Made by a program: the position numbers and the translations under genes. A model generated the notes under the pieces. It was not told where the DNA came from and did not search any database. It worked only from the letters and a program-made list of their open reading frames with translations. Below are positions 1 to 64,000 of a stretch of DNA of 64,000 nt, piece after piece; within the stretch, counting starts at the first letter, position 1, and each line of letters starts with the position of its first letter. The DNA is taken from positions 736,982-800,981 of the forward strand of contig NZ_WRXM01000002.1 in the NCBI RefSeq assembly GCF_010119205.1. The letters run 5' to 3'. The DNA comes from Haloarcula limicola (lineage in GTDB: Archaea > Halobacteriota > Halobacteria > Halobacteriales > Haloarculaceae).

Positions 1-617
1 CCGACATCCGGATGGAATCGGCTACCGGTGACGCGATCCGGGTGACGAACTCCGCCAACAACACCACGATCCAGGACGTCTCGATCATGGTCGACGACGA
101 CGACGACGCCGAGGACGCCATCTCCGTCTCGCCGTCCGCGGGCGAGGTGACCATCTTCGACTCCGAGATCGAGATGCGGTCCGGCGGGACCGCCATCGAC
201 CTCAAGGCCTCGGACGACGACGTCCCGGCTCTCGTCGAGAGCGTCACCATCACCGGCGACGCCAGCGGTGGGTACGGCGGGAGCCACGCCATCCGCTGCG
301 AGCGCGACGAGTCGCGCTTCTACGACCTCACGGTCGACCAGCCGGGCGACGACTACCGCCGCTGTATCACCATCAACGGCGACGACTGCATCGTCGCCTA
401 CGGCGAGTACCGCTCGACGCATCACCCGATCATCAACAACGCGGAGGACACGGCCATCCTCGGGCTCACGGCCGAGGCGTACAACGGCCAAGAGGCCATC
501 AAGATGTACGAGGCCGAGGACGTGAGCATCTACGACTGCGTCCTCTACAACGGGATCACCAACCCGAGCGACAACGACGACTACTTCGTCAACGACAACA
601 GCTACCCCGACAACTGA
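1..617 (+). CDS. C-terminal part of a right-handed beta-helix protein (5' end outside window)
   Basis: The reading frame is open from the first bases of the window, so the start lies upstream. The visible ~205 residues are very acidic, with a run of six Asp. They contain short recurring strands of the kind seen in parallel beta-helix proteins ('NTTIQDVSI', 'DVSIYDCVLYN', 'DCIVAYGEY'), each ending in Asn/Asp-rich turns. The protein ends in 'DDYFVNDNSYPDN' with no membrane anchor. Beta-helix proteins of this type are usually secreted and bind or cleave polysaccharide. That fits the glycosyltransferases downstream, but no catalytic residues can be assigned. A second beta-helix gene lies at 5594. 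Confidence 0.6.
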   Translation, partial: DIRMESATGDAIRVTNSANNTTIQDVSIMVDDDDDAEDAISVSPSAGEVTIFDSEIEMRSGGTAIDLKASDDDVPALVESVTITGDASGGYGGSHAIRCERDESRFYDLTVDQPGDDYRRCITINGDDCIVAYGEYRSTHHPIINNAEDTAILGLTAEAYNGQEAIKMYEAEDVSIYDCVLYNGITNPSDNDDYFVNDNSYPDN

Positions 618-801
618 CTCGGGGCTCCGCGTTTCGAAGTCGTTCTTTTATCCGCTACGCGTCACAGCGGCGCACCTATCACCGCGCTTGCTCGTTTTGC
701 CACTGCATAAACGCTCTCGTCCCCGTCGTCGAGGGAACGCCGCTCGGTCGGATCGGATGAGAGACACAGTCGCGTTTCGGACGCGGAGCCGGCTATCATC
801 T

Positions 802-880
802 CCATAATAACGGTATCTGGCGGGCTTGTACCAGTATGGAGAGTCACGAGACGACAGACAGGGGGAGACGACACGCATGA
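802..880 (+). promoter_or_regulatory. TATA element with a 14-codon leader ORF ahead of the DUF354 gene
   Basis: A TATA-like stretch (CATAATAA, 803-810) lies about 27 nt upstream of an ATG at 836. That is the spacing expected for a leaderless haloarchaeal transcript. The ATG at 836 opens a frame of 14 codons (MESHETTDRGRRHA) whose TGA overlaps the ATG of the glycosyltransferase-like gene at 877 (ATGA). Ribosomes may load on the leader and re-initiate at 877. The leader ORF is in a different frame from the main gene. Expression is inferred only. Confidence 0.4.
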
Positions 881-1959
881 CCGTCATGTTCACCATCCAG
901 CACCCGGCGCACGTCCACTTCTTCAAACACGCCATCTGGGCGCTGGAAGACGAGGGGCGCGAAGTCCACGTCGTCGCGCGGGACAACGAAGTCGCCGTCG
1001 ACTTGCTCGACAGCTACGAGATCGACCACACCGTCCTGGCGAACGAGTCCGGGTCGCTGGCCCAACTCGCCGTCGTCCAGACCGCCTACGAACTGCGGTC
1101 GATCCGCTACGCGCTCGAGGTCGACCCGGACGTCGTCGCGGGCGTCGGCGGCGTCACGGCCGCCCACACCGCCGCGGTGGTCGGCGCGGAGAGCGTCGTC
1201 TTCACCGACACCGAACACGCGACGCTCATCAACAGGATCACCCACCCGGTCGCCGACTACGTGGCGACGCCGACCTGCTACACGGAGGACGCGGGCGACA
1301 ATCAAGTCACGTACCCCTCGTACCACGAACTCGCCTACCTCCACCCCGACCGCTTCGAACCCGACACGTCGGCCTTCGAGGACCTGCGCGTCGACCCCGA
1401 CGACAAGTTCGTCGTCGTCCGCCTCAGCGCGTGGGACTCCTCGCACGACGTGGGCGCGTCGGGCGTGCGGGACATCCACGACGCCGTCGACCGGCTCGAA
1501 GCGACGGGCGCGACGGTCCTCATCACCTCCGAGGTACCGCTGCCCGACGACCTCGAACGCTGTCGGACCCTCGTCCCGCCCGAGGAGATCCACCAGTTAC
1601 TCGCGCACGCCGACCTGTTCATCGGCGAGGGCGCGACGATGGCCTCCGAGTGCGCCGTCCTCGGGACGCCCGCGGTGTACATGAACTCGCTGACGATGGG
1701 CTACACCGACGAACTCGAAGCGGAGTACGACCTGCTCTGGAACTTCAACGAGGACGACGAGCAGGACGCCGCCCTCGAACGCGCCGTCGCCATCCTCGAA
1801 GACGCCGAGTCGGACCGCTGGGAAGCCCGCCGCGAGCGGCTCCTCGACGACAAGCAGGACGCGACGGGCGTCATCCTCCGGATGCTCGGGCTGGCGATGA
1901 ACGACGAGACCCTCGGCTCCGACCAGACCGCGCGCACGAAGGCCGTCGTCGACACATGA
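877..1959 (+). CDS. DUF354-type predicted glycosyltransferase
   Basis: About 360 residues beginning 'MTVMFTIQHPAHVHFFKHAI', the typical N-terminus of DUF354 proteins, which are predicted GT-B-fold glycosyltransferases related to UDP-GlcNAc epimerase/transferase folds. A 'GVGGVTAAHTAAVVG' segment and a C-terminal 'FIGEGATMASECAVLGTPAVY' segment match the nucleotide-sugar binding half. The ATG at 877 is chosen over in-frame TTG 826 because the family N-terminus starts there. The stop overlaps the next start (ATGA at 1956), so both genes are probably one transcript. Likely role: cytoplasmic assembly of a surface glycan. The sugar specificity is unknown. Confidence 0.8.
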   Translation: MTVMFTIQHPAHVHFFKHAIWALEDEGREVHVVARDNEVAVDLLDSYEIDHTVLANESGSLAQLAVVQTAYELRSIRYALEVDPDVVAGVGGVTAAHTAAVVGAESVVFTDTEHATLINRITHPVADYVATPTCYTEDAGDNQVTYPSYHELAYLHPDRFEPDTSAFEDLRVDPDDKFVVVRLSAWDSSHDVGASGVRDIHDAVDRLEATGATVLITSEVPLPDDLERCRTLVPPEEIHQLLAHADLFIGEGATMASECAVLGTPAVYMNSLTMGYTDELEAEYDLLWNFNEDDEQDAALERAVAILEDAESDRWEARRERLLDDKQDATGVILRMLGLAMNDETLGSDQTARTKAVVDT

Positions 1960-2867
1960 GGGTCCTCCAGCTGGTCAACACCCCACGGTCGTTCTTCGAC
2001 AAGCAGGTGGAAGCGCTGGAACGGCGGGGGATCGAGTGTACGACCGTCACCGTCCCCGGGACCCACGACGCCGACCAGTCCCGGTCGGTGACCGACTACC
2101 TCCGGTACTACCCGGACGTGCTGGACCACTCGCTCGACGGCTACGACGTGATCCACGCCCACTACGGGTTGATGGGGCCGTTCGCGCTGGCCCAGCCCGA
2201 CCGACCTGTCGTCCTCACGCTGTGGGGCTCCGACCTCATGGACGAGGAGAGCTTCGTCCCGCGGCTCAGCCGGCTCTCGGCGCGCCTGAGCGACGAGGTG
2301 ATCCTGCCCTCGACGACGATGAGCGCGTATCTCGACACGCCCCACCAGATACTCCCGTGGGGCGTCGACACCGAGCAGTTCCGGCCGGTCGACCGTTCCG
2401 AGGCCCGCGAACGCCTCGGGTGGCCACGGGACGAGACGACCGTCCTGTTCCCCTATCCGCCGGAGCGCGACGTGAAGAACCACCCGCTCGCGGAGCGCGT
2501 CGTCTCCCGACTCGACGGCGTGAGCTTGCGGACGATGTCGGGCGTCCCCTACGAAGACGTTCCGTACTACATGAACGCCAGCGACGCGATGCTCGTCACT
2601 TCGAAGCGCGAGAGCGGCCCGATGGTCGTCAAGGAGGCCGCCGCCTGTAACGTCCCCGTGGTCTCGACAGACGTGGGCTTCGTCTCGGACGTCTTAGACG
2701 GCGTGGAGAACAGTTACGTCCGCGACGGGGAGACCGAACTCGCGGACGCGCTCTCCGACGTACTCGACGCGGACGAGCGCAGTTCCGGCCGCTCGAGCAT
2801 CGTCGGACTGGATCAGATGGGCGAGGACCTCGAAGCCATCTACCGAGGTGCTATCGACGGGCGATAG
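1956..2867 (+). CDS. Family GT4-like glycosyltransferase
   Basis: 303 residues with a GT-B layout. The N-terminal Rossmann half contains 'DVIHAHYGLMGPFALAQ' and 'VLTLWGSDL', typical of GT4 enzymes. The C-terminal half carries the donor-binding E-x7-E motif (ESGPMVVKE) followed by 'NVPVVSTDVGFVSDVL'. The start codon overlaps the stop of the DUF354 gene by four bases (ATGA), indicating translational coupling. It is somewhat shorter than most GT4 proteins (350-400). It probably adds one sugar to a lipid-linked or surface glycan. Donor and acceptor cannot be told from sequence. Confidence 0.85.
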   Translation: MRVLQLVNTPRSFFDKQVEALERRGIECTTVTVPGTHDADQSRSVTDYLRYYPDVLDHSLDGYDVIHAHYGLMGPFALAQPDRPVVLTLWGSDLMDEESFVPRLSRLSARLSDEVILPSTTMSAYLDTPHQILPWGVDTEQFRPVDRSEARERLGWPRDETTVLFPYPPERDVKNHPLAERVVSRLDGVSLRTMSGVPYEDVPYYMNASDAMLVTSKRESGPMVVKEAAACNVPVVSTDVGFVSDVLDGVENSYVRDGETELADALSDVLDADERSSGRSSIVGLDQMGEDLEAIYRGAIDGR

Positions 2868-2898
2868 CGAACCCGGCTCGGCGCGTTTCCGCGAACGG

Positions 2899-4008
2899 CT
2901 ACGCGCGCTTGAGTTCGACCGAGAAGACCGACCCCTTCGGCTGGTTATCGGAGATGTCGATGTCGCCGTCGTAGCGGTCCACCAGTCGGCGCACGAGGAA
3001 GAGGCCGATACCGAGGCCGCTGCCGTCCAAGTCAGACGATTCGCTGGAGAACAGTTCGCGGCGCTGTCTGGGCGAGATACCGGGACCGTTGTCGGCGAAG
3101 TCGACCGTGACGGTGTCGTCCTCGACGGTGACGGTCACGTCCACCCGCGGCGTCTGCTCGTCGTTGTAGATGATGGCGTTGCTGAGTATGTTGCCGAAGA
3201 CGGACCCCAGCAGGCTGTCGCCCCACACCTCGACGTCCTCGTAGTCGCCGCCGATCTCGATCTCCGCCGGTTCGTAGAGGTCGAGGGCCTTCTCGACTTC
3301 GCCCTCGAGGATGCGGGCGAGGGAGACGGCACCGAGGCGGGAGTCGTCCGGGTCCTCGTCGGCCGCCTCGACGGCGTCGCCGATGGTCCGGGTGAGCTGC
3401 AGGACGTGGTTGCTCGCGGTGATGATCTCGGTCAGCGTGTCCGCGTAGCGCTCGTCGACCTCGTTCCGGAGCTGTCGGGCGCGGGCGACGACGAGGCTGA
3501 TGTCGTTTCGCACGTCGTGGCGGGTCAGCTGGTTCATGATGGCGAGCTGCTCGGTGCGCTCGCGCAGCGCCTGGCCGGTCTCGTGGCGCTGGATCGCGTA
3601 GCGGATGGTGCGTTCGAGCAAGTCCCGGTTCACGTCGTCCTTGACGAGGTAGTCCTGTGCCCCGGCCCGGATGGCCGCCGCGCCGACGCTGGTGTCGTCG
3701 ACGCCGGTCAGGACGACGATGGGGACGTCCCGAGAGGCCTCCAACGCACCCTCCAGCGTCTCCATCCCGCCGCTGTCGTCGATGTGGAGGTCGAGGAGAA
3801 CGACGTCGAGCGTCTCGGCGCTGGATTCGAGCGTCCGGGTGGTCCCCGCGAGGGAGGTCTCGCGGTGAATCCGCACCTCGTCGCCGGCGTCCGAGAGCCC
3901 CGGGAACCGCTCCTCCTGAACGGGGATCGGCTCGCGGAACAGTTCCTCGACGTAGCGGGCGTCGGCGTCGTTGTCCTCGACGAGGAGGACGTCTACGGTC
4001 CCGGTCAT
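2899..4008 (-). CDS. Receiver-histidine kinase hybrid (REC then kinase core)
   Basis: 369 residues. A receiver domain (about 1-140) has the acidic pair at 11-12, phosphoacceptor Asp73 and a 'LVKDD' lysine. A linker leads to a dimerisation helix with 'TRHDVRND' (His164), the haloarchaeal H-box form. The HATPase follows with 'GNILSNAIIYND' and 'DNGPGISPRQRREL', ending 'SGLGIGLFLVRRLVD'. There are no membrane segments, so it is a soluble phosphorelay kinase. It is the last gene of a three-gene operon: its ATG overlaps the stop of the response regulator upstream (TCAT at 4005-4008). It probably exchanges phosphate with the two receiver proteins of the operon. Confidence 0.9.
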   Translation of the reverse strand: MTGTVDVLLVEDNDADARYVEELFREPIPVQEERFPGLSDAGDEVRIHRETSLAGTTRTLESSAETLDVVLLDLHIDDSGGMETLEGALEASRDVPIVVLTGVDDTSVGAAAIRAGAQDYLVKDDVNRDLLERTIRYAIQRHETGQALRERTEQLAIMNQLTRHDVRNDISLVVARARQLRNEVDERYADTLTEIITASNHVLQLTRTIGDAVEAADEDPDDSRLGAVSLARILEGEVEKALDLYEPAEIEIGGDYEDVEVWGDSLLGSVFGNILSNAIIYNDEQTPRVDVTVTVEDDTVTVDFADNGPGISPRQRRELFSSESSDLDGSGLGIGLFLVRRLVDRYDGDIDISDNQPKGSVFSVELKRA

Positions 4009-4466
4009 CGCACTCGTCGCTCGCGCGGTAGCGTCGCCGTCGAGAGCCAGAACGACTGGAGGTGGTCGATGACGGTGATGTACTCGGAGACCGAGTCCGG
4101 CTTCGTGACGTAGGCGTTCGCGTGGTTGTCGTACATCCGTTCGACGTCTTTCGACTCGTCGGAGGTCGTCAGGATGACGACGGGGATGCGGCGAAGCGAG
4201 TCGTCGGACTTGATCTCCCGGAGGATGTCGCCGCCGTTTCGGCCCGGGAGGTTGATGTCGAGGAGGACGAGATGCGGGGCGACGTCGTCGTCCCGTTGAC
4301 CCTCCCCGCGGAGGGTCGCCAGCGCGTCGCTCCCGTTGTGGACGACGGTCAGCGAGACGCGTGCGCCGATCTCGGAGAACGCTTCCTTCGCCAGGCGGGC
4401 GTCCGCCGGGTTGTCCTCGACGAGTAACACCCGCGGTGAGCGCGAGTCGGTTGCGGTAGCAGTCAT
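4005..4466 (-). CDS. Single-domain response regulator (Rcp1/CheY-like)
   Basis: 153 residues that are essentially one receiver domain: 'VLLVEDNPADARLAKEAF', phosphoacceptor Asp70 in 'HLVLLDINLPG', 'VVILTTSDESKDV' and the conserved lysine in 'AYVTKPDS'. The 'ILREIKSDDSLRRIPV' loop and C-terminal 'YITVIDHLQSFW' helix match the Rcp1-like receivers common in archaeal phosphorelays. It has no output domain. It overlaps both neighbours by four bases (ATGA), so the three genes should be translated coupled. It probably shuttles phosphate between the hybrid kinase and the HxlR-REC-HalX protein. Confidence 0.9.
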   Translation of the reverse strand: MTATATDSRSPRVLLVEDNPADARLAKEAFSEIGARVSLTVVHNGSDALATLRGEGQRDDDVAPHLVLLDINLPGRNGGDILREIKSDDSLRRIPVVILTTSDESKDVERMYDNHANAYVTKPDSVSEYITVIDHLQSFWLSTATLPRERRVR

Positions 4467-5350
4467 AGGTTGAGTCGTTCCGTGATAGCCGTCGTCTCGT
4501 CGGCTTCGCTCGGCTCGTCGTCGAGGGCCGCCTCGACGGTTTCGAGCCGTTCGAGCAGACGCTGGTACTCGTCGCTCGCCTCCCGTTCGGCGGCGGTCAG
4601 CCGCGCGTCGAGCAGCGCTCGGCGAGCCAGCAGCGAGTAGTGTTCGGTGATATCCTCGTCGGCGGTGGTCCGTTCGAGCACCTCCGCGACGACCTCCCTG
4701 ACTTCGCTCTCCTCGCCGGGTTTCAGCAGATAGGCGTCGAACTCCATGTCGGCGACGTCGACGTCCGGTTCGACGGCCGTGAGCAACACCACTCCCGCGT
4801 CGAGGTCCGCCTCGCGGATCTTCTCCAAGAGGTCGTCGCCGGAGAGGCCCGGCATCCGCCGGTCGAGGAGGACGACGTCGATCTCGTCAGAGAGCGCGGT
4901 GATGGCGTCCTTGCCGTTGAACGCCGTCTCGACGTCGTACTCCTCGGCGAGCCAGCCGGCGTGCATCCGCGCGAGGCGCGGGTCGTCGTCGACGACCAGC
5001 ACGGTGGGCCGCGTCGACTCGCCGAGGTTCCGCTTCCCCCAGTCGGCGAGCGTCTCCATGACCGCCTGTAGCTCCCGGCCGGCGCGGGTGAGGTCGTACT
5101 CGACGCGTTTCGGCGACTCGCTGACGACGTGTCGTTCGATGAGGTCGTTCTCCTGGAGGTCTTCGAGGCTATCCGTCAGCACTTTGCCCGAGATGCCGTC
5201 GAGGCGTTCCTGTAGCTCGTTGAACCGCAGCGGTCCGTCGTCGAGCAGCGATTGGATGATGACCGGATGCCACTTCTTCGAGATGAGCGTCACGGCCTGG
5301 GCGACCCGGTCGTCCGATGGAGTGCTCGGGCTCACGTTTCTCAGTAGCAC
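4463..5350 (-). CDS. HxlR-type wHTH / receiver / HalX fusion regulator
   Basis: 295 residues in three parts. Residues about 12-105 are an HxlR-family winged helix ('ISKKWHPVIIQSLLDDGPLR', 'ISGKVLTDSLEDLQENDLI'). Residues 114-230 are a receiver with Asp163 in 'VVLLDRRMPGLSG' and Lys210 in 'AYLLKPGE'. Residues 232-285 match the helical HalX domain. The GTG start at 5350 is chosen because a TATA-like GATAATAATC lies about 22-25 nt upstream on this strand; GTG 5335 is an alternative. It heads the operon with the receiver and hybrid kinase. HxlR domains normally stand alone, so fusion to a receiver suggests phosphorylation-controlled DNA binding. Confidence 0.85.
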   Translation of the reverse strand: MLLRNVSPSTPSDDRVAQAVTLISKKWHPVIIQSLLDDGPLRFNELQERLDGISGKVLTDSLEDLQENDLIERHVVSESPKRVEYDLTRAGRELQAVMETLADWGKRNLGESTRPTVLVVDDDPRLARMHAGWLAEEYDVETAFNGKDAITALSDEIDVVLLDRRMPGLSGDDLLEKIREADLDAGVVLLTAVEPDVDVADMEFDAYLLKPGEESEVREVVAEVLERTTADEDITEHYSLLARRALLDARLTAAEREASDEYQRLLERLETVEAALDDEPSEADETTAITERLNL

Positions 5351-5505
5351 AATCCAGACGCCCCAAGGTGATTATTATCGTGCCCGTAAATGCCGGGAGC
5401 GACGCCGATGGGGCAGTTTTCTCTGTCGATAAGTGGATACCAACGGTGCGAACGCCGTCGATCGACGCCCTCGCACTGAGTCGCATCGAGAGCGCCTGAG
5501 AACCC

Positions 5506-5547
5506 ACTTACGGACAGGTAAGTACGCTCGCTTACTTATTTGTAAGA
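5506..5547. promoter_or_regulatory. Two operator-like palindromes CTTAC-N6-GTAAG
   Basis: Two inverted repeats with identical half sites and six-base spacers lie at 5507-5511/5518-5522 and 5531-5535/5542-5546. Their centres are 24 bp apart, a little over two helical turns. They sit between the divergent HxlR-fusion gene (starting 5350) and the beta-helix gene (starting 5594), just upstream of an AT-rich promoter-like stretch at 5545-5570. The layout suggests two bound dimers on one DNA face. The HxlR-type regulator next door is the obvious candidate ligand, but that is inference. Confidence 0.55.
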
Positions 5548-5593
5548 TTAAATTAATAAGTAAAACAGTATTTTGGATAGACGTTGACAGAGA

Positions 5594-7006
5594 ATGAGTG
5601 AGCAAGAACCACTACAGACCGGAGATGCGGCCCAGCAGACCGAAGATGCGGCCCAGCGGATCGAAGCAGCGGACCGACAGACCGAAGTAGCGAACCAGCG
5701 GACCGAAGCAGCGAGCGGAGACGTCGACAGCGGTCGACGGACGTTCATGCAGGCGCTCACCATCGGGGCGGCGGGCCTCGGCGTCGCTGCGATGTCGGGC
5801 AACGCGGCGGCCGCAGAGGAGGGCCCGTCGGAGCCGTTCGAAGTCGGCGGCGACGCGCTCAACCTCGGCGGCACGCTGGTCGTCGGCGACGGCGGCTACG
5901 ACACCATCACGCAGGCCTGGGACGCCGCGTCCTCGGGCGACACCATCTACGTCCACTGCTCGTACGACGCCGAAGCGGCCGGCGAGCCGTTCCCGGTCGT
6001 GCTGGACTACGAGGAGAAGGAGGTCATGCTGACCGGCGGCCACCCCTCCGGGTCCGTCATCGACGCCAGCCACTCGAACGAGAACGTCATCGAAGTGCTC
6101 GGGCGCGGGATGAACGACTACCGCAACAACCCCGTGGTCCAGAACCTGAAGATCGTCGGCGGCGACGTCGGCCTGCGCGTCCGCGCGGCCCCCTTCGCCT
6201 CCTTCGAGAACCTCGTCATCTACCGGACCGGTTCACACGGCGTCTCCATCGAGGGATACACCGACCCGGACAGCGGCCGTAACAAAGGCACGTTCGGCGT
6301 CTACTTCCACAATTGTCAGACGTGGGTGTGCGGCGGTGACGGCTTCCGCACCGAGGGAGACGCACTTCCGCACGGGACGACGTTCACCAACTGTAAGGCG
6401 AGTTCGAACGGTGGCATCGGCTTCCGTCTCCGTGGCTACACTAACAAACTCATCGGCGGTGCTGCCCAGCTGAATCACAGCTACGGGATCGAGGCCCGCG
6501 TCGGCAAGGCGAACCTCATCCAAAACTGCTACATCGAGGGCAACAGCCGCGCGAAGAGTTACCCGGTCGAGCTCTACGCGAGCGGCGCAGACGGCCTCAC
6601 CATCAGCAACTGTTACTTCAACGGCATCAATCCCCGGTCGACTTCGCACAACCACGACCACGTCCTCCGGGCGATCAACGTCCACGAGAGCTCGAAGCTC
6701 AGCATCCGCGACTGTACTGTCCGGAACTACGACGAGGGCTTCATCGCGACGTTCAGCTGCCGGGACCCCGACTTCCACGCGGCCTCTCACTACGTGTTGG
6801 ATGCCACTCACGGCCTGTTCGCGACTGACCCGACCGGCCACGGCAATATCCGCCCTCGCTCTGACGGCATGATCCTGCCCTCCGATCTCTCAGACGCCGA
6901 ACCGCTTCACGACTACGACATGGGGTACCACGTCGGCGGCGGCAAGGAGGGACTGGCCTACCACTACGACGGCGAATGGCATCTCATGGAAACCGAGACG
7001 CTCTAG
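5594..7006 (+). CDS. Tat-exported right-handed beta-helix protein
   Basis: 470 residues. The first ~42 form an unusual hydrophilic leader of five seven-residue repeats. A twin-arginine signal follows (SGRRTFMQALTIGAAGLGVA, then an 'AAA' cleavage region near residue 75). The mature part has repeated short strands with Asn ladders ('NPVVQNLKIVGG', 'NLIQNCYIEGNS', 'GLTISNCYFNGI', 'KLSIRDCTVRNY'), typical of pectate-lyase-like parallel beta-helices. It ends in a 'YHYDGEWHLMETETL' tail without an anchor, so it should be released or wall-associated. A polysaccharide-active or binding role is likely, but no catalytic set is evident. Codon and base use resemble its neighbours. Confidence 0.8.
   Translation: MSEQEPLQTGDAAQQTEDAAQRIEAADRQTEVANQRTEAASGDVDSGRRTFMQALTIGAAGLGVAAMSGNAAAAEEGPSEPFEVGGDALNLGGTLVVGDGGYDTITQAWDAASSGDTIYVHCSYDAEAAGEPFPVVLDYEEKEVMLTGGHPSGSVIDASHSNENVIEVLGRGMNDYRNNPVVQNLKIVGGDVGLRVRAAPFASFENLVIYRTGSHGVSIEGYTDPDSGRNKGTFGVYFHNCQTWVCGGDGFRTEGDALPHGTTFTNCKASSNGGIGFRLRGYTNKLIGGAAQLNHSYGIEARVGKANLIQNCYIEGNSRAKSYPVELYASGADGLTISNCYFNGINPRSTSHNHDHVLRAINVHESSKLSIRDCTVRNYDEGFIATFSCRDPDFHAASHYVLDATHGLFATDPTGHGNIRPRSDGMILPSDLSDAEPLHDYDMGYHVGGGKEGLAYHYDGEWHLMETETL
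5612..5716 (+). repeat. Five tandem 21-bp repeats encoding heptads
   Basis: Within the 5' end of the beta-helix gene, five 21-bp units encode LQTGDAA, QQTEDAA, QRIEAAD, RQTEVAN and QRTEAAS. The common DNA core is CAGaCCGaAGnnGCG with point differences. The heptad spacing would allow a short amphipathic or coiled helix placed before the Tat twin arginine, an unusual position because Tat n-regions are normally short. Confidence 0.8.
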
Positions 7007-7124
7007 ATGGATTCGGACAGTACCCGCACCCAGCCGGAATCGATCGGCCGCGACCGACGAATAGATCGGTAGGTATCTCTTCTCCTGTCTCTCGACAGCG
7101 CGGAGTAGCTACGCCGTCGTTCGC

Positions 7125-8855
7125 TTACGAGACTTCTATCGGGAACTCCCGGTCGGTCGTCCGACCGCGCTGTCGGCGCTCTTCACCCGGTTCGGGTTCC
7201 GAATCGGCAGCGTCCCAATCGATGGTGATCTTTCCGTCGGTCGGGGTGTCGATGTTCGCAGGCGGATCGAACGACATCTTATCGAGGGCCTCCAGCCCGA
7301 AGAAGGAGAACGCCCGCTGGCGGCCCGTGAACAGCGACGCGAACTGCTTGCGCGACATCGCACCGGGCCAGCCCCGCGGGTCCATGTAATACCGTCCGCG
7401 TGCGTACAGCGGTCGGACGACGTCGAACAGCGACGAGTGATAGAGCCACTGGTGGGCGCGCCGGATCGGGCTCGACATCTCGGTCTCCTGCGCCTGGCCG
7501 AGTTCGACCCCGGTGTGTTCGGTGTAGAGGTTCTCGACGTAGCGTCGGTACAGCGCCTTGTCCTCGCGGTACTCCAGAGGGATGTCCTGCCAGACCGACG
7601 CGAACTCCTGGTCCCACAGCGGCATCCACCACTCGTGGCCCCAGAACTCGTAGACATCCACGTCTCGCGTGATGAACTTGGCCTGGCGCTCCTGCCAGTA
7701 CCACTCTGCGATCGCCTTCGCAGCGTCGTCGGGATCGTCGTACTCGTCGGTTCCGACCTCGCGGAGGATGCGGTCGTCCAGCATCGAGTCGAAGCGCTCG
7801 TCGTCCCAGTCCCAGAGCTTGTAGTTGACGTTCGTGAGGAATTCGACGACCTTCTCCCGCCCGACGCGGTCAGTCTCCAAGATGTTGTTCGGGAAGTGTT
7901 CACTCGGCGAGACGGCCGTGTGACCCGGCATAAACACGGCGTCGTCGGGGATGCGTCCCTGTTTTTTCAGCTCCCAGACCGAGGGCCACGCGAGGTTGGC
8001 CCAACCGGGGAGCGCGCCGAAGTTGTACGAGAAGTCGTAGTAGTCTTCACGACGGCGGGAGTTGAACCAGTCGTCCCACTTGTCGTTCGTGTACTCGACG
8101 TACTCCCACGGGATGCCGACCTCGTTCGCGATCTTCTTGCTCACCTTGTGTTCCGAGTCCCACGACTTGCCGTAGCTGAAGGCCATGACGTCGTCGTACC
8201 CCAGATAATCGAGCATCAGGACGATGAGCCGCGAGTCGTAGCCGCCGCTGAGAGGGACGACGATGGTCCGGCCGTCCGCGAAGTCGATAGCTCGCTCGAA
8301 GGCCTCTACGAGCACGTCGTCTAACTGCTCTAGGAACTCCGCTTCACTACCGGAGGCGGATCCGGACGGCTGATAGCGATAGTACCGCTCCCGAGTCGCG
8401 GTATCGCGTCCGTCACCGACGGCGAGCAACTCGCCCGCCTGTAACTGCCGGAGGTCGGGATAGAGCGTCTCGCCGCCGGTGACGTAGCCGGTCACCTGAA
8501 ACTCGGCTTCGGCCAGCGGGTCCCGCGGCCGCTCACCTAACTGCTCTCGAATCCAGTGTGCGTCGTCGCCGAGATAGAGACTGCCGTCGGCCCATCCGTA
8601 GTAAAGCGGCATGGACTGGTCGCGGTCCACTGCAGCGTACACCTCGTCGGACGTTCGATGGACGACGGCGTAATACCCATTCAGATCGTCGAGGGCCGAG
8701 CGGAACTCCGCCTTCGACTCGGTCGAGCCGAAGCGGGCGGCGAGATCCGCCGCGTCGTGGCGTTCGTCATCGACGAAGGCAGTTCCCCGGGCGTATGTCC
8801 CGTCGTGGACCACCCAGGGATTAGCTTCGTCGAGATGAATTGAGACATCTACCAT
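7125..8855 (-). CDS. Asparagine-synthase-like protein with inactive glutaminase half
   Basis: 576 residues with the two-part asparagine synthetase B plan. The N-terminal region (about 1-160) resembles the Ntn glutaminase but starts 'MVDVSIHL' with no Cys2, so glutamine hydrolysis is not expected. The C-terminal synthase domain has the pyrophosphate loop 'PLSGGYDSR' (203-209) and continues through 'FSYGKSWDSEHKVSKKIANE'. Relatives in surface-polysaccharide loci are thought to amidate sugar uronic acids. Here it neighbours beta-helix and amino-sugar genes and has a second copy at 21374. It probably activates a carboxyl group with ATP and uses ammonia or another nucleophile. The substrate is unknown. 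Its promoter side has TATA-like GGTATATACC and CTATAAGTA on the minus strand. Confidence 0.75.
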   Translation of the reverse strand: MVDVSIHLDEANPWVVHDGTYARGTAFVDDERHDAADLAARFGSTESKAEFRSALDDLNGYYAVVHRTSDEVYAAVDRDQSMPLYYGWADGSLYLGDDAHWIREQLGERPRDPLAEAEFQVTGYVTGGETLYPDLRQLQAGELLAVGDGRDTATRERYYRYQPSGSASGSEAEFLEQLDDVLVEAFERAIDFADGRTIVVPLSGGYDSRLIVLMLDYLGYDDVMAFSYGKSWDSEHKVSKKIANEVGIPWEYVEYTNDKWDDWFNSRRREDYYDFSYNFGALPGWANLAWPSVWELKKQGRIPDDAVFMPGHTAVSPSEHFPNNILETDRVGREKVVEFLTNVNYKLWDWDDERFDSMLDDRILREVGTDEYDDPDDAAKAIAEWYWQERQAKFITRDVDVYEFWGHEWWMPLWDQEFASVWQDIPLEYREDKALYRRYVENLYTEHTGVELGQAQETEMSSPIRRAHQWLYHSSLFDVVRPLYARGRYYMDPRGWPGAMSRKQFASLFTGRQRAFSFFGLEALDKMSFDPPANIDTPTDGKITIDWDAADSEPEPGEERRQRGRTTDREFPIEVS

Positions 8856-9095
8856 GTCACCTCGTCGTTCAAGAAGTAGTGCTTTACTTATAGAGAAGGT
8901 ATATACCGTTATCTACGTGCTAAGCCCTCAGGACCGGGTCAATTAGCTGTAATTAGTTACAGGACGGGCAGTCGTTCGGTCGTTTCGTCATCTCGTCGCT
9001 GAGGTCCCTTACCGAGGAGACGAAGCGGTCGTCGTAGGGAAACGGTCACACGGGTGCAACAGTTTCTGCAACGGCCACCGAGCGACGCGGAAGCG

Positions 9096-9671
9096 TCAGT
9101 GCGGATCGGCGGCCCAGTCCCACAGTTCGCGGACCACCGGCGCGCCGTCGGCGAGCCACAGAATCGCCGCCAGCAGCAGCGGTCCGAAGTAGATGGCGAA
9201 GACGTACGGTCCCGCCGACGAGCCGAGCAGTTCGATGAACTCGCCGACGTAGTAGACGAACTTCTCGACGAACGAGAGCTCCGAGTGCGACCCGGGGAGG
9301 ACGACGACCGGCCAGAGCACGCGGGTGACGGTGTAGGCCCCGCCGGTCAGGACAGCGAGCATGACGTCGCCGACGAGGTGGGACCACCAGCCGACGAGCA
9401 CCGCCAGTCCGAGTCGGACCCGGTCGTACTTCCAGCCGACGGCGAGCGCCGCCAGCCCCAGCGGGACGGCGACGAAGACGGAGTGGGCGACCGCGTACCC
9501 GCTCGGAAACACGGACAGCGACCACGACAGCGGTTTGTCGACGAGGTCGGGCAGCTGCGTCGCGAGCGCGAGGACGATCACCTCACGGCCCGCGATGGTG
9601 TTGACCCCGAGCGCGCGACGAGTCAGCGAGTACAGCACGTAGCCGAAGGCGAGATGCCCCCAGGGGAACAT
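9096..9671 (-). CDS. Membrane-bound metal-dependent hydrolase (YdjM/DUF457-like)
   Basis: 191 residues beginning 'MFPWGHLAFGYVLYSL', the typical opening of the YdjM-like membrane family. His6 and the 'TQLPDLVDKPLSW' and 'HSVFVAVPLG' segments supply conserved Asp/His residues. 'WSHLVGDVMLAVLTGG' supplies a further His/Asp pair. About four or five hydrophobic segments place it in the cytoplasmic membrane. Its start overlaps the stop of the DUF1616 gene upstream (TGATG), so the two are co-transcribed. Bacterial members are induced in the SOS response, but the biochemical activity of the family is poorly known. Confidence 0.75.
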   Translation of the reverse strand: MFPWGHLAFGYVLYSLTRRALGVNTIAGREVIVLALATQLPDLVDKPLSWSLSVFPSGYAVAHSVFVAVPLGLAALAVGWKYDRVRLGLAVLVGWWSHLVGDVMLAVLTGGAYTVTRVLWPVVVLPGSHSELSFVEKFVYYVGEFIELLGSSAGPYVFAIYFGPLLLAAILWLADGAPVVRELWDWAADPH

Positions 9672-10678
9672 CAGTTCTCCCCCGACTCCCTGGGGTCGCC
9701 CGCGGGCCAGAAGCGCGCCTCGCGGTAGGCGTTCGCCGCCGACGGGTCGTCGGGCGCGTCGCCGCGGAAGAGCAGCACCTGCACGCGGACGTTCTCGCCG
9801 CCGCCCTCGAAGGTCTTCTCTATCTGCTCGGTCTCGCCGGCGGCGACCCCGGTCTGGAATCGGTCGGTGACGCGCTCCTCTCGGACCTGCGTCCGATTAT
9901 CGCCGACCGAGACCCGCTGACGCTTGACGACGACCGTGTACTGCATCTCCTCCTTCTCGTGGTTGGCGATGACGACGTTCGCCGGGACGGAGCCGCCGTC
10001 GACCGGCTCTTCGACGCCGAGTAGGTACTCGCCGTTCTCGTCCAGGAGGTAGAACTCCGTGGAGTCCTGGTCGTGCGACGGGAGCGTCGGGCCGACGGCC
10101 GCGTAGGCGACGCTGGAGAGCAACAGGAAGATGGTGGCGACCAGGACGAGGTTCAGGACGCGGTGGCGGTCGCTCTTGACCTCGAAGGGCGAGTGCTGTC
10201 GCGCACCGCGGCGACTCGTCGTGAAGTACTTCTCCAGACCCTCGGCGAGTCCGCCGCGGACTCGGAACCGGCGTTCGGCCGGGAGTCGGGCCCGGCGGAC
10301 GAACGCCGCCAGAGTCAGGACCGCCGTGACGACGATCGTGCCGCCGAACACCGGCGGGCCGCGGACGCCGTACGGCGTGAAGTTGGACACGAGCGCGATG
10401 ATCGGGACGATGGCGACCGACGCCGCGATGGCGAACCCGGCCCGTTCCAGCGGCGTCAGGCTCCACCCCTCGTCGTTTCGGGCCGCCTGGTTTCGGGGCG
10501 CGTCCGGATAGAAGAAGCTCACGAGCGCGTACCCCGGCAAGAAGAGAATAGCGGGCAGCAAGAGGGGGACCCTGAGCAGCGCTCCCCCGGGCGGTTCGAC
10601 TACCACGACGGCCGTCGCCGCCCCGAGCAACAGGAGCACGGCGAGTAGGTCGGCGACTGTACCGAGGCGTTCGTTCAT
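9671..10678 (-). CDS. DUF1616 membrane protein
   Basis: About 335 residues from ATG 10678. An in-frame TTG at 10732 would add 18 residues, but the ATG follows a CTTATCAGG element at a distance suited to a leaderless start. Several N-terminal membrane segments ('ADLLAVLLLLGAATAVVVV', 'LLLPAILFLPGYALVSFFYP', then 'SVAIVPIIALVSNF') match DUF1616. A further membrane span precedes a C-terminal extracellular beta-rich domain ('EYLLGVEEPVDGGSVPANVV', 'VVVKRQRVSVGDN'). DUF1616 proteins often sit beside surface-glycan or S-layer genes in haloarchaea. The function is unknown. It is coupled to the downstream YdjM-like gene. Confidence 0.8.
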   Translation of the reverse strand: MNERLGTVADLLAVLLLLGAATAVVVVEPPGGALLRVPLLLPAILFLPGYALVSFFYPDAPRNQAARNDEGWSLTPLERAGFAIAASVAIVPIIALVSNFTPYGVRGPPVFGGTIVVTAVLTLAAFVRRARLPAERRFRVRGGLAEGLEKYFTTSRRGARQHSPFEVKSDRHRVLNLVLVATIFLLLSSVAYAAVGPTLPSHDQDSTEFYLLDENGEYLLGVEEPVDGGSVPANVVIANHEKEEMQYTVVVKRQRVSVGDNRTQVREERVTDRFQTGVAAGETEQIEKTFEGGGENVRVQVLLFRGDAPDDPSAANAYREARFWPAGDPRESGEN

Positions 10679-11042
10679 CGGTTGGCCGGAAGCACCCGAG
10701 CCTGATAAGCGGTCAGGATCGTTCGAGTTCAACGGTTCTGAACCCGATCTGATAGCCGCCGCCTAAGGAAAACCGAGCCGAACGGGGGGTGATTTAGCCA
10801 CCCATTCAGCGACGACTGGCCGGGGGCTAAACGGCGGGAGCGCGCTTACCTCGCCCATAATAAAGCCCTGTCTGGTGCACTAGAAGTCTGAAGACGGCGG
10901 AGCGGCCGCCCAAATCGACCATGCATCCGAGTGAGCAAGGGACTGTCGCGCCGTGCGACGAACGACCGACCGAATCGCAGACCCCGTCCGCGCCTCGTTC
11001 GCGGGCGGCCGAACGATACCAGCCGAGACGGGTGAGCGACGG
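10679..11042. other. Intergenic region with a TATA-like element and a 42-codon leader ORF
   Basis: A TATA-like stretch (CATAATAAA, about 10855-10863) lies well upstream of the DegT gene. Downstream, ATG 10921 opens a 42-codon frame (MHPSEQGTVAPC...) ending in a TAG at 11047-11049 that overlaps the start of the aminotransferase gene (11043) in another frame. It may be a coupled leader or a chance ORF. The rest shows nothing recognisable apart from the promoter side of the DUF1616 gene. Confidence 0.3.
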
Positions 11043-12134
11043 ATGGTAGAGATCCCCATCGCGTCGCCGACGATCGGCGAGCCCGAGCGCGACCGCGTCC
11101 TCGATGTCCTCGACTCGGGCTACCTCGCCGCCGGCGACGTCGTCGAGGAGTTCGAGGCCGAGTTCGCCGACTACTGCGAGGCCGACCACGGCGTCGCGGC
11201 CACCAACGGGACCGCCGCGCTCCACGCCGCGCTCGAAGCGGTCGGCGTCTCCGAGGGCGCGAACGTGATCACGACGCCGTTCTCGTTCGTCGCCACCGCC
11301 AACACCATCCAGTTCGCGGGCGGGACGCCGGTCTTCGCCGACATCGACCCCGAGACGTACAACCTCGACCCCGAGAGCGTCGAGGAGAAGATCCGCGAGA
11401 GCGACGACCCGGTCGACGCCATCGTGGCGGTCCACCTCTACGGCCTGCCCGCCGAGATGGACGCGCTGCGGGACATCGCCGACGACTACGACGTGGCGCT
11501 CGTCGAGGACGCCTGTCAGGCACACGGCGCGCGCTACGACGGCGAGCCCGTCGGCGCGATCGGCGACGTCGGCTGTTTCAGCTTCTACCCGACGAAGAAC
11601 ATGACCTCGGGCGAGGGCGGGATGATAACGACCGACCGCCAGGACGTCGCCGACGCGGCCGAACGCTTCATCAACCACGGCCGCGAGGTCTCGGGCTACG
11701 ACCACGTCGAGGTCGGCCACAACTTCCGGATGACCAACATGGAGGCCGCCGTCGGCCTCGCCCAGCTCGAACGGCTCCCGGAGTTCAACCGCAAGCGCCG
11801 CGAGAACGCCCGGAAGCTGACCGAGCGACTCTCCGACACGCAGGTGGAGACGCCCACGGAACCCGAGAACCGCCGGCACGTCTACCACCAGTACACGGTC
11901 CGGTGTCCGGACCGCGAGGGGCTGAAAGAGACGCTCTCGGACCACGGCGTCGGCAGCGCGGTGTACTACCCGACGCCCATCCACGAGCTCGGAGCCTACG
12001 AGGAGTACAGCGCCTCGGCACCGGTCTCGGAGCGGGCCGCCGACGAAGCGCTCTCGCTTCCGGTCCACCCGGAGGTCGACGACGACGACATCGAGCAGAT
12101 AACCGCTGCCATCACTGAAACGCCGCTACTATGA
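11043..12134 (+). CDS. DegT/DnrJ/EryC1/StrS sugar aminotransferase (WbpE-like)
   Basis: 363 residues. It has 'VAATNGTAALHAALEAVGV' near residue 51, 'VEDACQAHGA' and the PLP-binding lysine in 'FYPTKNMTSGEGGM' (Lys185), all diagnostic of the DegT family of aldolase-like sugar aminotransferases. The start at 11043 gives the normal family N-terminus ('MVEIPIASPTIGEPER'). It overlaps the Gfo/Idh gene by four bases. With that oxidoreductase, the acyltransferase at 15205 and the dehydrogenase at 15786 it makes the gene set for UDP-2,3-diacetamido-2,3-dideoxy uronic acid. In that route it would transaminate the 3-keto sugar with glutamate. Exact substrate inferred. Confidence 0.9.
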   Translation: MVEIPIASPTIGEPERDRVLDVLDSGYLAAGDVVEEFEAEFADYCEADHGVAATNGTAALHAALEAVGVSEGANVITTPFSFVATANTIQFAGGTPVFADIDPETYNLDPESVEEKIRESDDPVDAIVAVHLYGLPAEMDALRDIADDYDVALVEDACQAHGARYDGEPVGAIGDVGCFSFYPTKNMTSGEGGMITTDRQDVADAAERFINHGREVSGYDHVEVGHNFRMTNMEAAVGLAQLERLPEFNRKRRENARKLTERLSDTQVETPTEPENRRHVYHQYTVRCPDREGLKETLSDHGVGSAVYYPTPIHELGAYEEYSASAPVSERAADEALSLPVHPEVDDDDIEQITAAITETPLL

Positions 12135-13120
12135 CAACGACTACACCCACCCCCGTCGGCGTGATCGGCGTCGGAAGCATGGGCCGCAACCACGCCCGCG
12201 TCTACCGCGAGCTTCCGACCACCGAACTCGTCGGCGTCTACGACGCGGACGAGGAGAACGCGCGCGCCGTCGCCGAGGAGTACGACACGCGCTATCGCTC
12301 GCTGGACGACCTGCTGTCGGCCGCCGAGGCCGTCTCCATCGCCGTCCCGACCCAGTACCACTACGACACCGCCCACGAGTGCATCGACGCGGGCGTCGAC
12401 GTCCTCGTCGAGAAGCCGTTCGTCTCCGACGCCGAGGAGGGCGAGCGCCTCATCGAGTTCGCCGACGAGCGCGACGTCAACATCCAGGTCGGCCACGTCG
12501 AGCGGTTCAACCCGGCGGTCAGCACCCTGCTGGACCTCGTCGAGGACCTCGACGTCATCGCCGTTGACGCCCACCGCCTCGGCCCGCCGCTCGACCGCGA
12601 GATCGACGAGTCGGCCGTGATGGACCTGATGATCCACGACATCGACATCCTGCTGGCGCTCGTCGACGACGAGGTCGAGTCGGTCGACGCGGTCGGCAAC
12701 CGCAACGCCCGCTACGCGAGCGCGAACCTCGCCTTCGAGTCCGGCGTCGTCGGGCAACTGACCGCCAGCCGCGTCACCCAGGAGAAGGTCCGGAAGCTCA
12801 CCATCTCCGCCGAGACCTGCCGCGTGACCGTCGACTACATCGACCAGACGCTGGAGGTCACCCGCGGCTCGGCCCCCGAGTACATCCGCGAGGACGGCGA
12901 GTTCACCCACCGCCACGAGAGCTTCGTCGAGCAGCTGAGCGTCGAGAACCGCGAGCCGCTGAAACACGAACTCGACGCCTTCGTCGAGTCGGTTCGCACC
13001 GGAGCCGAACCGCCGGTCACCGGCGAAGACGGCCTGCGCGCCCTCGAACTCGTCAAGGAGATCGACGAGCTCTCGAAGGACGCGACCCGCAAGACCCGCA
13101 AGCCCGCCACCACGCAGTAG
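12131..13120 (+). CDS. Gfo/Idh/MocA sugar oxidoreductase (WbpB-like)
   Basis: 329 residues with a Rossmann N-terminus ('GVIGVGSMGRNHARVYREL'), the catalytic 'EKP' motif in 'DVLVEKPFVSD', and 'VGHVERFNPAV', the signature of Gfo/Idh dehydrogenases. The C-terminal alpha/beta domain contains 'MDLMIHDIDILLAL'. Its ATG overlaps the DegT stop, a common pairing for making 3-amino-3-deoxy sugars: the oxidoreductase forms the 3-keto sugar that DegT aminates. In the WbpB/E pair NAD(H) is recycled through 2-oxoglutarate; whether that holds here is inferred. Cytoplasmic. Confidence 0.88.
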   Translation: MTTTTPTPVGVIGVGSMGRNHARVYRELPTTELVGVYDADEENARAVAEEYDTRYRSLDDLLSAAEAVSIAVPTQYHYDTAHECIDAGVDVLVEKPFVSDAEEGERLIEFADERDVNIQVGHVERFNPAVSTLLDLVEDLDVIAVDAHRLGPPLDREIDESAVMDLMIHDIDILLALVDDEVESVDAVGNRNARYASANLAFESGVVGQLTASRVTQEKVRKLTISAETCRVTVDYIDQTLEVTRGSAPEYIREDGEFTHRHESFVEQLSVENREPLKHELDAFVESVRTGAEPPVTGEDGLRALELVKEIDELSKDATRKTRKPATTQ

Positions 13121-13327
13121 CTCACTCGCCCGGCGGCGTCGTCCCGACGCCGCCTCGGTTCGTGGTCGATTCCCCTCGTTTTCTACGCTGTGACGCTCCG
13201 AGAACCGTCTCTCGGACGAAGACTCGCAAGCGGAGGTGTCCGGCTCGAAGAGACGAGTCGCCGGTCGTTCGGTAGCGACACCATCGAAAAGTGACCCGGT
13301 TCGGTGCCGAAGGAAGAGTGCGACGGC

Positions 13328-14896
13328 CTACAGCATACAGCGGAACGAATCGTCGTCGCTCCCGGACTCGGTCGGCGCGTCGGTGGCGGTCCGTCGCGTC
13401 GCCGTCTCCGTCGAGGCGTCCCCGGACGTGCCGTCCGACGTGTCAGTCGGCGCGTCCGTCGCCGTCGATTCCGACGTCTGGGTCGCGGTGTCGGTCGATT
13501 CTTTAGTCCGCGTCTCGGTCGGTTCCTGGGTCCGCGTTTCCGTCGGTTCCCGCGTCGTCTCCGTCGGCTCTTCGGTCGCCGTTTCGGTCGATTCCTGCGT
13601 CGCCGTTTCGGTCGGTTCCTGCGTCTCCGTCTCCGTGGATTCCTGCGTCGTCTCCTCCTCGGCGTCGGTGCCGGCGGTGAGCTTCACGAGCGTGTTCGTC
13701 CCCGAGGCGAGCAGGACCGCGTAGCCGCCGTCCTCGGTCTGGAGGACGTCGGCCACGCCGTCGGCCTCGGACTCCGTGAAGAGGTACCGCCACTGCTCGG
13801 TCCCGTCGCCGTCGGTGCGGACGACCGTCGGGGCGTACTCGGCAGCGGTGTCGACGCTCATGTAGCCGGCCACGGCGTAGCCGCCGTCCTCCGTTTCGAG
13901 GACGTGCTTCCCGAAGTCGGTATCCCCGGCGGGACCGTCGAACTCCGCGCGCCACGTACGCGCGCCGGAACCGTCGAGCTTCCCGAGGACCATGTCCTCG
14001 CGGCCCTCGTCGCGGCCGGTGTAGGCGTAGCCGCCGTCGCTCGTCAGCGCGAACTCGTGGTTGTACGGGGTCGCGCCGTAGTCGATCCCGAGCGTGACTC
14101 GCCGCTGAACCTCGCCGGCGGAATCGAGCACCAGTCCGGCACAGGTGTCGTCCGCATCGACCGCCGCGTGGTAGCCGCCGTCTCGCGGCCGGACCCACTC
14201 GACGCTGAAGCCGTCGTAGTTCTGTTCCCACGCGATGCTCCCCGAGCCGTCGAGCTTGGCGAGCCACGCGCTGCCTTCGAAGGTACCCCCGGCGAGGAAG
14301 CCGCCGTCGTCGGTCGCCGTCGCCGTCAGGAACAGCGAGTCGTCGCTGTTGCCCGCGTCGAGGTCGGCGCTCTCGTCGTCCTCGAAGGCGTCGTGCTGGA
14401 CGACCCACGCCACGTCGCCGCTCGCGGTCACCTTCGCCGCTTCGGCGACCTTACCGCCGACCAGATCGTCGCCGCCGTTAGTCGGATTCGTCGCGTATCC
14501 GACGACGACGACGCCGCCGTCCGCGGTCTGGACGATATCGCAGAGGGAGACGTCGTTCGTCTCCGGATCGCCGTCGTCGACGAACGCGACCCACTCGGTC
14601 GAGCCGTCGGCGGCCGCCTTGACTATCCCGTACTGCGCCCCGTCGCTCCCGGCCGGCGCGCCGGTGCCGGCGAGGGCGTAGCCGCCGTCGGCCGTCTGGG
14701 TCGCCGCGGTGAGGTGGACGTCGTACGCCTCGTCGCTGTAGTTCCGTTCCCACGCGACCGCGGGACCGCTTCCGCTCTCCGTCCGGGTCGCAGTGGCGCT
14801 GGCCGCGGTTCCGCCGACGAGCGCGGCACCGGCGGCCGCGAGACCGGTGACGAACGTTCGGCGGCCAATTCGGGCGGGGGGGCTGTCCTGAGACAT
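13328..14896 (-). CDS. Tat-exported seven-repeat beta-propeller protein with Thr-rich stalk
   Basis: About 522 residues from ATG 14896; an upstream in-frame start at 14926 would add 10. The Tat signal is 'IGRRTFVTGLAAAGAALVGG'. Seven blade-like repeats follow, each built around T-x-D-G-G-Y/F/V (TADGGYALAG, TADGGVVVVG, TDDGGFLAGG, PRDGGYHAAV, TSDGGYAYTG, TEDGGYAVAG, TEDGGYAVLL), consistent with a seven-bladed propeller. The last ~110 residues are Thr/Glu/Ser repeats of the form TET-x-x-EP/ES, a likely O-glycosylated stalk, ending 'DDDSFRCML' without a recognisable membrane anchor. It runs opposite to the amino-sugar genes and splits them. Confidence 0.8.
   Translation of the reverse strand: MSQDSPPARIGRRTFVTGLAAAGAALVGGTAASATATRTESGSGPAVAWERNYSDEAYDVHLTAATQTADGGYALAGTGAPAGSDGAQYGIVKAAADGSTEWVAFVDDGDPETNDVSLCDIVQTADGGVVVVGYATNPTNGGDDLVGGKVAEAAKVTASGDVAWVVQHDAFEDDESADLDAGNSDDSLFLTATATDDGGFLAGGTFEGSAWLAKLDGSGSIAWEQNYDGFSVEWVRPRDGGYHAAVDADDTCAGLVLDSAGEVQRRVTLGIDYGATPYNHEFALTSDGGYAYTGRDEGREDMVLGKLDGSGARTWRAEFDGPAGDTDFGKHVLETEDGGYAVAGYMSVDTAAEYAPTVVRTDGDGTEQWRYLFTESEADGVADVLQTEDGGYAVLLASGTNTLVKLTAGTDAEEETTQESTETETQEPTETATQESTETATEEPTETTREPTETRTQEPTETRTKESTDTATQTSESTATDAPTDTSDGTSGDASTETATRRTATDAPTESGSDDDSFRCML
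13440..13665 (-). repeat. Thr/Glu-rich tandem repeats in the stalk of the propeller protein
   Basis: The 3' part of the propeller gene consists of imperfect repeats of about 24 bp encoding T-x-T-x-E-P/S-T-E units (TETQEPTE, TATQESTE, TATEEPTE, TTREPTE, TRTQEPTE, TRTKESTD). Slippage within such repeats would change stalk length. Threonine density fits O-glycosylation on the cell surface. Confidence 0.7.
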
Positions 14897-15000
14897 GCGT
14901 CCCGTATTATGTCGAGCTACCCGCATTATTATGAATTAGATAAGCGGCGTTTTCAGCGCCTGAACTGCGTGTTTTCGTCGGGACTGCCGCCGCATAACCC

Positions 15001-15086
15001 TTATCGCCTTTATAATAAACCCGGTAGGGGTACTCCGTTGGAATAGCCCACGGGCCGGACCGGCCCGAGGGGGAAACGTGATTCCG
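15001..15086 (+). promoter_or_regulatory. Strong TATA-like element upstream of the acyltransferase operon
   Basis: TTTATAATAA at 15009-15018 is the clearest AT-rich promoter-like element in this stretch. It predicts a start near 15040 and a leader of roughly 45 nt before the small ORF at 15087. A purine-rich GAGGGGGAAA (15067-15076) precedes that ORF. The region also carries the divergent promoter of the propeller gene. Confidence 0.4.
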
Positions 15087-15203
15087 ATGAAATCGAGCAA
15101 GACACTGGTGGTCCTCGCGAGCATCGCCACAGTCGGCCTTCTCCTGCGCCGATTCAACAGCAGCGGCGCGGCCGCAGCCGACGTCGGCGACACAGAGGTG
15201 TAG
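15087..15203 (+). CDS. 38-residue single-span membrane peptide
   Basis: ATG 15087 opens a 38-codon frame starting '[20 protein letters not shown]', a positively charged N-terminus followed by one hydrophobic span and then '[18 protein letters not shown]'. Its TAG is one base before the acyltransferase ATG (15205), so the two would be translated together. The sequence reads like a real small membrane protein: charged start, single helix, acidic tail. I do not recognise a family. It could recruit the pathway enzymes to the membrane or be a leader peptide. Confidence 0.5.
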
Positions 15204-15204
15204 C

Positions 15205-15789
15205 ATGGCTGCGACAGACCTGGGCCGCGACTGTGACATCGACGAGGGCGCGACGGTCGGCTACCGTCACAGCGAGGACGCCGACCCGACCGTCGTCGGC
15301 AACGACGCCCGCATCCGCTCGGGGACGACGATCTACACCGACGTCGAGATCGGCGAGAACCTCATCACCGGGCACGACGTCCTCGTGCGCGAGAACACGA
15401 CCATCGGCGACGACGTCGTCGTCGGGACCGACACCGTCATCGACGGCGAGACGACGATCGGGTCCGACGTCAGCCTCCAGACGGGCGTCTACGTACCGCA
15501 GAACACGACCATCGGTGACAACGTCTTCGTCGGACCGAAGGCCGTGCTGACGAACGACCAGTATCCCATCAGACAGAAGTCCGAACTCGTCGGCCCGACC
15601 ATCGAGGACGGCGCCTCCATCGCGGCGAACGCGACGATTCTCCCCGGCGTCACCGTCGGCGAGGACGCCTTCGTGGCCGCCGGAGCCATCGTCACCGACG
15701 ACGTCCCGGCGGAGACGCTCGCCATCGGCGCACCGGCGGAAGAGAAACCCCTTCCCGAGCAGCTCAGCGGCGGAAACCAGATAGCATGA
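15205..15789 (+). CDS. Hexapeptide-repeat acyltransferase (WbpD-like)
   Basis: 194 residues dominated by left-handed beta-helix hexapeptides ('[13 protein letters not shown]', '[13 protein letters not shown]', '[13 protein letters not shown]', '[13 protein letters not shown]'). The catalytic loop region contains 'TNDQYPIR', as in N-acetyltransferases acting on UDP-3-amino sugars (WbpD/WlbB type). The C-terminal '[21 protein letters not shown]' is the usual trimer edge. It lies one base after the 38-codon membrane peptide and overlaps the dehydrogenase by four bases. Predicted to acetylate the 3-amino group made by the DegT enzyme using acetyl-CoA. Confidence 0.88.
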
Positions 15790-17117
15790 GCGAATCAGTC
15801 TCACACAGAACAGGCGAACAGAGCGCCCGTCCCGAGGGCGAACAGATATGCGTCGTCGGACTCGGCTACGTCGGCATGCCGCTCGCGCTGGCGTTCGACG
15901 ACGAGGGGTTCGAGGTCACCGGCTTCGACATCGACCCCGAACTCGTCGAGACGCTCAGCGACGGCAACGACCCGACCGGCGAGGCCGGTCACGACCGGGT
16001 CGCCGAGAGCGACGTCTCCTTCACCGCACAGCCCGACAACATCGTGCGCGCTGACTACGTCATCCTCACGGTGCCGACGCCCGTCGACAACACGCAGAAC
16101 CCGAACTTGGACTTCGTGAAGGGCGCGGCCCGCACCGTCGGCGAACACATCTCCGAGGACACGACCGTCATCCTCGAATCGACGGTCTACCCCGGCGTGA
16201 CCGAGTCCGAACTCGCCCCCATCATCGAGGAGGAGTCCGGACTGACCGCCGGCGAGGAGTTCAACCTCGGCTACTCGCCCGAGCGCCTCTCGCCCGGCGA
16301 CGGGGGCAAGACCTTAGAGGAGGTCGTGAAGATCGTCAGCGGCGACACCGACGAGACGCTCGAGGACGTGGCCACGCTCTACGAGACGGTCGTCGACGCG
16401 GGCGTCTACCGCGCGCCGAGCATCCAGACCGCCGAGGCGGCGAAGGTGATCGAGAACGTCCAGCGCGACATCAACATCGCGCTGATGAACGAACTCGCCA
16501 TCATCTGTGACCACATGGACGTCGACACCCACGAGGTGTTAGACGCCGCCGGGACGAAGTGGAACTTCCACGACTACCGGCCCGGCCTCGTCGGCGGCCA
16601 CTGCATCCCGGTGGACCCGCTGTACCTCGCTCACGGCTCCGAGCGCGCGGGCTACACGCCGAGTCTCATCCTGCAGGGCCGCGAGGTCAACGAGTACATG
16701 CCGAAACACGCCGCCGAGCTCACGATGCGCGGGCTCAACGAGGCCGGGAAGGTCCTCAAGGACTCCTCGGTGCTCGTCCTCGGGCTCTCCTATAAGCCGA
16801 ACGTCGGCGACATCCGCACCTCCGAGGTGGACGAGGTCATCACCGAACTGGAGACCTACGGCATCGACGTCGAGGGGTACGACCCCCACGCCCAGGACGA
16901 CGCGATGGCCGAGCACTTCGGGATCCCCATTCAGGACACGCCGGACTTCGAGGGCTTCGACGCCGTCTTCCTGGCGACGCCCCACGACGAGTTCGACCGC
17001 TTCGACCTCTCGAAGGTCGCGGGCGCGCTCAACGACGATCCGGTGCTCATCGACGTGATGGCGGACGTAGACGAGGCCGACGCGACCGAGGCCGGCTTCA
17101 TCTACGACCACCTCTAA
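15786..17117 (+). CDS. UDP-sugar 6-dehydrogenase (UDP-GlcNAc/ManNAc dehydrogenase, WbpA/WecC-like)
   Basis: 443 residues of the UDP-glucose/GDP-mannose dehydrogenase superfamily. It has the NAD site '[17 protein letters not shown]' (about 21-37), 'VPTPVD', 'LESTVYPG', '[10 protein letters not shown]', the central '[20 protein letters not shown]' helix, and the catalytic Cys273 in '[13 protein letters not shown]'. 'CIPVDP' is typical of the N-acetyl-hexosaminuronate-forming branch rather than UDP-glucose dehydrogenases. It performs the two-step NAD oxidation of C6 to a carboxylate, giving the uronic acid that the Gfo/Idh and DegT enzymes modify. The start overlaps the acyltransferase stop. Confidence 0.9.
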
Positions 17118-17442
17118 TCGCGCGCCGACCGACGGACTCGCGTTCGACCCCCTGAATCACCAGTTCTGCCCGATAGTCGACTCCCACCAGCGAACGTTCA
17201 CCGGTCACCCAGACCTGTCAACGGAACGTCCAGATACGTACCAAACGACTCATATTGTGGGTCGTTTAATGGCCTATCCACCGGTCTGGACGCCTCACGA
17301 CCGCGCTTTAGACTGCGTGATCGATACGGTATAATCAAACCCGTAAGGTGCAGGGATGAATAGAACAGTTGTGCAACGATTGGAAACCGTTTGAAATCGA
17401 TTGCAATGGCTTCCCCCCTTTATCTATGCCCGGGGTAATCGG
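17118..17442. promoter_or_regulatory. Intergenic region with a duplicated promoter/start segment
   Basis: GGATGAATAGAACA occurs twice, at 17354-17367 and 17441-17454, each preceded by a TATA-like element (TATAAT 17330-17335; TATCTA 17421-17426) at a similar distance. The first copy starts a 12-codon ORF (MNRTVVQRLETV, 17356-17394). The second is the start of the wHTH gene. TTGCAA-type motifs lie between them. Upstream (17118-17320) nothing else is recognisable. Confidence 0.5.
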
Positions 17443-18120
17443 ATGAATAGAACACCAATGGCTGTAACCGCAGAGCAGACCGACGACGTTTCGACCCAGA
17501 GCGAGACAGACACTGCGGACGACGGGGACGACGCGCCCACGGCGATCTCGAAAGACGACCTCTTTCACGTCCTCCAGAACGAGCGGCGGCGTCGCGTCCT
17601 CGCGTACATCATCCACAACGACGGTCCCTTCGAGATGCGGACGATCGCGGAGCAGGTGGCCGCGTGGGAACACGACACCACCGTCCGCCAGCTCATGTCC
17701 GACGAGCGCCAGCGGGTCTACATCGCGCTGTACCAGTCCCACCTGCCGAAGCTCGACGACATCGGTCTCATCGAGTACAATCAGAGCCGCGGGGTCGTCG
17801 AGGCGACGGCGCTGCTCGACAGCGTGAGCAAGTACGTGGACTCGCCGGAAGTGGCCGCGCGCTCGGACGACACGGTCTCCATCGACGACGCGGACGAGCC
17901 CGAGGCCGCCGACGTGGACGACGACGCCGAAGACGACGCGGACGCGCCCGCGGGCGTCAGCCAGCACGCCGCGTTCATGGGCGTGACGACGGTGAGCCTC
18001 CTCCTGACCGCCGGCGTCTGGTCCCAGGCGATCCCCTCGACGCTGCTCTCAGGCCTGCAGACGGCCGTCGTCGTCACCGCGCTGTTCGCACTGACCTCCG
18101 TCGCGTCCGCGTGGACGTAA
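17443..18120 (+). CDS. Haloarchaeal wHTH protein with C-terminal membrane segments (DUF7344-like)
   Basis: 225 residues from ATG 17443; ATG 17458 is an alternative. After an acidic N-terminus, residues about 45-135 form a winged helix ('ISKDDLFHVLQNERRRRVLA', 'RTIAEQVAAWEHDTTVRQLM', 'RVYIALYQSHLPKLDDIGLI', 'EYNQSRGVVEAT'). An Asp-rich linker and two hydrophobic segments at the C-terminus ('GVTTVSLLLTAGVWSQAI', 'TAVVVTALFALTSVAS') suggest membrane anchoring. A close paralogue lies at 23501, and the two bracket the glmS region. It probably regulates transcription from the membrane. Ligand and targets are unknown. Confidence 0.75.
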   Translation: MNRTPMAVTAEQTDDVSTQSETDTADDGDDAPTAISKDDLFHVLQNERRRRVLAYIIHNDGPFEMRTIAEQVAAWEHDTTVRQLMSDERQRVYIALYQSHLPKLDDIGLIEYNQSRGVVEATALLDSVSKYVDSPEVAARSDDTVSIDDADEPEAADVDDDAEDDADAPAGVSQHAAFMGVTTVSLLLTAGVWSQAIPSTLLSGLQTAVVVTALFALTSVASAWT

Positions 18121-18330
18121 GCCGACGAGTCGTTCTGACCGGATCGAGAACTGTACGTTTATCAATCACATCAGCCGTCTGCGTCCGAGTTTAACGGGAG
18201 AGAAACTATCCCACAAAGGGCCCACTGTGTGAACAGTGACTGACAGTGCTTCCATCCCAAACCGCACGTGAGACGAGAGCCGGCAGCGCACTTTCGGGGG
18301 GCCTCCGTGCCCCGGGAGCGCGATGACGCT

Positions 18331-18957
18331 ATGTGGGCAGACGCCCGCATCGCTGGGCCGAGACTGGGAGTGCCGATGGCGGCCGTCGTCGGCGTGCTGG
18401 TCTTCGGCGTCGGCCTCTCGGGCTGCGTCGGCACGGTGAGCGCAGCACCGGTCGACCAGCCGACCGACACTCGACACGCTCAATCCCACGCCGTCGAAGC
18501 CGCCGACGGGCTCCCCTGTGAGTCCGTAGTCGCGAGCCTCGCGGCCGCGACGGGGTCGGCGAAGACCGAGACGCAAGAGGCGCTCGACGCTCGCTTCACC
18601 AGTACGAACGTGTTCTCGCCCGTCTCGAACCCCTCCGTCGTGTTGCTCGCGAGCGGCGGGCTCCTCGCGCTCGTCCTCCTCTCGCTCATCCGCGTCCGCG
18701 AACGCCTCTTCGGTGGCGGCGACTCCGACGGTTCGGACGACGACCAGGAGCCCTGGAAGCCGCTGACCGACGCCGACCGCGTCGAGCAGCTGCTCGCCGA
18801 GAACGACGGCTACATGAAGCAGTCGGAGATCGTCGAGCAGACCGAGTGGTCGAAGGCGAAAGTGAGCCGCCTCCTCTCGCGGATGGCCGACCGGGACATC
18901 ATCCGGAAGGACAAGGACGGCCGCGAGAACATCATCGTCCTCAAGCATCGCGGATAG
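18331..18957 (+). CDS. Membrane-anchored wHTH protein (DUF7343-like C-terminal domain)
   Basis: About 208 residues from ATG 18331; GTG 18268 and ATG 18376 are alternatives. A signal-like hydrophobic stretch ('MAAVVGVLVFGVGLSGCVG') is followed by an extracytoplasmic segment, a second span ('VVLLASGGLLALVLLSLIRV') and a cytoplasmic winged helix ('VEQLLAENDGYMKQSEIVEQ', 'TEWSKAKVSRLLSRMADRDI'). The wHTH matches the C-terminal domain of the RecA-like protein at 27237. The layout suggests a one-component regulator that senses outside the cell and binds DNA inside. No partner is evident. Confidence 0.7.
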   Translation: MWADARIAGPRLGVPMAAVVGVLVFGVGLSGCVGTVSAAPVDQPTDTRHAQSHAVEAADGLPCESVVASLAAATGSAKTETQEALDARFTSTNVFSPVSNPSVVLLASGGLLALVLLSLIRVRERLFGGGDSDGSDDDQEPWKPLTDADRVEQLLAENDGYMKQSEIVEQTEWSKAKVSRLLSRMADRDIIRKDKDGRENIIVLKHRG

Positions 18958-19531
18958 CGCGAGCGTCGTCGGCCGCTCGATTCGGACCGGCGCGGCGGCG
19001 ACCGGGAAGCGATGAACGGCGCTGAACGGAGTGAACTGTCAGTTCGCGCGCGCTCACGCGAAGCGTGGATATTCCGCGGGTCGGTCGATAGCCCGATCGA
19101 GCGTTCCGACCGTGTCGCGCCGTACACGCCGCTCTATCTCTCGTTCTTGTGACAACCCTTGCCATCGAGACCGCGGGGCCGTGCTCAGGGGATCAACCTC
19201 CGGACGGCGGGGCGTCGAAACGGAATTACACACCTGATAAGCGCCACAAACGGAGGTGATAAGCAAAGACCCGGAAACCGACCGTCGCTCGGGTGATTAA
19301 GCCGAAACAACCGAAACGATGGGGGTACTGTTGTGCTTCTGTCGGAATTACGTCACCCGAGTCCTTAACGAGCAGATAGTAATGCCCCATCCCGGTGTAC
19401 GGTAGAAGCGAGAGAACCGTAGACTCACGCAATCATGATGAGTACTATTCGCCCTTCGTCTGACCGGCCCCGAACCGCACCAACGCGAATCACTCCGTCG
19501 AGCCCCGCCGCCCGCTCGGAGGCGTACTGAG
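18958..19531. other. Long intergenic region upstream of glmS
   Basis: No protein-coding gene is convincing here. TGATAAGC occurs twice, at 19235-19242 and 19257-19264 (22 bp apart), with a related TGATTAAGC at 19294. A 31-codon ORF starting ATG 19435 (MMSTIRPSSDRPR...) ends at 19530, one base before the glmS ATG. It may be a leader ORF coupled to glmS or a chance frame. The repeats may be regulatory sites for glmS. Confidence 0.3.
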
Positions 19532-21346
19532 ATGTGTGGGATCATCGCCTGCGTCGGCACGAACGACGCGGTGGACCGGCTGATCACCGGCCTCGAGAAC
19601 CTCGAGTACCGCGGCTACGACTCCGCCGGGATCGCCGTCAAGAACGGCCACGGCGTCTCGATATACAAGCAGTCGGGACAGATCAGCGACCTGAAGAACA
19701 CGATCGTCCAGAACCTCCCCGACGGCGAGATCGGTATCGGTCACACCCGCTGGAGCACGCACGGCCCGCCCACGGACGAGAACGCGCACCCGCACACGGC
19801 CGAGTCCGAGCGGGTCGCCGTCGTCCACAACGGCATCATCGAGAACTACGAGGAGCTGAAGAGCGACCTGCGCGCGCGTGGGCACGAGTTCGAGAGCGAC
19901 ACGGACACCGAGGTCATCCCGCATCTCATCGAGGGGTACATGGACGAGGGCGCGGACGCGCGTGAGGCGTTCGAGCGCACGATCGACTCGCTCGAAGGGA
20001 GCTACGCGACGGTCGCGCTCGTCGAGGGCCACGAGAAGCTGCTGGCGACGCGACAGGACTCCCCGCTCGTCCTCGGCCAGCAGAACGGCGAGTACTATCT
20101 CGCCAGCGACGTCCCGGCGTTCCTGGAGTTCACCAATCAGGTCAGCTACCTCGAAGACGGCGACGTCGCCGAGGTCAGCGCCGAGGGCGCGACCATCACC
20201 GACGCCAACGGCGAGGAGGTCTCCCGCGATATCGAGACCGTCGAGTGGGACCCCGAGGAGACGGGCAAGGGCGCGTACGACCACTTCATGCTCAAGGAGA
20301 TCGACAGCCAGCCCGAGTCGCTCCGCAAGACGATCCAGGGTCGGGTCGATCCCGAAGCGGGCGAGGTCACCCTCGATGCCCTCGAGGAAGGCGATCTGGA
20401 GGGCGTCGAACAGGTCCACCTCGTCGCCTGTGGGACCTCCTACCACGCGGCGATGTTCGGCAGTAACCTGATGAACCGCCGCGGCATCCCCGCGACGGCC
20501 CACCGGGCCAACGAGTACACCGATACCATCCCCGTCGACGGCGACACGCTGACGATCGCGGTGACACAGAGCGGCGAGACCGCCGACACGCTCACCGCGA
20601 TTCGCCGCGCCGAGAAGAAGGGCGCACAGACGCTCGCGGTGACCAACGTCATCGGCTCGACGGTCGCACGCGAGGTCGAGACGCCGGTGTACATCCGCGC
20701 CGGCCCGGAGATCGGCGTCGCCGCCACCAAGACCTTCTCCTCGCAAGCGGTCACGCTGAGCCTGCTGGCCGAACACTTCGCGGACGACCTCCCGCAGGGG
20801 ACGCCGCGGGAGGACCGCGAGGAGTTCCTCGCCGCGCTCGAACGCCTCCCCGAGGACATCCAGCGCCTCCTCGACACCACGGAGGCCGAGCGACTCAGCC
20901 GTCACCACCTCGATAAGGAGGCGTTCTTCTTCATCGGCCACGAACTGAACTACTCCGTCGCCCTCGAAGGCGCGCTGAAGTTCAAGGAGATCACCTACGA
21001 ACACGCCGAGGGCTTCCCGTCGGGCGGCCTCAAACACGGCCCGCTGGCGCTGGTCACCCCCGAGACGACCATCTTCACCCTCCTCGGGTCCGGTCCCTCT
21101 ACTCAGACTCGGAGCAACGCCGAGGAAGCGCGTGCCCGCGGAGCGAACATCGTTACGGTCGCCCCCGAATCCGTAAACGTAGACGACGTGGCCGACGAGC
21201 GGCTGACGATCCCGGACACGCATCCGGACCTCACCAGCCTGCTCGCGAACATTCAGCTGCAGTTGGTGTCGTACTACACGGCCAGACAGCTCGAACGGCC
21301 CATCGACAAGCCCCGCAACCTCGCAAAGAGCGTCACAGTCCGATAG
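19532..21346 (+). CDS. glmS: Glutamine-fructose-6-phosphate aminotransferase (isomerising)
   Basis: 604 residues, the normal length. It starts 'MCGIIACVG', so the nucleophile Cys2 of the class II glutaminase is present, with 'GIGHTRWSTHG' and the 'VVHNGIIENYEEL' loop. Two SIS sugar-isomerase domains follow ('ACGTSYHAAMFG', 'VTQSGETADTL', 'SSQAVTLSLLAE', then 'FIGHELNYSVALEGALKFKE'). The C-terminal 'LAKSVTVR' is canonical. It makes glucosamine-6-phosphate, the first committed step toward UDP-GlcNAc, which would feed the amino-sugar acid module at 11043-17117. The intact Cys2 contrasts with the two asparagine-synthase-like genes. Cytoplasmic. Confidence 0.97.
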   Translation: MCGIIACVGTNDAVDRLITGLENLEYRGYDSAGIAVKNGHGVSIYKQSGQISDLKNTIVQNLPDGEIGIGHTRWSTHGPPTDENAHPHTAESERVAVVHNGIIENYEELKSDLRARGHEFESDTDTEVIPHLIEGYMDEGADAREAFERTIDSLEGSYATVALVEGHEKLLATRQDSPLVLGQQNGEYYLASDVPAFLEFTNQVSYLEDGDVAEVSAEGATITDANGEEVSRDIETVEWDPEETGKGAYDHFMLKEIDSQPESLRKTIQGRVDPEAGEVTLDALEEGDLEGVEQVHLVACGTSYHAAMFGSNLMNRRGIPATAHRANEYTDTIPVDGDTLTIAVTQSGETADTLTAIRRAEKKGAQTLAVTNVIGSTVAREVETPVYIRAGPEIGVAATKTFSSQAVTLSLLAEHFADDLPQGTPREDREEFLAALERLPEDIQRLLDTTEAERLSRHHLDKEAFFFIGHELNYSVALEGALKFKEITYEHAEGFPSGGLKHGPLALVTPETTIFTLLGSGPSTQTRSNAEEARARGANIVTVAPESVNVDDVADERLTIPDTHPDLTSLLANIQLQLVSYYTARQLERPIDKPRNLAKSVTVR

Positions 21347-21373
21347 CGTGTCTCCCGAAATATCTTCCCACTG

Positions 21374-23056
21374 ATGAACACCGAGGTATTCGGAGTATTC
21401 GGCGACCGCGAGGCGTTCGAGCAGTTCGCCGCTCCGGCGAAGTACGACCGCGTGTTGGAAGGGAGAGAGGTGACTGTCGGCGTCAGCGACGTCGCTCTCG
21501 GACTCCCCGGCCGGACGCAGGTCTACGACGACGAGGACGGTCTCTGCGTCCTCTGGGGCGAGGCGTTCATCGACGACGCCGGGAGCACGTCGACGGCGAA
21601 ACACCTCTACGACGCGTTCGGCGACCGGGGGGCGGACGCCCTCGGCCTGGTCAACGGATCGTACCTAGCAGTCATCGAACGAGCGGGGACCGCGCGCGTC
21701 TTCACCGACCAGCTCCGCAGTTGGGAGTGTTACTACACCGACGCTCCGGGCGTTCGCGTCTTCGGGAGCGACGCCGCTCACGTCGGCCGCACCATCGACG
21801 ACGCCTCGCCGGACCGGGGCGCGATACGCGAGTTCACGCACTTCGGGAACGTCTTCACCGACCGAACCGCGGTCGAGGATCTGAGGCGGGTGCCCTTCGA
21901 CGGGTTTCTGGGCCCCGACGGGACCGGGGAGTTGCGCCGGTTCGTCTACCGGCCCGCGGAGTTCGATTACGCGAGCGAACTGGCCGAACGCATGGAGCGC
22001 GCGCTCGAGCGACGGAGCGGCCTCCCCGGCCAGAACGGCCTCTTATTGAGCGCCGGATACGACTCCCGGATAATCCTCTCGCAGATCGACGACATCGACC
22101 GCTGTTACTCCATCGGTTCTACGGACGCCGACGAGGTACAGGTCGCCCGCCTGCTCGCCGATCAGTACGACGCCGAGCACGACATCTTGGAAGTGGACGC
22201 CAGCTATCTCCAGACGCTGTACGACGTGGTCCAGTACACGCAGGGGCTACGCGAGTCAGTCCACATCCACCACCGCGGCAACGACCCCGAGATACGGGCC
22301 GATAGCATCTACCACGGGCTGTTTTTCGATACGATGTTCCGCGGGTATTTCCTCCCTCGGGACGGGTTCGAGATGTTCGGGCTCACGTTCCCGCGCAATC
22401 GACTCGAACCGGACCCGGACGTGGCCAGCCACTACTGCGACCTGTTGGGTTGCTTCCCGGACCCAGACGTCCGCGAACGGGATTGGGAGATGCTCGACGA
22501 AGCGGCCGGGCGGCAGTTCGCCGAGGAGACGATACGGCCGGCCTTCGAGAAGTGCCTCGACCGAGCGGACTCGGTGTACAACGCCATCGATTTACTGGGG
22601 GTCAAGCTGAAACCGACCCTGCCGTTCCGAGCGCACCTGGCCGACAACTACATCGAGAGTTTCATCGCCGCCGACGCGGAGTTGGTCGAGTGGCACCTGA
22701 TGACGCCACCGGAGCACCGCAACGACCAGGTGTTCCTCGACGCGCTCAAGCAGATAGACGACGATATCCTCCACCACCGACCGCCCGACCGCCCCCACGA
22801 CTCCTATCGGGTCAACCAGGTAGAGAAGTTCCTGCGACGGAAGCTTCCCGTCGTCGACGCGTTCGATACGGCGTGGCCGGACCGCGACCAGATCTACGCC
22901 AACAACAACATGGACCAGCAGCTGTTCCCCGAGACCGAGTCCATCCACGAACTCGCTCCGCGGACGAAGCTCCGCATCAACGACGTCGCGAGTTGGCTCG
23001 ACGCCACGCTCGACCACTCGGTCGCCCCCGACGAAGTGATTCGAGCGAAGCGGTGA
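21374..23056 (+). CDS. Second asparagine-synthase-like protein without Cys2
   Basis: 560 residues, 28 bases downstream of glmS on the same strand. The N-terminal glutaminase-like half starts 'MNTEVFGVFGD' and has no Cys2. The synthase half has 'LLSAGYDSRIIL' (226-231), where the usual SGG is SAG, and 'YHGLFFDTMFRGYF'. Like the copy at 7125 it is expected to adenylate a carboxylate but not to hydrolyse glutamine. Its position next to glmS points to sugar-acid modification, possibly uronamide formation, rather than asparagine synthesis. The C-terminal 300 residues diverge from the 7125 copy. Confidence 0.72.
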   Translation: MNTEVFGVFGDREAFEQFAAPAKYDRVLEGREVTVGVSDVALGLPGRTQVYDDEDGLCVLWGEAFIDDAGSTSTAKHLYDAFGDRGADALGLVNGSYLAVIERAGTARVFTDQLRSWECYYTDAPGVRVFGSDAAHVGRTIDDASPDRGAIREFTHFGNVFTDRTAVEDLRRVPFDGFLGPDGTGELRRFVYRPAEFDYASELAERMERALERRSGLPGQNGLLLSAGYDSRIILSQIDDIDRCYSIGSTDADEVQVARLLADQYDAEHDILEVDASYLQTLYDVVQYTQGLRESVHIHHRGNDPEIRADSIYHGLFFDTMFRGYFLPRDGFEMFGLTFPRNRLEPDPDVASHYCDLLGCFPDPDVRERDWEMLDEAAGRQFAEETIRPAFEKCLDRADSVYNAIDLLGVKLKPTLPFRAHLADNYIESFIAADAELVEWHLMTPPEHRNDQVFLDALKQIDDDILHHRPPDRPHDSYRVNQVEKFLRRKLPVVDAFDTAWPDRDQIYANNNMDQQLFPETESIHELAPRTKLRINDVASWLDATLDHSVAPDEVIRAKR

Positions 23057-23500
23057 CCCTTTCCACGTCCGAGACGGGCAGACCGCTCTCGCCTTGACAC
23101 CTCAGAAGACCGGAACGCCGAGCGCACAGCGAACCGACGAGCGCGACCCGACGACAGACGAGACCGAGTATCCGACGCGTCGTACTGCGACGACCCCTGA
23201 GTGGGGGGTTGAAAACATCCGAGACGGGACCGCCAGCGACCTCCGTGCGACTTCGAATACCTCGACTCCGGTCAGTCGTTCTCGGAGCGATGCGAGACCG
23301 CCGCGTGACCGCCGTGCCTCGATCGACTCGTAGAGGCCTCGCTATCGCTCCGTGAGAGCGGTCGTCTAAACGTCTCGTTCGAGACTCGACTGTCGCTCGA
23401 CGCGTCACCTGTCGGTGCTACGTGAGAAGAGCACGAGGGGATGCCGGCCACCGCGGCCCGCGGTGGGGCATCCGCATACCGGGCAGGACGAACTGCGCCT
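23057..23500. other. Intergenic region between convergent genes
   Basis: No credible gene. A 79-codon frame at 23094 starts with TTG and has the low-acid, Arg/Thr-rich composition of a chance ORF. CACCGCGGCCCGCGGTG at 23449-23465 is a GC-rich palindrome just beyond the stop of the wHTH gene at 23501 and may act in transcript ending. Nothing else is recognisable. Confidence 0.3.
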
Positions 23501-24085
23501 CTACGCCAGAACGCCGTTGGTGACCATCGTGAACAGCGTGAGTGCGACGAGCCCGACGACCGTGACCGCGAGCATCGTCGGCAGCGCCAGCCCCGCGGCC
23601 GCGCTCCCGACCACGAGGGTGCTCAGGCCGAGCGCCCCGCTGTAGTAGGGCGCGTTGGACCCGTCCGGCTCCTCGGCCGACTCGTCGGCGTCGTCCTCGT
23701 CGGCGTCGAGGTACGGCGAGAGCTGGTCGGCGACGGCCGTGCGCTTGACGATCCCGCGGCTCTGGTTGTACTCGATGACGCCCTCGTCGTCGAGCTTCGG
23801 CAGGTGGGACTGGTACAGCGCGATGTAGACCCGCTGGCGCTCGTCGCTGGTCAGCGCCTGTACCGTCGTGTCGTGCTCCCACGCGGCCACCTGCTCCGCG
23901 AGGTCGCGCATGCGGACTTCCTCGTCTTCCCCCTCGAGATAGCGGAGCGCGTCGCGGCGACGGCGGTTCTGCAGGAGGTGGAAGATATCGTCCTTAGCCA
24001 GATCACGCACACGCGTGGCGTCGTCGGTCTCGGCGAGTTCGTCTTCGAGCTCGGACTGCTCGGTAGGGTTCTGCATCGTGCTCAT
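23501..24085 (-). CDS. Haloarchaeal wHTH protein with C-terminal membrane segments (DUF7344-like, paralogue)
   Basis: 194 residues closely similar to the product of the gene at 17443: 'LAKDDIFHLLQNRRRRDALR', 'RDLAEQVAAWEHDTTVQALT', 'RVYIALYQSHLPKLDDEGVI', 'EYNQSRGIVKRTAV'. After an acidic linker there are two C-terminal hydrophobic segments ('GLSTLVVGSAAAGLALPTML', 'AVTVVGLVALTLFTMVTNGV'). It is a probable membrane-tethered DNA-binding regulator. The strongest conservation is in the AEQVAAWEHDTTV and ALYQSHLPKLDD motifs, which form the helix-turn-helix and wing. Confidence 0.75.
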   Translation of the reverse strand: MSTMQNPTEQSELEDELAETDDATRVRDLAKDDIFHLLQNRRRRDALRYLEGEDEEVRMRDLAEQVAAWEHDTTVQALTSDERQRVYIALYQSHLPKLDDEGVIEYNQSRGIVKRTAVADQLSPYLDADEDDADESAEEPDGSNAPYYSGALGLSTLVVGSAAAGLALPTMLAVTVVGLVALTLFTMVTNGVLA

Positions 24086-24659
24086 TGCTCTACCCAGTCT
24101 TACAGAGTACGGGGTAATAAGGACCTAAATCCGTCTCAGCGGTTGCAGACGGTTTCGACGCGGGTGGTCGCGGAAACCGGCCACCAGAGGATTCCTTCCG
24201 GGGAAACGTACTATTTCAGCCGATAAACATCCTCATAACTAGTCCCGCCGTTGATGCGGATAGTTTCGGACGCTTCGTAACTGTTTCACTCGTTCAGTAA
24301 GCTTCACTAGCCCCGAAATTCGGCGTTTTAGCCATCTAGTCCTACTGTTGGCAGAAACGATAAACGCTCCGTACACCCTCACGAACAATTAGTAGGCTGT
24401 CATGAAATAGTCGCTCGACTGTCGTGAAATGGTTAGAAAACTTTACTGAAATGGTCAGTTTATCGCGCTAGTCGGCGGGAGTACGGCCTATTTCGTGAGT
24501 GTTGGTCACATCCGGCTAGGAGGCCTACGCAGCGATAGGTCATCTCCCCGAGAGTGGCGTGATAGCGGTTCTCGTGGCTATTGAGACGATAACGAACCGA
24601 TTACCGAGGTGCGAGAAAAAAGCCGCTACCGGTATCTGACCGGCCGTCTCGACATCGCC
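24086..24659. other. AT-richer intergenic region with 22-bp-period repeats
   Basis: No gene is supported. The region is less GC-rich than its surroundings. It carries three direct repeats at 24396-24455 and an inverted partner at 24488-24498 (CTATTTCGTGA), described separately. It is upstream of the wHTH gene starting at 24085 and downstream of the kinase ending at 24660. It could be a control region or the remnant of a mobile element. Confidence 0.4.
24396..24455. repeat. Three direct repeats with an exact 22-bp period
   Basis: GCTGTCATGAAATAGT (24396-24411), ACTGTCGTGAAATGGT (24418-24433) and ACTTTACTGAAATGGT (24440-24455) share a TGAAATrGT core, and their cores begin exactly 22 bp apart. 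The near two-turn spacing puts the sites on about the same face of the helix, as for cooperative regulator binding. An inverted relative, CTATTTCGTGA, lies at 24488-24498. Confidence 0.65.
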
Positions 24660-26054
24660 TCAGCGGAACTCGACGCCGCTGATGTCGAACCGTGCACCAC
24701 CGGTGTCGCTCTCACCGACCTCCACCCGCCACCCGTGGGCCTCACTGATCCGCCGCACGATGGTCAGCCCGATACCGACGCGGTCGTCGGCCGCGCTGTA
24801 TCCCCGCTCGAAGATTATCTCCTGCTGGTCGGCGTCGATCCCCGGTCCGTCGTCCGCGACGTAGAAACCGTCGTCGTAGCTATCCACCTCCACCACCACC
24901 TCCGGTCCCCCGTGTTCGACGGCGTTCTGGAAGAGGTTCTCGAAGACGACGCCCAACCGGTCGGCGTCCGCGACGAGGGATTCACCGCCCGCGCAGTTCA
25001 GCGTCGCGTTGGTCGTCTCGACGGCCCTCCACGCTTCCTCGGCGACGGCACCGAGGTTGATCTGTTTCGTGTCGTCGACGGCCTCGCCGCGCCGCGCCAG
25101 GTCGAGCAGCGTGTCGATCATCGTCTCCATCCTGTCGAGCGCGTCGGTTATCTGGTCGAAGGCCGCCTTCTCCCCTCGTTTCGCCATTCCGAGATACATC
25201 TGTGCGATACCCAGCGGGTTCCGCAGTTCGTGCGCCAACATCGACGCGAACTCGTCGAGCCGCCGGTTCTGCCGTTCGAGCTGGCGCTCGTGACGGCGTC
25301 GCTCGGTGACGTCTCGCAACACGCCGATTATCTCGCCTGGTTCCCTGTTTTCCGGCGTGTACGCCGTGTTCACCTCCGCGTACCGCGTCTCGCCGTCCGG
25401 CGTGACGTAGCTCACGGTCACCGGATTCCCGTCGTGTGGCTCCGTCAGCGTCGCCGCCGTCTCCGGGGGAAACGCGTCGATCTCCTCGAATCGCTTTCCG
25501 GTAACATCCCCCGATTCCAGGCGTGTCAGCGTCCGAAACGCCTCGTTGACCGCCCGAATGTGGCCTCCGGAATCCAGCACGAAGACCGGGTCCGGCCCCG
25601 TCTCGAAGAGCGTCCGAAAGCGCTGTTCGCTCTGCTCTTTCTCGCGTGCCAGCGCCACCGAGAGCTGTCGCCGTTCGAGCAGTCCGTCGATACGCGCCGT
25701 CAGAACCGCCTTCGCGACCGGCGTCGTGACGACTTCGTCCACGTACTGCCACGTCATCGGGTTGCGAACCGACGACTCCTCGGAACTCACCAACAGGTAC
25801 GGCAGAAACGTGGTCCTCTCGTCGTCTTTTCTGTCTTCCAGCCGGTCTCGACACCGGGAGAAGAGCGTCTCGTCGACGATACAGAGGTCGAAGGGCTCTT
25901 CGACGTCTGTACCCCCCTCGCCGACGACGACGTCGTACGACGCGGCGAGCAAGTCCACGAGTAGCTCGCGGTTCTGCTCGTGGCCGATGAGCAAGAGGAC
26001 GCGGTCGCTCTCCGTCGACGTCGTTCGATCGGCAGCGTTCTTCTCGGTCGTCAT
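24660..26054 (-). CDS. Hybrid histidine kinase (receiver-like, PAS, HisKA, HATPase)
   Basis: 464 residues. An N-terminal degenerate receiver (about 18-125) has Asp61 in 'DLCIVDETLF'. A PAS domain (about 145-255) has 'RTLFETGPDPVFVLDSGGHI' and ends 'IGVLRDVTERRRHE'. The HisKA helix has 'SMLAHELRNPLGIAQ' (His275). The HATPase has 'NLFQNAVEHGG', 'YVADDGPGIDADQQEIIFER' and 'VGIGLTIVRRISEAHGW'. There is no membrane segment. It is typical of haloarchaeal cytosolic sensor kinases; the HalX regulator at 26543 is a plausible partner. The signal sensed by PAS is unknown. Confidence 0.9.
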   Translation of the reverse strand: MTTEKNAADRTTSTESDRVLLLIGHEQNRELLVDLLAASYDVVVGEGGTDVEEPFDLCIVDETLFSRCRDRLEDRKDDERTTFLPYLLVSSEESSVRNPMTWQYVDEVVTTPVAKAVLTARIDGLLERRQLSVALAREKEQSEQRFRTLFETGPDPVFVLDSGGHIRAVNEAFRTLTRLESGDVTGKRFEEIDAFPPETAATLTEPHDGNPVTVSYVTPDGETRYAEVNTAYTPENREPGEIIGVLRDVTERRRHERQLERQNRRLDEFASMLAHELRNPLGIAQMYLGMAKRGEKAAFDQITDALDRMETMIDTLLDLARRGEAVDDTKQINLGAVAEEAWRAVETTNATLNCAGGESLVADADRLGVVFENLFQNAVEHGGPEVVVEVDSYDDGFYVADDGPGIDADQQEIIFERGYSAADDRVGIGLTIVRRISEAHGWRVEVGESDTGGARFDISGVEFR

Positions 26055-26115
26055 CGGTAGATGCCATCTCGCGTTCGGTCACGTCCTCCGCCTCGGACGC
26101 CGATGGCCTTCCGTC

Positions 26116-26420
26116 TCACCCCGTAACTCCACGTGCCGGAGAAAAAATATTGTCCATCAGGTAACTGATTCCGGCTTCGCTCACCTGGAACGGCCCGCTG
26201 TCCGGTTCGGTCTCCTCGATAGGGCCGTCGTAACGCCGCGGTCCCCGAGATCGCGAATCAGCGTATGGAGCGCTCGACGACGCGGACCACGAGTGCCCCA
26301 GTTCCGTCATCGCCCGAGCCGGGAGTTTATCGCCGCGACGCGAGCGAGAACCGCCGCTTCGGTCTCGTCGGAGAGATAGACGATCGAGCGTTCGTCGTGC
26401 TGCGGACGAAACCGCCGTTC
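26116..26420 (-). pseudogene. Possible decayed winged-helix gene
   Basis: On the minus strand one frame reads 'HDERSIVYLSDETEAAVLAR' then 'VAAINSRLGR' and meets TGA at 26307-26309. The same frame continues 'ALHTLIRDLGDRGVTTALSR', after which the sense moves to another frame ending 'SGPFQVSEAGISYLMDN'. Together these look like the back half of a small wHTH regulator broken by one stop and one frameshift. The resemblance is by eye only, and short frames in GC-rich DNA can mislead. Confidence 0.3.
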
Positions 26421-26542
26421 AGCGCTTCGCCGACGGAGATACCGGTCGAGACGCGGCGGGAGAACAGTCGGTCATCTCGCTTTCACGTGCGAGCGTCGAC
26501 CCGACAGAGCCGTATCGGGGGACCGAAATCCGGGACGGCGGC
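26421..26542. other. Spacer beyond the HalX regulator
   Basis: Together with 26055-26420 this makes about 490 bases without an intact gene between the kinase start and the HalX regulator stop. Apart from the possible decayed wHTH gene, nothing is recognisable. Confidence 0.3.
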
Positions 26543-27109
26543 TCACTTCCGGCCGTTCTGAAACTCGGCCCGCAGGTCCTGATCGTCGAGCGCACCGGTC
26601 GTATCCGACAGCTCGGCGCGAAGCCGCAGCAGTTCACGCTGGAGCGTGTCGTACTCCTCGCTGTTGTCGAGTTCGGCGTTGCTCTTCTTCGATTCCAGCG
26701 CCGCCTTCTTCGACGCCAGCGAGAGGAACTCCTGCATCTGGTTGTCGTACTCCGAGCGGCGGAGACACGTCTCGACGGCGTCCCGGAGCTCCTCCGGTTC
26801 GGAGACCGGCTTCTCGAGATAGGCGTCGAATCCCAGTTCCAGAATGTCGAAGTCGGGTTCGACCGCAGAGACCAACACGACGCGACAGTCGAGGCCGCGT
26901 TCGTTGAGGACCTCGAGCACTTCCTCGCCGGAGATGTCCGGCATTCGTCTGTCCAGCAGAACGATGTCGACTTCTTCGTCGAGTTTGTCGAGCGCTTCCG
27001 TACCGCTGTAGGCCGTCTTGACGGCGTACTCCTCGGAGATCCACTGAGCGTAGCCGTCCGTAATCGGCTGCTCGTCGTCGACAATCAGGACAGTCGCTTG
27101 CTCCGGCAT
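26543..27109 (-). CDS. Response regulator with HalX domain
   Basis: 188 residues. The receiver (1-120) has 'VLIVDDEQPITDGYAQW', phosphoacceptor Asp53 in 'VDIVLLDRRMPDISG', and 'AYLEKPVSEPEEL'. The C-terminal ~60 residues ('LSLASKKAALESKKSNAELD', 'EEYDTLQRELLRLRAEL') are the helical HalX domain found after receivers in haloarchaea. It closely resembles the REC-HalX part of the fusion at 4463 but lacks the HxlR domain. HalX output function is not established. Neighbouring kinase 24660 is a candidate phosphate donor. Confidence 0.92.
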   Translation of the reverse strand: MPEQATVLIVDDEQPITDGYAQWISEEYAVKTAYSGTEALDKLDEEVDIVLLDRRMPDISGEEVLEVLNERGLDCRVVLVSAVEPDFDILELGFDAYLEKPVSEPEELRDAVETCLRRSEYDNQMQEFLSLASKKAALESKKSNAELDNSEEYDTLQRELLRLRAELSDTTGALDDQDLRAEFQNGRK

Positions 27110-27236
27110 GTGTCAGTAGTCTTCGGCCCCAGTCGCGCGGTGCGCGCCGCAACTCGTCGGTTGCGTACCACGTCGTCGTCGGACGGTGGCGTACTGGTCC
27201 TGCCGTAGTGGTTGTGTCATATTCATAGTATCGGTC

Positions 27237-28499
27237 TCAGTCGGATTTCTCCTGTAGGAACGGCGACTTCGCGGACTCCGGCTCGTAGCCCGCGAGGAAG
27301 ACGAGGTTCCCGCGGCCGACCTGCACCCGAGTGATGACCCCCTTCTCCTCCATCGCGGAGAGCTTTCGGCTCACCGTGGACTTCGACCACGTCGTCTCCT
27401 CGGTGACGTCGGTCTGTTTCATCCGTCCCCCGTACTTGGTGAGCAGCTGGCAGATGAGGTCCTCGTCGGTCATCATCGCCTCGTCGGGGATCTGCTCGAT
27501 CTCCGACTCGCTCGTCTCGGGTTCGGTGACGTCCGCGTCGGAGACCGAATCGGATTCGGGACCGGGATCGGGTCCGGGTTCCGCCCCTGCCGAATCGTCG
27601 CCGGCGGTATCGGTCGACGCGCCCCCGTCGACCGCCTCCGAAGGGGTGTCCGGTTCCGCGGCGGTTTCCGGACCGCTCGTCTCGGCCGTCTCTGTCGCCT
27701 CAGTCGGTTCGGTCGGTTCGTCCGCAGTCGACGCGGTCGCGTCGCCCGACCCGCCGAATCCGGAGAAGCGCTCGAGGACGCCGCTGATGGCCCCGAGAAC
27801 CCCTTGGTCTCCGGATTCGGGTTCCGCCTCGGTCTCGGACGTGTCGTGGCGCTGCGCGTGACTGTCCGTCGAGGCGCGCTCGCTCTCGGCGAACGTCTCG
27901 GCGACGCGCCACTCGCCGTCTTCGAACTCGACGACCGCGTCGAACAGCGGCTTGAGCGTGTTGATCGTCTCTACGTCGTGGACCTCCGGGTCCATCTGGT
28001 AGAACCCGATGGCGTCGTTCTGGACCCGATGGGTGAGGATGTGGAGATAGCGAAACGCCGTGTCGAAGTCCACGTACTCGAGGAGGAGCGTGAGCGTCTG
28101 GACGGAGACGACGGTCTGTCTGTCGTTGTTCCGCCAGCGGGTCAGCGACTCCGTGACCGGCGCGATGATGTCCATCGGTTCGCGCGGGTCCACTTTCGAG
28201 ACCGTTATCGACGTGTCGTCACTGACCGACGAGCTCTCGATCTCGTTGGTCACCTCCGCGCCGTTCGCGTGGGTGAACGCGAGCGCGCCGGGCAGTTCGC
28301 CGATCTGGCTCTTCCAGTCTTCTATCCAGGTGTCCGGCGGCTGCGTGTAGGTGATCGCCACCACGTTCGTCTCGGCGGGGGCACTCGTCGCCGTTATGAG
28401 TTCGAGGAACGCGCTGTTACCCGCCGGTGTCAGCGGGGCGAGTACCAGCACGTTCGAGGCGTCGGCGAGACGCCCGTCTTCGATCGTATCACTCGTCAT
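27237..28499 (-). CDS. RecA-like/DUF7504 protein with C-terminal wHTH
   Basis: 420 residues from ATG 28499; an upstream in-frame start at 28538 adds 13 residues unlike the family. The N-terminal ~210 residues ('NVLVLAPLTPAGNSAFLELI', 'NVVAITYTQPPDTWIEDWKS', 'QTVVSVQTLTLLLEYVDFDT', 'LHILTHRVQNDAIGFYQMDP') resemble the KaiC/RecA-like fold of haloarchaeal DUF7504, without a clear Walker A. A long Ser/Thr/Glu/Pro linker leads to a winged helix ('KYGGRMKQTDVTEETTWSKS', 'VSRKLSAMEEKGVITRVQVG') homologous to that of the membrane protein at 18331. Probably a signalling-linked transcription regulator. Confidence 0.75.
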   Translation of the reverse strand: MTSDTIEDGRLADASNVLVLAPLTPAGNSAFLELITATSAPAETNVVAITYTQPPDTWIEDWKSQIGELPGALAFTHANGAEVTNEIESSSVSDDTSITVSKVDPREPMDIIAPVTESLTRWRNNDRQTVVSVQTLTLLLEYVDFDTAFRYLHILTHRVQNDAIGFYQMDPEVHDVETINTLKPLFDAVVEFEDGEWRVAETFAESERASTDSHAQRHDTSETEAEPESGDQGVLGAISGVLERFSGFGGSGDATASTADEPTEPTEATETAETSGPETAAEPDTPSEAVDGGASTDTAGDDSAGAEPGPDPGPESDSVSDADVTEPETSESEIEQIPDEAMMTDEDLICQLLTKYGGRMKQTDVTEETTWSKSTVSRKLSAMEEKGVITRVQVGRGNLVFLAGYEPESAKSPFLQEKSD

Positions 28500-28834
28500 C
28501 GTTCTCTCGTCGGTCAGCGAGCGCCTCCACCCGGCCACTCGGCAGGTAGTTTGGACGACCCGGCGGTCCGTCTACGGCAATCCGTGCGTTTTTCGATGCC
28601 GTTCCGGTGCTCGGTCGCGTGTTCTTGTACTTCCATCGTTCCGGAAAGGACCGACTGTTCGGGCGTCGGAATTCCTTATACTACCACATGCGTGCTGTCA
28701 TTTAATATCCTTGTGGTACGTCTCATCGACAGAACGCGAGCGGACGTGACACGGTACTTTCACCGCCGAGACGGCGCTCGACGGCGAGCGCGATCGACCG
28801 AAGGAGTTTCGCCGCCGCTCGAGATAGCGTCCGT
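28500..28834. other. Divergent intergenic region
   Basis: This holds the promoters of the RecA-like/wHTH gene (left) and the M48 protease gene (right). AT-richer TTCCTTATACTACC (28671-28684) and CATTTAATATCC (28699-28710) are possible TATA elements. No gene or clear repeat is seen. Confidence 0.3.
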
Positions 28835-29773
28835 ATGAACGGACGACGGATCGGGCTCGCGGCGCTCGGACTGGCGTCGCTGACGATATATCTGTTCGTC
28901 GCCGTCGTTGGCTACCGGTTGGTGGCCTCGCTCTGGGCGTCCCGGCCCTCACCGGCGACGCTCGCGCTCGTCGTTTCGACGACGGCGGTCGTTCTCGGAC
29001 TGGTGAGTTACTGGACCGGGACGACGAGGCTCAAGCGGTCGCTGGACGCCGTGGTCCTCCCGCGTTCGCGTGCGCCGTCGGTGTACGAGCGGCTGGAGCG
29101 GCTCGTCGCCCGGATGGAGGTCGGGACGCCGACGTTGTTGATCGCCCGGCTCCCGGTCCCCAACGCCTTCGCCATCGGCGGCCTCGGGTCGGCCATCGTC
29201 GTCGACAGGCGGCTGTTCGGCATCCTCTCGACCGAGGAGATGGAAGCGCTCTTGGCGCACGAACTGGCGCATCTCGAGGGGCGGGACGCGCTCGTCCAGA
29301 CGCTCGCCTACAGCCTCACGCAGAGCCTCGTCGGACTGGTCGGTCTCCTCGTGTTCCCGGTCGTCGTCCTGCTCGGCGGGATCGCTCGAGCGGTCGCGAT
29401 GCTTCGGGGCGACCCGGCCTCGTGGTCCCGGTCGTGGCTCGGCCGAACCCAGCGCACCGCGTTGCAGGCCGTCGCAGTGCTGGGGCTGGGCGTGACGCTG
29501 CTCGTGTTCGCGTACTCCCGCCGGCGGGAGTGGGCCGCCGACGACCGGGCCGTCGAGGTGACCGGGAATCCGCTGGCGCTCGCGCGGGCGCTCCGGAAGA
29601 TCGAGCGGGCGTCGACGCCGCGGCTGGGTCCGCTGACGCCGCTGTACGTCCACGGCGACGACGACGGCGCGCTGTCCAGACTGCTCTCGACGCACCCGCC
29701 GATGGACGACCGGGTGGCTCGGCTCGTCGAACGCGCCGAGCGGCCGCTCCCGCGGCGGTTCCGACGGCCGTAA
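28835..29773 (+). CDS. M48-family membrane metalloprotease (HtpX-like)
   Basis: 312 residues. Two N-terminal membrane segments (about 8-30, 40-60) precede the zinc site 'LLAHELAHLEGRD' (HExxH at 142-146). The third ligand is probably in 'SRRREWAADDRAVEVTGNP'. Two further hydrophobic segments lie between these motifs, as in HtpX. 'NAFAIGG' and 'LSTHPPMDDRVARL' are family landmarks. The protein should cleave misfolded or unassembled membrane proteins with the active site facing the cytoplasm. Length and order fit HtpX homologues of haloarchaea, which often carry several copies. No operon partner. Confidence 0.9.
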   Translation: MNGRRIGLAALGLASLTIYLFVAVVGYRLVASLWASRPSPATLALVVSTTAVVLGLVSYWTGTTRLKRSLDAVVLPRSRAPSVYERLERLVARMEVGTPTLLIARLPVPNAFAIGGLGSAIVVDRRLFGILSTEEMEALLAHELAHLEGRDALVQTLAYSLTQSLVGLVGLLVFPVVVLLGGIARAVAMLRGDPASWSRSWLGRTQRTALQAVAVLGLGVTLLVFAYSRRREWAADDRAVEVTGNPLALARALRKIERASTPRLGPLTPLYVHGDDDGALSRLLSTHPPMDDRVARLVERAERPLPRRFRRP

Positions 29774-30706
29774 TCACTCGGGGAGGAGGTCCGCGAGCGT
29801 TCGCCGCAAATCCGCGCTGCCGGGGCTCTGCGGGACGCCCGCGAGGATGTCCCGGCGGAGCCCCGAGAGCGCCTCGGCCGACCCGACCCGCTCCAGTCGA
29901 TGCCCGTGTTTCAGCGCTACTTTCGGCGAGACGTCGAACAGCAGGTCCTGTCGGCCGATGGTCGACTGCGTGATGGTGAGCGCCTCGACCGCGTCGTCCA
30001 CGAAGCGCTCTCGTTGGTCGGGGTCGCCGACGCCGTCGAGCGCCGCCGAGAGCAGCTCGTCGAGGCGTTCGGTCCGGTCCTGCACGGCCGGCGGGGCGTC
30101 GAGCGCCGTCGTCCCGTCGGGGTGTTCCGGCGTCATGCTGTCCCGAGGGGCGTACGAGAGGACGGCCCCGCTGACCGGCGCGGTGGCGGCGGGCAGCGGT
30201 GACGTCAGCCGCTTCGAGGGCTGCGTGTCGGTAAATACGACGACGAGGTTCGTCGGGTCGCCGGAGACCGGGTCGCCGTCGCCCGCCGACCGCGGGGGCT
30301 GGTCGAAGCCGCGTCGAACCGCCTCTCGCAGGGTCCCCGGAATCGGCCCGGTGTCGCCCCGCAGTTCGACGTGGACGACGACCGGGCCGTCTGCGCTCCG
30401 GTCGATCGCGCCCCACAGCGAGGAGACGCCGTCACGCGCGAGCGCGGAGAGTTGATAGCAGGGGCAGTCCCGTTCGGCGGCCAGCAGACGGGCGAGCGCG
30501 AAGCCGCGCCAGCCAGTCAGGTCGGGGACGTACACCCACGGGACGGCCTGTACCGGACCGACGGTGGCGTCGCCGGTCCCCCCGTCGATGGCGTCGGGCA
30601 CCAGTTCGAGGTAGTCCTCGAGCGTCTCCAGTTCGGCGGCGAAGTACGCCCGGACGGCCGGTGGTAGCGTCGTCTCGACGTGACAGTGCGGCGGGACCGA
30701 TGACAT
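29774..30706 (-). CDS. Conserved hypothetical protein, function not recognised
   Basis: 310 residues starting 'MSSVPPHCHVETTLPPAVRA', from ATG 30706; the frame stays open upstream through the metal-permease gene, but that is a shadow frame. The mid section alternates hydrophobic strands with charged loops ('VPWVYVPDLTGWRGFALARL', 'DGPVVVHVELRGDTGPIPG', 'TNLVVVFTDTQPSKRL'), suggesting an alpha/beta fold. The C-terminal 120 residues are helical and acidic ('TERLDELLSAALDGV', 'RRDILAGVPQSPGSADL'). There are no membrane segments. It is convergent with the protease and lies 50 bp downstream of the permease gene, so it may be co-transcribed with it. I do not recognise the family. Confidence 0.6.
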   Translation of the reverse strand: MSSVPPHCHVETTLPPAVRAYFAAELETLEDYLELVPDAIDGGTGDATVGPVQAVPWVYVPDLTGWRGFALARLLAAERDCPCYQLSALARDGVSSLWGAIDRSADGPVVVHVELRGDTGPIPGTLREAVRRGFDQPPRSAGDGDPVSGDPTNLVVVFTDTQPSKRLTSPLPAATAPVSGAVLSYAPRDSMTPEHPDGTTALDAPPAVQDRTERLDELLSAALDGVGDPDQRERFVDDAVEALTITQSTIGRQDLLFDVSPKVALKHGHRLERVGSAEALSGLRRDILAGVPQSPGSADLRRTLADLLPE

Positions 30707-30756
30707 GTGCGTCGGTTGGGCCGACGGGCGGAAAACGCTGCCGAGGCGGGAGTTCC

Positions 30757-32019
30757 TCAGAGCACGCCGAAGCCGAAACTGGCGAACGGCCAGAAGTAGT
30801 GGAGGAGAATCCCCGTGATCAGCGCCGGAATCGTGGTGTAGACGGTGGCGACGATAGCCGCTTTCATGTCGATCGCCATCAGCGGGAACAGCGCGTCGCC
30901 GTCCTGGCTGATGGCGTTCGCGGTCAGCGCGGAGAACGGGATCTGCTGTTCCGCGTAGAGCGTGGCGAAGACGATCTGCGGGGCACAGCCGGGAACGAGC
31001 CCGAGCAGCGCACCGGCGATAGGCGCGAACGCCCCCGCGGCCGCCGCGAGCGTCCCGATGTCCAGCGCGAAGATCGCCATCCCGTACTCGTAGAGGAGGT
31101 ACGCCGCGAGCACCCAGACGGTCACCATGCTCGTCTCCATCGCGGCGTGCTTGAACGTCCCGTACGCGCTGGCGAAGTCCTCTCGGACCCGACCCGCGTC
31201 GCCCTCGCCGATGTACCGGCGGCCGACGAAGTGGAGGTAAAACGACAGCGCCGTCCCCGTGAGACCCGCGACGGTGAACAGACCGAAGAAGGTCGGCGCG
31301 AGTTCCATCGAGACCTCGGGCGCGCCGCGAGCGAGGTACAGCACGCCCGCGAGGAGACCGGCGGCGGCGACGACCCACCAGAGAATGTGGAGCGCGTGGC
31401 TGAGCGTCGTCATCGCTCCACTCCCGGTCGGCGTCTCGCGGTCGTGTCCGCACTGCCCGCTCTCGTAGCCGACGACGCTCGGGCCGCCGCTGGCGACGCT
31501 CGTCGTGGCGAACCCGCCATCGGTCATCGGCCGGCCGAGCCGGGCGACGGCGCTGTCGACCCGCCCGACGCCGAGCCCCCAGATATCGATGGCGTAGCCG
31601 AAGAGGACGGCGGCGACGAACGCCAGTCCATAGGCGTACAGGCCCGCCTCCGGCGCGAGCGCGAGGATCACGAACGCGGAGTCGCCGGCCGTCGCGGCGA
31701 GCGTGGCGACGACGGTCCCGAAACTGATCGTCCCGCGGATGTACAGCGGCATCGCGACGATCGCGCCCCCGCAGCCGGGGGTCAGCCCCAGCAGCGCACC
31801 GGCGATGGGCTGGAGTCGCTCGTTCGCTTCGAGAAACGTGACGATCCGTCCGCCGGTGCGGTACTGGACGTAGCTGAACAGGAGGACCGTGACGGCGACG
31901 AACGCGCTGACCTGTACGAAGCCGTCCCGCACCGAGAAGGCGAAGATCTCCCACGCCTCGGTCGGCGTGATGGCGAACAGTTGTGCCAGCCCGACCGCGG
32001 AAGTCTGTAGTGCGATCAT
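30757..32019 (-). CDS. Putative manganese/metal permease (ArsP_2/DUF2899-like)
   Basis: 420 residues with about ten membrane segments in two related halves. Each half carries a Pro-Gly-Cys motif after a Gly-rich helix: 'GALLGLTPGCGGAIVAMPLY' and 'GALLGLVPGCAPQIVFATLY'. This duplicated signature matches the putative manganese transporter family annotated from ArsP_2/DUF2899. A soluble loop between the halves contains 'CGHDRE', a possible metal site. A perfect TTAGAC-CT-GTCTAA palindrome lies ~200 bp upstream. Substrate is inferred: Mn2+ or another transition metal, or export of an arsenical-type compound. Confidence 0.7.
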   Translation of the reverse strand: MIALQTSAVGLAQLFAITPTEAWEIFAFSVRDGFVQVSAFVAVTVLLFSYVQYRTGGRIVTFLEANERLQPIAGALLGLTPGCGGAIVAMPLYIRGTISFGTVVATLAATAGDSAFVILALAPEAGLYAYGLAFVAAVLFGYAIDIWGLGVGRVDSAVARLGRPMTDGGFATTSVASGGPSVVGYESGQCGHDRETPTGSGAMTTLSHALHILWWVVAAAGLLAGVLYLARGAPEVSMELAPTFFGLFTVAGLTGTALSFYLHFVGRRYIGEGDAGRVREDFASAYGTFKHAAMETSMVTVWVLAAYLLYEYGMAIFALDIGTLAAAAGAFAPIAGALLGLVPGCAPQIVFATLYAEQQIPFSALTANAISQDGDALFPLMAIDMKAAIVATVYTTIPALITGILLHYFWPFASFGFGVL

Positions 32020-32453
32020 ACTACCAGTAGCTCGGCGACCGTTCGCATCCCCCGCGCTCGTTCAGTGAATCCGACGGCCAGCCGTGCCGTGCGACAGATA
32101 TCGTGACTCCGCTCCGCCGTGGCCGCGGAGCCGGTCTCGTAGTAGACATCATGTTTTGCGTATAGAGGAGACTGAGGGGGCAAATGATAAAATAGTTTCT
32201 GTCGAAGTAGAGTTTTAGACCTGTCTAATTCCCTTGGAAAGCGGCCGGAATACGTCTGTTACCCCATAGAAGGATGCGCCCGATGATTCCAGAGCGGCTG
32301 CGCTCGTTCCGAGAACAGTCGCGAAAGCGGCAGTATCAGTAGGCGAGAGCCCACATCGAACGCCGGATGGCAGTATTTCCTATAGCGATATGAGATATAT
32401 CGGAAACGGAACCCGTATCGGACTCCGAACCGCCGAAGCGTCCCGTTCGGGCG
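32020..32453. other. Intergenic region upstream of the metal permease
   Basis: No gene is supported; the longest frames are under 70 codons and unconvincing. The region is AT-rich around 32140-32240 and holds the TTAGAC-CT-GTCTAA palindrome listed separately. The right part (32380-32453) follows the stop of the hydrolase gene and contains ATATGAGATATAT (32386-32398). Confidence 0.35.
32215..32228. promoter_or_regulatory. Perfect palindrome TTAGAC-CT-GTCTAA
   Basis: A 14-bp perfect inverted repeat embedded in an AT-rich stretch, about 195 bp upstream of the metal-permease start. Its form (TTAG...CTAA arms) resembles operators of DtxR/MntR-type metalloregulators. Binding of such a regulator would fit control of a metal permease. 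The distance implies a long leader or a distal site. Confidence 0.45.
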
Positions 32454-33296
32454 TTAGGAGCCGTCGACGGCGTCCTCGATGTGCGCTGCCACCGCGTCGG
32501 GGTCCTCCCGCGGTGCCCAGTGAGCGCAGTCGTCGAGGACGTGCAGTTCGGCGTCGGGAATCCGGTCGGCGGCCCGCTCGGCCCACGCCACCGGGAACAG
32601 CTCGTCGTGTGCGCCGTGGAGCAGCCGCGTCGGCACCGAGAGGTCGTCGAACCGATCGGTGAAGGTCGTCCGATAGCCCCCGCGAGTCACCTCCGCCTCG
32701 CGGAACCGCCGGAAGGCCGCGCCGGCGGTGGGGCGCTTCACCTCCCGATAGACGGCGTCGACGGCGGATTCGGACAGCGAGTCCAGATCGTAGACGACCC
32801 CGTCGAGACTCGCGCGGGTGAGCCGTCTGCTCCGGCGAAACGCCGCGATAGCCAGCTTGTTACACACCTGCACGCGGGCGAGACCGTAGGAGAGCAGACC
32901 ATTGGGCAGCTCGCGACCGAGACCGAACGGGTCGATAGGGACGAGCGTCTCGACGAGGTCCGGGCGGTCGAGTGCGAGTTGGACGGCGACGCCGCCGCCC
33001 AGCGAGAGGCCCACGAGCGTCACGGGGCCGAGGTCGAGTCGGTCGAGGAACCCGGCGATCACCTCGGCGTGGCCGGGAATCGAGTACGACCGATCGGCCA
33101 GTTCGCTCTCGCCGTAACCCAGCATGTCGGGGGCGACGACGTGGTACTCCGGAGCCAGTCGATTCTCGACCTGCGGCCAGGAGACGTGTGCGGCGTCGAT
33201 GATGCCGCCGTGGAGTAAGACGACAGAGCGGCCGTCGCCAGTCTCTCGATAGTGGATTTTCGTGTCATCGACCGTGACGGCGCTCTCGGCGACCAT
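32454..33296 (-). CDS. Alpha/beta-fold hydrolase
   Basis: 280 residues from ATG 33296; ATG 33320 would add eight residues. It has the alpha/beta hydrolase plan: oxyanion region 'VVLLHGGIIDA', 'DMLGYGESELADR', the nucleophile elbow 'LVGLSLGGGVAVQ' (GxSxG), acid region 'LLHGAHDELFP', and the catalytic His in 'VLDDCAHWAPREDP'. It has no signal peptide, so it is cytoplasmic. The family includes esterases, haloalkane dehalogenases and C-C hydrolases. The substrate is not predictable. It is monocistronic by spacing. Confidence 0.88.
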   Translation of the reverse strand: MVAESAVTVDDTKIHYRETGDGRSVVLLHGGIIDAAHVSWPQVENRLAPEYHVVAPDMLGYGESELADRSYSIPGHAEVIAGFLDRLDLGPVTLVGLSLGGGVAVQLALDRPDLVETLVPIDPFGLGRELPNGLLSYGLARVQVCNKLAIAAFRRSRRLTRASLDGVVYDLDSLSESAVDAVYREVKRPTAGAAFRRFREAEVTRGGYRTTFTDRFDDLSVPTRLLHGAHDELFPVAWAERAADRIPDAELHVLDDCAHWAPREDPDAVAAHIEDAVDGS

Positions 33297-33544
33297 AGGT
33301 GAGACTCGCTCGCCAGCCACAGAAGGGTTTCGCCGTTCGTCGCCGGTTTCGGTCGCTCACGCGCGGTTTCGCGGCCGAATCTGTGTTCGGAGGTGCGCGA
33401 GTGATAAATTACTATCCGCTATACTAAATTGCCGTAGCCGCCGAACTGCCGCTCACCGTACGCCGACCGCGACTCGTTCTCGACAAATCGTTCGAAGAAG
33501 CCGCTGCAGGCCGCTGACAGCGTAAACGCGGACTGCCGGCTACC

Positions 33545-34747
33545 TCATCTCGCGTCGGCGTGGTTCGTCAGCGAGAGGACGGCATCGGTGAGGGCGTCCG
33601 CGCGCTGGACCAGCAGCGAGCCGACGACGCTCATCACGAGGACGTAGCCGACGGCGAAGGCGGGAAGCACCGACCCGAGCCGGCCCGTTCCGACGTCGGC
33701 CGCGAGTGCGACGAGGACGAGCGAGAACTCCCCCCGCGGGACGAGCCCCAGCCCGACGCGAGCCGAGCGCCGGGCGTCGAGTCCGTAGAGACGGCCGGAG
33801 AGCGTCCCGCTGACGAGTTTGCTGGCCGTGGTGGCGACGACGGCCACCGCGAGCAGCCCGGCGACGTTCGCCAAGAGGGTGACGTCCGTCGAGAGGCCGA
33901 TGGCGAAGAAGAACACGGCGGCGAAGAGGTCGCGGGCGGGCGAGACGATGTGCTCGATGCGTTCGACGTGGGTGGTCTGGCTGAGCCCGGTGCCGAGGAA
34001 GAAGGCGGCGACGGCCTCGCTGACGCCCAGTGCGAGCGCCGCGCCCGCGACGAGCGTCGTCAGGCCGACGACCCGCAGGACGAACGACTCGTCGGAACCG
34101 GTCCGGAAGAGCCGCTCGAACCACGCGGAGCCGTACCACGCGGCGGCGGCCAGCGCACCGAGGAAGAGGAACGCGACGCCGACCGAGACGGCGGCATCCC
34201 GAAGGCCGCCGCCGCTCGTCACCGCGGCCAGCAGCGCGAGGTAGACGGCGATGAGGATGTCCTCGAAGACGAGCGTCCCGAGGATGGGACTGGACTCGTC
34301 GTTGGCGATCCACCCCGTCTCGATGAGCGACTTCGTGACGACGGCGCTCGAAGAGATGTAGACGATGCCCGCCAGAAACAGCGTCTCGACGAGCGTCCAC
34401 CCGAAGGCGAAGCCGATGGCGAGACCGACGCCGAAGTTGAGGGCGAAATCGAGGAGGCCGACCGACGTGATGGACCGGCGGTCCCGGAGCAGCTGCTCGA
34501 CGCTGAACTCCAATCCGAGGAAGAACAGGAGGAAGACCACGCCGAGCTCGGCCAGGACGGCTATCACCTCGCTATCACTCACGAGGGTAACCGGGACGCC
34601 GAGGATAGACGTGGGTGCGTTCGGCCCGAGCAGGACGCCGACGAGGATGTAGGCGGGGATGACCGACAGCCCCACGCGACTCGCCAGCGCGCCGGCGGCG
34701 GCGACCCCGGCGACGGCGACGCCGACTTCCAGTAGCAGATCAGCCAT
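33545..34747 (-). CDS. CPA2-type cation:proton antiporter
   Basis: 400 residues, about 12 hydrophobic segments, of the KefB/NapA-like CPA2 group: 'GLSVIPAYILVGVLLGPNAP' and 'LAELGVVFLLFFLGLEFSVE' near the N-terminus, 'VYISSSAVVTKSLIE', and 'LVFEDILIAVYLALLAAV' carrying the acidic ion-binding motif region. It lacks a cytoplasmic RCK domain, which is supplied in trans by the gene just upstream (overlap of eight bases, 34740-34747). Predicted to exchange Na+ or K+ for H+ across the cytoplasmic membrane, important for salt-in halophiles. Ion choice is not certain. Confidence 0.88.
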   Translation of the reverse strand: MADLLLEVGVAVAGVAAAGALASRVGLSVIPAYILVGVLLGPNAPTSILGVPVTLVSDSEVIAVLAELGVVFLLFFLGLEFSVEQLLRDRRSITSVGLLDFALNFGVGLAIGFAFGWTLVETLFLAGIVYISSSAVVTKSLIETGWIANDESSPILGTLVFEDILIAVYLALLAAVTSGGGLRDAAVSVGVAFLFLGALAAAAWYGSAWFERLFRTGSDESFVLRVVGLTTLVAGAALALGVSEAVAAFFLGTGLSQTTHVERIEHIVSPARDLFAAVFFFAIGLSTDVTLLANVAGLLAVAVVATTASKLVSGTLSGRLYGLDARRSARVGLGLVPRGEFSLVLVALAADVGTGRLGSVLPAFAVGYVLVMSVVGSLLVQRADALTDAVLSLTNHADAR

Positions 34748-35228
34748 CGTCGTCGGCGACCAGCTCTTCGACGGCGACTTGCTCGTCTCGGGTTCCGAGC
34801 GTCACGAGGATATCGCCCGCGGCGATGGTGTCCTCGGGACTCGGGTTCGGGAGCGTCTCGGAATCGCGCTGGATAGCGATGACGGAGGCCCCCGTTCGCT
34901 GACGGATCTTCGCGTCGGCGAGCGTCTGTCCGGCCAGCGGCGAGCCGTCGGCGACGTCGATCCACTCGATGATGGCGTCGCCAAGCGGCACGTCAACCGA
35001 GTCCATGTCGACCGGCTGGAAGTACGCGCCCTGGAGAATTGCCCCGATCTCGCGGGCCCGCTGGCCCGACAGCGAGAACAGGCGGTCGGCGTCCGCGTCC
35101 GGGTCGTCCTTGTGGAACACCTCGCGCTTGCCGTCGTGGTGGAGGACGATGACGAGTCGCTCGCCACCACCGAGTTCCACCTCGAACTTCTTGCCCACGC
35201 CCGGCACGTCGGTCTCGTAGACGGTCAT
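34740..35228 (-). CDS. TrkA-C regulatory subunit of the antiporter
   Basis: 162 residues with a KhtT-like arrangement. The N-terminal ~75 residues ('YETDVPGVGKKFEVELGGGE', 'RLVIVLHHDGKREVF') form a small beta domain. The C-terminal part ('IDVADGSPLAGQTLADAKIR', 'TGASVIAIQRDSETLPNPSP', 'ILVTLGTRDEQVAVEEL') is a TrkA-C/RCK-C domain, the ligand-binding module that gates K+/cation transporters. It precedes the antiporter gene and overlaps it by eight bases, so the two proteins should form one complex. The ligand may be a nucleotide or ion, by analogy with KhtT. Confidence 0.87.
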   Translation of the reverse strand: MTVYETDVPGVGKKFEVELGGGERLVIVLHHDGKREVFHKDDPDADADRLFSLSGQRAREIGAILQGAYFQPVDMDSVDVPLGDAIIEWIDVADGSPLAGQTLADAKIRQRTGASVIAIQRDSETLPNPSPEDTIAAGDILVTLGTRDEQVAVEELVADDDG

Positions 35229-35312
35229 ATCGGGAGGACGACCGCCCGCAGGATAAATCCGGCTGTGGGGAGCGTGCGGCCGTCGAGCAGTCGAGGCGAC
35301 TCCGAAATCGGA

Positions 35313-36848
35313 CTACCCGGATAACCAGCGTCTACCGTGTCGGGAGAGCGCGGCCAGCGTCAGGCCCCAGACCAGATGTCCGCTCAGCGTTACTACGGAG
35401 AGGTTCGGTACCGGTGCGGAGACGCCGACCAGCCGGAGCCACAGCGGCATGACGAGACCCGCCGCGACCAGCCAGAGAGCCACCGCCCACCCGACGGCGG
35501 TTCCGTAGTACCGGAGGCGGTCGTCGACCGACGGCGGGACTAACTGGACGAGGCCGGCGTAGGTCAGCCCGAAGACGACGCTGTGGAACTCGTGAGTTAT
35601 CCAGCCCACCGTGGTGTTCGTCAGCCCGTACAGCGCACCGATGATGGGGACGCCACCGCCGAGTAATTGCATGAACAGCGTCATTGCCGCGCCCGCGACC
35701 AGCGACGCGCCGGTGAGGAGTCCGAGTTCCCGCCGAGAAAGTCCGTAGGTCGCTCCGGGGTCGGTCCCGGCCAGTTCGGCCGTATCCGCTCGACGCAGGG
35801 TCAGCGTGATGGTCGTTCCCTGCTCGTCGACCGCCGCCGCGACGTTCCCGCCGTAACTGCCCGCGAGCAGGCGAACGAGGTTCAATCCAAATCCCGTCGA
35901 GCGCTCCGCGTACACGGCGACTTCGCCCTTCTCGATGAGTTCCTGCTGGCCGAGGGGCAACCCCGGCCCCCGGTCCGTGACGGTGATTTCGACGGCCGAG
36001 GAATCGACGGTCACTCCGACCTCGACAGGAGGCGTCTCGGCGTCGTTGTAGACGACGGCGTTCTCGACGAGGTGCTCCACGGCGTCCTCCAGCAACGGGT
36101 TCGCCCAGACGGTGACGTCGCCGGTCGTCGGCGTGTCGAGGGCGATCTCCGACGCCGGGTAGCGGGCCCGCACCGTCTCGACGGCAGCGGTGACGCGGTC
36201 TGTCACCGAAACCACGTCGAGCGCGCCGAGCGCGACCCCGTCTCGAGTGATGTGTTTCACGTTCTCGACGGTCGTCGCCACGTCGTCGGTCCGGCGTTCG
36301 ATAACGGCCGCAGAGTCGGCGTCGTGGGTCGACTGCAACACTTCGGCCCGCCCCCGGATGACCGTGACGGCGTTGAGCACCTCGTCGCGCAGCAGTCGCG
36401 TCACCATCTCCAACCGACCCGTCTGGCGTTCGAGTTCCCGGCGTTGACGGATTGCGCGTCCCGCGTAGACGCCCGTGAGCGCACCGCCGACGCTCCCACC
36501 GATGAGGAAGTTCGCGAGATACGTCTGTGAGCGGACGGAATCCATCGCTAGGGTCGTGTCGTTGGCTACGAGCGTCAACACTACCAAGACGAGCATCGCG
36601 CCCGCGCCGGCGACACACCACGCCGTCACCGTGCGGACGAACGACCGCTCGAAGTCACCCACTGCCAGCGAGACGCCGAACGCCGAGAGTCCGAGACCCA
36701 GCGCTAAGGGCACGAGTCCGCCGACGACGAACCGGAGCGGGTCGTCGTAGGCCGCGAGCGTCACGGTGAATCGCGTCAGGAAGAAGCCGAGTCCGGCGAC
36801 GGCCAATCCGCTCGGCGCGAAGCGACGCGAGAGGGACGAGAGTTCCAT
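35313..36848 (-). CDS. Membrane histidine-kinase-like protein with kinase core between two membrane domains
   Basis: 511 residues. Four N-terminal membrane segments (about 14-130) are followed by a dimerisation helix 'RLLRDEVLNAVTVIRGRAEV' in which Asp155 sits where the phosphoacceptor His is expected. An HATPase follows (about 225-350: 'DAVEHLVENAVVYNDAET', 'VTDRGPGLPLGQQELIEKGE', 'GFGLNLVRLLAGSYGG'). A C-terminal block of about four membrane segments (375-505) contains 'GALYGLTNTTVGWITHEFHS'. Ordinary kinases end after the HATPase. Loss of the His suggests it binds ATP but does not autophosphorylate there. It may be a sensor or allosteric partner. Confidence 0.78.
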   Translation of the reverse strand: MELSSLSRRFAPSGLAVAGLGFFLTRFTVTLAAYDDPLRFVVGGLVPLALGLGLSAFGVSLAVGDFERSFVRTVTAWCVAGAGAMLVLVVLTLVANDTTLAMDSVRSQTYLANFLIGGSVGGALTGVYAGRAIRQRRELERQTGRLEMVTRLLRDEVLNAVTVIRGRAEVLQSTHDADSAAVIERRTDDVATTVENVKHITRDGVALGALDVVSVTDRVTAAVETVRARYPASEIALDTPTTGDVTVWANPLLEDAVEHLVENAVVYNDAETPPVEVGVTVDSSAVEITVTDRGPGLPLGQQELIEKGEVAVYAERSTGFGLNLVRLLAGSYGGNVAAAVDEQGTTITLTLRRADTAELAGTDPGATYGLSRRELGLLTGASLVAGAAMTLFMQLLGGGVPIIGALYGLTNTTVGWITHEFHSVVFGLTYAGLVQLVPPSVDDRLRYYGTAVGWAVALWLVAAGLVMPLWLRLVGVSAPVPNLSVVTLSGHLVWGLTLAALSRHGRRWLSG

Positions 36849-36936
36849 GGTAGGGCCCGCCGACCAGTTACTGACCGGTTGGGGTACACGTAGTTAGACA
36901 TACATATACTGATAACTCTTCCCCCGAGTCCGACGC

Positions 36937-39003
36937 TCAGAACTCGTCGCCGCGGGGCGCGGGAACGCTGCCGTCCTCCCCGTCGGGCACGTCGAGTCCG
37001 AACTCCTCGCGCAGTTCGCGGATGCGGTCGCGGATGTCGGCGGCCAGTTCGAACTCTAAGTTGTTCGCGGCCTCCTCCATCCGCTCCTCTAACTGCTCGA
37101 CCTGCCGTGCCGCTTCGTCTTCGTCGGCCGGCCCGTCGCCGGCCACGTCGCTGGTGTCGGTCTCGCTACCGGGTAGATTCGTCTCCCCGACTTCCTTCTC
37201 GATGGTCGTCGGTTCGAAGCCGTGTTCCTCGTTGTACTCCCGTTGAATCTCTCGGCGACGCTTCGTCTCCTCGATGGCCGAGGCCATGGCGTCGCTGGTG
37301 TCGTCGGCGTAGAGGACGACTTCGCCGTTGACGTTTCGCGCCGCCCGCCCCATCGTCTGGACGAGGGTCGTCTCCGAGCGCAGGAACCCCTCCTGGTCGG
37401 CGTCGAGGATCGCCACGAGCGATACCTCGGGAATGTCCAGTCCCTCCCGCAGGAGGTTGATGCCCACGAGGACGTCGATTTCGCCGAGTCGGAGCGAGCG
37501 GATGAGTTCGTGCCGCTCCAGGGTGTCGGTCTCGTCGTGCATGTAGGCCACGTCGACGCCCGACTCCTCCAGGTACTCCGTGAGGTCCTCGGCCATCCGC
37601 TTGGTGAGCGTCGTGACGAGGACGCGCTCGTCGCGTTCGACCCGGTCGTCGATACGCGAGAGCAGGTCCTCGACCTGTCCGGTGGCGTCGGCCGTCTCGA
37701 TGGCGGGGTCCACGAGGTGCGTCGGACGGACGATCTGTTCGACGACCTGCGCGCTCTCCTCGCGCTCGTAGTCCCCCGGCGTCGCCGAGACGTACAGCGT
37801 CTGCTCGGTCTTCTCCTCGAACTCCTCGAAGGTGAGCGGGCGGTTGTCGAACGCCGTCGGCAGGCGGAAGCCGTTCTCGATCAGGCTCTCCTTGCGCGAC
37901 TTGTCGCCCGCGAACTGGCCGCGGATCTGGGGCAGCGTCTGGTGGGACTCGTCGACGACGGTCAGGAAGTCGTCCGGGAAGTAATCCAGCAGCGTGTAGG
38001 GCGCTTCACCGCTCTCGCGGTCCGAGAGGTGGATCGAGTAGTTCTCGATGCCCGAACAGTAGCCCGTCTCCTGCATCATCTCCAGGTCGAACCGCGTCCG
38101 CTCCTCGATCCGCTGGGCGGCGACGGCGTCGCCCTTGCGCTCAAAGTAGCTGATGCGCTGTTCGAGTTGCTCCTCGATCTCGTCGATGGCGCGCTGGAGT
38201 CGCTGTTGGGGGATCGAGTAGTGTTCCGCCGGGTGGACCAGCGCCGCCGGTTCCTCGCGGACCACCTCGCCCTCCAGCGGATCGACCTTCAGCATCCGGT
38301 CTATCTCGTCGCCCCAGAACTCCACGCGCAGGGCGTAGCGACCGTACATCGGGTAGATCTCGAGCGTGTCCCCGCGCACGCGGAAGGTGCCCTGCGTGAA
38401 GTCCACGTCGTTGCGCTCGTAGTTCAGGTCGACCAGTCGCCCGAGCAACTCGTCGCGCTCTATCTCCTGGCCGACCTCCAGCGACATCGACATGTCGATG
38501 TAGTTGCGCGGGTCACCGAGGCCGTAGATGGCCGAGACCGAGGCGACGACGATGACGTCGTCCCGCGTGAGCAGCGACCGGGTCGCGGAGTGGCGCAGGC
38601 GGTCGATCTCGTCGTTGATGGAGGCGTCCTTGTCGATGAACGTGTCCGTCTGCTCGACGTAGGCCTCCGGCTGGTAGTAGTCGTAGTACGAGACGAAGTA
38701 CTCGACGGCGTTGTCCGGGAACAGGTTGCGGAACTCCTCGTACAGTTGCGCCGCGAGCGTCTTGTTGTGCGCGATGACGAGCGTCGGTTTCTGTATCTCC
38801 TCGACGACCCACGAGACGGTGTTGGTCTTCCCGGAACCAGTCACGCCCAGCAGAGTCTGTTCGTCCATCCCCTGCCGGTAGCCGTCGGCCAGCTGCTTGA
38901 TGGCCTCCGGTTGGTCGCCAGCGGGGTCGAACGGGGCGTCTACGCGGAACTCGCTGTCGGCGTCGGGGCGGTCGATCGAGAGGGGACCTCCGGCGTCACT
39001 CAT
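36937..39003 (-). CDS. uvrB: Excinuclease ABC subunit B
   Basis: 688 residues from ATG 39003; the frame stays open upstream only as a shadow. It has the Walker A '[16 protein letters not shown]', '[20 protein letters not shown]', the damage-probing beta-hairpin region '[20 protein letters not shown]', '[20 protein letters not shown]' and helicase motifs '[20 protein letters not shown]' and 'QTMGRAARN'. The C-terminal UVR motif ('[20 protein letters not shown]') binds UvrC. It is the DNA-bound, damage-verifying ATPase of bacterial-type nucleotide excision repair, which haloarchaea have taken over. It is transcribed alone. Confidence 0.98.
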
Positions 39004-39073
39004 TGTGCGAGGAACGGGCTGGATAGACTTGAGGCTAGCGAGGGACCGACCGAAGGGAGGGCCCTCGAAGCGA

Positions 39074-39133
39074 CGCGGTGAGTGAAGCGAACCGCGGAGC
39101 AGCAGCGAGGGACTGCACGAAGTGAAGTCCCTC
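39074..39133. repeat. Palindromes downstream of the SDR gene
   Basis: CGCGGT...ACCGCG (39074-39096) and GAGGGACT...AGTCCCTC (39107-39133) are imperfect to perfect hairpins between the SDR stop and the uvrB start. They resemble, in placement and in the purine-rich loops (GTGAAGCGAA, CGAAGTGA), the hairpins at 53946-54117 and 40884-40954. Confidence 0.5.
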
Positions 39134-39212
39134 ACAAAAGCGAACGGGGAAAGATCCGGGAGAACGAGTCGAGCGAGCCCGCGCAGCCAGCGCCCTGAGT
39201 CGCCGATCCGAC

Positions 39213-40022
39213 TCAGTTCTCGGGCGGCTGGAAGGTGTTGGGCGGACCGGTGGGCGCGATGGTCTGTCCGGTGACGAACGAGGCGGCGTCGCTGGCGAGG
39301 AAGCGCACCGTGTCGGCGACCTCGTGGGGCGAGCCGACCCGTCGGCCGGCCCCGTCGCGGTCGGGTATCTCGTCGAGACCGAACATCTCCCGGACCGGCG
39401 GCGTCGCGATGAATCCGGGTTCGACCGCGTTCACGCGGACGTCGTCGTCGGCCCACTCGGTGGCGAGCGTGCGCGTGAGCGCGCTGACACCCGCTTTGGC
39501 GGCGCTGTAGGGTCCCATCCCGGCGACGCCGTAGCGACCCGCCATGCTGGAGGTGTTGACGACCTCGCCGCCGCCGTCCCTGAGCTGGCCGGCGAAGGCG
39601 TGCGTCGCGTTGTAGACCCCCGTGAGGTTCACCTGGATGACGCCGTTCCAATCGTCCTCGCCGACCTCGTCGAGCGTCCCGCCCGGGCCGGCCCCGCCGG
39701 CGTTGTTCACGAGGACGTCCGCACCGTCGAACTCTTCGGCGGTCGCCTCGGCGAGCGCTTCCACGTCGTCGCGGTCGGTCACGTCGCACTCGACCGGGAG
39801 AACCGAGCCGTCGACGTCCGCTCCGTTCAGTTCCTCGGCGACCGCTTCGACGTCGTCCCGGGTTCGCGAACAGATCACCACGTCGGCGCCGTCCGCGGCG
39901 AACGTCTCGGCGATGGCCCGCCCGATTCCGCTGGACGCGCCCGTGACGACGGCCGTCTTCCCGTCGACGCTGAACTTGTCACGAACCGACTCCGACGTGC
40001 GAACTTCGTCGTTGACTGGCAT
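39213..40022 (-). CDS. Short-chain dehydrogenase/reductase
   Basis: 269 residues from ATG 40022. It has the classical SDR layout: '[20 protein letters not shown]' (TGxxxGIG cofactor site), '[14 protein letters not shown]' (NNAG), catalytic Ser in '[13 protein letters not shown]', and the Tyr-x3-Lys in '[20 protein letters not shown]', ending '[11 protein letters not shown]'. The Arg in 'ICSRTRDD' after the second strand favours NADP(H). Likely an oxidoreductase of the FabG-like group. The physiological substrate is unknown. It lies between uvrB and an unrelated gene without tight coupling. Confidence 0.9.
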
Positions 40023-40141
40023 CACGGACCCAAGGCGGGTTCCGGGGAAAAGGAGGGGGCCGTGTGGTCGACACCGCACTCGAACGCCCAACAGTGAAAC
40101 GTCTGGGGCAGCGGACCCACTACAGCCACGGACCGGGCGGT

Positions 40142-40753
40142 TCAGCAGACCGGTTTGGGGTTGACGCCGAGGTCTTCGAGCGTCTCGAAGTAGTCCTCGT
40201 AGGCGGCCGAGACGACCTCGACGGCGGCCGCTTCGGCGGTGTCCCAGTCGCCCTCGTCCTCGCAGGTCGCGTCGAGGAGATCCTCCGCCTCCTCGCGGAG
40301 CGCTTCCACGTCGTCTCCGGCGCTGCGGAACGTGCTGGCGGTCTGCGGGTCGGCCTGTCCCGTGAAGAAGCCGGTGAGTTGCCCCTTCACCTTCTGGTCG
40401 ACGAGCGTCCAGCCCACTAAGCCGCCGAGGCGTTCGACCGTCCCCTGAAAGGCGTCGAGGACCTCGTGCATGGCGAACTCGCGGTCGGCCGGGCCGGCGT
40501 CGAGCCCGTCCAGCCGCGCCGCGGCGTCGTCGGCCGCCTCAGCGAAGAGGGTCGCCGCGTCGCCGTCGCTGTCGTCGGCCCACGACTCGAACGTGTCGCG
40601 AGCGGCCGCTTCGCGGGCGGCGGCGGCCGCGCGGACGGCGTCGGGTTCCATCTCGCCGCGCGTGTCAGCGTACAGCGTCTTCGAGGAGCCGAGTCTGGAG
40701 AGTTCGGTCTGCTGGTCGTCGCGGACGGCGTCGGTGAGGTCGGCGGCGGTCAT
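40142..40753 (-). CDS. Conserved haloarchaeal all-helical protein (rubrerythrin-like annotation group)
   Basis: 203 residues, rich in Ala/Asp/Glu, predicted almost wholly helical: 'AVRDDQQTELSRLGSSKTLY', 'AAREAAARDTFESWADDS', 'EFAMHEVLDAFQGTVERLGG', 'AAAVEVVSAAYEDYFETLED'. It starts 'MTAADLTDAVRDDQQ'. Proteins of this form are conserved in haloarchaea and have been labelled rubrerythrin-like or antitermination-like, but I see no clear di-iron ExxH pairs. The two cysteines are at Cys164 and the C-terminal residue. Function unknown; soluble cytoplasmic. It stands alone. Confidence 0.65.
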   Translation of the reverse strand: MTAADLTDAVRDDQQTELSRLGSSKTLYADTRGEMEPDAVRAAAAAREAAARDTFESWADDSDGDAATLFAEAADDAAARLDGLDAGPADREFAMHEVLDAFQGTVERLGGLVGWTLVDQKVKGQLTGFFTGQADPQTASTFRSAGDDVEALREEAEDLLDATCEDEGDWDTAEAAAVEVVSAAYEDYFETLEDLGVNPKPVC

Positions 40754-40883
40754 GCTTCCGCCTCCGCCCGGCGGCCGCTTGTAACCATCGGACCCGCGCG
40801 CCTGAACGCCGAAACCATCAGCGCGACCTCTCGTTCGCTACTGCTCCGCGGTTCGTGTCACTCACGGTTCCACCGTTCGCTTT

Positions 40884-40954
40884 CGAGGCGCTTCGCGCCT
40901 CGCTCTCCCCCTTCGCGTTTCGGAGATTCTCGCTCGCGTCGCGCTCCGAGTCTC
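40884..40954. repeat. GC-rich hairpins between the helical protein and the metalloprotease
   Basis: CGAGGCGCTTCGCGCCTCG (40884-40902) is a perfect stem-loop with an 8-bp stem. GGAGATTC...GAGTCTCC (40921-40954) is a looser one. They fall just beyond the stop of the metalloprotease gene (40956) and may mark the transcript end. Confidence 0.5.
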
Positions 40955-40955
40955 C

Positions 40956-41951
40956 CTACCCGTGCCACTCGCCCCGCCGCTCCTCGTAGGTCGCGTCGAC
41001 GAGCGGGGCCGGGAATCCGTCGCGGCTGGCCCCGAGCGCGTCGAGCAGTTGGCGGGCGACGTGCCAGCTCGTCGCGTCGGTGTCGACGTCCACCAGCAGG
41101 ATCTCGACGCGCGTGTACGTCTCGATGGCACCGTCGCGGTCCGGATCGGTCCCCTCGATCAGCGCACACGACCCGGCGTCGGTCCGACAAGCCGCCGAGT
41201 CGGTCGGCCTGACGACGATATCCGCCGTCTCGGGGTCGCTCACGCGCTCGACGGTGACGTTCTCCGGGACGGTGCCGTTCGCCCCGTCGCGGACGTACGC
41301 CAGCGCGTACTCGACTTCCTCGCGGTAGGCCGGACGCTCGTCGGCCGGGACGCTCCCGTTCAGGACGGCGACGGTCAGCGCCCGGTCGTCCCACGGGACC
41401 GCGCGCTCGGTGGCGTTCGGCTGCGGCAGCGTCGCCAACGTCCGCTCGTGGCGCATCACGCGCTGCGGCGAGTCGGCGTGCGACAGTCCCAGCAGGTGTC
41501 CCGCCTCGTGTTGGACGACCAGTCGCGTCGACCCGTTGGCGAGGCCGCGCTGAATCGACACGTCAGCCGGCCGGTCGACGCGGGTCGAGGCGTTGAGCCG
41601 CGGCGCACACCCCGCCGAGTAGTTCGCGTCGCCGCAGTCCGTGACGGTCTCGACGAACTCAATCCGCACGTCGGCCGTGCCGCCATCCGGGGTCTCGTCG
41701 GGGCCGAGCACCCGGAAGCTGACGTTGAAACCGGCGTATCGGGAGGCGTTTTCCTCCCAGTAGGCCAGCCCCGCCGCGGCGAGGGCTCGCTCGCGGTCGG
41801 TACCGGAGACGGCGACGGTCACCGTCTCCTCGGCGAAGGGATGACGCTGTTCGGTCACCGTCGACGTGTCGACGGCGTCCGAGACGGCGCTACACCCAGT
41901 CAATCCGATCGACAGCACCAGCATCGTCACGACCACCGCCCGACGGTCCAT
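40956..41951 (-). CDS. Lipoprotein with matrixin-like zinc metalloprotease motif
   Basis: 331 residues from ATG 41951. The signal peptide ends in a lipobox 'LTGC' with Cys20 ('MLVLSIGLTGCSAV'), so the mature protein should be lipid-anchored outside the cell. The zinc motif 'VVQHEAGHLLGLSHAD' is a complete HExxHxxGxxH, as in metzincins, followed by a 'RVMRH' Met-turn-like segment. 'RFSRD'-type prodomain motifs are absent. A second half (about 205-331) shows strands 'TADIVVRPTDSAACRTDAGS' and 'THVEILLVDVDT'-like features of unknown role. It probably trims surface or extracellular proteins. Confidence 0.82.
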   Translation of the reverse strand: MDRRAVVVTMLVLSIGLTGCSAVSDAVDTSTVTEQRHPFAEETVTVAVSGTDRERALAAAGLAYWEENASRYAGFNVSFRVLGPDETPDGGTADVRIEFVETVTDCGDANYSAGCAPRLNASTRVDRPADVSIQRGLANGSTRLVVQHEAGHLLGLSHADSPQRVMRHERTLATLPQPNATERAVPWDDRALTVAVLNGSVPADERPAYREEVEYALAYVRDGANGTVPENVTVERVSDPETADIVVRPTDSAACRTDAGSCALIEGTDPDRDGAIETYTRVEILLVDVDTDATSWHVARQLLDALGASRDGFPAPLVDATYEERRGEWHG

Positions 41952-42009
41952 TACCTTCGGGTGGCACTGTGTGTATTTGACAGTTATGACTGAAGCGATC
42001 GAGACGTAA

Positions 42010-42384
42010 GCGGCTGAGGGGAGTAAGCCCCCTTCTGTTCGGGCCGGCATTCGGCTCAGCGGCCGCGTCCAGCGCTCGCGCGCGGCGTCGGACTACCTGT
42101 CGACGCGGCCTTGCACCGGTGAGGATTCGCCGTTCCATCGGTCCACTGCGGGCGGGGGCCACCATCCGGCGGCCCCCGATGGCCCTCGGTGGGTTAGCTT
42201 GCCCTCGCTTCTGGCATCCGCCATCGCTCGGGCGTCGCGCACCTCATCGGTCCCGCAGTGACGTGTCGTTGCTGTTCCAGCGCCGACGGTCTCCCGCCCC
42301 GGGCTTGTGCCCGGTCACCTGTCCGACAGGTGGGGGGACTTTCCTCATGCCTCGCGGCACGGGAGCCGGCCTCCCTCTGCCGAA
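42010..42384 (-). ncRNA. rnpB: RNase P RNA
   Basis: The minus strand carries the universal RNase P 5' core GAGGAAAGTCC (plus-strand 42336-42346) and the 3' core ACAGAAGGGGGCTTAC (42023-42038). Flanking segments (42371-42381 and 42012-42023) are nearly complementary, as needed for helix P1, which sets the ends at about 42010 and 42384. The length of about 375 nt and the many internal GC helices fit archaeal type A RNA. It processes the 5' ends of tRNA precursors. A TATA-like GTTATG on the minus strand (plus 42406-42411) lies about 25 nt upstream. Confidence 0.88.
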
Positions 42385-42727
42385 TGAAAATACGCGACTG
42401 CGGCCCATAACGCTTGCCAACCACCTTTTTCTTCGTTGGATTCGCGCTTCGCGCGAACCACGCCTCGAAAAATCTGGACCAAAAAGGCGCGAATCGCGCC
42501 GCGATTCGCGTGAACCGGCGGCGAAGCCGCCGGATGCTTCCTTCGTCAGCCTGCCCTTCCCCGTTTTCGTGAGCGGCGCGAACGAAGGCTCGTCAGAACG
42601 AAATTCGGACGGTGCCTTCGCACGATGAAACGCGCTCCCGGCCGCCGCCGTACCCGCGACGTATCGCGACGCTGGCGAAACCTGTTCGAAGGGGAACGCA
42701 CTTAGCCCGCGTTCGCCTAGCGTTCGT
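42385..42727. other. Region between rnpB and hisH carrying repeat copy A
   Basis: Apart from the rnpB promoter at its left edge, this is occupied by the CCACCTTTTTC element and the left arm of the 51-bp inverted repeat, listed separately. The right end (42640-42727) holds the hisH promoter, with CTTAGC at 42701-42706, about 25 nt before the ATG. No protein gene. Confidence 0.4.
42421..42537 (+). repeat. Palindromic element copy A with left arm of a 51-bp inverted repeat
   Basis: It starts CCACCTTTTTCTTCG (42421-42435), continues through CGCGCTTCGCGCG, then AAAAATCTGGACCAAAAAG (42468-42486), and ends with a 51-bp arm (42487-42537) containing two hairpins (GCGAATCGCGCCGCGATTCGC; CCGGCGGCGAAGCCGCCGG at 42515-42533). 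The arm recurs inverted at 43473-43523 with 49 of 51 bases identical. Confidence 0.8.
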
Positions 42728-43378
42728 ATGAACGTGAAGCAGACGACCGCGGACGTGGTCGTCGTCGATTACGGGTTGGGGAACCTCCGGAGCGTCACGC
42801 GCGGGCTCGAACGCGCGGGCGCGAACGTCTCTATCTCGGAGGATCCGGCCGACTTCGACGCGGCCGACGGCATCGTCCTCCCCGGCGTGGGGGCCTTCTC
42901 CGAGGGGATGGACAACGCCGGGCCGTTCCGCGAGGCCCTCTTAGAACAGGCCGAGGCCGGTAAGCCGCTGTTCGGCATCTGCCTCGGGATGCAGATGCTC
43001 CTGACCACGAGCGAGGAGGCCGACCACGCCGGACAGGGCGACGCCGAGGGGCTGAACCTCGTCCCCGGGAAGAACGTCCGCTTCTCGCGCGACCAGACGG
43101 TGCCCCACATGGGCTGGAACGAGCTCGACGTGCGGCGCGACCACCCGCTCGTCGAGGGGATCGACGGCCAGTACGCCTACTTCGTCCACTCGTACTACGC
43201 CGTCCCCGACGACGAGGAGAGCGTCGTCGCCACCACCGACTACGGCGTCGACTTCGCCTCCGTCGTCGCCAACGAGGCCGGCAACGTCTTCGGCACCCAG
43301 TTCCACCCCGAGAAATCCGGCGAGACGGGCCTGCGGATCCTGCGGAACTACGTCGATTACTGCGTCGACCAGCGGTAG
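42728..43378 (+). CDS. hisH: Imidazole glycerol phosphate synthase glutaminase subunit
   Basis: 216 residues of the class I glutamine amidotransferase fold: 'VVVVDYGLGNLRSVTRGLER', 'DGIVLPGVGAF', nucleophile Cys in 'FGICLGMQMLLT', and His/Glu in 'NVFGTQFHPEKSGETGL'. 'FSRDQTVPHMGWNEL' is typical of HisH. It releases ammonia that is channelled to HisF to make IGP and AICAR in histidine biosynthesis. hisF is not in the window; scattered his genes are usual in haloarchaea. The gene is bracketed by a 51-bp inverted repeat and sits between rnpB and a tRNA-Ser gene. Confidence 0.96.
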   Translation: MNVKQTTADVVVVDYGLGNLRSVTRGLERAGANVSISEDPADFDAADGIVLPGVGAFSEGMDNAGPFREALLEQAEAGKPLFGICLGMQMLLTTSEEADHAGQGDAEGLNLVPGKNVRFSRDQTVPHMGWNELDVRRDHPLVEGIDGQYAYFVHSYYAVPDDEESVVATTDYGVDFASVVANEAGNVFGTQFHPEKSGETGLRILRNYVDYCVDQR

Positions 43379-43472
43379 CGGCCGGTAGCAGTCGCGGTTG
43401 CGGTGGCCGGGAGCGAGGGGTGTGACGACTGTCGCACCCGAGCGACCCGGGGGAGGGCAGGCCTGCCTGAGC

Positions 43473-43603
43473 GCATCCGGCGGCTTCGCCGCCGGTTCAC
43501 GCGAATCGCTCCGCGATTCGCGCTTTTTTCGCCCACGTTTTTCGAGGAGGGTTCCCACAGCGCCGCTCCGCGGCGCGAGGAAACCCGACGAAGAAAAAGG
43601 TGG
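43473..43603 (-). repeat. Palindromic element copy B with right arm of the 51-bp inverted repeat
   Basis: The 51-bp arm (43473-43523) mirrors 42487-42537. It is followed by CCCACGTTTTTCGAGG (43532-43547), a CGCCGCTCCGCGGCG hairpin (43561-43575), and CGAAGAAAAAGGTGG (43589-43603), the reverse complement of the start of copy A. On the minus strand the element begins two bases beyond the 3' end of tRNA-Ser, where its T-tract may end tRNA transcription. Confidence 0.8.
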
Positions 43604-43605
43604 AG

Positions 43606-43687
43606 CGCCAGGACTGGGATTTGAACCCAGAATCCCGAAAGGGAACACGCTTTCCAGGCGTGCGCCTTACCGTTCGGCCATCCTGGC
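43606..43687 (-). tRNA. tRNA-Ser (anticodon GGA)
   Basis: 82 nt on the minus strand. The acceptor stem GCCAGGA pairs with TCCTGGC, with discriminator G; CCA is not encoded. The D-arm begins TGGCCGAACGGT. The anticodon stem-loop is CACGC-CTGGAAA-GCGTG, anticodon GGA, reading UCC/UCU. A long variable arm (TTCCCTTTCGGGA) marks class II, and the T-loop is TTCAAAT. A T-rich stretch right after the 3' end (CCACCTTTTTC) probably terminates it. Confidence 0.96.
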
Positions 43688-43715
43688 TCGCAAGCGATTG
43701 TGCGGGGTCGGTCGG

Positions 43716-43919
43716 TTAAGGGCTTTCGTTTCCGGGCAGGCCGCCGCCCGCTGCGTAGGTGAGCGCGGCCGCGCCCGCGGCGACGACGAGGGCGACGCCG
43801 AACTTCACGGGCGTCGAAATGGGGACGCTGGCGAACAACTGGTAGCCCTGAATGAGGACGAGATAGGCGAGGCCGCCGACGACGCCCCACAGCAGGCTCG
43901 ATTTGAGTTTCGGGTCCAT
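43716..43919 (-). CDS. Small two-span membrane protein
   Basis: 67 residues with two hydrophobic segments ('LLWGVVGGLAYLVLIQGYQL' and 'VKFGVALVVAAGAAALTYAA') and a short Gly/Pro-rich tail. The start overlaps the stop of ridA (TGATG at 43917-43921), so it is co-transcribed with ridA and possibly ilvA. I do not recognise a named family. Small membrane proteins of this size are conserved next to metabolic genes in haloarchaea without known function. Confidence 0.65.
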   Translation of the reverse strand: MDPKLKSSLLWGVVGGLAYLVLIQGYQLFASVPISTPVKFGVALVVAAGAAALTYAAGGGLPGNESP

Positions 43920-44296
43920 CAGACTGTGGCGACCGCCTCGACCTCGACGGCCGCGCCCTTCGGGAGCGCGTCGACGCCGACCGCCGAACGGGCGGGCGGG
44001 TCCTCGTCGAAGAACGTCCGATAGGTGTCGTTCATCTCGTCGAAGTCGTCGATGTCGTCGAGGTAGACGGTCACCTTCAGCGCGTCGGTCATCTCGGCGC
44101 CGGCCTCCGCCAGGACGGCTTCGAGGTTTGCCAGCGCCTGCTCGGTCTGTTCGGCGACCGGCGCGTCGGCGCGCAGCTCACCGTCGGGCGTGAGCGGGAT
44201 CTGGCCGGCGGTGAAGACGAGGTCCTCGGTCGCCGTCGCCTGACTGTACGCGCCGACGGCGGCGGGCGCGTCGTCGGTGTGGACAGTGCGTTTCAT
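43919..44296 (-). CDS. ridA: RidA/YjgF/UK114 family deaminase
   Basis: 125 residues, the normal length. It has 'MKRTVHTDDAPAAVGAYSQA', 'VFTAGQIPLTPDGEL', 'EQTEQALANLEAVLAEAGA', 'VTVYLDDIDDFDEMNDTY' and 'PARSAVGVDALPKGAAVEVE', where the Arg ('PARSAV') binds the substrate carboxylate. RidA hydrolyses reactive enamines and imines released by PLP dehydratases to 2-keto acids and ammonia. It lies 36 bases downstream of threonine dehydratase (ilvA), whose 2-aminocrotonate product is a known RidA substrate, so the operon makes direct metabolic sense. Cytoplasmic trimer. Confidence 0.95.
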   Translation of the reverse strand: MKRTVHTDDAPAAVGAYSQATATEDLVFTAGQIPLTPDGELRADAPVAEQTEQALANLEAVLAEAGAEMTDALKVTVYLDDIDDFDEMNDTYRTFFDEDPPARSAVGVDALPKGAAVEVEAVATV

Positions 44297-44332
44297 ATCC
44301 GAACGCCGCCCGCCTCCCGTATAAACCCGGCT

Positions 44333-45544
44333 CTATACGAGCACCTCGACCTCGTAACCGCGCTCCCGGAGCGCCGCGAGGAGTTCCTCGACGTGGTCCG
44401 GGCCGCGGGTCTCCAAGTCCAGTTCAACCTCGGCGTCGTTCATGGCCACGTCGCGGTTGGTCCGGTCGTGTTCGATGCCGTAGATGTTGGTCTGCTGCGC
44501 CGAGAGCACCTCGACGAGTTCCTCCAGCGCGCCGGGGCGGTCCTTCAGCACCGTCCGGAGTTTGACGTAGCGGCCCGTCTCGACGAGGCCGCGCATGACG
44601 ACGTTCGTGAGCGTGTTCAGGTCGATGTTTCCCCCACACAGCGCCGGGACGATCGTCTCGTCGTCGGCGTAGTCGAACTTCTCCTCGGTGACGGCGGCCA
44701 GCGCGACGGCCCCGGCCCCCTCCGCGAGCGTCTTCGAGCGTTCGAGCAGCGTCGTCAGCGCGACCGCGATCTCGGGGTCCGAGACGGTCACCACCTCGTC
44801 GACGCGCTCCTCGATGACCGCGAAGGTCCGCTCGCCGACGGTCCGGGTGGCGATGCCGTCGGCGATGGTCTCGACGCCCTCGCGTTCGATGCGGTGGCCC
44901 TTTTCGAGTGACTCGGCGACGCTCGACGCGCCTTCGGCCTGCACGCCGACGACGCGGATGTCCTCGTCTTTCCCCTTCAGCGCCGTGGCGATGCCGCTGA
45001 TGAGGCCGCCGCCGCCGATGGGGACGACGACCGTCTCGACGCTCGGGAGGTCCTCGTAGATCTCGAGGCCGATGGTCCCCTGCCCGGCCATGACGTAGTC
45101 GTCGTCGAAGGCGTGGACGTAGGTCCGCCCCTCCTCGCGTTCGATCTCGTGGGCTCTCTCGGCGGCCTCGTCGTAGTCCTCGCCGTGGAGGACGACCCGC
45201 CCCCCGTAGCTCCGCGTGGCCTTCACCTTCGAGATGGGCGCGTGCTCGGGCATCACGATGGTCGAGTCGACGCCGATTCGAGTCGCGGCGAGGGCGACGC
45301 CCTGCGCGTGGTTGCCGGCGCTGGCCGTGACGACGCCGTTCTCGCGCTCCTCGGGCGAGAGCGTGGCGATGCGGTTGGTCGCGCCGCGGATCTTGAACGA
45401 GCCGGTGCGCTGGAACAGTTCGAGCTTCAGGTGGACGTCCGCGTCGGTCATCGCGGAGAAGGTGTGCGAGTAGTCGAGCGGCGTGTGCCGGGCCGTCTCG
45501 GCGACCCGGTCGCGGGCCGCGAGCACATCCTCGAACGAGAGCAT
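44333..45544 (-). CDS. ilvA: Threonine ammonia-lyase with C-terminal ACT domain
   Basis: 403 residues. The PLP lysine is in 'FQRTGSFKIRGATNRI', the Ser/Gly-rich loop in 'VTASAGNHAQGVALAA', the phosphate site in 'VVPIGGGGLISGIATALKGK', and 'PALCGGNIDLNTL' is conserved near the end of the catalytic domain. The last ~80 residues ('RYVKLRTVLKDRPGALEELV', 'EVLSAQQTNIYGIEHDR') form one ACT domain. This short catabolic/biosynthetic type converts threonine to 2-oxobutyrate and ammonia via 2-aminocrotonate. ridA follows directly. The ACT domain suggests feedback by isoleucine or another amino acid. Confidence 0.93.
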   Translation of the reverse strand: MLSFEDVLAARDRVAETARHTPLDYSHTFSAMTDADVHLKLELFQRTGSFKIRGATNRIATLSPEERENGVVTASAGNHAQGVALAATRIGVDSTIVMPEHAPISKVKATRSYGGRVVLHGEDYDEAAERAHEIEREEGRTYVHAFDDDYVMAGQGTIGLEIYEDLPSVETVVVPIGGGGLISGIATALKGKDEDIRVVGVQAEGASSVAESLEKGHRIEREGVETIADGIATRTVGERTFAVIEERVDEVVTVSDPEIAVALTTLLERSKTLAEGAGAVALAAVTEEKFDYADDETIVPALCGGNIDLNTLTNVVMRGLVETGRYVKLRTVLKDRPGALEELVEVLSAQQTNIYGIEHDRTNRDVAMNDAEVELDLETRGPDHVEELLAALRERGYEVEVLV

Positions 45545-45806
45545 GGCCCGGCCTACTCGCCGCGGCGTGTTATAGCCGGGGGCGGCGACGCCGCTGGTCG
45601 GGTAGCGACCGGAAAACTCGGGGGAGAGCGTGTGACTGCAATCGAACTGACCGTCTGTACTGACTTAAACACCGCCATATCGGAGTGAAAGTGTAACCGC
45701 AAGACGAGAGCGCCGCGAGATCGTCGTCAGCCGCGCGGCTGACGCGCGTCGTCTCGACAGATATTGGCGCGAGAAGGAGTGGCAAACGACTCTCTCGGCA
45801 GAACTG

Positions 45807-45814
45807 TTTTACAA
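45807..45814 (+). promoter_or_regulatory. TATA element for a leaderless K+ channel transcript
   Basis: TTTTACAA is centred about 27 nt before the ATG at 45838, the distance expected when transcription starts at the start codon. Confidence 0.5.
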
Positions 45815-45837
45815 GCGCTCCGTGAGGTATCGGATAG

Positions 45838-47472
45838 ATGGACACCTGGCAGCGGCGCACGCTGTTGTACGTCATCGGCCTCGCCGGGGTCATTCTCGCG
45901 TTCACGTTCGGCTACGACTACGGCATGGGGGCGTTCGAGAACGAACCGCGGGAGTTCCTCCACGCGCTGCAGGTCGTCGTCGAGACGTTCACCACGACCG
46001 GTTACGGGTCTGATGCCCCGTGGGAGAGCGACCTGATGCGCGTGTTCGTCATCGTGATGGACGTCACCGGCGTCGTCCTCATCTTCCTCGCGCTTCCCGT
46101 CCTGATGTTCCCGCTGTTCGAGGAGGCGATGAAGACGAAGGCACCGACCACCGTCGAGCGTGACCTCTCGGACCACGTCGTCATCTGTCACTTCACGCCG
46201 CGCGGCGAGACGCTCGTCGCCGAACTGGAGTCGTGGGACGTCGACTACGTCGTCGTCGAGCCCGACCGCGACCGGGCCAACGAGCTGTACGACGAGGGCT
46301 ACCACGCGATCCACGCCGACCCCCAGTCCGTCGAGGGACTGGAGAAGGCGAAACTCGCCGACGCGCGGGCGCTCGTCGCCGACGCCTCCGACCAAGTGAA
46401 CACGAGTATCGTTCTCACCGCCCGCGAGGTGGACGAACACGTCCGCACCGTCAGCGTCGTCGAGGAGCCCGACCGTGCGAAGTACCACGACCTCGCAGGG
46501 GCCGACGCCGTCCTCTCGCCGCGGGGCCTGCTGGGCGAGAGCCTCGCCAGTAAGGTCACGACCGGCGTCTCGGCGACGCTGGGCGAGGAGTTCGAACTCG
46601 GCGAGGACTTCGACATCGCCGAACTCCCCATCCACCGCGGAAGCGACCTCGTCGGCCTGACGCTGGCCGAGAGCGGCATCCGCGAGGAGACCGGCGTCAA
46701 CGTCATCGGCGCGTGGTTCCACGGCGAGTTCGTCAGCCCGCCCTCGCCCGACGCCGAACTCACCGGCAGTACGGTCCTGCTGGCGTCGGGGACCGCCGCA
46801 CAGCTCGAAGCTCTCAAGTCGAAGACCCTCTCCAGCGTCCGGGGCTTCCGCCGCGGTCAGACCGTCGTCGTCGGCTACGGCGAAGTGGGCGAGACCATCG
46901 CCGGCGGCCTCGACAGCGCGAACGTTCCGTACACGGTCATCGACAGGGCCGAGAAGCCTGGCGTCGACGTGATCGGCGACGCCACCGAGCCCGAGGACCT
47001 CGAAGCCGCCGGCGTCGCCGACGCTCGCACCGTCATCCTCGCGCTCTCGGACGACACCGACACCGAGTTCGCCACGCTGGTCATCCGCGACCTGAACCCC
47101 GACGTGGAGATCATCGCCCGCGCCGAGGAGACCGAGAACGTCCAGAAGATGTACCGCGCGGGCGCGGACTACGTCCTCTCGCTGGCGACGGTCAGCGGTC
47201 GGATGCTGGCCTCCACCATCCTAGAGGATGAGGACGTCATCTCCATGGACCAGCAAGTCGAGATCGTCCGCACCGACGTCGGCAGCCTCGCCGGGCAGAC
47301 GCTCGGCGAGGCCGACGTGCGCTCGAAGACGGGCTGTACGGTCGTCGCCGTCGAACGCAACGGGACGGTCTTGACGGACCTCGGTCCCGACGTGGAAGTG
47401 CGCTACGGCGACAAGCTCGTCATCGCCGGGACCGACGCCGGCGTCGACCGTTTCACCGACCTGTTCGAGTAG
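45838..47472 (+). CDS. Two-span potassium channel with two RCK domains
   Basis: 544 residues. Two membrane segments (about 8-26, 68-90) flank a pore loop with the K+ selectivity filter TTGYG (53-57). A first RCK domain (from ~105) has 'DHVVICHFTPRGETLVAELE', in which the usual GxGxxG is lost, followed by TrkA-C (~255-325). A second RCK domain has an intact 'TVVVGYGEVGETIAGGL' near 343 and a final TrkA-C ('SKTGCTVVAVERNGTVLTDL'). It resembles MthK-type channels with tandem RCK rings in one chain. Likely gates K+ uptake or release with nucleotide or Ca2+. A leaderless TATA lies at 45807. Confidence 0.92.
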   Translation: MDTWQRRTLLYVIGLAGVILAFTFGYDYGMGAFENEPREFLHALQVVVETFTTTGYGSDAPWESDLMRVFVIVMDVTGVVLIFLALPVLMFPLFEEAMKTKAPTTVERDLSDHVVICHFTPRGETLVAELESWDVDYVVVEPDRDRANELYDEGYHAIHADPQSVEGLEKAKLADARALVADASDQVNTSIVLTAREVDEHVRTVSVVEEPDRAKYHDLAGADAVLSPRGLLGESLASKVTTGVSATLGEEFELGEDFDIAELPIHRGSDLVGLTLAESGIREETGVNVIGAWFHGEFVSPPSPDAELTGSTVLLASGTAAQLEALKSKTLSSVRGFRRGQTVVVGYGEVGETIAGGLDSANVPYTVIDRAEKPGVDVIGDATEPEDLEAAGVADARTVILALSDDTDTEFATLVIRDLNPDVEIIARAEETENVQKMYRAGADYVLSLATVSGRMLASTILEDEDVISMDQQVEIVRTDVGSLAGQTLGEADVRSKTGCTVVAVERNGTVLTDLGPDVEVRYGDKLVIAGTDAGVDRFTDLFE

Positions 47473-47547
47473 CGAGTACTCGCGGCGCATCTCGTAGCTG
47501 CCGACTGCCGCGGCGGCTGCGACGAAAGGGGAAAAGTCGGTACTGAC

Positions 47548-48693
47548 TTACCGCTCTTCGATCGGCACGAACTCCGTCTCCTCGGGGCTCGGGCCGGTGT
47601 AGCGGGCGCGCGGCCGGATCAGCCGGTTGTCCTCGATGTACTCGATGACGTGGGCGACCCAGCCGCCGACGCGGGACATGGCGAAGATGGGCGTGAAGAT
47701 GTCGATGGGGATGCCCATCTGGTAGTACGTCGAGGCAGAGTAGAAGTCGACGTTCGGGGCCAGCCCCTTCTCCTCTTGCATGTACTCCTCGATGGTCGTG
47801 GACATCTCGTACCACTTCACCGACCCGGCGGCCTCGCCGAGCTCCTTCGAGCGCTCGCCGAGGATCTTCGCGCGCGGGTCCTTGACGTCGTAGACGCGGT
47901 GGCCGAACCCGGAGACGCGACGGCCGCCGTCCAGCGCGTTCTTGACCCATTCGAGCGGGTCGCGCTCGGCGTCGTCGACCTCCTTGAGCATCTCCATGAC
48001 GTCCTGGTTCGCGCCGCCGTGGAGCGGCCCCTTCAGGGTGCCGATCGCGGCGGTGACGGAGCTGTGGAGGTCCGAGAGCGTCGAGGCCGTGACCATCGCG
48101 GAGAACGTCGAGGCGTTGAGGCCGTGGTCGGCGTGGAGGACGAGCGCCTGGTCGAAGACGTCCGCCGCCACGTCGTCGGGCTCCTCGCCGTTGAGCATGT
48201 AGAGGAAGTTCGCGGCGTGGCCGAGGTCCTCGCGCGGTTCGATTGGGTCCTCGCCGTCGCGGATGCGAGTGAAGGCGGCGACGAGCGTCGGGACCTTCGC
48301 GGTGATGCGCCGTCCGGTGGCGAGGTTGACCGCCTCGTCGGTCGGGTCCGCGTCCTCCGGCGCGGGGTCGTACGCCGAGAGCATCGACACCGCGGTCCGG
48401 AGCGCGGCCATCGGGTTCTCGTCGCTCTCGGCCATCGCGCGGACGGTGGTGAGGACGTCGTCGTCGACCTCGCGCTCGCTCGCCATCTCCGATTCGAACT
48501 CCTCCAGTTCCGAAGCGTTCGGCAGGTGGCCGTACCAGAGCAGATACAGCACCTCTTCGTAGCTGGCACCGGTAGCGAGGTCCTCGATGGTGTATCCCCG
48601 ATAGACGAGTTTGCCCGCGTCACCGTCGATAACGCTCAACGAAGATTCGGCGACGAGGACACCCTCTAACCCTTTCTTGAGGTCTTCGGACAT
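47548..48693 (-). CDS. gltA: Citrate synthase
   Basis: 381 residues of the short, archaeal/Gram-positive type: 'GLEGVLVAESSLSVIDGDAG', 'YRGYTIEDLA', 'LVLHADHGLNASTFSAM' (catalytic His), 'GPLHGGANQDVMEMLKEVD', 'VSGFGHRVYDVKDPRA' (second His and Arg) and the catalytic Asp region 'NVDFYSASTYYQMGIP'. It condenses acetyl-CoA and oxaloacetate to start the TCA cycle. No allosteric N-terminal domain is present. It is monocistronic; the K+ channel gene ends convergently 75 bp away. Confidence 0.97.
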   Translation of the reverse strand: MSEDLKKGLEGVLVAESSLSVIDGDAGKLVYRGYTIEDLATGASYEEVLYLLWYGHLPNASELEEFESEMASEREVDDDVLTTVRAMAESDENPMAALRTAVSMLSAYDPAPEDADPTDEAVNLATGRRITAKVPTLVAAFTRIRDGEDPIEPREDLGHAANFLYMLNGEEPDDVAADVFDQALVLHADHGLNASTFSAMVTASTLSDLHSSVTAAIGTLKGPLHGGANQDVMEMLKEVDDAERDPLEWVKNALDGGRRVSGFGHRVYDVKDPRAKILGERSKELGEAAGSVKWYEMSTTIEEYMQEEKGLAPNVDFYSASTYYQMGIPIDIFTPIFAMSRVGGWVAHVIEYIEDNRLIRPRARYTGPSPEETEFVPIEER

Positions 48694-48925
48694 ACCCCAA
48701 TGGTTCCCGACCTGCCGGGAAAAGCATTTTCTTTCCGGGCGTCTGTGTCCGGCCGTTGGCGGGCCGTAACTGGACGTTCAGTCACAAATCCCAGTATCTG
48801 CGAGACGGTCACCTCGATATCCGCCTCGAATCGACTGTCCGTCCGTTCGGTACCGCCATCGTTCCGTGGGAACGATAGCCACGGGACGGCGAACCCTTTT
48901 GAGAGGCGGTGCCAAATCGGGAGGC

Positions 48926-50146
48926 ATGGAGCCGACGGGGACCGTCGAGTACGAGCCGGTGAGCGTCAAGGCGGTGCTAGCGGAGATGAAAGACACCGCC
49001 GAGTTGCTCATCGACCTCTCGTACTCGGCGGTGCTGCTCGGCAGCGACGACGTCGCCGCCGAGGTGCTGGAGCTGGAGGCGAAGATGGACGTCCTGCAGA
49101 TGCGCGCCCGGATGAGCCTGCTGATGGCCTGTCGCTCGACGGACGACGCCGAGGCGCTCGCGCCCGTCCTCGGCATGGTCGGGGCCGCGGAGAAGATCAG
49201 CGACGCCGCCGGCGACATCGCGAAGGTCGTCTTAGAGGACATCGGGCTGCCGGAGGCGATGCGGGCGACGCTCCCCGAGGCCATGGAGACGCTCGTCCGG
49301 GCGACGATAGCGCCCGACTCGCAGTTGGCGGGAAAGACGCTGGGCGACCTGAATCTCGAAACCGAGACCGGCGTCCGCGCGATCGCGGTCCGGCGGCAGG
49401 GTAACTGGCTGCTCAACCCCGACCGCGAGACGCGCCTCGAAGCCGACGACGTGGTCCTCTTTCGCGGCCCCGACGACGGCGTCAGCGAGGTGTACGCCGA
49501 CGCCACCGGGACGGCGTACGAACCGCCGGAACCGCCCGAGGGCGAGGGGCAAGACCTCGAGCGCGCGGTCGACTCCATCGTCCTGATGAAGGACATGGGC
49601 GAGCTCGCGGTGGACCTCGCCTACGGCGCGGTGCTGTTCGACAGCGACGAGGTCGCGGAGGAGGTCGTCGAACTCGAGGCCGAGGTCGACGCGCTCCAGT
49701 CACGCTTCGAGGCGTGGACGCTGCGCGCGGCCGCGGACATGGACGATCCGGTCTCGCTCCGGGGCCTCGTCCAGCTCGCCCAGTCGACGGAGGTCATCTC
49801 CGACGCCGCCCTCGAGATCAGCGAGGGCGTCCTCCGCGGTCTCTCGGCGCACCCGGTCGTCGCGGAAGCCGTCCGCGAGTCCGACGAGATACTCGTCCGG
49901 GCCACCGTCGCCGAGTCGAGCGCCCTCGCCAAGACGACCATCGGCGACGCCGCCGTCAAGACCGAGACCGGGATGCGCATCATCGCCGTCCGGCGGGCCG
50001 AAGGCGAGAGCGACCGCACCGGCCGCGAAGGGGGCGCGTGGGTCGTCTCACCCGGCCCGGAGACGCCGCTCCGGGTCGGTGACGTCCTCCTCGCGAAGGG
50101 GACTCGCTCCGGGGCCGAGCGGTTCGCCGAACTCGCCGAGAGTTAG
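48926..50146 (+). CDS. Duplicated PhoU/TrkA-C protein
   Basis: 406 residues from ATG 48926; a TATA-like CCTTTTGAG lies ~27 nt upstream, so the upstream start 48866 is rejected. It has two tandem copies of the same pair of domains. A PhoU-like helical region ('VLAEMKDTAELLIDLSYSAV' and 'IVLMKDMGELAVDLAYGAVL') is each followed by a TrkA-C domain ('TGVRAIAVRRQGNWLLNPDR' and 'TGMRIIAVRRAEGESDRTGR'). It has no membrane segment. Such proteins regulate cation channels or transporters in trans; here it lies 1.5 kb from the K+ channel. The exact partner is unproven. Confidence 0.85.
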   Translation: MEPTGTVEYEPVSVKAVLAEMKDTAELLIDLSYSAVLLGSDDVAAEVLELEAKMDVLQMRARMSLLMACRSTDDAEALAPVLGMVGAAEKISDAAGDIAKVVLEDIGLPEAMRATLPEAMETLVRATIAPDSQLAGKTLGDLNLETETGVRAIAVRRQGNWLLNPDRETRLEADDVVLFRGPDDGVSEVYADATGTAYEPPEPPEGEGQDLERAVDSIVLMKDMGELAVDLAYGAVLFDSDEVAEEVVELEAEVDALQSRFEAWTLRAAADMDDPVSLRGLVQLAQSTEVISDAALEISEGVLRGLSAHPVVAEAVRESDEILVRATVAESSALAKTTIGDAAVKTETGMRIIAVRRAEGESDRTGREGGAWVVSPGPETPLRVGDVLLAKGTRSGAERFAELAES

Positions 50147-50394
50147 CGCCGAGCGAACCTGACCGCCGAGACGGCGGTGAAGACGGCCGTCAGCAGACCG
50201 CCCAGCGAGACGAGCAGGACGAACGCCAGCGCGGCGTAGAGGAACGTCGGTCGTCCGGTTCCGGGCAGGACGAACAGGGCGACGACGGCCGCCGTCACCA
50301 GCGTCGCCACGCCGAACCCGAGTTTCGCGTTCCGCGGGACGTCGAGCGCCGCGGCCATCGCCGCCGCCTCGCTCTGTTGCTCGCGCTCTGACAC
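50143..50394 (-). CDS. Small two-span membrane protein
   Basis: 83 residues from a GTG at 50394 ('VSEREQQSEAAAMAAALDVP'); an ATG 12 codons in is also possible. It has two hydrophobic segments ('LGFGVATLVTAAVVALFVLP' and 'FLYAALAFVLLVSLGGLLTA') and a basic C-terminus ('VSAVRFARR'). It is convergent with the PhoU/TrkA-C gene, overlapping it by four bases, and divergent from the aspartoacylase-like gene. No family or function is recognised. Confidence 0.6.
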   Translation of the reverse strand: MSEREQQSEAAAMAAALDVPRNAKLGFGVATLVTAAVVALFVLPGTGRPTFLYAALAFVLLVSLGGLLTAVFTAVSAVRFARR

Positions 50395-50496
50395 GCGAGA
50401 CGGTTGGGGTCGCTCGCTCAAGATACCGTCGGTCCGACGGCAGGGACGGCCGGGAAACCGAACCGGTAAAAGCGAACGACCCGAACACGGCGCGTA

Positions 50497-51453
50497 ATGG
50501 TAACTTTCGGTACGGCGAGTGCCGCCCCCGGAGAGATAGACACGGGGCGGTTGGAGGTCGGCGAATCCCGCGACGGCAGTCCGGTGGGGCTCCCGGTCGC
50601 CGTCGTCAACGGGGCCGGCGACGGGAAGACGCTCTACATGCAGGCCGCAAGCGACGGCGACGAACTCAACGGCGTCGGGGTCGTCCAGCAGGTCCTCCCG
50701 CAACTGGACCCCGCCGAGCTGTCGGGGACGATTCTCGTCTGTGGCATCGTCAACTACCACGCCTTCCAGGTCGCCGAACACCGCAACCCCATCGACGACA
50801 CGAAGATGAACCGGGCCTACCCCGGCGACGCCGCGGGCACGTCCAGCGAGCGCATCGCCGCCGCGACCTACGACGCCGCGGTGGGTGCCGACCTCGTCTT
50901 GGACCTCCACCAGGGCTCGACGTCGCGGATGCTCGACGAGTGTCGGGTCCGCTGTGGCACCCGCCACCGCCTCCACGAGGAGTGCCTGGAGCTGGCGAAG
51001 GTCTTCGGCTGCGGGTACATCCTCGACCAGAAGGGACCGGACGGCCAGTTGGCCCGCGCCGCCCCCGACGAGGGCGTCCCGACCATCGATCCCGAGCTCG
51101 GCGGCTGCGTCGGCTGGGACGAGGAGTCCATCCAGACCGGCGTCGAGGGCGTGTTCAACGTCCTCACCCACTACGGCTTCCTGAACAACACGCTGAGCGA
51201 ACGGCCCCAGACCCGCGCGACCGGCTTCGAGCAGTACGGCTCGCCCAACGGCGGGCTCGTCGACTTCGCGGTCGACCTCGGGGACCGCGTCTCCCGCGGC
51301 CAGACTCTCTTCGAAGTGACCAGCGTGTTCGGCCAGACCAAGGCCGAAGTCACCGCCGACTCGCCGGGGATCTTCTGGCGCTCGCGCCGCCTCCCGCAGG
51401 TCGCCACCGGCGAGTACGTCTGCTCGGTCGGGACGAACCTCGACACCGTCTGA
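50497..51453 (+). CDS. Succinylglutamate desuccinylase/aspartoacylase-family hydrolase
   Basis: 318 residues of the M14-like AstE/AspA family: 'KTLYMQAASDGDELNGVGVV' (zinc-site region), 'ILVCGIVNYHAFQVAEHRNP', 'NRAYPGDAAGTSSERIAA', 'DLVLDLHQGS' (His ligand), 'PTIDPELGG' and a C-terminal beta domain ('LGDRVSRGQTLFEVTSVFGQ'). In most relatives the first zinc ligand is the His of H-G-D-E; here it is Asp53 (S-D-G-D-E), with Glu56 retained. It probably removes an acyl group from an N-acylated amino acid or similar compound. The substrate is unknown. TATA-like GGTAAAAG lies ~29 nt upstream. Confidence 0.82.
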   Translation: MVTFGTASAAPGEIDTGRLEVGESRDGSPVGLPVAVVNGAGDGKTLYMQAASDGDELNGVGVVQQVLPQLDPAELSGTILVCGIVNYHAFQVAEHRNPIDDTKMNRAYPGDAAGTSSERIAAATYDAAVGADLVLDLHQGSTSRMLDECRVRCGTRHRLHEECLELAKVFGCGYILDQKGPDGQLARAAPDEGVPTIDPELGGCVGWDEESIQTGVEGVFNVLTHYGFLNNTLSERPQTRATGFEQYGSPNGGLVDFAVDLGDRVSRGQTLFEVTSVFGQTKAEVTADSPGIFWRSRRLPQVATGEYVCSVGTNLDTV

Positions 51454-51457
51454 AAGA

Positions 51458-51590
51458 CCACCTTTTTCGCCCAAGGGTTCGCGCTCGCCCACGGCGAGCG
51501 CTCAACCTTGGGCCAAAAATCTGGACCAAAAAGACCGAGCGCTCGCGATGTTCGCGCTCGGCGAAACCGCGGCCTCCGGCCGCGGTATGC
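51458..51590. repeat. Palindromic element copy C
   Basis: It begins five bases after the aspartoacylase-like stop with CCACCTTTTTCGC (51458-51470), continues as an inverted repeat CCAAGGGTT...AACCTTGGG, then AAAAATCTGGACCAAAAAG (51515-51533), identical to 42468-42486. It ends with the GC-rich palindromes GAGCGCTCGCGATG...GCGCTC and CCGCGGCCTCCGGCCGCGG. Same family as copies A, B and D. Confidence 0.75.
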
Positions 51591-51600
51591 TCTCTGCCAG

Positions 51601-52041
51601 TCACGGCGTCTTGGTCGTGGTATCCGGAGAAGGGGTCGGATACCCCTCCGACGGCGTGACCTCTATGTCGATTTCCGTTTCGTCGGCGATCACGGAGCCG
51701 TCGGTCAGATACACGACCTCTATACGGTTTTGCCAGCGGTGTTTCGTCGTCGCCACGTACTCACCGTCAACGGTGATGTGCAGCAAGAACGGATACGGCC
51801 AGTCCGATTGAGGCAGGAAATCGGTGAGTTCTCCCCGCGAGTCGGCTTCGACCGTGACCGTCCCCTCCTTCGTATCGCCACCATCGTCCATCGTAACAGC
51901 GAACTCGTGTGTCGCGTCATCCCAGTTCCCGATCACTACGTCGCCGTCCGACTCCAGAAGAGCCTGTCCACAGCCCGCGAGTGTGCCCATCCCGAAAGTA
52001 GAGGCGGTACAGAGGAGTTGTCGCCGGGTGGGACCAACCAT
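51601..52041 (-). CDS. Tat-exported lipoprotein of unknown function
   Basis: 146 residues from ATG 52041. The signal has twin arginines and a lipobox in 'PTRRQLLCTASTFGMGTLAG' followed by Cys, the Tat-lipoprotein form usual in haloarchaea. The mature domain is a compact beta-rich unit ('GDVVIGNWDDATHEFAVTMD', 'EGTVTVEADSRGELTDFLPQ', 'PYPFLLHITVDGEYVATTKH', 'RIEVVYLTDGSVIADETEID') and ends in a Pro/Thr tail. It resembles immunoglobulin-like surface lipoproteins. No enzymatic motif. The repeat element copy C lies directly after its stop. Confidence 0.75.
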   Translation of the reverse strand: MVGPTRRQLLCTASTFGMGTLAGCGQALLESDGDVVIGNWDDATHEFAVTMDDGGDTKEGTVTVEADSRGELTDFLPQSDWPYPFLLHITVDGEYVATTKHRWQNRIEVVYLTDGSVIADETEIDIEVTPSEGYPTPSPDTTTKTP

Positions 52042-52129
52042 ATTTTCCGAACAGTCGATATCAGAATAAGTCTTGTGTGCAACCGTTTCAGCCACCACCT
52101 TCTGGTAGTCGGCCGCTCACACTCGACGT

Positions 52130-53218
52130 ATGCGAGAATGCGAGGCCTGCGGTCGGGCGTATCCCCGCGACCGGCCGTGGCGATGTGAGTGCGGGCACGC
52201 GCTGGACTACGCCGAGCGGCCGCTCCCCGACGGCGAACCGCCGAATTTCGACCGCGACGAGGGGATATGGGCGTTCGAGTCGTTCCTGCCGATGGAGACG
52301 CGAGTGACGTTGGGCGAGGGGTGGACGCCGCTGGTCGACGCGCCCGAGTGGGACGCGACGTTCAAACTGGACTTCCTGCACCCGACGGGGAGCTTCAAGG
52401 ACCGCGGTGCGGCGGCGGTGGTCGCGGAGGCGCTGGCCGTGGGGGCCGACCGGATACTCGAAGACTCCTCGGGCAACGCCGGTCTGGCGGTGGCGAGTTA
52501 CGCCGCGCGGGCGGGCGTCGACGCCGAGATCTACGTCCCCGCCGACGCCAAGGCCGAGAAGCGCCGACGCATCGAGCGGACCGGCGCGGACGTGGTGGCC
52601 GTCGACGGCGACCGACAGGCGGTGACCGACGCCTGCATCGAGGCCGTCGAGGCGGGCGAGGGGTGGTACGCCAGCCACGCGTGGAACCCGGCGTTCTTCG
52701 CGGGGACGGCGACGGTGGCCTACGAACTCGCCGCCCAGCGGGGCTGGACCGCGCCGGACGCGCTCCTCACGCCACTCGGTCACGGCACGCTGTTTCTGGG
52801 CGCGTATCGCGGGTTCCGCGCGCTCGAAGCGGCGGGCTGGATAGACGAGCTCCCGAAGCTACTGGGCGCGCAGGCCGCCGGCGCGAGCCCCATCGCCGAC
52901 GACCGACACGGCGGTGGAAACGCGGAAAGCGGGGGAGCAGGAGCGCCGAGCGAGACGAACGACCTCGCCGACGGCATCCAGATTCGAAATCCCGCGCGCG
53001 GCGATCAGATTCGGGCGGCCATCGACGCCACCGATGGGGACGCGGTCGCCGTGAGCGAGGCGGCGACGCGGGCGGCCCACGACCGGCTCTCGGCGAGCGG
53101 GTTCCACGTCGAGCCGACCTGCGCGACCGCGACGGCGGCGCTCTCGGCGTACCGCGACCGCGGCGTCCTCGCTCCCGACGACGACGTGGTCGTCGCGCTC
53201 ACCGGTCGGAACGCCTAG
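52130..53218 (+). CDS. Threonine-synthase-like PLP enzyme with N-terminal zinc ribbon
   Basis: 362 residues. An N-terminal zinc-ribbon-like motif uses Cys4, Cys7, Cys19 and Cys21. The fold-type II PLP core has the lysine in 'FLHPTGSFKDRGAAAVVAEA' (Lys90), 'LEDSSGNAGLAVASYAARAG', and 'LLTPLGHGTLFLGAYRGFRA' as the phosphate loop. Threonine synthases convert O-phosphohomoserine to threonine. The haloarchaeal genome is likely to hold a longer canonical copy elsewhere, so this could be a second isoform or a related beta-replacing enzyme. A Gly/Ser insertion near 265-285 differs from the family. Cytoplasmic. Confidence 0.82.
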   Translation: MRECEACGRAYPRDRPWRCECGHALDYAERPLPDGEPPNFDRDEGIWAFESFLPMETRVTLGEGWTPLVDAPEWDATFKLDFLHPTGSFKDRGAAAVVAEALAVGADRILEDSSGNAGLAVASYAARAGVDAEIYVPADAKAEKRRRIERTGADVVAVDGDRQAVTDACIEAVEAGEGWYASHAWNPAFFAGTATVAYELAAQRGWTAPDALLTPLGHGTLFLGAYRGFRALEAAGWIDELPKLLGAQAAGASPIADDRHGGGNAESGGAGAPSETNDLADGIQIRNPARGDQIRAAIDATDGDAVAVSEAATRAAHDRLSASGFHVEPTCATATAALSAYRDRGVLAPDDDVVVALTGRNA

Positions 53219-53418
53219 CGCCACAGCGTCAGCGAGACCGGGACGTCGGCGTCGACGGAGAACCACTGGCTGTCGACCTCCGCCGGGTCCACGTCGTCGG
53301 CGTAGCAGATGTAGCGCTCGGCCCCGTCGGAGCGCGTCCGCACCACCGCCGGCAACACCCCCTCGTCGGGGTCGGGCGACGGCGTGCCGCCGGTCGGCGA
53401 CCAGTGGTCCGTTCCCAT
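53215..53418 (-). CDS. Small acidic protein, paralogue of the next gene
   Basis: 67 residues from ATG 53418. The C-terminal 36 residues read G-A-E-R-Y-I-C-Y-A-D-D..V-D-S-Q-W-F-S-V-D-A-D..V-S-L-T-L-W-R, aligned without gaps to the end of the gene at 53475. It overlaps the end of the threonine-synthase-like gene by four bases on the opposite strand. Short proteins of this design occur in haloarchaea as an uncharacterised family. It probably forms one small beta domain. Function unknown. Confidence 0.6.
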   Translation of the reverse strand: MGTDHWSPTGGTPSPDPDEGVLPAVVRTRSDGAERYICYADDVDPAEVDSQWFSVDADVPVSLTLWR

Positions 53419-53474
53419 GCCGGGGAGATGACCCAGCGACGGTATTGTTACGGGTCCGTTATCGAAAGAAGGGA

Positions 53475-53690
53475 TTACCGAACCGACTCCAGATCGACGA
53501 GCGAATCGGCCGGGACCGACAGCCACCGCGTGGCGACCTCGGGCCCGGGTCGATCCGCCGGATACAGTATCGCCCGTTTCCCGCCGTCTGCGGACGGTTC
53601 CAACTCGGCGACCAGCGACGTCTCCGCGAACTCGTCCTGTGGGAGCGGTGGCGACGCCCCGCCCTCGCCCAGTCGCCGTTCGCTGCTCAT
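53475..53690 (-). CDS. Small acidic protein, paralogue of the preceding gene
   Basis: 71 residues. Its last ~36 residues (G-G-K-R-A-I-L-Y-P-A-D..V-A-T-R-W-L-S-V-P-A-D..V-D-L-E-S-V-R) share the pattern of the 53215 protein: conserved Tyr, Asp, Val, Trp, Ser-Val, Ala-Asp and final Arg. The two genes are 56 bases apart in the same direction and look like a tandem duplication that has diverged. No catalytic or membrane features. Function unknown. Confidence 0.6.
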   Translation of the reverse strand: MSSERRLGEGGASPPLPQDEFAETSLVAELEPSADGGKRAILYPADRPGPEVATRWLSVPADSLVDLESVR

Positions 53691-53883
53691 ACCCCTCGCT
53701 AATCGGTCGATACGCCTTGTTATACGCTACATAACCGCATGGAGCGTGCGAAGTTGGCGACTCCTACTCCGGTTCTCAGCGGCGAGTAGGGCCGGTACGT
53801 GATGCATTACCGCGACGTCGACGGCCGGTAAACGGCCGCTACGTTCTCACTCCGGCCGGCGGAATTCGATGGCTGCGCCGCTG
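53691..53883. other. Intergenic spacer
   Basis: Holds the promoter side of the small paralogue gene; TTGTTATACG (53718-53727) is TATA-like on either strand. Together with the hairpin array it makes ~485 bases without a protein gene. Confidence 0.3.
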
Positions 53884-54117
53884 CCACCTTTTTCTTCGCT
53901 GGGCGCGCTTACTTCGTTCGCGCACCTCGCCTCGAAAAACGTCCTCAGAAGTCGAAGACTTCTGATGGGTGGTTCGAGAGAGCTACGCTCTCTCGTCATC
54001 TGCTCACGGGCGGCGACGCCGCCCGTTCGCAGGTTCGTGGGACTCGTAGAGTCCCCCGCTCATCACGAAAGGCACAGAGCGCCTTTCGGACGACTGCATC
54101 AGAGCTCTGCTCTGATG
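53884..54117. repeat. Palindromic element copy D followed by six hairpins
   Basis: It starts CCACCTTTTTCTTCG (53884-53898) and GCCTCGAAAAACGT (53929-53942), as in copies A and B. Six different stem-loops follow: CAGAAGTCGAAGACTTCTG (53946-53964), GAGAGAGCTACGCTCTCTC (53976-53994), CGGGCGGCGACGCCGCCCG (54007-54025), GGGACTCGTAGAGTCCC (54039-54055), CGAAAGGC...GCCTTTCG (54066-54088) and CATCAGAG...CTCTGATG (54097-54117). The stems differ in sequence, but each is 7-9 bp. It lies after the stop of the thiolase gene on the minus strand. Confidence 0.75.
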
Positions 54118-54175
54118 AACGTGGGCGAAAGAGGCTGCCACTCGTTTCACTCGTGGCCAGTCGGTGACGATATCG

Positions 54176-55309
54176 TTACGGCCGGTGGAACTCGATCGCC
54201 GCGCCCTGGCCGAATCCGACGCATTCCGTCGCCAGCCCGAGTTCGGCGTCCCGGCGGTTCATCTCGTGGACGAGCGTCACCGGGAGGCGCGCGCCGGAGG
54301 CACCGAGCGGGTGGCCGATGGCGATCGCACCGCCGTTGACGTTGTAGATCTCGTCGTCGAAGCCGAGTTCGTCCCGGCAGTAGAGACACTGGGAGGCGAA
54401 GGCCTCGTTCAGTTCGACGAGGTCGTACTCGTCGGTGTCGCGGCCGGTCCGCTCGGCGAGCCCGCGGACCGCGGGGACCGGGCCGACGCCCATCACCGTC
54501 GGGTCGACACCGGCGACCTCGTGTGCGCCGATCTCGGCCAGGATATCGAGGTCGCGCTCCTCTGCGAACTCGCGGGAGGTGACCATCAGCCCGGCCGCGC
54601 CGTCGGAGACCTGCGAGGCGTTGCCCGGCGTGACCGACCCGTCGGACTTGAACACCGTCGGCAGGCCCGACAGCGTCTCCATGTCGGTGTCGCGGCGGAT
54701 GCCCTCGTCCTCCTCGACGCGGCCCTCCTCGGTCTCGATGGAGACGAGTTCGTCGTCGAAGCGGCCCGAGTCGGTGGCGTCGGCGGCCCGCTGGTGACTT
54801 CGCAGGGCGTACTCGTCCTGCGCCTCGCGCGAGATGTCGTGTTCCTCGGCGACCTTCTCGGCGGTCATCCCCATCTGGAGCTCGCCGATGTTGTACTCCT
54901 CCGCGAGACGCGGGTGGACGTTGTGGGTGTTCTCGCCCATCGGGACGCGGGACATCGACTCGACGCCGCCCGCGATGAGCACGTCTCGCTGGCCCGCCGC
55001 GATGGCGTCCGCGGCCCGCATCAACGCCTCCGCCGAGGAGGCACACCAGCGGTTGATCGTCGAGGCCGGGACGCTCTCGCCGAGGTCCGAGAGCAGGGCG
55101 ACGACGCGGGCCACGTTGTTGCCCTGTTCGCCGCGCTGCTGGGCACAGCCCCACAGCAGATCGTCCACGTCGTCGCTCTCGATACCCGTGCTGGCGAGCA
55201 GCTGGTTGACGAGCGGGATCGAGAGGTCCTCGCTGCGGACGCCGGCGAGCGCGCCGTCTTCTTTCCCCTGCGGTGTGCGGACCGCGTCCACGATGACCGG
55301 TGTTGCCAT
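54176..55309 (-). CDS. Thiolase-family acetyl-CoA acyltransferase
   Basis: 377 residues. The nucleophile is in '[16 protein letters not shown]', followed by '[15 protein letters not shown]', '[15 protein letters not shown]', the active-site His in '[17 protein letters not shown]' and the second Cys in '[17 protein letters not shown]'. All thiolase landmarks are present. It catalyses thiolytic cleavage (beta-oxidation) or Claisen condensation of acyl-CoA. Without neighbouring beta-oxidation genes the direction cannot be fixed. No DUF35 partner is adjacent, so it is more like a degradative 3-ketoacyl-CoA thiolase. Cytoplasmic. Confidence 0.93.
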
Positions 55310-55432
55310 GGACGGCCCAAGGAGAGGAGTTGTGTTAAAAGCTCACAAACTCCGAACCGCGGAGCGGGAGTTGTCTCGGCCCGCGGCGGCCGGCCGGGGT
55401 CGCGCCGCCGTTCTCGCTCGCGCGGTTCAGGG

Positions 55433-55915
55433 TCACTCGCCCGTTCCGGCCACGTCGAAGCCCGGCGGCAGTCCCGTGTGCTTGATACCCGTCCGCTCGT
55501 CGATGTCGAACCGATAGACGACCACCTCCTCGGACTCCATCGCCGCCTCGAACACCTCGGGCCGCCACACGCCCTGCAGGACGTCCGCGAGTTCGTCCCA
55601 CTCAGCCTCGGGGACTCGGGAGACGGTCCCGGTGAGGATGAGGCTCTCCCAGTTGAACACCGACTGGGCGGAGTACGTGAGAAAGCGGACCGTCTCGGCG
55701 GCTTCGATCAGCGTTCGCTTCCTGCTGTCGGGACCGCCGACGAACGTGAAGTACAGCGCCGACTCGCCGTCGTAGCCGAACGAGATCGGCACGATATAGG
55801 GGGCCTCCGTCGCCGGGAGGCCGAGGACGCCCATCCGCTGGTTCGAGAGGAAGTTCCGCATCTCCTCGTCGGTCATGTGTTCCAGCCCGTACTCCCGCAT
55901 CGCCTCAACTGTCAT
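55433..55915 (-). CDS. Pyridoxamine-5'-phosphate-oxidase-like flavin/nitro-reductase-type protein
   Basis: 160 residues from ATG 55915 ('MTVEAMREYGLEHMTDEEMR'); a longer in-frame start at 55978 is unlikely. The split-barrel pattern is visible: 'NQRMGVLGLPATEAPYIVPI', 'SFGYDGESALYFTFVGGPDS', 'RKRTLIEAAETVRFLTYSAQ', 'SVFNWESLILTGTVSRVPEA'. Such proteins bind FMN, F420 or heme and reduce or oxidise small molecules. It lacks the extra C-terminal domain of true PdxH. Function not predictable beyond flavin-type binding. Stand-alone gene divergent from the AAA ATPase. Confidence 0.82.
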   Translation of the reverse strand: MTVEAMREYGLEHMTDEEMRNFLSNQRMGVLGLPATEAPYIVPISFGYDGESALYFTFVGGPDSRKRTLIEAAETVRFLTYSAQSVFNWESLILTGTVSRVPEAEWDELADVLQGVWRPEVFEAAMESEEVVVYRFDIDERTGIKHTGLPPGFDVAGTGE

Positions 55916-56009
55916 ATGGTTAAAACTTCTCGGCGCGGGCGCATAAGCGTTCGCCGGGGCGGCGCAGGTTCGAGTCACTTATCCCCGTCGCGGGGCAACG
56001 TGAGTGGGA

Positions 56010-57389
56010 ATGAGCAACCCGGAACTGGACGTCGTCGAGTTCCTGTTGACGACCGACGTATACAGCGAGCGACGGGACCTCGACCCGGATGACCTACCGC
56101 CGGCCTATCGGACGGTCTTCTGGAGCGAGGGCGACATCGAGCGACCGCTGTCCGCGACCAACACCACCGCCAGCGAAGCCACCGGCGTCGAACGACCGTG
56201 GGCCGCCGTCTCCGGCCTGATGTTCACCGACCGCGACGACTTCTCGGGCACGATCTCCTTCACCGACCGAGAGCTGGCCGAGGAGTGGTTCCTCGAGCGG
56301 GCCGACGCCGAGCAGATACGGGCCAACCCCGTGCTGGCGGCGGCCTACGCGGACCGCTACGACGGCGTGGACTACGAGACCGCCCGCGCCCGCAACCGCC
56401 CCTCGCGGGCCGACCGCGCGTTCATCGACGCGAGGCTCGAAGAGGCCTTCGACAGCGACGACGAGGACGACGAGGAGATGCTGGACCTCGTGGACGTGCG
56501 CGCGCCCGCCGAGGTGGAGACGACCCTCGACGACCTCGTGTTGACCCCCGACCAGGAGGGGGAGATCCAGAAGATCGTCAAGGCCATCGAACACCGCGAC
56601 TACCTCGCCCAGATCGGCTTACGCGAGATCGGGAAACTGCTGTTCGTCGGCCCGCCGGGGACCGGCAAGACCAGCGTCGCGCGGGCGCTGGCCCACGACC
56701 TCGACCTCCCGTTCGTCGAGGTGAAGCTGTCGATGATCACGAGCCAGTACCTCGGCGAGACGGCCAAGAACGTCGAGAAAGTGTTCGAAGTGGCCCGGCG
56801 GCTCTCGCCGTGCATCCTCTTCATGGACGAGTTCGACTTCGTCGCGAAGACCCGCTCGTCGGACGAGCACGCCGCCATCAAGCGCGCGGTCAACACCCTG
56901 CTCAAGAGCATCGACGAGATCTCGCTCATCCAGCACGAGGTGTTGCTCATCGGCGCGACCAACCACCCCGACCAGCTCGACGCCGCGGCGTGGCGGCGCT
57001 TCGACGAGATCGTCAACTTCCCGAAACCGGACCACGGCATGCGAGCGGACATCCTCCGCATCGTCACCCGCGAGATGGACATCGTCGACTTCGACCCGGC
57101 GACGCTGGCCGACCTCACCGAGGGGCTGACCGGGAGCGACCTCCGGATGGTGCTCCGGGAAGCGGTGCTGGAAGCGCTGACCGAGGAGCGGACGACGCTC
57201 ACCCAGCAGGACTTGGAGGACGCTATCGCCGAGTTCGAGGAGCGCGACAATCTGAAGAACATGGACATGATCGACGGGGACCACGACGCGCTCGTCGCCG
57301 GCGGCGACTTCTCGGGCGACGGCGACAGCGCCGACGCCGCCTCCGACGGCGGACACGACCACGCGCACGACCACGAACACGACCACTGA
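56010..57389 (+). CDS. AAA+ ATPase with His-rich C-terminal tail
   Basis: 459 residues from ATG 56010; GTG 56004 is two codons upstream. Residues 1-165 have no recognised domain and end in an Asp/Glu run. A classic AAA module follows: Walker A 'GPPGTGKTSVARALA' (from ~214), pore-like 'ITSQYLGETAKN', Walker B 'ILFMDEFDFVAKTR' (~270), sensor 1 'LIGATNHPDQ', Arg finger region 'AAWRRFDEIVNFP', and 'LTGSDLRMVLREAVLEAL'. The C-terminus is a short His/Asp tail (HDHAHDHEHDH), a likely metal-binding patch. It resembles stand-alone unfoldase/chaperone AAA proteins. The partner is unknown. Confidence 0.85.
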   Translation: MSNPELDVVEFLLTTDVYSERRDLDPDDLPPAYRTVFWSEGDIERPLSATNTTASEATGVERPWAAVSGLMFTDRDDFSGTISFTDRELAEEWFLERADAEQIRANPVLAAAYADRYDGVDYETARARNRPSRADRAFIDARLEEAFDSDDEDDEEMLDLVDVRAPAEVETTLDDLVLTPDQEGEIQKIVKAIEHRDYLAQIGLREIGKLLFVGPPGTGKTSVARALAHDLDLPFVEVKLSMITSQYLGETAKNVEKVFEVARRLSPCILFMDEFDFVAKTRSSDEHAAIKRAVNTLLKSIDEISLIQHEVLLIGATNHPDQLDAAAWRRFDEIVNFPKPDHGMRADILRIVTREMDIVDFDPATLADLTEGLTGSDLRMVLREAVLEALTEERTTLTQQDLEDAIAEFEERDNLKNMDMIDGDHDALVAGGDFSGDGDSADAASDGGHDHAHDHEHDH

Positions 57390-57445
57390 CTGCGGGTTTC
57401 TACCGGGGCGGACGCTTATGCTCCCTGCCGTCGTCTCTCGATCGT

Positions 57446-57712
57446 ATGACGACCGACGCGTTCACAGATCCCGACGACGGAAGCGAGTGGGTAGACGTTC
57501 GCATGACCGACCCCGACGCCGGCGAGTGGGACATCGACGTGGTCGTCGCCGACGGCCGCGTCGAGTACGTTGACCTGCGAATTCGACCGTCGCTGCTCTC
57601 GGGGTTCATCGACTGTCTGGTCGAGGACGTCGCCGAGGAACGCGCCCACGAGGTCCTCCGGGAGACGGCCGCCAGAAACGGTATCGACCTCGACGACCTC
57701 GCCGAGGAGTGA
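57446..57712 (+). CDS. Small acidic conserved protein
   Basis: 88 residues from ATG 57446, starting 'MTTDAFTDPDDGSEWVDVRM'. A beta-strand-rich N-terminal half ('WDIDVVVADGRVEYVDLRIR') is followed by an amphipathic helix ('FIDCLVEDVAEERAHEVLRE'). It lies 56 bp after the AAA ATPase on the same strand and may belong to its transcript. No family is recognised. It could act as a substrate or adaptor of the ATPase; that is only suggested by position. Confidence 0.65.
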   Translation: MTTDAFTDPDDGSEWVDVRMTDPDAGEWDIDVVVADGRVEYVDLRIRPSLLSGFIDCLVEDVAEERAHEVLRETAARNGIDLDDLAEE

Positions 57713-57804
57713 CCGGGCGGGAAGGGTGCCTGCGAGCGGCGAGAGCCGGCGGTGAAAACGCAACCCACGGGCTTTAGCCCGTCGGGCGCGGACACCCGGA
57801 CAGC

Positions 57805-58680
57805 ATGGAGGTCACGCTGCTGGGGACCGGTGACACGACGGGGACGCCGACGGTCGGCTGTGACTGTGACACCTGCGAGCGCGCGCGGGACCCCGACGCG
57901 GAGCTGCGCGAGCAGTTGCGCGAGCGGGGCGTGGACCCGACCGACGGCGTCGAGCGCTCGCGCTTCTCGGTCCATCTCCGGAACGAGGAGACCGGCGAGG
58001 TGCTCCTGATAGACGCGAGTCCCGACTTCCGCACCCAGTTCCGACGCGAGGACGTCGCCCTGCCCGACGCCGCCGTAATCACGCACGTCCACTTCGACCA
58101 CCTGGACGGGCTGGGCAACGCCTATCGCCTGCTCGACCACCTGCCGGTCCACGCCGCCGACGAGACCGACGCCCAGACCGGCGAGAGCGTCGCCGAGACC
58201 GTCCGGGACCAGTACGACTACCTCGACACCGTCTCGGTCCATCCGAAGTCTCCCTACGAACCGTTCTCCGCCGCCGGATTCGAGGTGACGCTCGTCCCGG
58301 TCGAACACCCGCCGCTGGTCTGTTACGGCCTCCGCGTCGAGGAGCCGGCGACCGGCGCGGTCCTCTCGATCTCGGGCGACACCTGCTACGAAGTCCCCGA
58401 CCGCTCGCGCGAGGTCCTGACCGGCGCGGACCTCGCGCTCGTCGAGGGCATCGTCCACCCCGGCGCTTGCGAGTTCCACCCCGAGGGCGGCGCGCACCAC
58501 GACGACGAGGGCGTCCCCCGGACGTTCGGGACGAAACACATGACGCTGCCCGGTGCCCGCGACTTCGCCGACGACGTCGCCGCCGACGATTACCGGATCA
58601 TGCACACGGCCCACTACGTCCCGCCCGAGCGGGCCTTCGCCGACGACATCGCCGTCGACGGCGAGCGATTCTCGCTGTAG
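57805..58680 (+). CDS. Metallo-beta-lactamase-fold hydrolase (PhnP-like)
   Basis: 291 residues. 'EVTLLGTGDTTGTPTVGCDC' plus 'CDTCERARDPDAE' form a Cys-rich zinc-site opening seen in PhnP-type MBL proteins. The metal motif HxHxDH is in 'VITHVHFDHLDGLGNAYRLL', and later ligands are in 'VPVEHPP', 'LSISGDTCYE' and 'RIMHTAHYVPPERAF'. PhnP is a cyclic phosphodiesterase and other members act on RNA or nucleotides, so a phosphodiesterase role is plausible. No operon partner is close. Cytoplasmic. Confidence 0.87.
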   Translation: MEVTLLGTGDTTGTPTVGCDCDTCERARDPDAELREQLRERGVDPTDGVERSRFSVHLRNEETGEVLLIDASPDFRTQFRREDVALPDAAVITHVHFDHLDGLGNAYRLLDHLPVHAADETDAQTGESVAETVRDQYDYLDTVSVHPKSPYEPFSAAGFEVTLVPVEHPPLVCYGLRVEEPATGAVLSISGDTCYEVPDRSREVLTGADLALVEGIVHPGACEFHPEGGAHHDDEGVPRTFGTKHMTLPGARDFADDVAADDYRIMHTAHYVPPERAFADDIAVDGERFSL

Positions 58681-59321
58681 ATCGGTAGGTCGACAGTTCT
58701 CGATTCGACCGCCGGCTCCCGACGCGATTCTCCGATCCGGCGACACAGGTTGAGTTGAGTTCGGAGTAACTTCGGTTGTCTTTGCAAGCCTCGCGCACTT
58801 CCGGCGATTCGAATCCGACTCGGCTCGTATCGAGGCCGGCATATCAATCAGCAGTCTGATACCAACCCGTTTAGACCTCAGCGCACGAATAGAGCGCTCA
58901 CGACCCGCGCTGTAACGGTCTATTTCTGGATGTATCTCAGCGGTGTCACAAAGGTAGATTTCTCAGTGTTCGATTCGATATTTAGCGACTTATTTCCCGC
59001 AGATTTTGTCGAAATATGAACGCTATATACCCACCGACGATATACGCCGGACTCGATCGGCGGGACCGAGCGGCGACGCTCGAAGGAGTCCCGCAGTCTC
59101 CCGGCGAGAGCGCCGCTTCTCTCCCAGCGCTCGAAAGCCATTCGCCCTTCCCGTTAGGGACCGTGTACATTTCTGTCGACAAACCACCGACGGCGGCCGG
59201 AGTTTGCGCGCTGCGGCCGCCCGGGGCAGTCGGCGAACGCACTACCATGAACGCTGCTACAACTGCGTCGACGCGACCGCTGGCGTCGCGGGCGGACCGA
59301 GAGAGGGACAGAGCGTAACAG
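58681..59321. other. Long intergenic region upstream of the sulfation cassette
   Basis: No convincing gene. A 100-codon frame (59016-59318) begins at an ATG about 25 nt after TTATTT (58989-58994) and ends three bases before the sulfotransferase, but its product is not acidic and looks like chance coding. The shorter in-frame ATG at 59247 gives a 23-residue leader (MNAATTASTRPLASRADRER...). The stretch 58900-59030 is AT-rich with ATATAC and GATATT elements and is the probable promoter area. Confidence 0.35.
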
Positions 59322-60545
59322 ATGAGTCTGGAAAAGCCGCTGGGCAGCGCTCGACGGCAGGCCCACGAGAAGAGTCAGACGGTACGAGAGGAGGTCGTAT
59401 CGGCGGAGAAACGGGCGATACTGTCGGATCACCGCGCCGACGACTTCGACAGCGTCCTGCTGATCGCCTCCGCGTCGAGAGGCGGGAGCAGCCTCCTGTT
59501 CGATACCCTTCGGCATCACGAGGGGACGTGTAGCCCTGACGGCGAACACGGGAAGTGGTACACCTTCAACGGCGTCTGTTTCCCCGAGTTCGACTCCGAC
59601 CGCGTCCCCGCCGACTTCGACGACTTCGACCGGGAGGCCCTGCTGACGGACCTCCTCGCCGACGTGGGCGCGACGACGGCCGAGGGCGACCGGACCCACC
59701 GGATAGACGACGCGCTCGTCCGACTGCCGCTGCAGTTCCCCGAGCGGGATCTCCCCTACGGGGAGATGCGGGAGGCGATGCTGGACGGGGCATCGCTCGA
59801 CGAGGTCCTCGAAGACCACGGCGTCTCGCCGAAGCACTTCGACGAGTTCGCCGAGGAGGACACCGACGAGCGGCTCAACGACGAAGCCATCGAGGAGCGC
59901 CCGTTCATCACCTCTCACGACCACAAGCGCGGGCTCAGAGAGGAGGACTTCGGCCGGACGCTGGTGCTGAAGACCAGCGTCGACGCCTACCGGCTCCCCT
60001 GGATCCGCGAGCAGCTGTTCCCCGACACCGACGTCGACGTGGTCCACCTCACGCGGAACCCGGCGGCGTCGATCAACGGGCTCTACGACGGCTGGCGGCT
60101 GAACCGGGGGTTCCAGACCTACGACGTCGGCGACCTCGACTTAGAGGACTACGACGGGGAGCTCTGGAACTACGACCTGCCGCCGGGCTGGTCCGGTGAC
60201 GGCCGGCTCATCGACGCCTGTCTGCGGCAGTGGACGCAGGCGCAGGGTCACATCCTCGATGGCCGCGACGCCTTCGACGACGTCCACCGGGTCAGGTTCG
60301 AGGACCTCATCACCGACACCGAGTCCACGGTCGAGGAGATCGTCGACTTCGCCGGCCTCGGCGAGTCCGAACTACTCCGGGAGAACGCCGCGGACCTCAA
60401 TCAGGTGATGACGACGAAAGAGCCCGAACGCGCTCGCTGGCGGAACCGGGAGGAACTGGTCCGCGGCGCGCTCGACCGAGCGGACGAGCCGTTCGACGAC
60501 GTGGTCGAGCGCCTCGGCTATACGGAGGAGTCAGAGTGGATCTGA
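59322..60545 (+). CDS. PAPS-dependent sulfotransferase
   Basis: 407 residues. The 5'-phosphosulfate loop is in 'VLLIASASRGGSSLLFDTLR' (about 46-65) and the 3'-phosphate site in 'VDVVHLTRNPAASINGLYDG', the two hallmarks of sulfotransferases. The C-terminus has 'VRFEDLITDTESTVEEIVDF', the usual motif near the end of the fold. A soluble protein with no membrane span, it should transfer sulfate from PAPS to a sugar or other hydroxyl/amine acceptor. Its stop overlaps the next gene, and the third gene in the run encodes an APS kinase, so donor supply and use are linked. The acceptor is unknown; S-layer or archaellum glycans are reasonable guesses. Confidence 0.88.
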   Translation: MSLEKPLGSARRQAHEKSQTVREEVVSAEKRAILSDHRADDFDSVLLIASASRGGSSLLFDTLRHHEGTCSPDGEHGKWYTFNGVCFPEFDSDRVPADFDDFDREALLTDLLADVGATTAEGDRTHRIDDALVRLPLQFPERDLPYGEMREAMLDGASLDEVLEDHGVSPKHFDEFAEEDTDERLNDEAIEERPFITSHDHKRGLREEDFGRTLVLKTSVDAYRLPWIREQLFPDTDVDVVHLTRNPAASINGLYDGWRLNRGFQTYDVGDLDLEDYDGELWNYDLPPGWSGDGRLIDACLRQWTQAQGHILDGRDAFDDVHRVRFEDLITDTESTVEEIVDFAGLGESELLRENAADLNQVMTTKEPERARWRNREELVRGALDRADEPFDDVVERLGYTEESEWI

Positions 60546-61396
60546 CCGAGGCCGCCGCGTACCACGGGTCGACGTACGACGGCCGCGATTCGCCGGCGAG
60601 CGGCGACTACCGGGGACAGCTCGAGACCGCGTTCCTCTGTACGCTCGCCGAGGAGCCCGGCGACGACCCGGACGACTACCAGTTCCTCGAATCGCCCGAC
60701 GCCGAGGCGTTCAACGAGCAGGTCCGCACCTACGCGGACCGCCTCGCCGACCACGGCGTGGAGACGGTCGTCGAGGAATCACGGCATCCCAACGCCGTCT
60801 ACAGCGCGGACGCCTACCTCGGGTTCGACGGCGACCTCCTCCTCTCCCGGATGGCCTCGGAGGTCCGCAAGCCCGAGGAGCCGGAGCGCTTCGCCGTCGC
60901 CCACGACCGCGGCTACGACCCGGTCGTGCCGTTCCCGTCGGGCGAGCACTTCGAGATCAGCAGCGCGATTCCCTCGCCGTCGGGGCTGGTCGTCGGCGTC
61001 GGGAAGCGCAGTACCGAGACGGCGGCGAGACGACTCGCGTCGTTCGTCGACGCGGAGACGACCGTCGTCGGGATGAGCGACGACGTGCAGCACCTGATGG
61101 GCGCGCTCCGCCCCCTGCCCGACGGCCGGGCGGCGATCCGCCCCGCGCATCTCGACGACCCGGACGCAGTCGCACAGTGTTACGACGGTGTCCTCCGATT
61201 CGACGAGACCGAGGAGGTCACCCGGAAACAAGCGATGAACTTCACGATCGCAGCAGACGAGACCATACTCATGCCTAACGACACACCGACCACCGAGTCG
61301 AAGCTAGCCGAACAGTACGACGTCGAAACGACTGCCGTCGACGAAATCCGAAAAGGAGCGGGCGGACTGGCCTGCCTCACCGGGAGGGTCAACTGA
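60536..61396 (+). CDS. Amidinotransferase/dimethylargininase-superfamily protein
   Basis: 286 residues from a GTG at 60536, overlapping the sulfotransferase by ten bases. The pentein fold is recognisable: 'YSADAYLGFDGDLLLSRMAS', 'FPSGEHFEISSAIPSPSGLV', 'VGVGKRSTETAARRLASFVD', the catalytic His186 in 'MSDDVQHLMGALRPLPDGRA', and the catalytic Cys280 near the C-terminus in 'GAGGLACLTGRVN'. The E-G-G-D segment of dimethylargininases is E-I-S-S here (140-143), so substrate handling differs. Members hydrolyse guanidines to ureido products (citrulline) or transfer amidino groups. It ends on the first base of the APS kinase gene. Confidence 0.78.
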   Translation: MDLTEAAAYHGSTYDGRDSPASGDYRGQLETAFLCTLAEEPGDDPDDYQFLESPDAEAFNEQVRTYADRLADHGVETVVEESRHPNAVYSADAYLGFDGDLLLSRMASEVRKPEEPERFAVAHDRGYDPVVPFPSGEHFEISSAIPSPSGLVVGVGKRSTETAARRLASFVDAETTVVGMSDDVQHLMGALRPLPDGRAAIRPAHLDDPDAVAQCYDGVLRFDETEEVTRKQAMNFTIAADETILMPNDTPTTESKLAEQYDVETTAVDEIRKGAGGLACLTGRVN

Positions 61397-62253
61397 TGAC
61401 GGCCGAGACCACCTGGCTCTTCGGCCTCCCCTGTTCCGGGAAGTCCACCCTCGCCGAGGGGCTCGTCGGCCCGGACACGGTCCACCTGGACGGCGACTAC
61501 CTCCGAGAGACGCTCAACACGGACCTCGGCTTCTCGAAGGAGGACCGGACGGAGAACCTCCGTCGCGCCGCGGGCGTCGCACAGGCCCTGAACGAACAGG
61601 GCTTCGACGTCATCGCGTCGTTCATCACGCCGTACCGCTCCCAGCGAGAGCTCATCTACGAGAAGGTCGACGACGTCTCGTTCGTCCACGTCCAGGCCCC
61701 GGTCGAGGTCTGTGAGGAGCGGGACGTGAAAGGGATGTACCAGCAGGCTCGCGACGGCGAGATAGAAGGGTTCACCGGCGTCGACGACCCCTTCGAGGAG
61801 CCCGAGCCCGGCGAGGCCGACCTCGAGGTCCGGACGGCGACGCACTCCGAGGAGGAGACGCTCAAGAAGATCAACACCGAACTGGACATCAAGTTCGACC
61901 CGAGCCACCTCTTCGTCGGTCGCTGGCAGCCGCTGCACGACGGCCACCGAACCATCATCGACTCCGCGGCCGACAACGGCAAGGACGTCGTCATCGGCAT
62001 CCGCGACACCGAGCTGAGCGAGAAGAACCCGCTCACGGCCAAGGAGCGCAAGGAGCTCATCGACGAGGTGTACGGGGACCACCCCAACGTCGAGTCGACC
62101 ATCATCCCGGACGTCGACACCGTCGCCATCGGGCGCGACGTCGGATACACGGTCGTCTCGGTCCCCGAGGAGGTCGCACAGATCAGCGGGACCGACACCC
62201 GAGCGGAGTACGAGAAGAGCGAACTCCTCGCCGGTCAGCACTTCGGGGACTGA
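61396..62253 (+). CDS. APS kinase fused to an HxGH nucleotidyltransferase domain
   Basis: 285 residues. Residues 1-155 are a full adenylyl-sulfate kinase: P-loop 'GLPCSGKSTLAEGL', 'DGDYLRETLNTDLGFSKEDR', 'NLRRAAGVAQ', and the lid 'DVKGMYQQARDGEIEGFTGV'. Residues 168-285 are a cytidylyltransferase-like domain with 'GRWQPLHDGHRTII' (175-188, HxGH), 'NPLTAKERKELI' and 'ISGTDTR' (from 263), the ATP-binding signature of this superfamily, to which ATP sulfurylase also belongs. The second domain may make APS from ATP and sulfate, so the protein could make PAPS alone. It lies between the pentein gene and argG, which starts 7 bp after its stop. Confidence 0.85.
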   Translation: MTAETTWLFGLPCSGKSTLAEGLVGPDTVHLDGDYLRETLNTDLGFSKEDRTENLRRAAGVAQALNEQGFDVIASFITPYRSQRELIYEKVDDVSFVHVQAPVEVCEERDVKGMYQQARDGEIEGFTGVDDPFEEPEPGEADLEVRTATHSEEETLKKINTELDIKFDPSHLFVGRWQPLHDGHRTIIDSAADNGKDVVIGIRDTELSEKNPLTAKERKELIDEVYGDHPNVESTIIPDVDTVAIGRDVGYTVVSVPEEVAQISGTDTRAEYEKSELLAGQHFGD

Positions 62254-62259
62254 ACCGTC

Positions 62260-63537
62260 ATGTCAAGTACCACCGGAGACCGCGTCGCGCTCGCCTTCTC
62301 CGGCGGGCTCGATACGACGGTCTGTGTCCCGCTGTTGAAAGAAGAGTACGACTTCGACGAGGTCGTCGGCATCACCGTCGACGTCGGCCAGCCCGACGAG
62401 GAATTCGAGGAGGCCGAGGAGACCGCCGAAGCCCTCGACCTCGAACAGCACGTCGTCAGCGCCGAGGACGCCTTCGCGGACCTCTGTTTCGACGCCGTCC
62501 GCGCGAACGCGACCTACCAGGGCTACCCGCTCGGCACGGCGCTGGCCCGGCCCGTCATCGCGGCACAGATACTCGAGACCGCCAAGGAGCAGGGCTGTAG
62601 CGCCCTCGCTCACGGCTCGACCGGAAAGGGGAACGACCAGCTCCGGTTCGAGGCGGTCTGGCGCAAGTCCGACCTCGACGTCGTCGCCCCGGTCCGCGAA
62701 CTCGGCCTCACCCGCGACTGGGAGCAGGAGTACGCCGAGGAGCGCGGGCTCCCGGTCGAGGGCGGCGACGAGGGCCGCTACAGCATCGACACGAACCTCT
62801 GGACCCGCTCGGTCGAGGGCAGCGAACTCGAGGAGCCGGACCACGTTCCCGGCGAGGAGATCTACGAGTGGACCAGCGCTCCCGACGAGGAGACCGAGCG
62901 CGTCGAAGTGACGTTCGAGGACGGCTATCCGACCGCCGTGAACGGCGACGAACTCGACCCGGTCGAACTCGTCGAGCGACTGAACGACCTCGCCGGCCCG
63001 TACGGCGTCGGTCGGACGGACGTGATGGAGGACCGGATGCTCGGGCTCAAGGTCCGCGAGAACTACGAGCACCCCGCGGCGACGGTGCTGCTGAACGCGC
63101 ACGAGGCCCTCGAAGACCTCGTCCTGACGAAGGCCGAGCGGTCGTTCAAGCGGCAGGTCGACGACCAGTGGGCCGAGTACGCCTACGAGGGGCTCGTCGA
63201 CGCGCCGCTGATGGAGGCGCTGGAAGGGTTCATCGACCGGACGAACGGGCGCGTGACCGGCACCGTGACGATGCGGTTCGAGGGCGGGCAGGCCCGGCCG
63301 GTGGGCCGCGAGAGCGAGTACGCCGTCTACTCCGCCGACGCCGCCTCGTTCGACACCGAGTCGGTCGGCGACATCTCGCAGGCCGACGCGACCGGCGTCG
63401 CGAAGTACCACGGGTTCCAGGAGCGCCTCGCCCGCGAGGCCAGAGAGAGCGCGATGGATCGAGCGGCCGCGAAGGGGATCGCGGACGGCGGGACGCCGAT
63501 CGACGATCCCTCGGCGACCGGCGACGACGCGTCGTGA
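62260..63537 (+). CDS. argG: Argininosuccinate synthase
   Basis: 425 residues with the PP-loop 'VALAFSGGLDTTVCVPLLKE', 'ANATYQGYPLGTALARPVIA', 'ALAHGSTGKGNDQLRFEAVW', 'SIDTNLWTRSVEGSELE' and 'DRMLGLKVRENYEHPAATVL', all typical of ArgG. It joins citrulline and aspartate with ATP to form argininosuccinate in arginine synthesis. A somewhat long, acidic C-terminal tail ('ADGGTPIDDPSATGDDAS') is visible. argH is not next to it, although many haloarchaea pair argG with argH. It is seven bases from the APS kinase gene and likely in the same transcript. It may be the housekeeping copy or a paralogue. Confidence 0.93.
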   Translation: MSSTTGDRVALAFSGGLDTTVCVPLLKEEYDFDEVVGITVDVGQPDEEFEEAEETAEALDLEQHVVSAEDAFADLCFDAVRANATYQGYPLGTALARPVIAAQILETAKEQGCSALAHGSTGKGNDQLRFEAVWRKSDLDVVAPVRELGLTRDWEQEYAEERGLPVEGGDEGRYSIDTNLWTRSVEGSELEEPDHVPGEEIYEWTSAPDEETERVEVTFEDGYPTAVNGDELDPVELVERLNDLAGPYGVGRTDVMEDRMLGLKVRENYEHPAATVLLNAHEALEDLVLTKAERSFKRQVDDQWAEYAYEGLVDAPLMEALEGFIDRTNGRVTGTVTMRFEGGQARPVGRESEYAVYSADAASFDTESVGDISQADATGVAKYHGFQERLAREARESAMDRAAAKGIADGGTPIDDPSATGDDAS

Positions 63538-63582
63538 CGCGGCCGTAGCCGAAATCACACCACGTCTCACCCGCTTTCGACT

Positions 63583-63750
63583 ATGCTCACGTACGACAGA
63601 CTCCTCGCTTCGATACCGATACCGCTCGTCGGCGGCGCGATAGCCGGCTGGATCGGCCTCATTCCCATCACGCTGGGAGTCATCACCGGCAGCCTCCTGG
63701 GCTGTGCCCTCATGTTCGTCTCGCTGTTCGTCGTGCCCCCGGAAACGTGA
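63583..63750 (+). CDS. Small two-span membrane protein
   Basis: 55 residues from ATG 63583 ('MLTYDRLLASIPIPLVGGAI'), with two hydrophobic segments ('LVGGAIAGWIGLIPITLGVI' and 'GSLLGCALMFVSLFVV') and a short 'PPET' tail. It lies 45 bp after argG. Its composition (Gly/Ile/Leu, few charges) is that of a real membrane hairpin rather than a shadow frame. No family recognised. Confidence 0.6.
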   Translation: MLTYDRLLASIPIPLVGGAIAGWIGLIPITLGVITGSLLGCALMFVSLFVVPPET

Positions 63751-63820
63751 GCGCCCCGGTCGCAGCACAGTCAGTGAAACTGACCTTACACCTTTGTGGG
63801 AAGAACGCCCAGACACCGGC

Positions 63821-64000
63821 ATGGACAGGCGCGGGACCGCGGAGGTAGTCGGCTCGGCGCTGGTCAGCGGCGGCCTCGCCGTCGCGGGACTGCGGCTCTT
63901 CGCCGGCTCTATCGACTGGGTCCTGGTCGTCGGCCTCGTCGCCGGCGTCGCCATCGCGGCGGCGGCCAACTACCGCGGCCGAACCGGCCACGCCGACCGC
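63821..64000 (+). CDS. Start of a membrane protein gene (3' end outside window)
   Basis: ATG 63821 opens a frame that runs to the window edge (60 codons). It begins 'MDRRGTAEVVGSALVSGGLA' and has two hydrophobic segments ('ALVSGGLAVAGLRLFAG' and 'WVLVVGLVAGVAIAAAANY') followed by basic residues. A TATA-like CCTTACACC (63783-63791) lies upstream at a distance allowing a leader of a few bases. The family cannot be told from this fragment. Confidence 0.5.
   Translation, partial: MDRRGTAEVVGSALVSGGLAVAGLRLFAGSIDWVLVVGLVAGVAIAAAANYRGRTGHADR

Follow-up and report, generated by a model that had tools for sequence, protein, structure and literature searches.

An HxlR-receiver-HalX regulator and its receiver-kinase partner among polysaccharide genes of Haloarcula limicola

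Few archaeal response regulators carry a recognised DNA-binding domain, and the HalX domain has no documented function in the available text of the survey by Galperin et al. (2018; PMC5847659). A table in the same paper gives 'HalX, REC-HalX, HxlR-REC-HalX' for Halobacteria. The fusion protein described here has the last of these domain orders and comes from the same taxon, and so adds a member to an architecture already on record. In the portion of that paper available, the architecture appears in the table only, with no operon, partner kinase, target, cysteine loss or exopolysaccharide given for HxlR-REC-HalX proteins. REC-HalX response regulators share the receiver and HalX with the fusion, but have no HxlR domain ahead of them. 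The archaeal regulators LtrR and FilR1, which combine an HTH or winged HTH domain with a receiver, have an N-terminal DNA-binding domain with the receiver on its C-terminal side, as in the fusion; neither HxlR nor HalX is named for them in the text available, and FilR1 has DUF1724 (PMC5847659). The nearest solved structure is that of YodB, an HxlR/DUF24 regulator (5hs7, E 1.3e-21), with which the fusion has a winged-helix DNA-binding core in common. It differs from HxlR/DUF24 regulators in lacking the N-terminal cysteines of its stand-alone haloarchaeal relatives and in the addition of the receiver and HalX.

Literature searches on HxlR or HalX with two-component terms returned titles and abstract openings that describe no such operon, and Galperin et al. 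(2018; PMC5847659) was the sole paper found for HxlR with these terms. The operon is also not described in the titles and abstract openings found for DUF24/HxlR operators, haloarchaeal exopolysaccharide regulators, SipW/TasA in haloarchaea, or TafE. The fixed kinase partner, the polysaccharide setting, the cysteine swap and the palindromes reported below were not found in print.

Operon structure and the fusion protein

The window (the whole stretch of 64,000 nucleotides analysed, from Haloarcula limicola) contains on its minus strand, from 5335 to 2899, an operon encoding three proteins:

4463..5335, minus strand, HxlR-receiver-HalX transcription regulator of 290 aa with a GTG start (Pfam, start comparison, dN/dS 0.082)
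4005..4466, minus strand, lone receiver of 153 aa, overlapping the fusion gene by ATGA (Pfam, alignment; optional in relatives)
2899..4008, minus strand, receiver-histidine kinase of 369 aa, overlapping the lone receiver by ATGA (Pfam, invariant residues in 16/16)

Neighbouring genes share an ATGA, the start codon of one running into the stop codon of the other, at 4463-4466 (fusion and lone receiver) and at 4005-4008 (lone receiver and kinase), in agreement with the preliminary description of this DNA. That description started the fusion gene at an alternative in-frame GTG at 5350, which would give a 295-aa frame; since the nearest relative, Haloarcula amylovorans L001, has CTG at this position, the GTG at 5335 is probably the start, and Asp163 of the 295-aa frame corresponds to Asp158 of the likely 290-aa protein. 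Comparison of the window with L001 gave dN/dS values of 0.082 for the fusion, 0.112 for the lone receiver and 0.113 for the kinase. This indicates purifying selection on all three, which therefore look like working genes.

Three Pfam domains have been detected in the fusion protein (295-aa numbering): HxlR at residues 22-111 (93.1 bits against a cut-off of 20.8, E 1e-26), Response_reg at 117-221 (59.7 bits against 30.2, E 4e-16) and HalX at 227-287 (42.5 bits against 23.2, E 9e-11), in this order within one frame, as in HxlR-REC-HalX response regulators. The preliminary description had joined HxlR to a receiver and HalX, and had named the lack of an HxlR profile match as the outcome that would overturn it; it is borne out on both counts, and the score above the curated cut-off rules out a chance assignment of the N-terminal region. 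The residues it had named are also correct (Asp163 in the 295-aa frame, Asp70 of the lone receiver and His164 of the kinase). The fusion has the acidic pair D116/D117, D158, T186 and K205 expected of a response regulator. In an alignment of 30 fusions, from which L006, L096, L102, L103 and L104 were omitted, Asp158 is present in 29 and Lys205 in all, while K51, V52 and L53 of the winged-helix core and R77-V78-x-Y80 of the wing are invariant in 30/30. An AlphaFold model of the fusion, built with seven sequences, is poor (mean pLDDT 61.3, pTM 0.44) and uninformative on HalX.

A profile of the HxlR-receiver core matched 84 times, in 70 of the 391 haloarchaeal genomes searched and across 32 of 86 genera, with no internal stops; some of these matches may be without HalX, as is L105, where HxlR and the receiver are found without a Pfam HalX match. 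Together with the low dN/dS, these matches rule out an assembly or frame artefact. In a metagenome-assembled genome, the fusion of L006 (5355-6229) occupies two overlapping frames, likely through a frameshift. The earlier view that HxlR is here wired to phosphorylation stands in so far as the domain shares a protein with a receiver whose phosphorylation residues are intact; the architecture itself is not distinctive, being listed by Galperin et al. (2018; PMC5847659) and found in 70/391 genomes. HalX has nine matches in the window genome, and the window contains a separate HalX response regulator at 26543-27109 (HalX match G000:C2:763542-763742).

In the HxlR family, an N-terminal cysteine is typical of the redox subgroup and presumably serves as the redox sensor. 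The fusions were compared with 37 control loci (L008-L044), the stand-alone HxlR proteins of haloarchaea that come nearest in peptide pattern, which are probably largely one orthologous group and therefore not a random sample; L045 and L046, bacterial and receiver-only matches, were dropped. At least one cysteine occurs in the N-terminal region tested in 37/37 of these controls and at least two in 35/37, with a WCxGxxWC pattern before a KKWHP motif in most of those printed with two or more. In contrast, no cysteine precedes this motif in any of the 30 aligned fusions, nine of which have a single cysteine elsewhere in the HxlR domain. The window protein has the winged helix of HxlR (DUF24) regulators and lacks their N-terminal sensing cysteine, a difference from redox-type HxlR proteins that is sharper than the preliminary description had claimed. 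Judging from these sequences, the receiver apparently took over from a thiol input.

The receiver-kinase and the lone receiver

Pfam detects Response_reg (41.7 bits) and HATPase_c (72.1 bits) in the window kinase; no HisKA model was reached, and an H-box, RHDVRND, is present in its sequence. The protein thus combines the N-terminal receiver, H-box histidine, N-box, G boxes and HATPase_c of REC-HisK kinases, and its His164, Asp73, E11/D12, Lys123 and N-box residues are invariant in 16/16 aligned sequences. No PAS, GAF or other recognised sensor domain was found in it by Pfam.

Neighbourhoods were collected for 30 class-wide matches and L001-L007, leaving out L077-L079, which repeat L007, L002 and L005; more than half of the 84 class-wide matches, mostly more divergent ones, lie outside these counts. 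A full receiver-kinase occurs within 8 kb of the fusion in 33/35 fusion loci and in 0/37 control loci, where most neighbourhoods reach about 6 kb on each side against up to 8 kb for the fusions. The two fusion loci without one are L106 and L003, the latter with only a partial matching reading frame. The receiver-kinase is a fixed partner of the fusion, and the lone receiver is optional. Although the lone receiver of the window matches Response_reg at 65.7 bits, among the 15 loci of the close clade (the window, L001-L007 and L080-L086) one of good similarity is present in six (window, L001, L002, L006, L080, L086), one without the phospho-acceptor Asp in two (L003, L007), and none was found in the other seven (L004, L005, L081-L085). 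The idea of three receivers per operon as a conserved design has consequently been abandoned. The two degenerate copies, from Halogranum (L003 6884-7303, L007 6871-7299), have lost both Asp and Lys and kept an NAxV...FW signature, as pseudo-receivers.

Longer operons occur in relatives. Seven of the 10 loci in the clade L089-L098 have, after the fusion, a large kinase (1467-1971 aa), then a receiver and a receiver-kinase, and the large kinases of this clade match the kinase half of the REC-kinase. The one scanned by Pfam (L090 8771-13942) has many PAS and GAF domains in a row, together with HisKA and HATPase_c; further large kinases lie inside related operons at L092 1717-7632 and L093 1671-7586, these three being 1720-1970 aa long. 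Taking into account these long operons with a PAS/GAF kinase, the window operon looks like a short form without a sensor of its own.

Polysaccharide genes and promoter palindromes

The operon lies amid genes for surface sugars, in a setting that the preliminary description had missed along with the palindromes described below. The neighbouring genes are:

877..1959, plus strand, DUF354 protein of the polysaccharide cluster (family match)
1869..2867, plus strand, GT4-type glycosyltransferase, part of the reading frame 1431-2867, convergent with the operon
5594..7006, plus strand, secreted right-handed beta-helix protein with a twin-arginine signal, divergent from the operon, candidate target (Pfam Beta_helix; in 2/30 same-genus genomes)
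7125..8855, minus strand, asparagine-synthase-like amidotransferase (weak match, below the model cut-off)
10953..12134, plus strand, DegT-family sugar aminotransferase (family match)
12131..13120, plus strand, Gfo/Idh oxidoreductase (nearest NCBIfam model UDP-GlcNAc 3-dehydrogenase, below its cut-off)
15205..15789, plus strand, hexapeptide-repeat acyltransferase (family match)
15786..17117, plus strand, nucleotide-sugar dehydrogenase (TIGR03026, above cut-off)

This set of sugar genes is reminiscent of the wbpA-B-D-E pathway, which makes diacetamido uronic acids. Linkage to polysaccharide genes is conserved in the close clade, where they surround the fusion in 15/15 loci against 1/37 controls (one phosphodiesterase). 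The query proteins were taken from the window, L002, L004 and L080, and without these four loci the linkage is found in 11/11, each with at least three families. All 15 have a GT4 gene close to the operon, and many of these loci also have a polysaccharide deacetylase, DUF1616, an aminotransferase and an oxidoreductase. In the distant clade, L087 has two polysaccharide families, and none was found around the fusions in the 19 loci L088-L106. There, a SipW-like signal peptidase and a secreted fibre-like protein adjoin the fusion in 6/10 loci of L089-L098 and in L105, against 0/37 controls; examples are at L089 9917-11663, L090 5423-7172 and L105 10538-12279. One distant-clade fibre-like protein weakly resembles the TafE fimbrial adapter, below the model cut-off. 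In a Halalkalicoccus-like group, a gene for a Tat-signal protein lies upstream of the fusion (L002 920-2053, L004 4604-5884, L080 8585-9709); these proteins are polysaccharide-deacetylase-like where scanned (L002, L004) and have a common C-terminal tail, for example RIIAFFRSLFS. Since the switch and its own kinase lie amid surface-sugar genes, the regulator probably controls the outer coat of the cell.

The intergenic region that separates the operon from the divergent beta-helix gene contains a pair of palindromes and a putative promoter element:

5507..5522, no strand assigned, operator-like palindrome CTTACGGACAGGTAAG (motif search; one of 4 genome sites)
5531..5546, no strand assigned, operator-like palindrome CTTACTTATTTGTAAG, adjoining an A+T-rich stretch, the putative TATA region of the divergent gene (conserved in L001)
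5370..5380, minus strand, putative operon TATA element GATAATAATC (conserved in L001; assigned by eye)

The motif CTTACN6GTAAG has four sites in the 3.9 Mb genome, two of them here, 24 bp apart. When the 258-bp region was resampled 2000 times with a first-order model, no resampling had as many as two sites of the looser form CTTAN8-9TAAG. Elsewhere in the window genome, one of the two remaining sites separates a divergent gene pair (L108 1902-1917) and the other falls inside a predicted gene whose frame is doubtful. In a set of 30 genomes from the same genus, the close pair is confined to the window genome and that of L001 (G398); these two are also the only ones with the beta-helix gene and the only ones with a window-type fusion, and a third, G154, has a distant-clade fusion. 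As fusion, beta-helix gene and palindromes form one block in only two close genomes, they are indistinguishable there. The sequence GGCTTAGGTGNCTGATAA, with few variable positions besides N and with diverging flanks, is common, in another lineage, to the fusion promoters of L003, L005 and L007, and its perfect form GCTTAN9TAAGC occurs once in the genome of L007 (G379), at the fusion promoter. By their sequences, these are two related but different palindromes. In most other members, promoter searches found neither palindrome ahead of the fusion gene, and none of the CTTAC type in the promoter regions of fusion genes outside the window, L001, L003 and L007; L086 has two CTTA-Nx-TAAG sites elsewhere. 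With one mismatch allowed, no third CTTACN6GTAAG site was found within the 64 kb window, so that the motif does not support direct control of the other polysaccharide genes. The palindromes adjoin the putative beta-helix TATA region and lie some 130-170 bp from the operon TATA, a spacing that would suit a role at the beta-helix promoter more than a simple block of the operon promoter. No sigma-70 promoter or terminator was detected in a scan, and archaea would not be expected to have promoters of that type. The palindromes suggest that the regulator binds the promoters of the locus, and they could belong to another regulator.

A proposed surface-polysaccharide phosphorelay

Four findings together argue specifically for a phosphorelay that serves surface polysaccharide: an input apparently switched from cysteines to a receiver, a kinase partner that is nearly always present, polysaccharide genes nearby, and palindromes that are rare in the genome. 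It is considered reasonably likely that the operon encodes a cytoplasmic two-component phosphorelay dedicated to this locus. Alongside the observed domains, intact catalytic residues, linkage to kinase and cluster, cysteine loss and palindrome rarity stands the scheme that we infer, with each of its phosphotransfer steps, its DNA target, direction of control and signal. As the kinase has no recognised sensor domain, the signal is proposed to enter through its own receiver (Asp73). The kinase would then autophosphorylate on His164 and pass the phosphate to Asp158 of the HxlR-receiver-HalX protein, the lone receiver probably also being phosphorylated, as a side store or sink. Receiver phosphorylation, rather than cysteine oxidation, would alter the dimer geometry of the N-terminal winged helix, with HalX as a helical dimerisation or coupling segment. 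The regulator would bind the CTTAC-N6-GTAAG palindromes of the intergenic region and regulate both the operon that encodes it and the divergent beta-helix gene, with part of the polysaccharide cluster controlled indirectly by this route.

Other readings differ from this scheme in the donor, the reach or the output of the regulator. It is unlikely, though worth serious attention, that the in-operon receiver-kinase is mainly a phosphatase or relay hub and that the phosphate really comes from an orphan kinase with several PAS domains encoded elsewhere, of the kind found in relatives with longer operons. The 1467-1971 aa kinase between fusion and receiver in 7/10 loci of L089-L098, the PAS, GAF, HisKA and HATPase domains of the L090 kinase and the window kinase's want of a sensor domain are consistent with such a role, whereas no multi-PAS kinase was seen in close-clade operons and the REC-kinase retains all catalytic residues. 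Somewhat less probable still is a regulator that is only a local autoregulator or a switch of the divergent beta-helix gene, its polysaccharide setting hitchhiking in an island of surface genes. Both window palindromes lie within the same intergenic region, and fusion and beta-helix gene co-occur in 2/30 same-genus genomes, as such a local role would have it; the polysaccharide linkage, however, holds in 15/15 loci, across other families, gene orders and divergent neighbours.

The roles of the two flanking domains might also be exchanged, HalX being the DNA- or partner-binding output and HxlR a dimerisation module only. An HTH-like structure is suggested for HalX, with no DNA binding documented, in the available text of Galperin et al. 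(PMC5847659), but the winged-helix core is highly conserved (K51/V52/L53 and R77-V78-x-Y80 invariant in 30/30) and HalX is weaker, not being reached by Pfam in L105, so that this exchange appears very improbable.

Under the phosphorelay reading, the operon would form a complete set of cytoplasmic kinase, DNA-binding response regulator, candidate operator and candidate target, in which a domain swap appears to have replaced cysteine sensing by phosphorylation. Should the linkage prove sound, it would identify regulators of surface polysaccharide in haloarchaea. A broader proposal, put forward tentatively, is that HxlR-receiver proteins constitute a haloarchaeal extracellular-matrix phosphorelay family, derived from a thiol-sensing HxlR repressor that lost its cysteines and came under a receiver. 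The window branch would run polysaccharide clusters, and a sister branch with giant PAS/GAF kinases would run clusters of SipW-like signal-peptidase and secreted fibre-like genes. If true, archaea, in which DNA-binding response regulators are uncommon, would have a phosphorelay route to the biofilm matrix.
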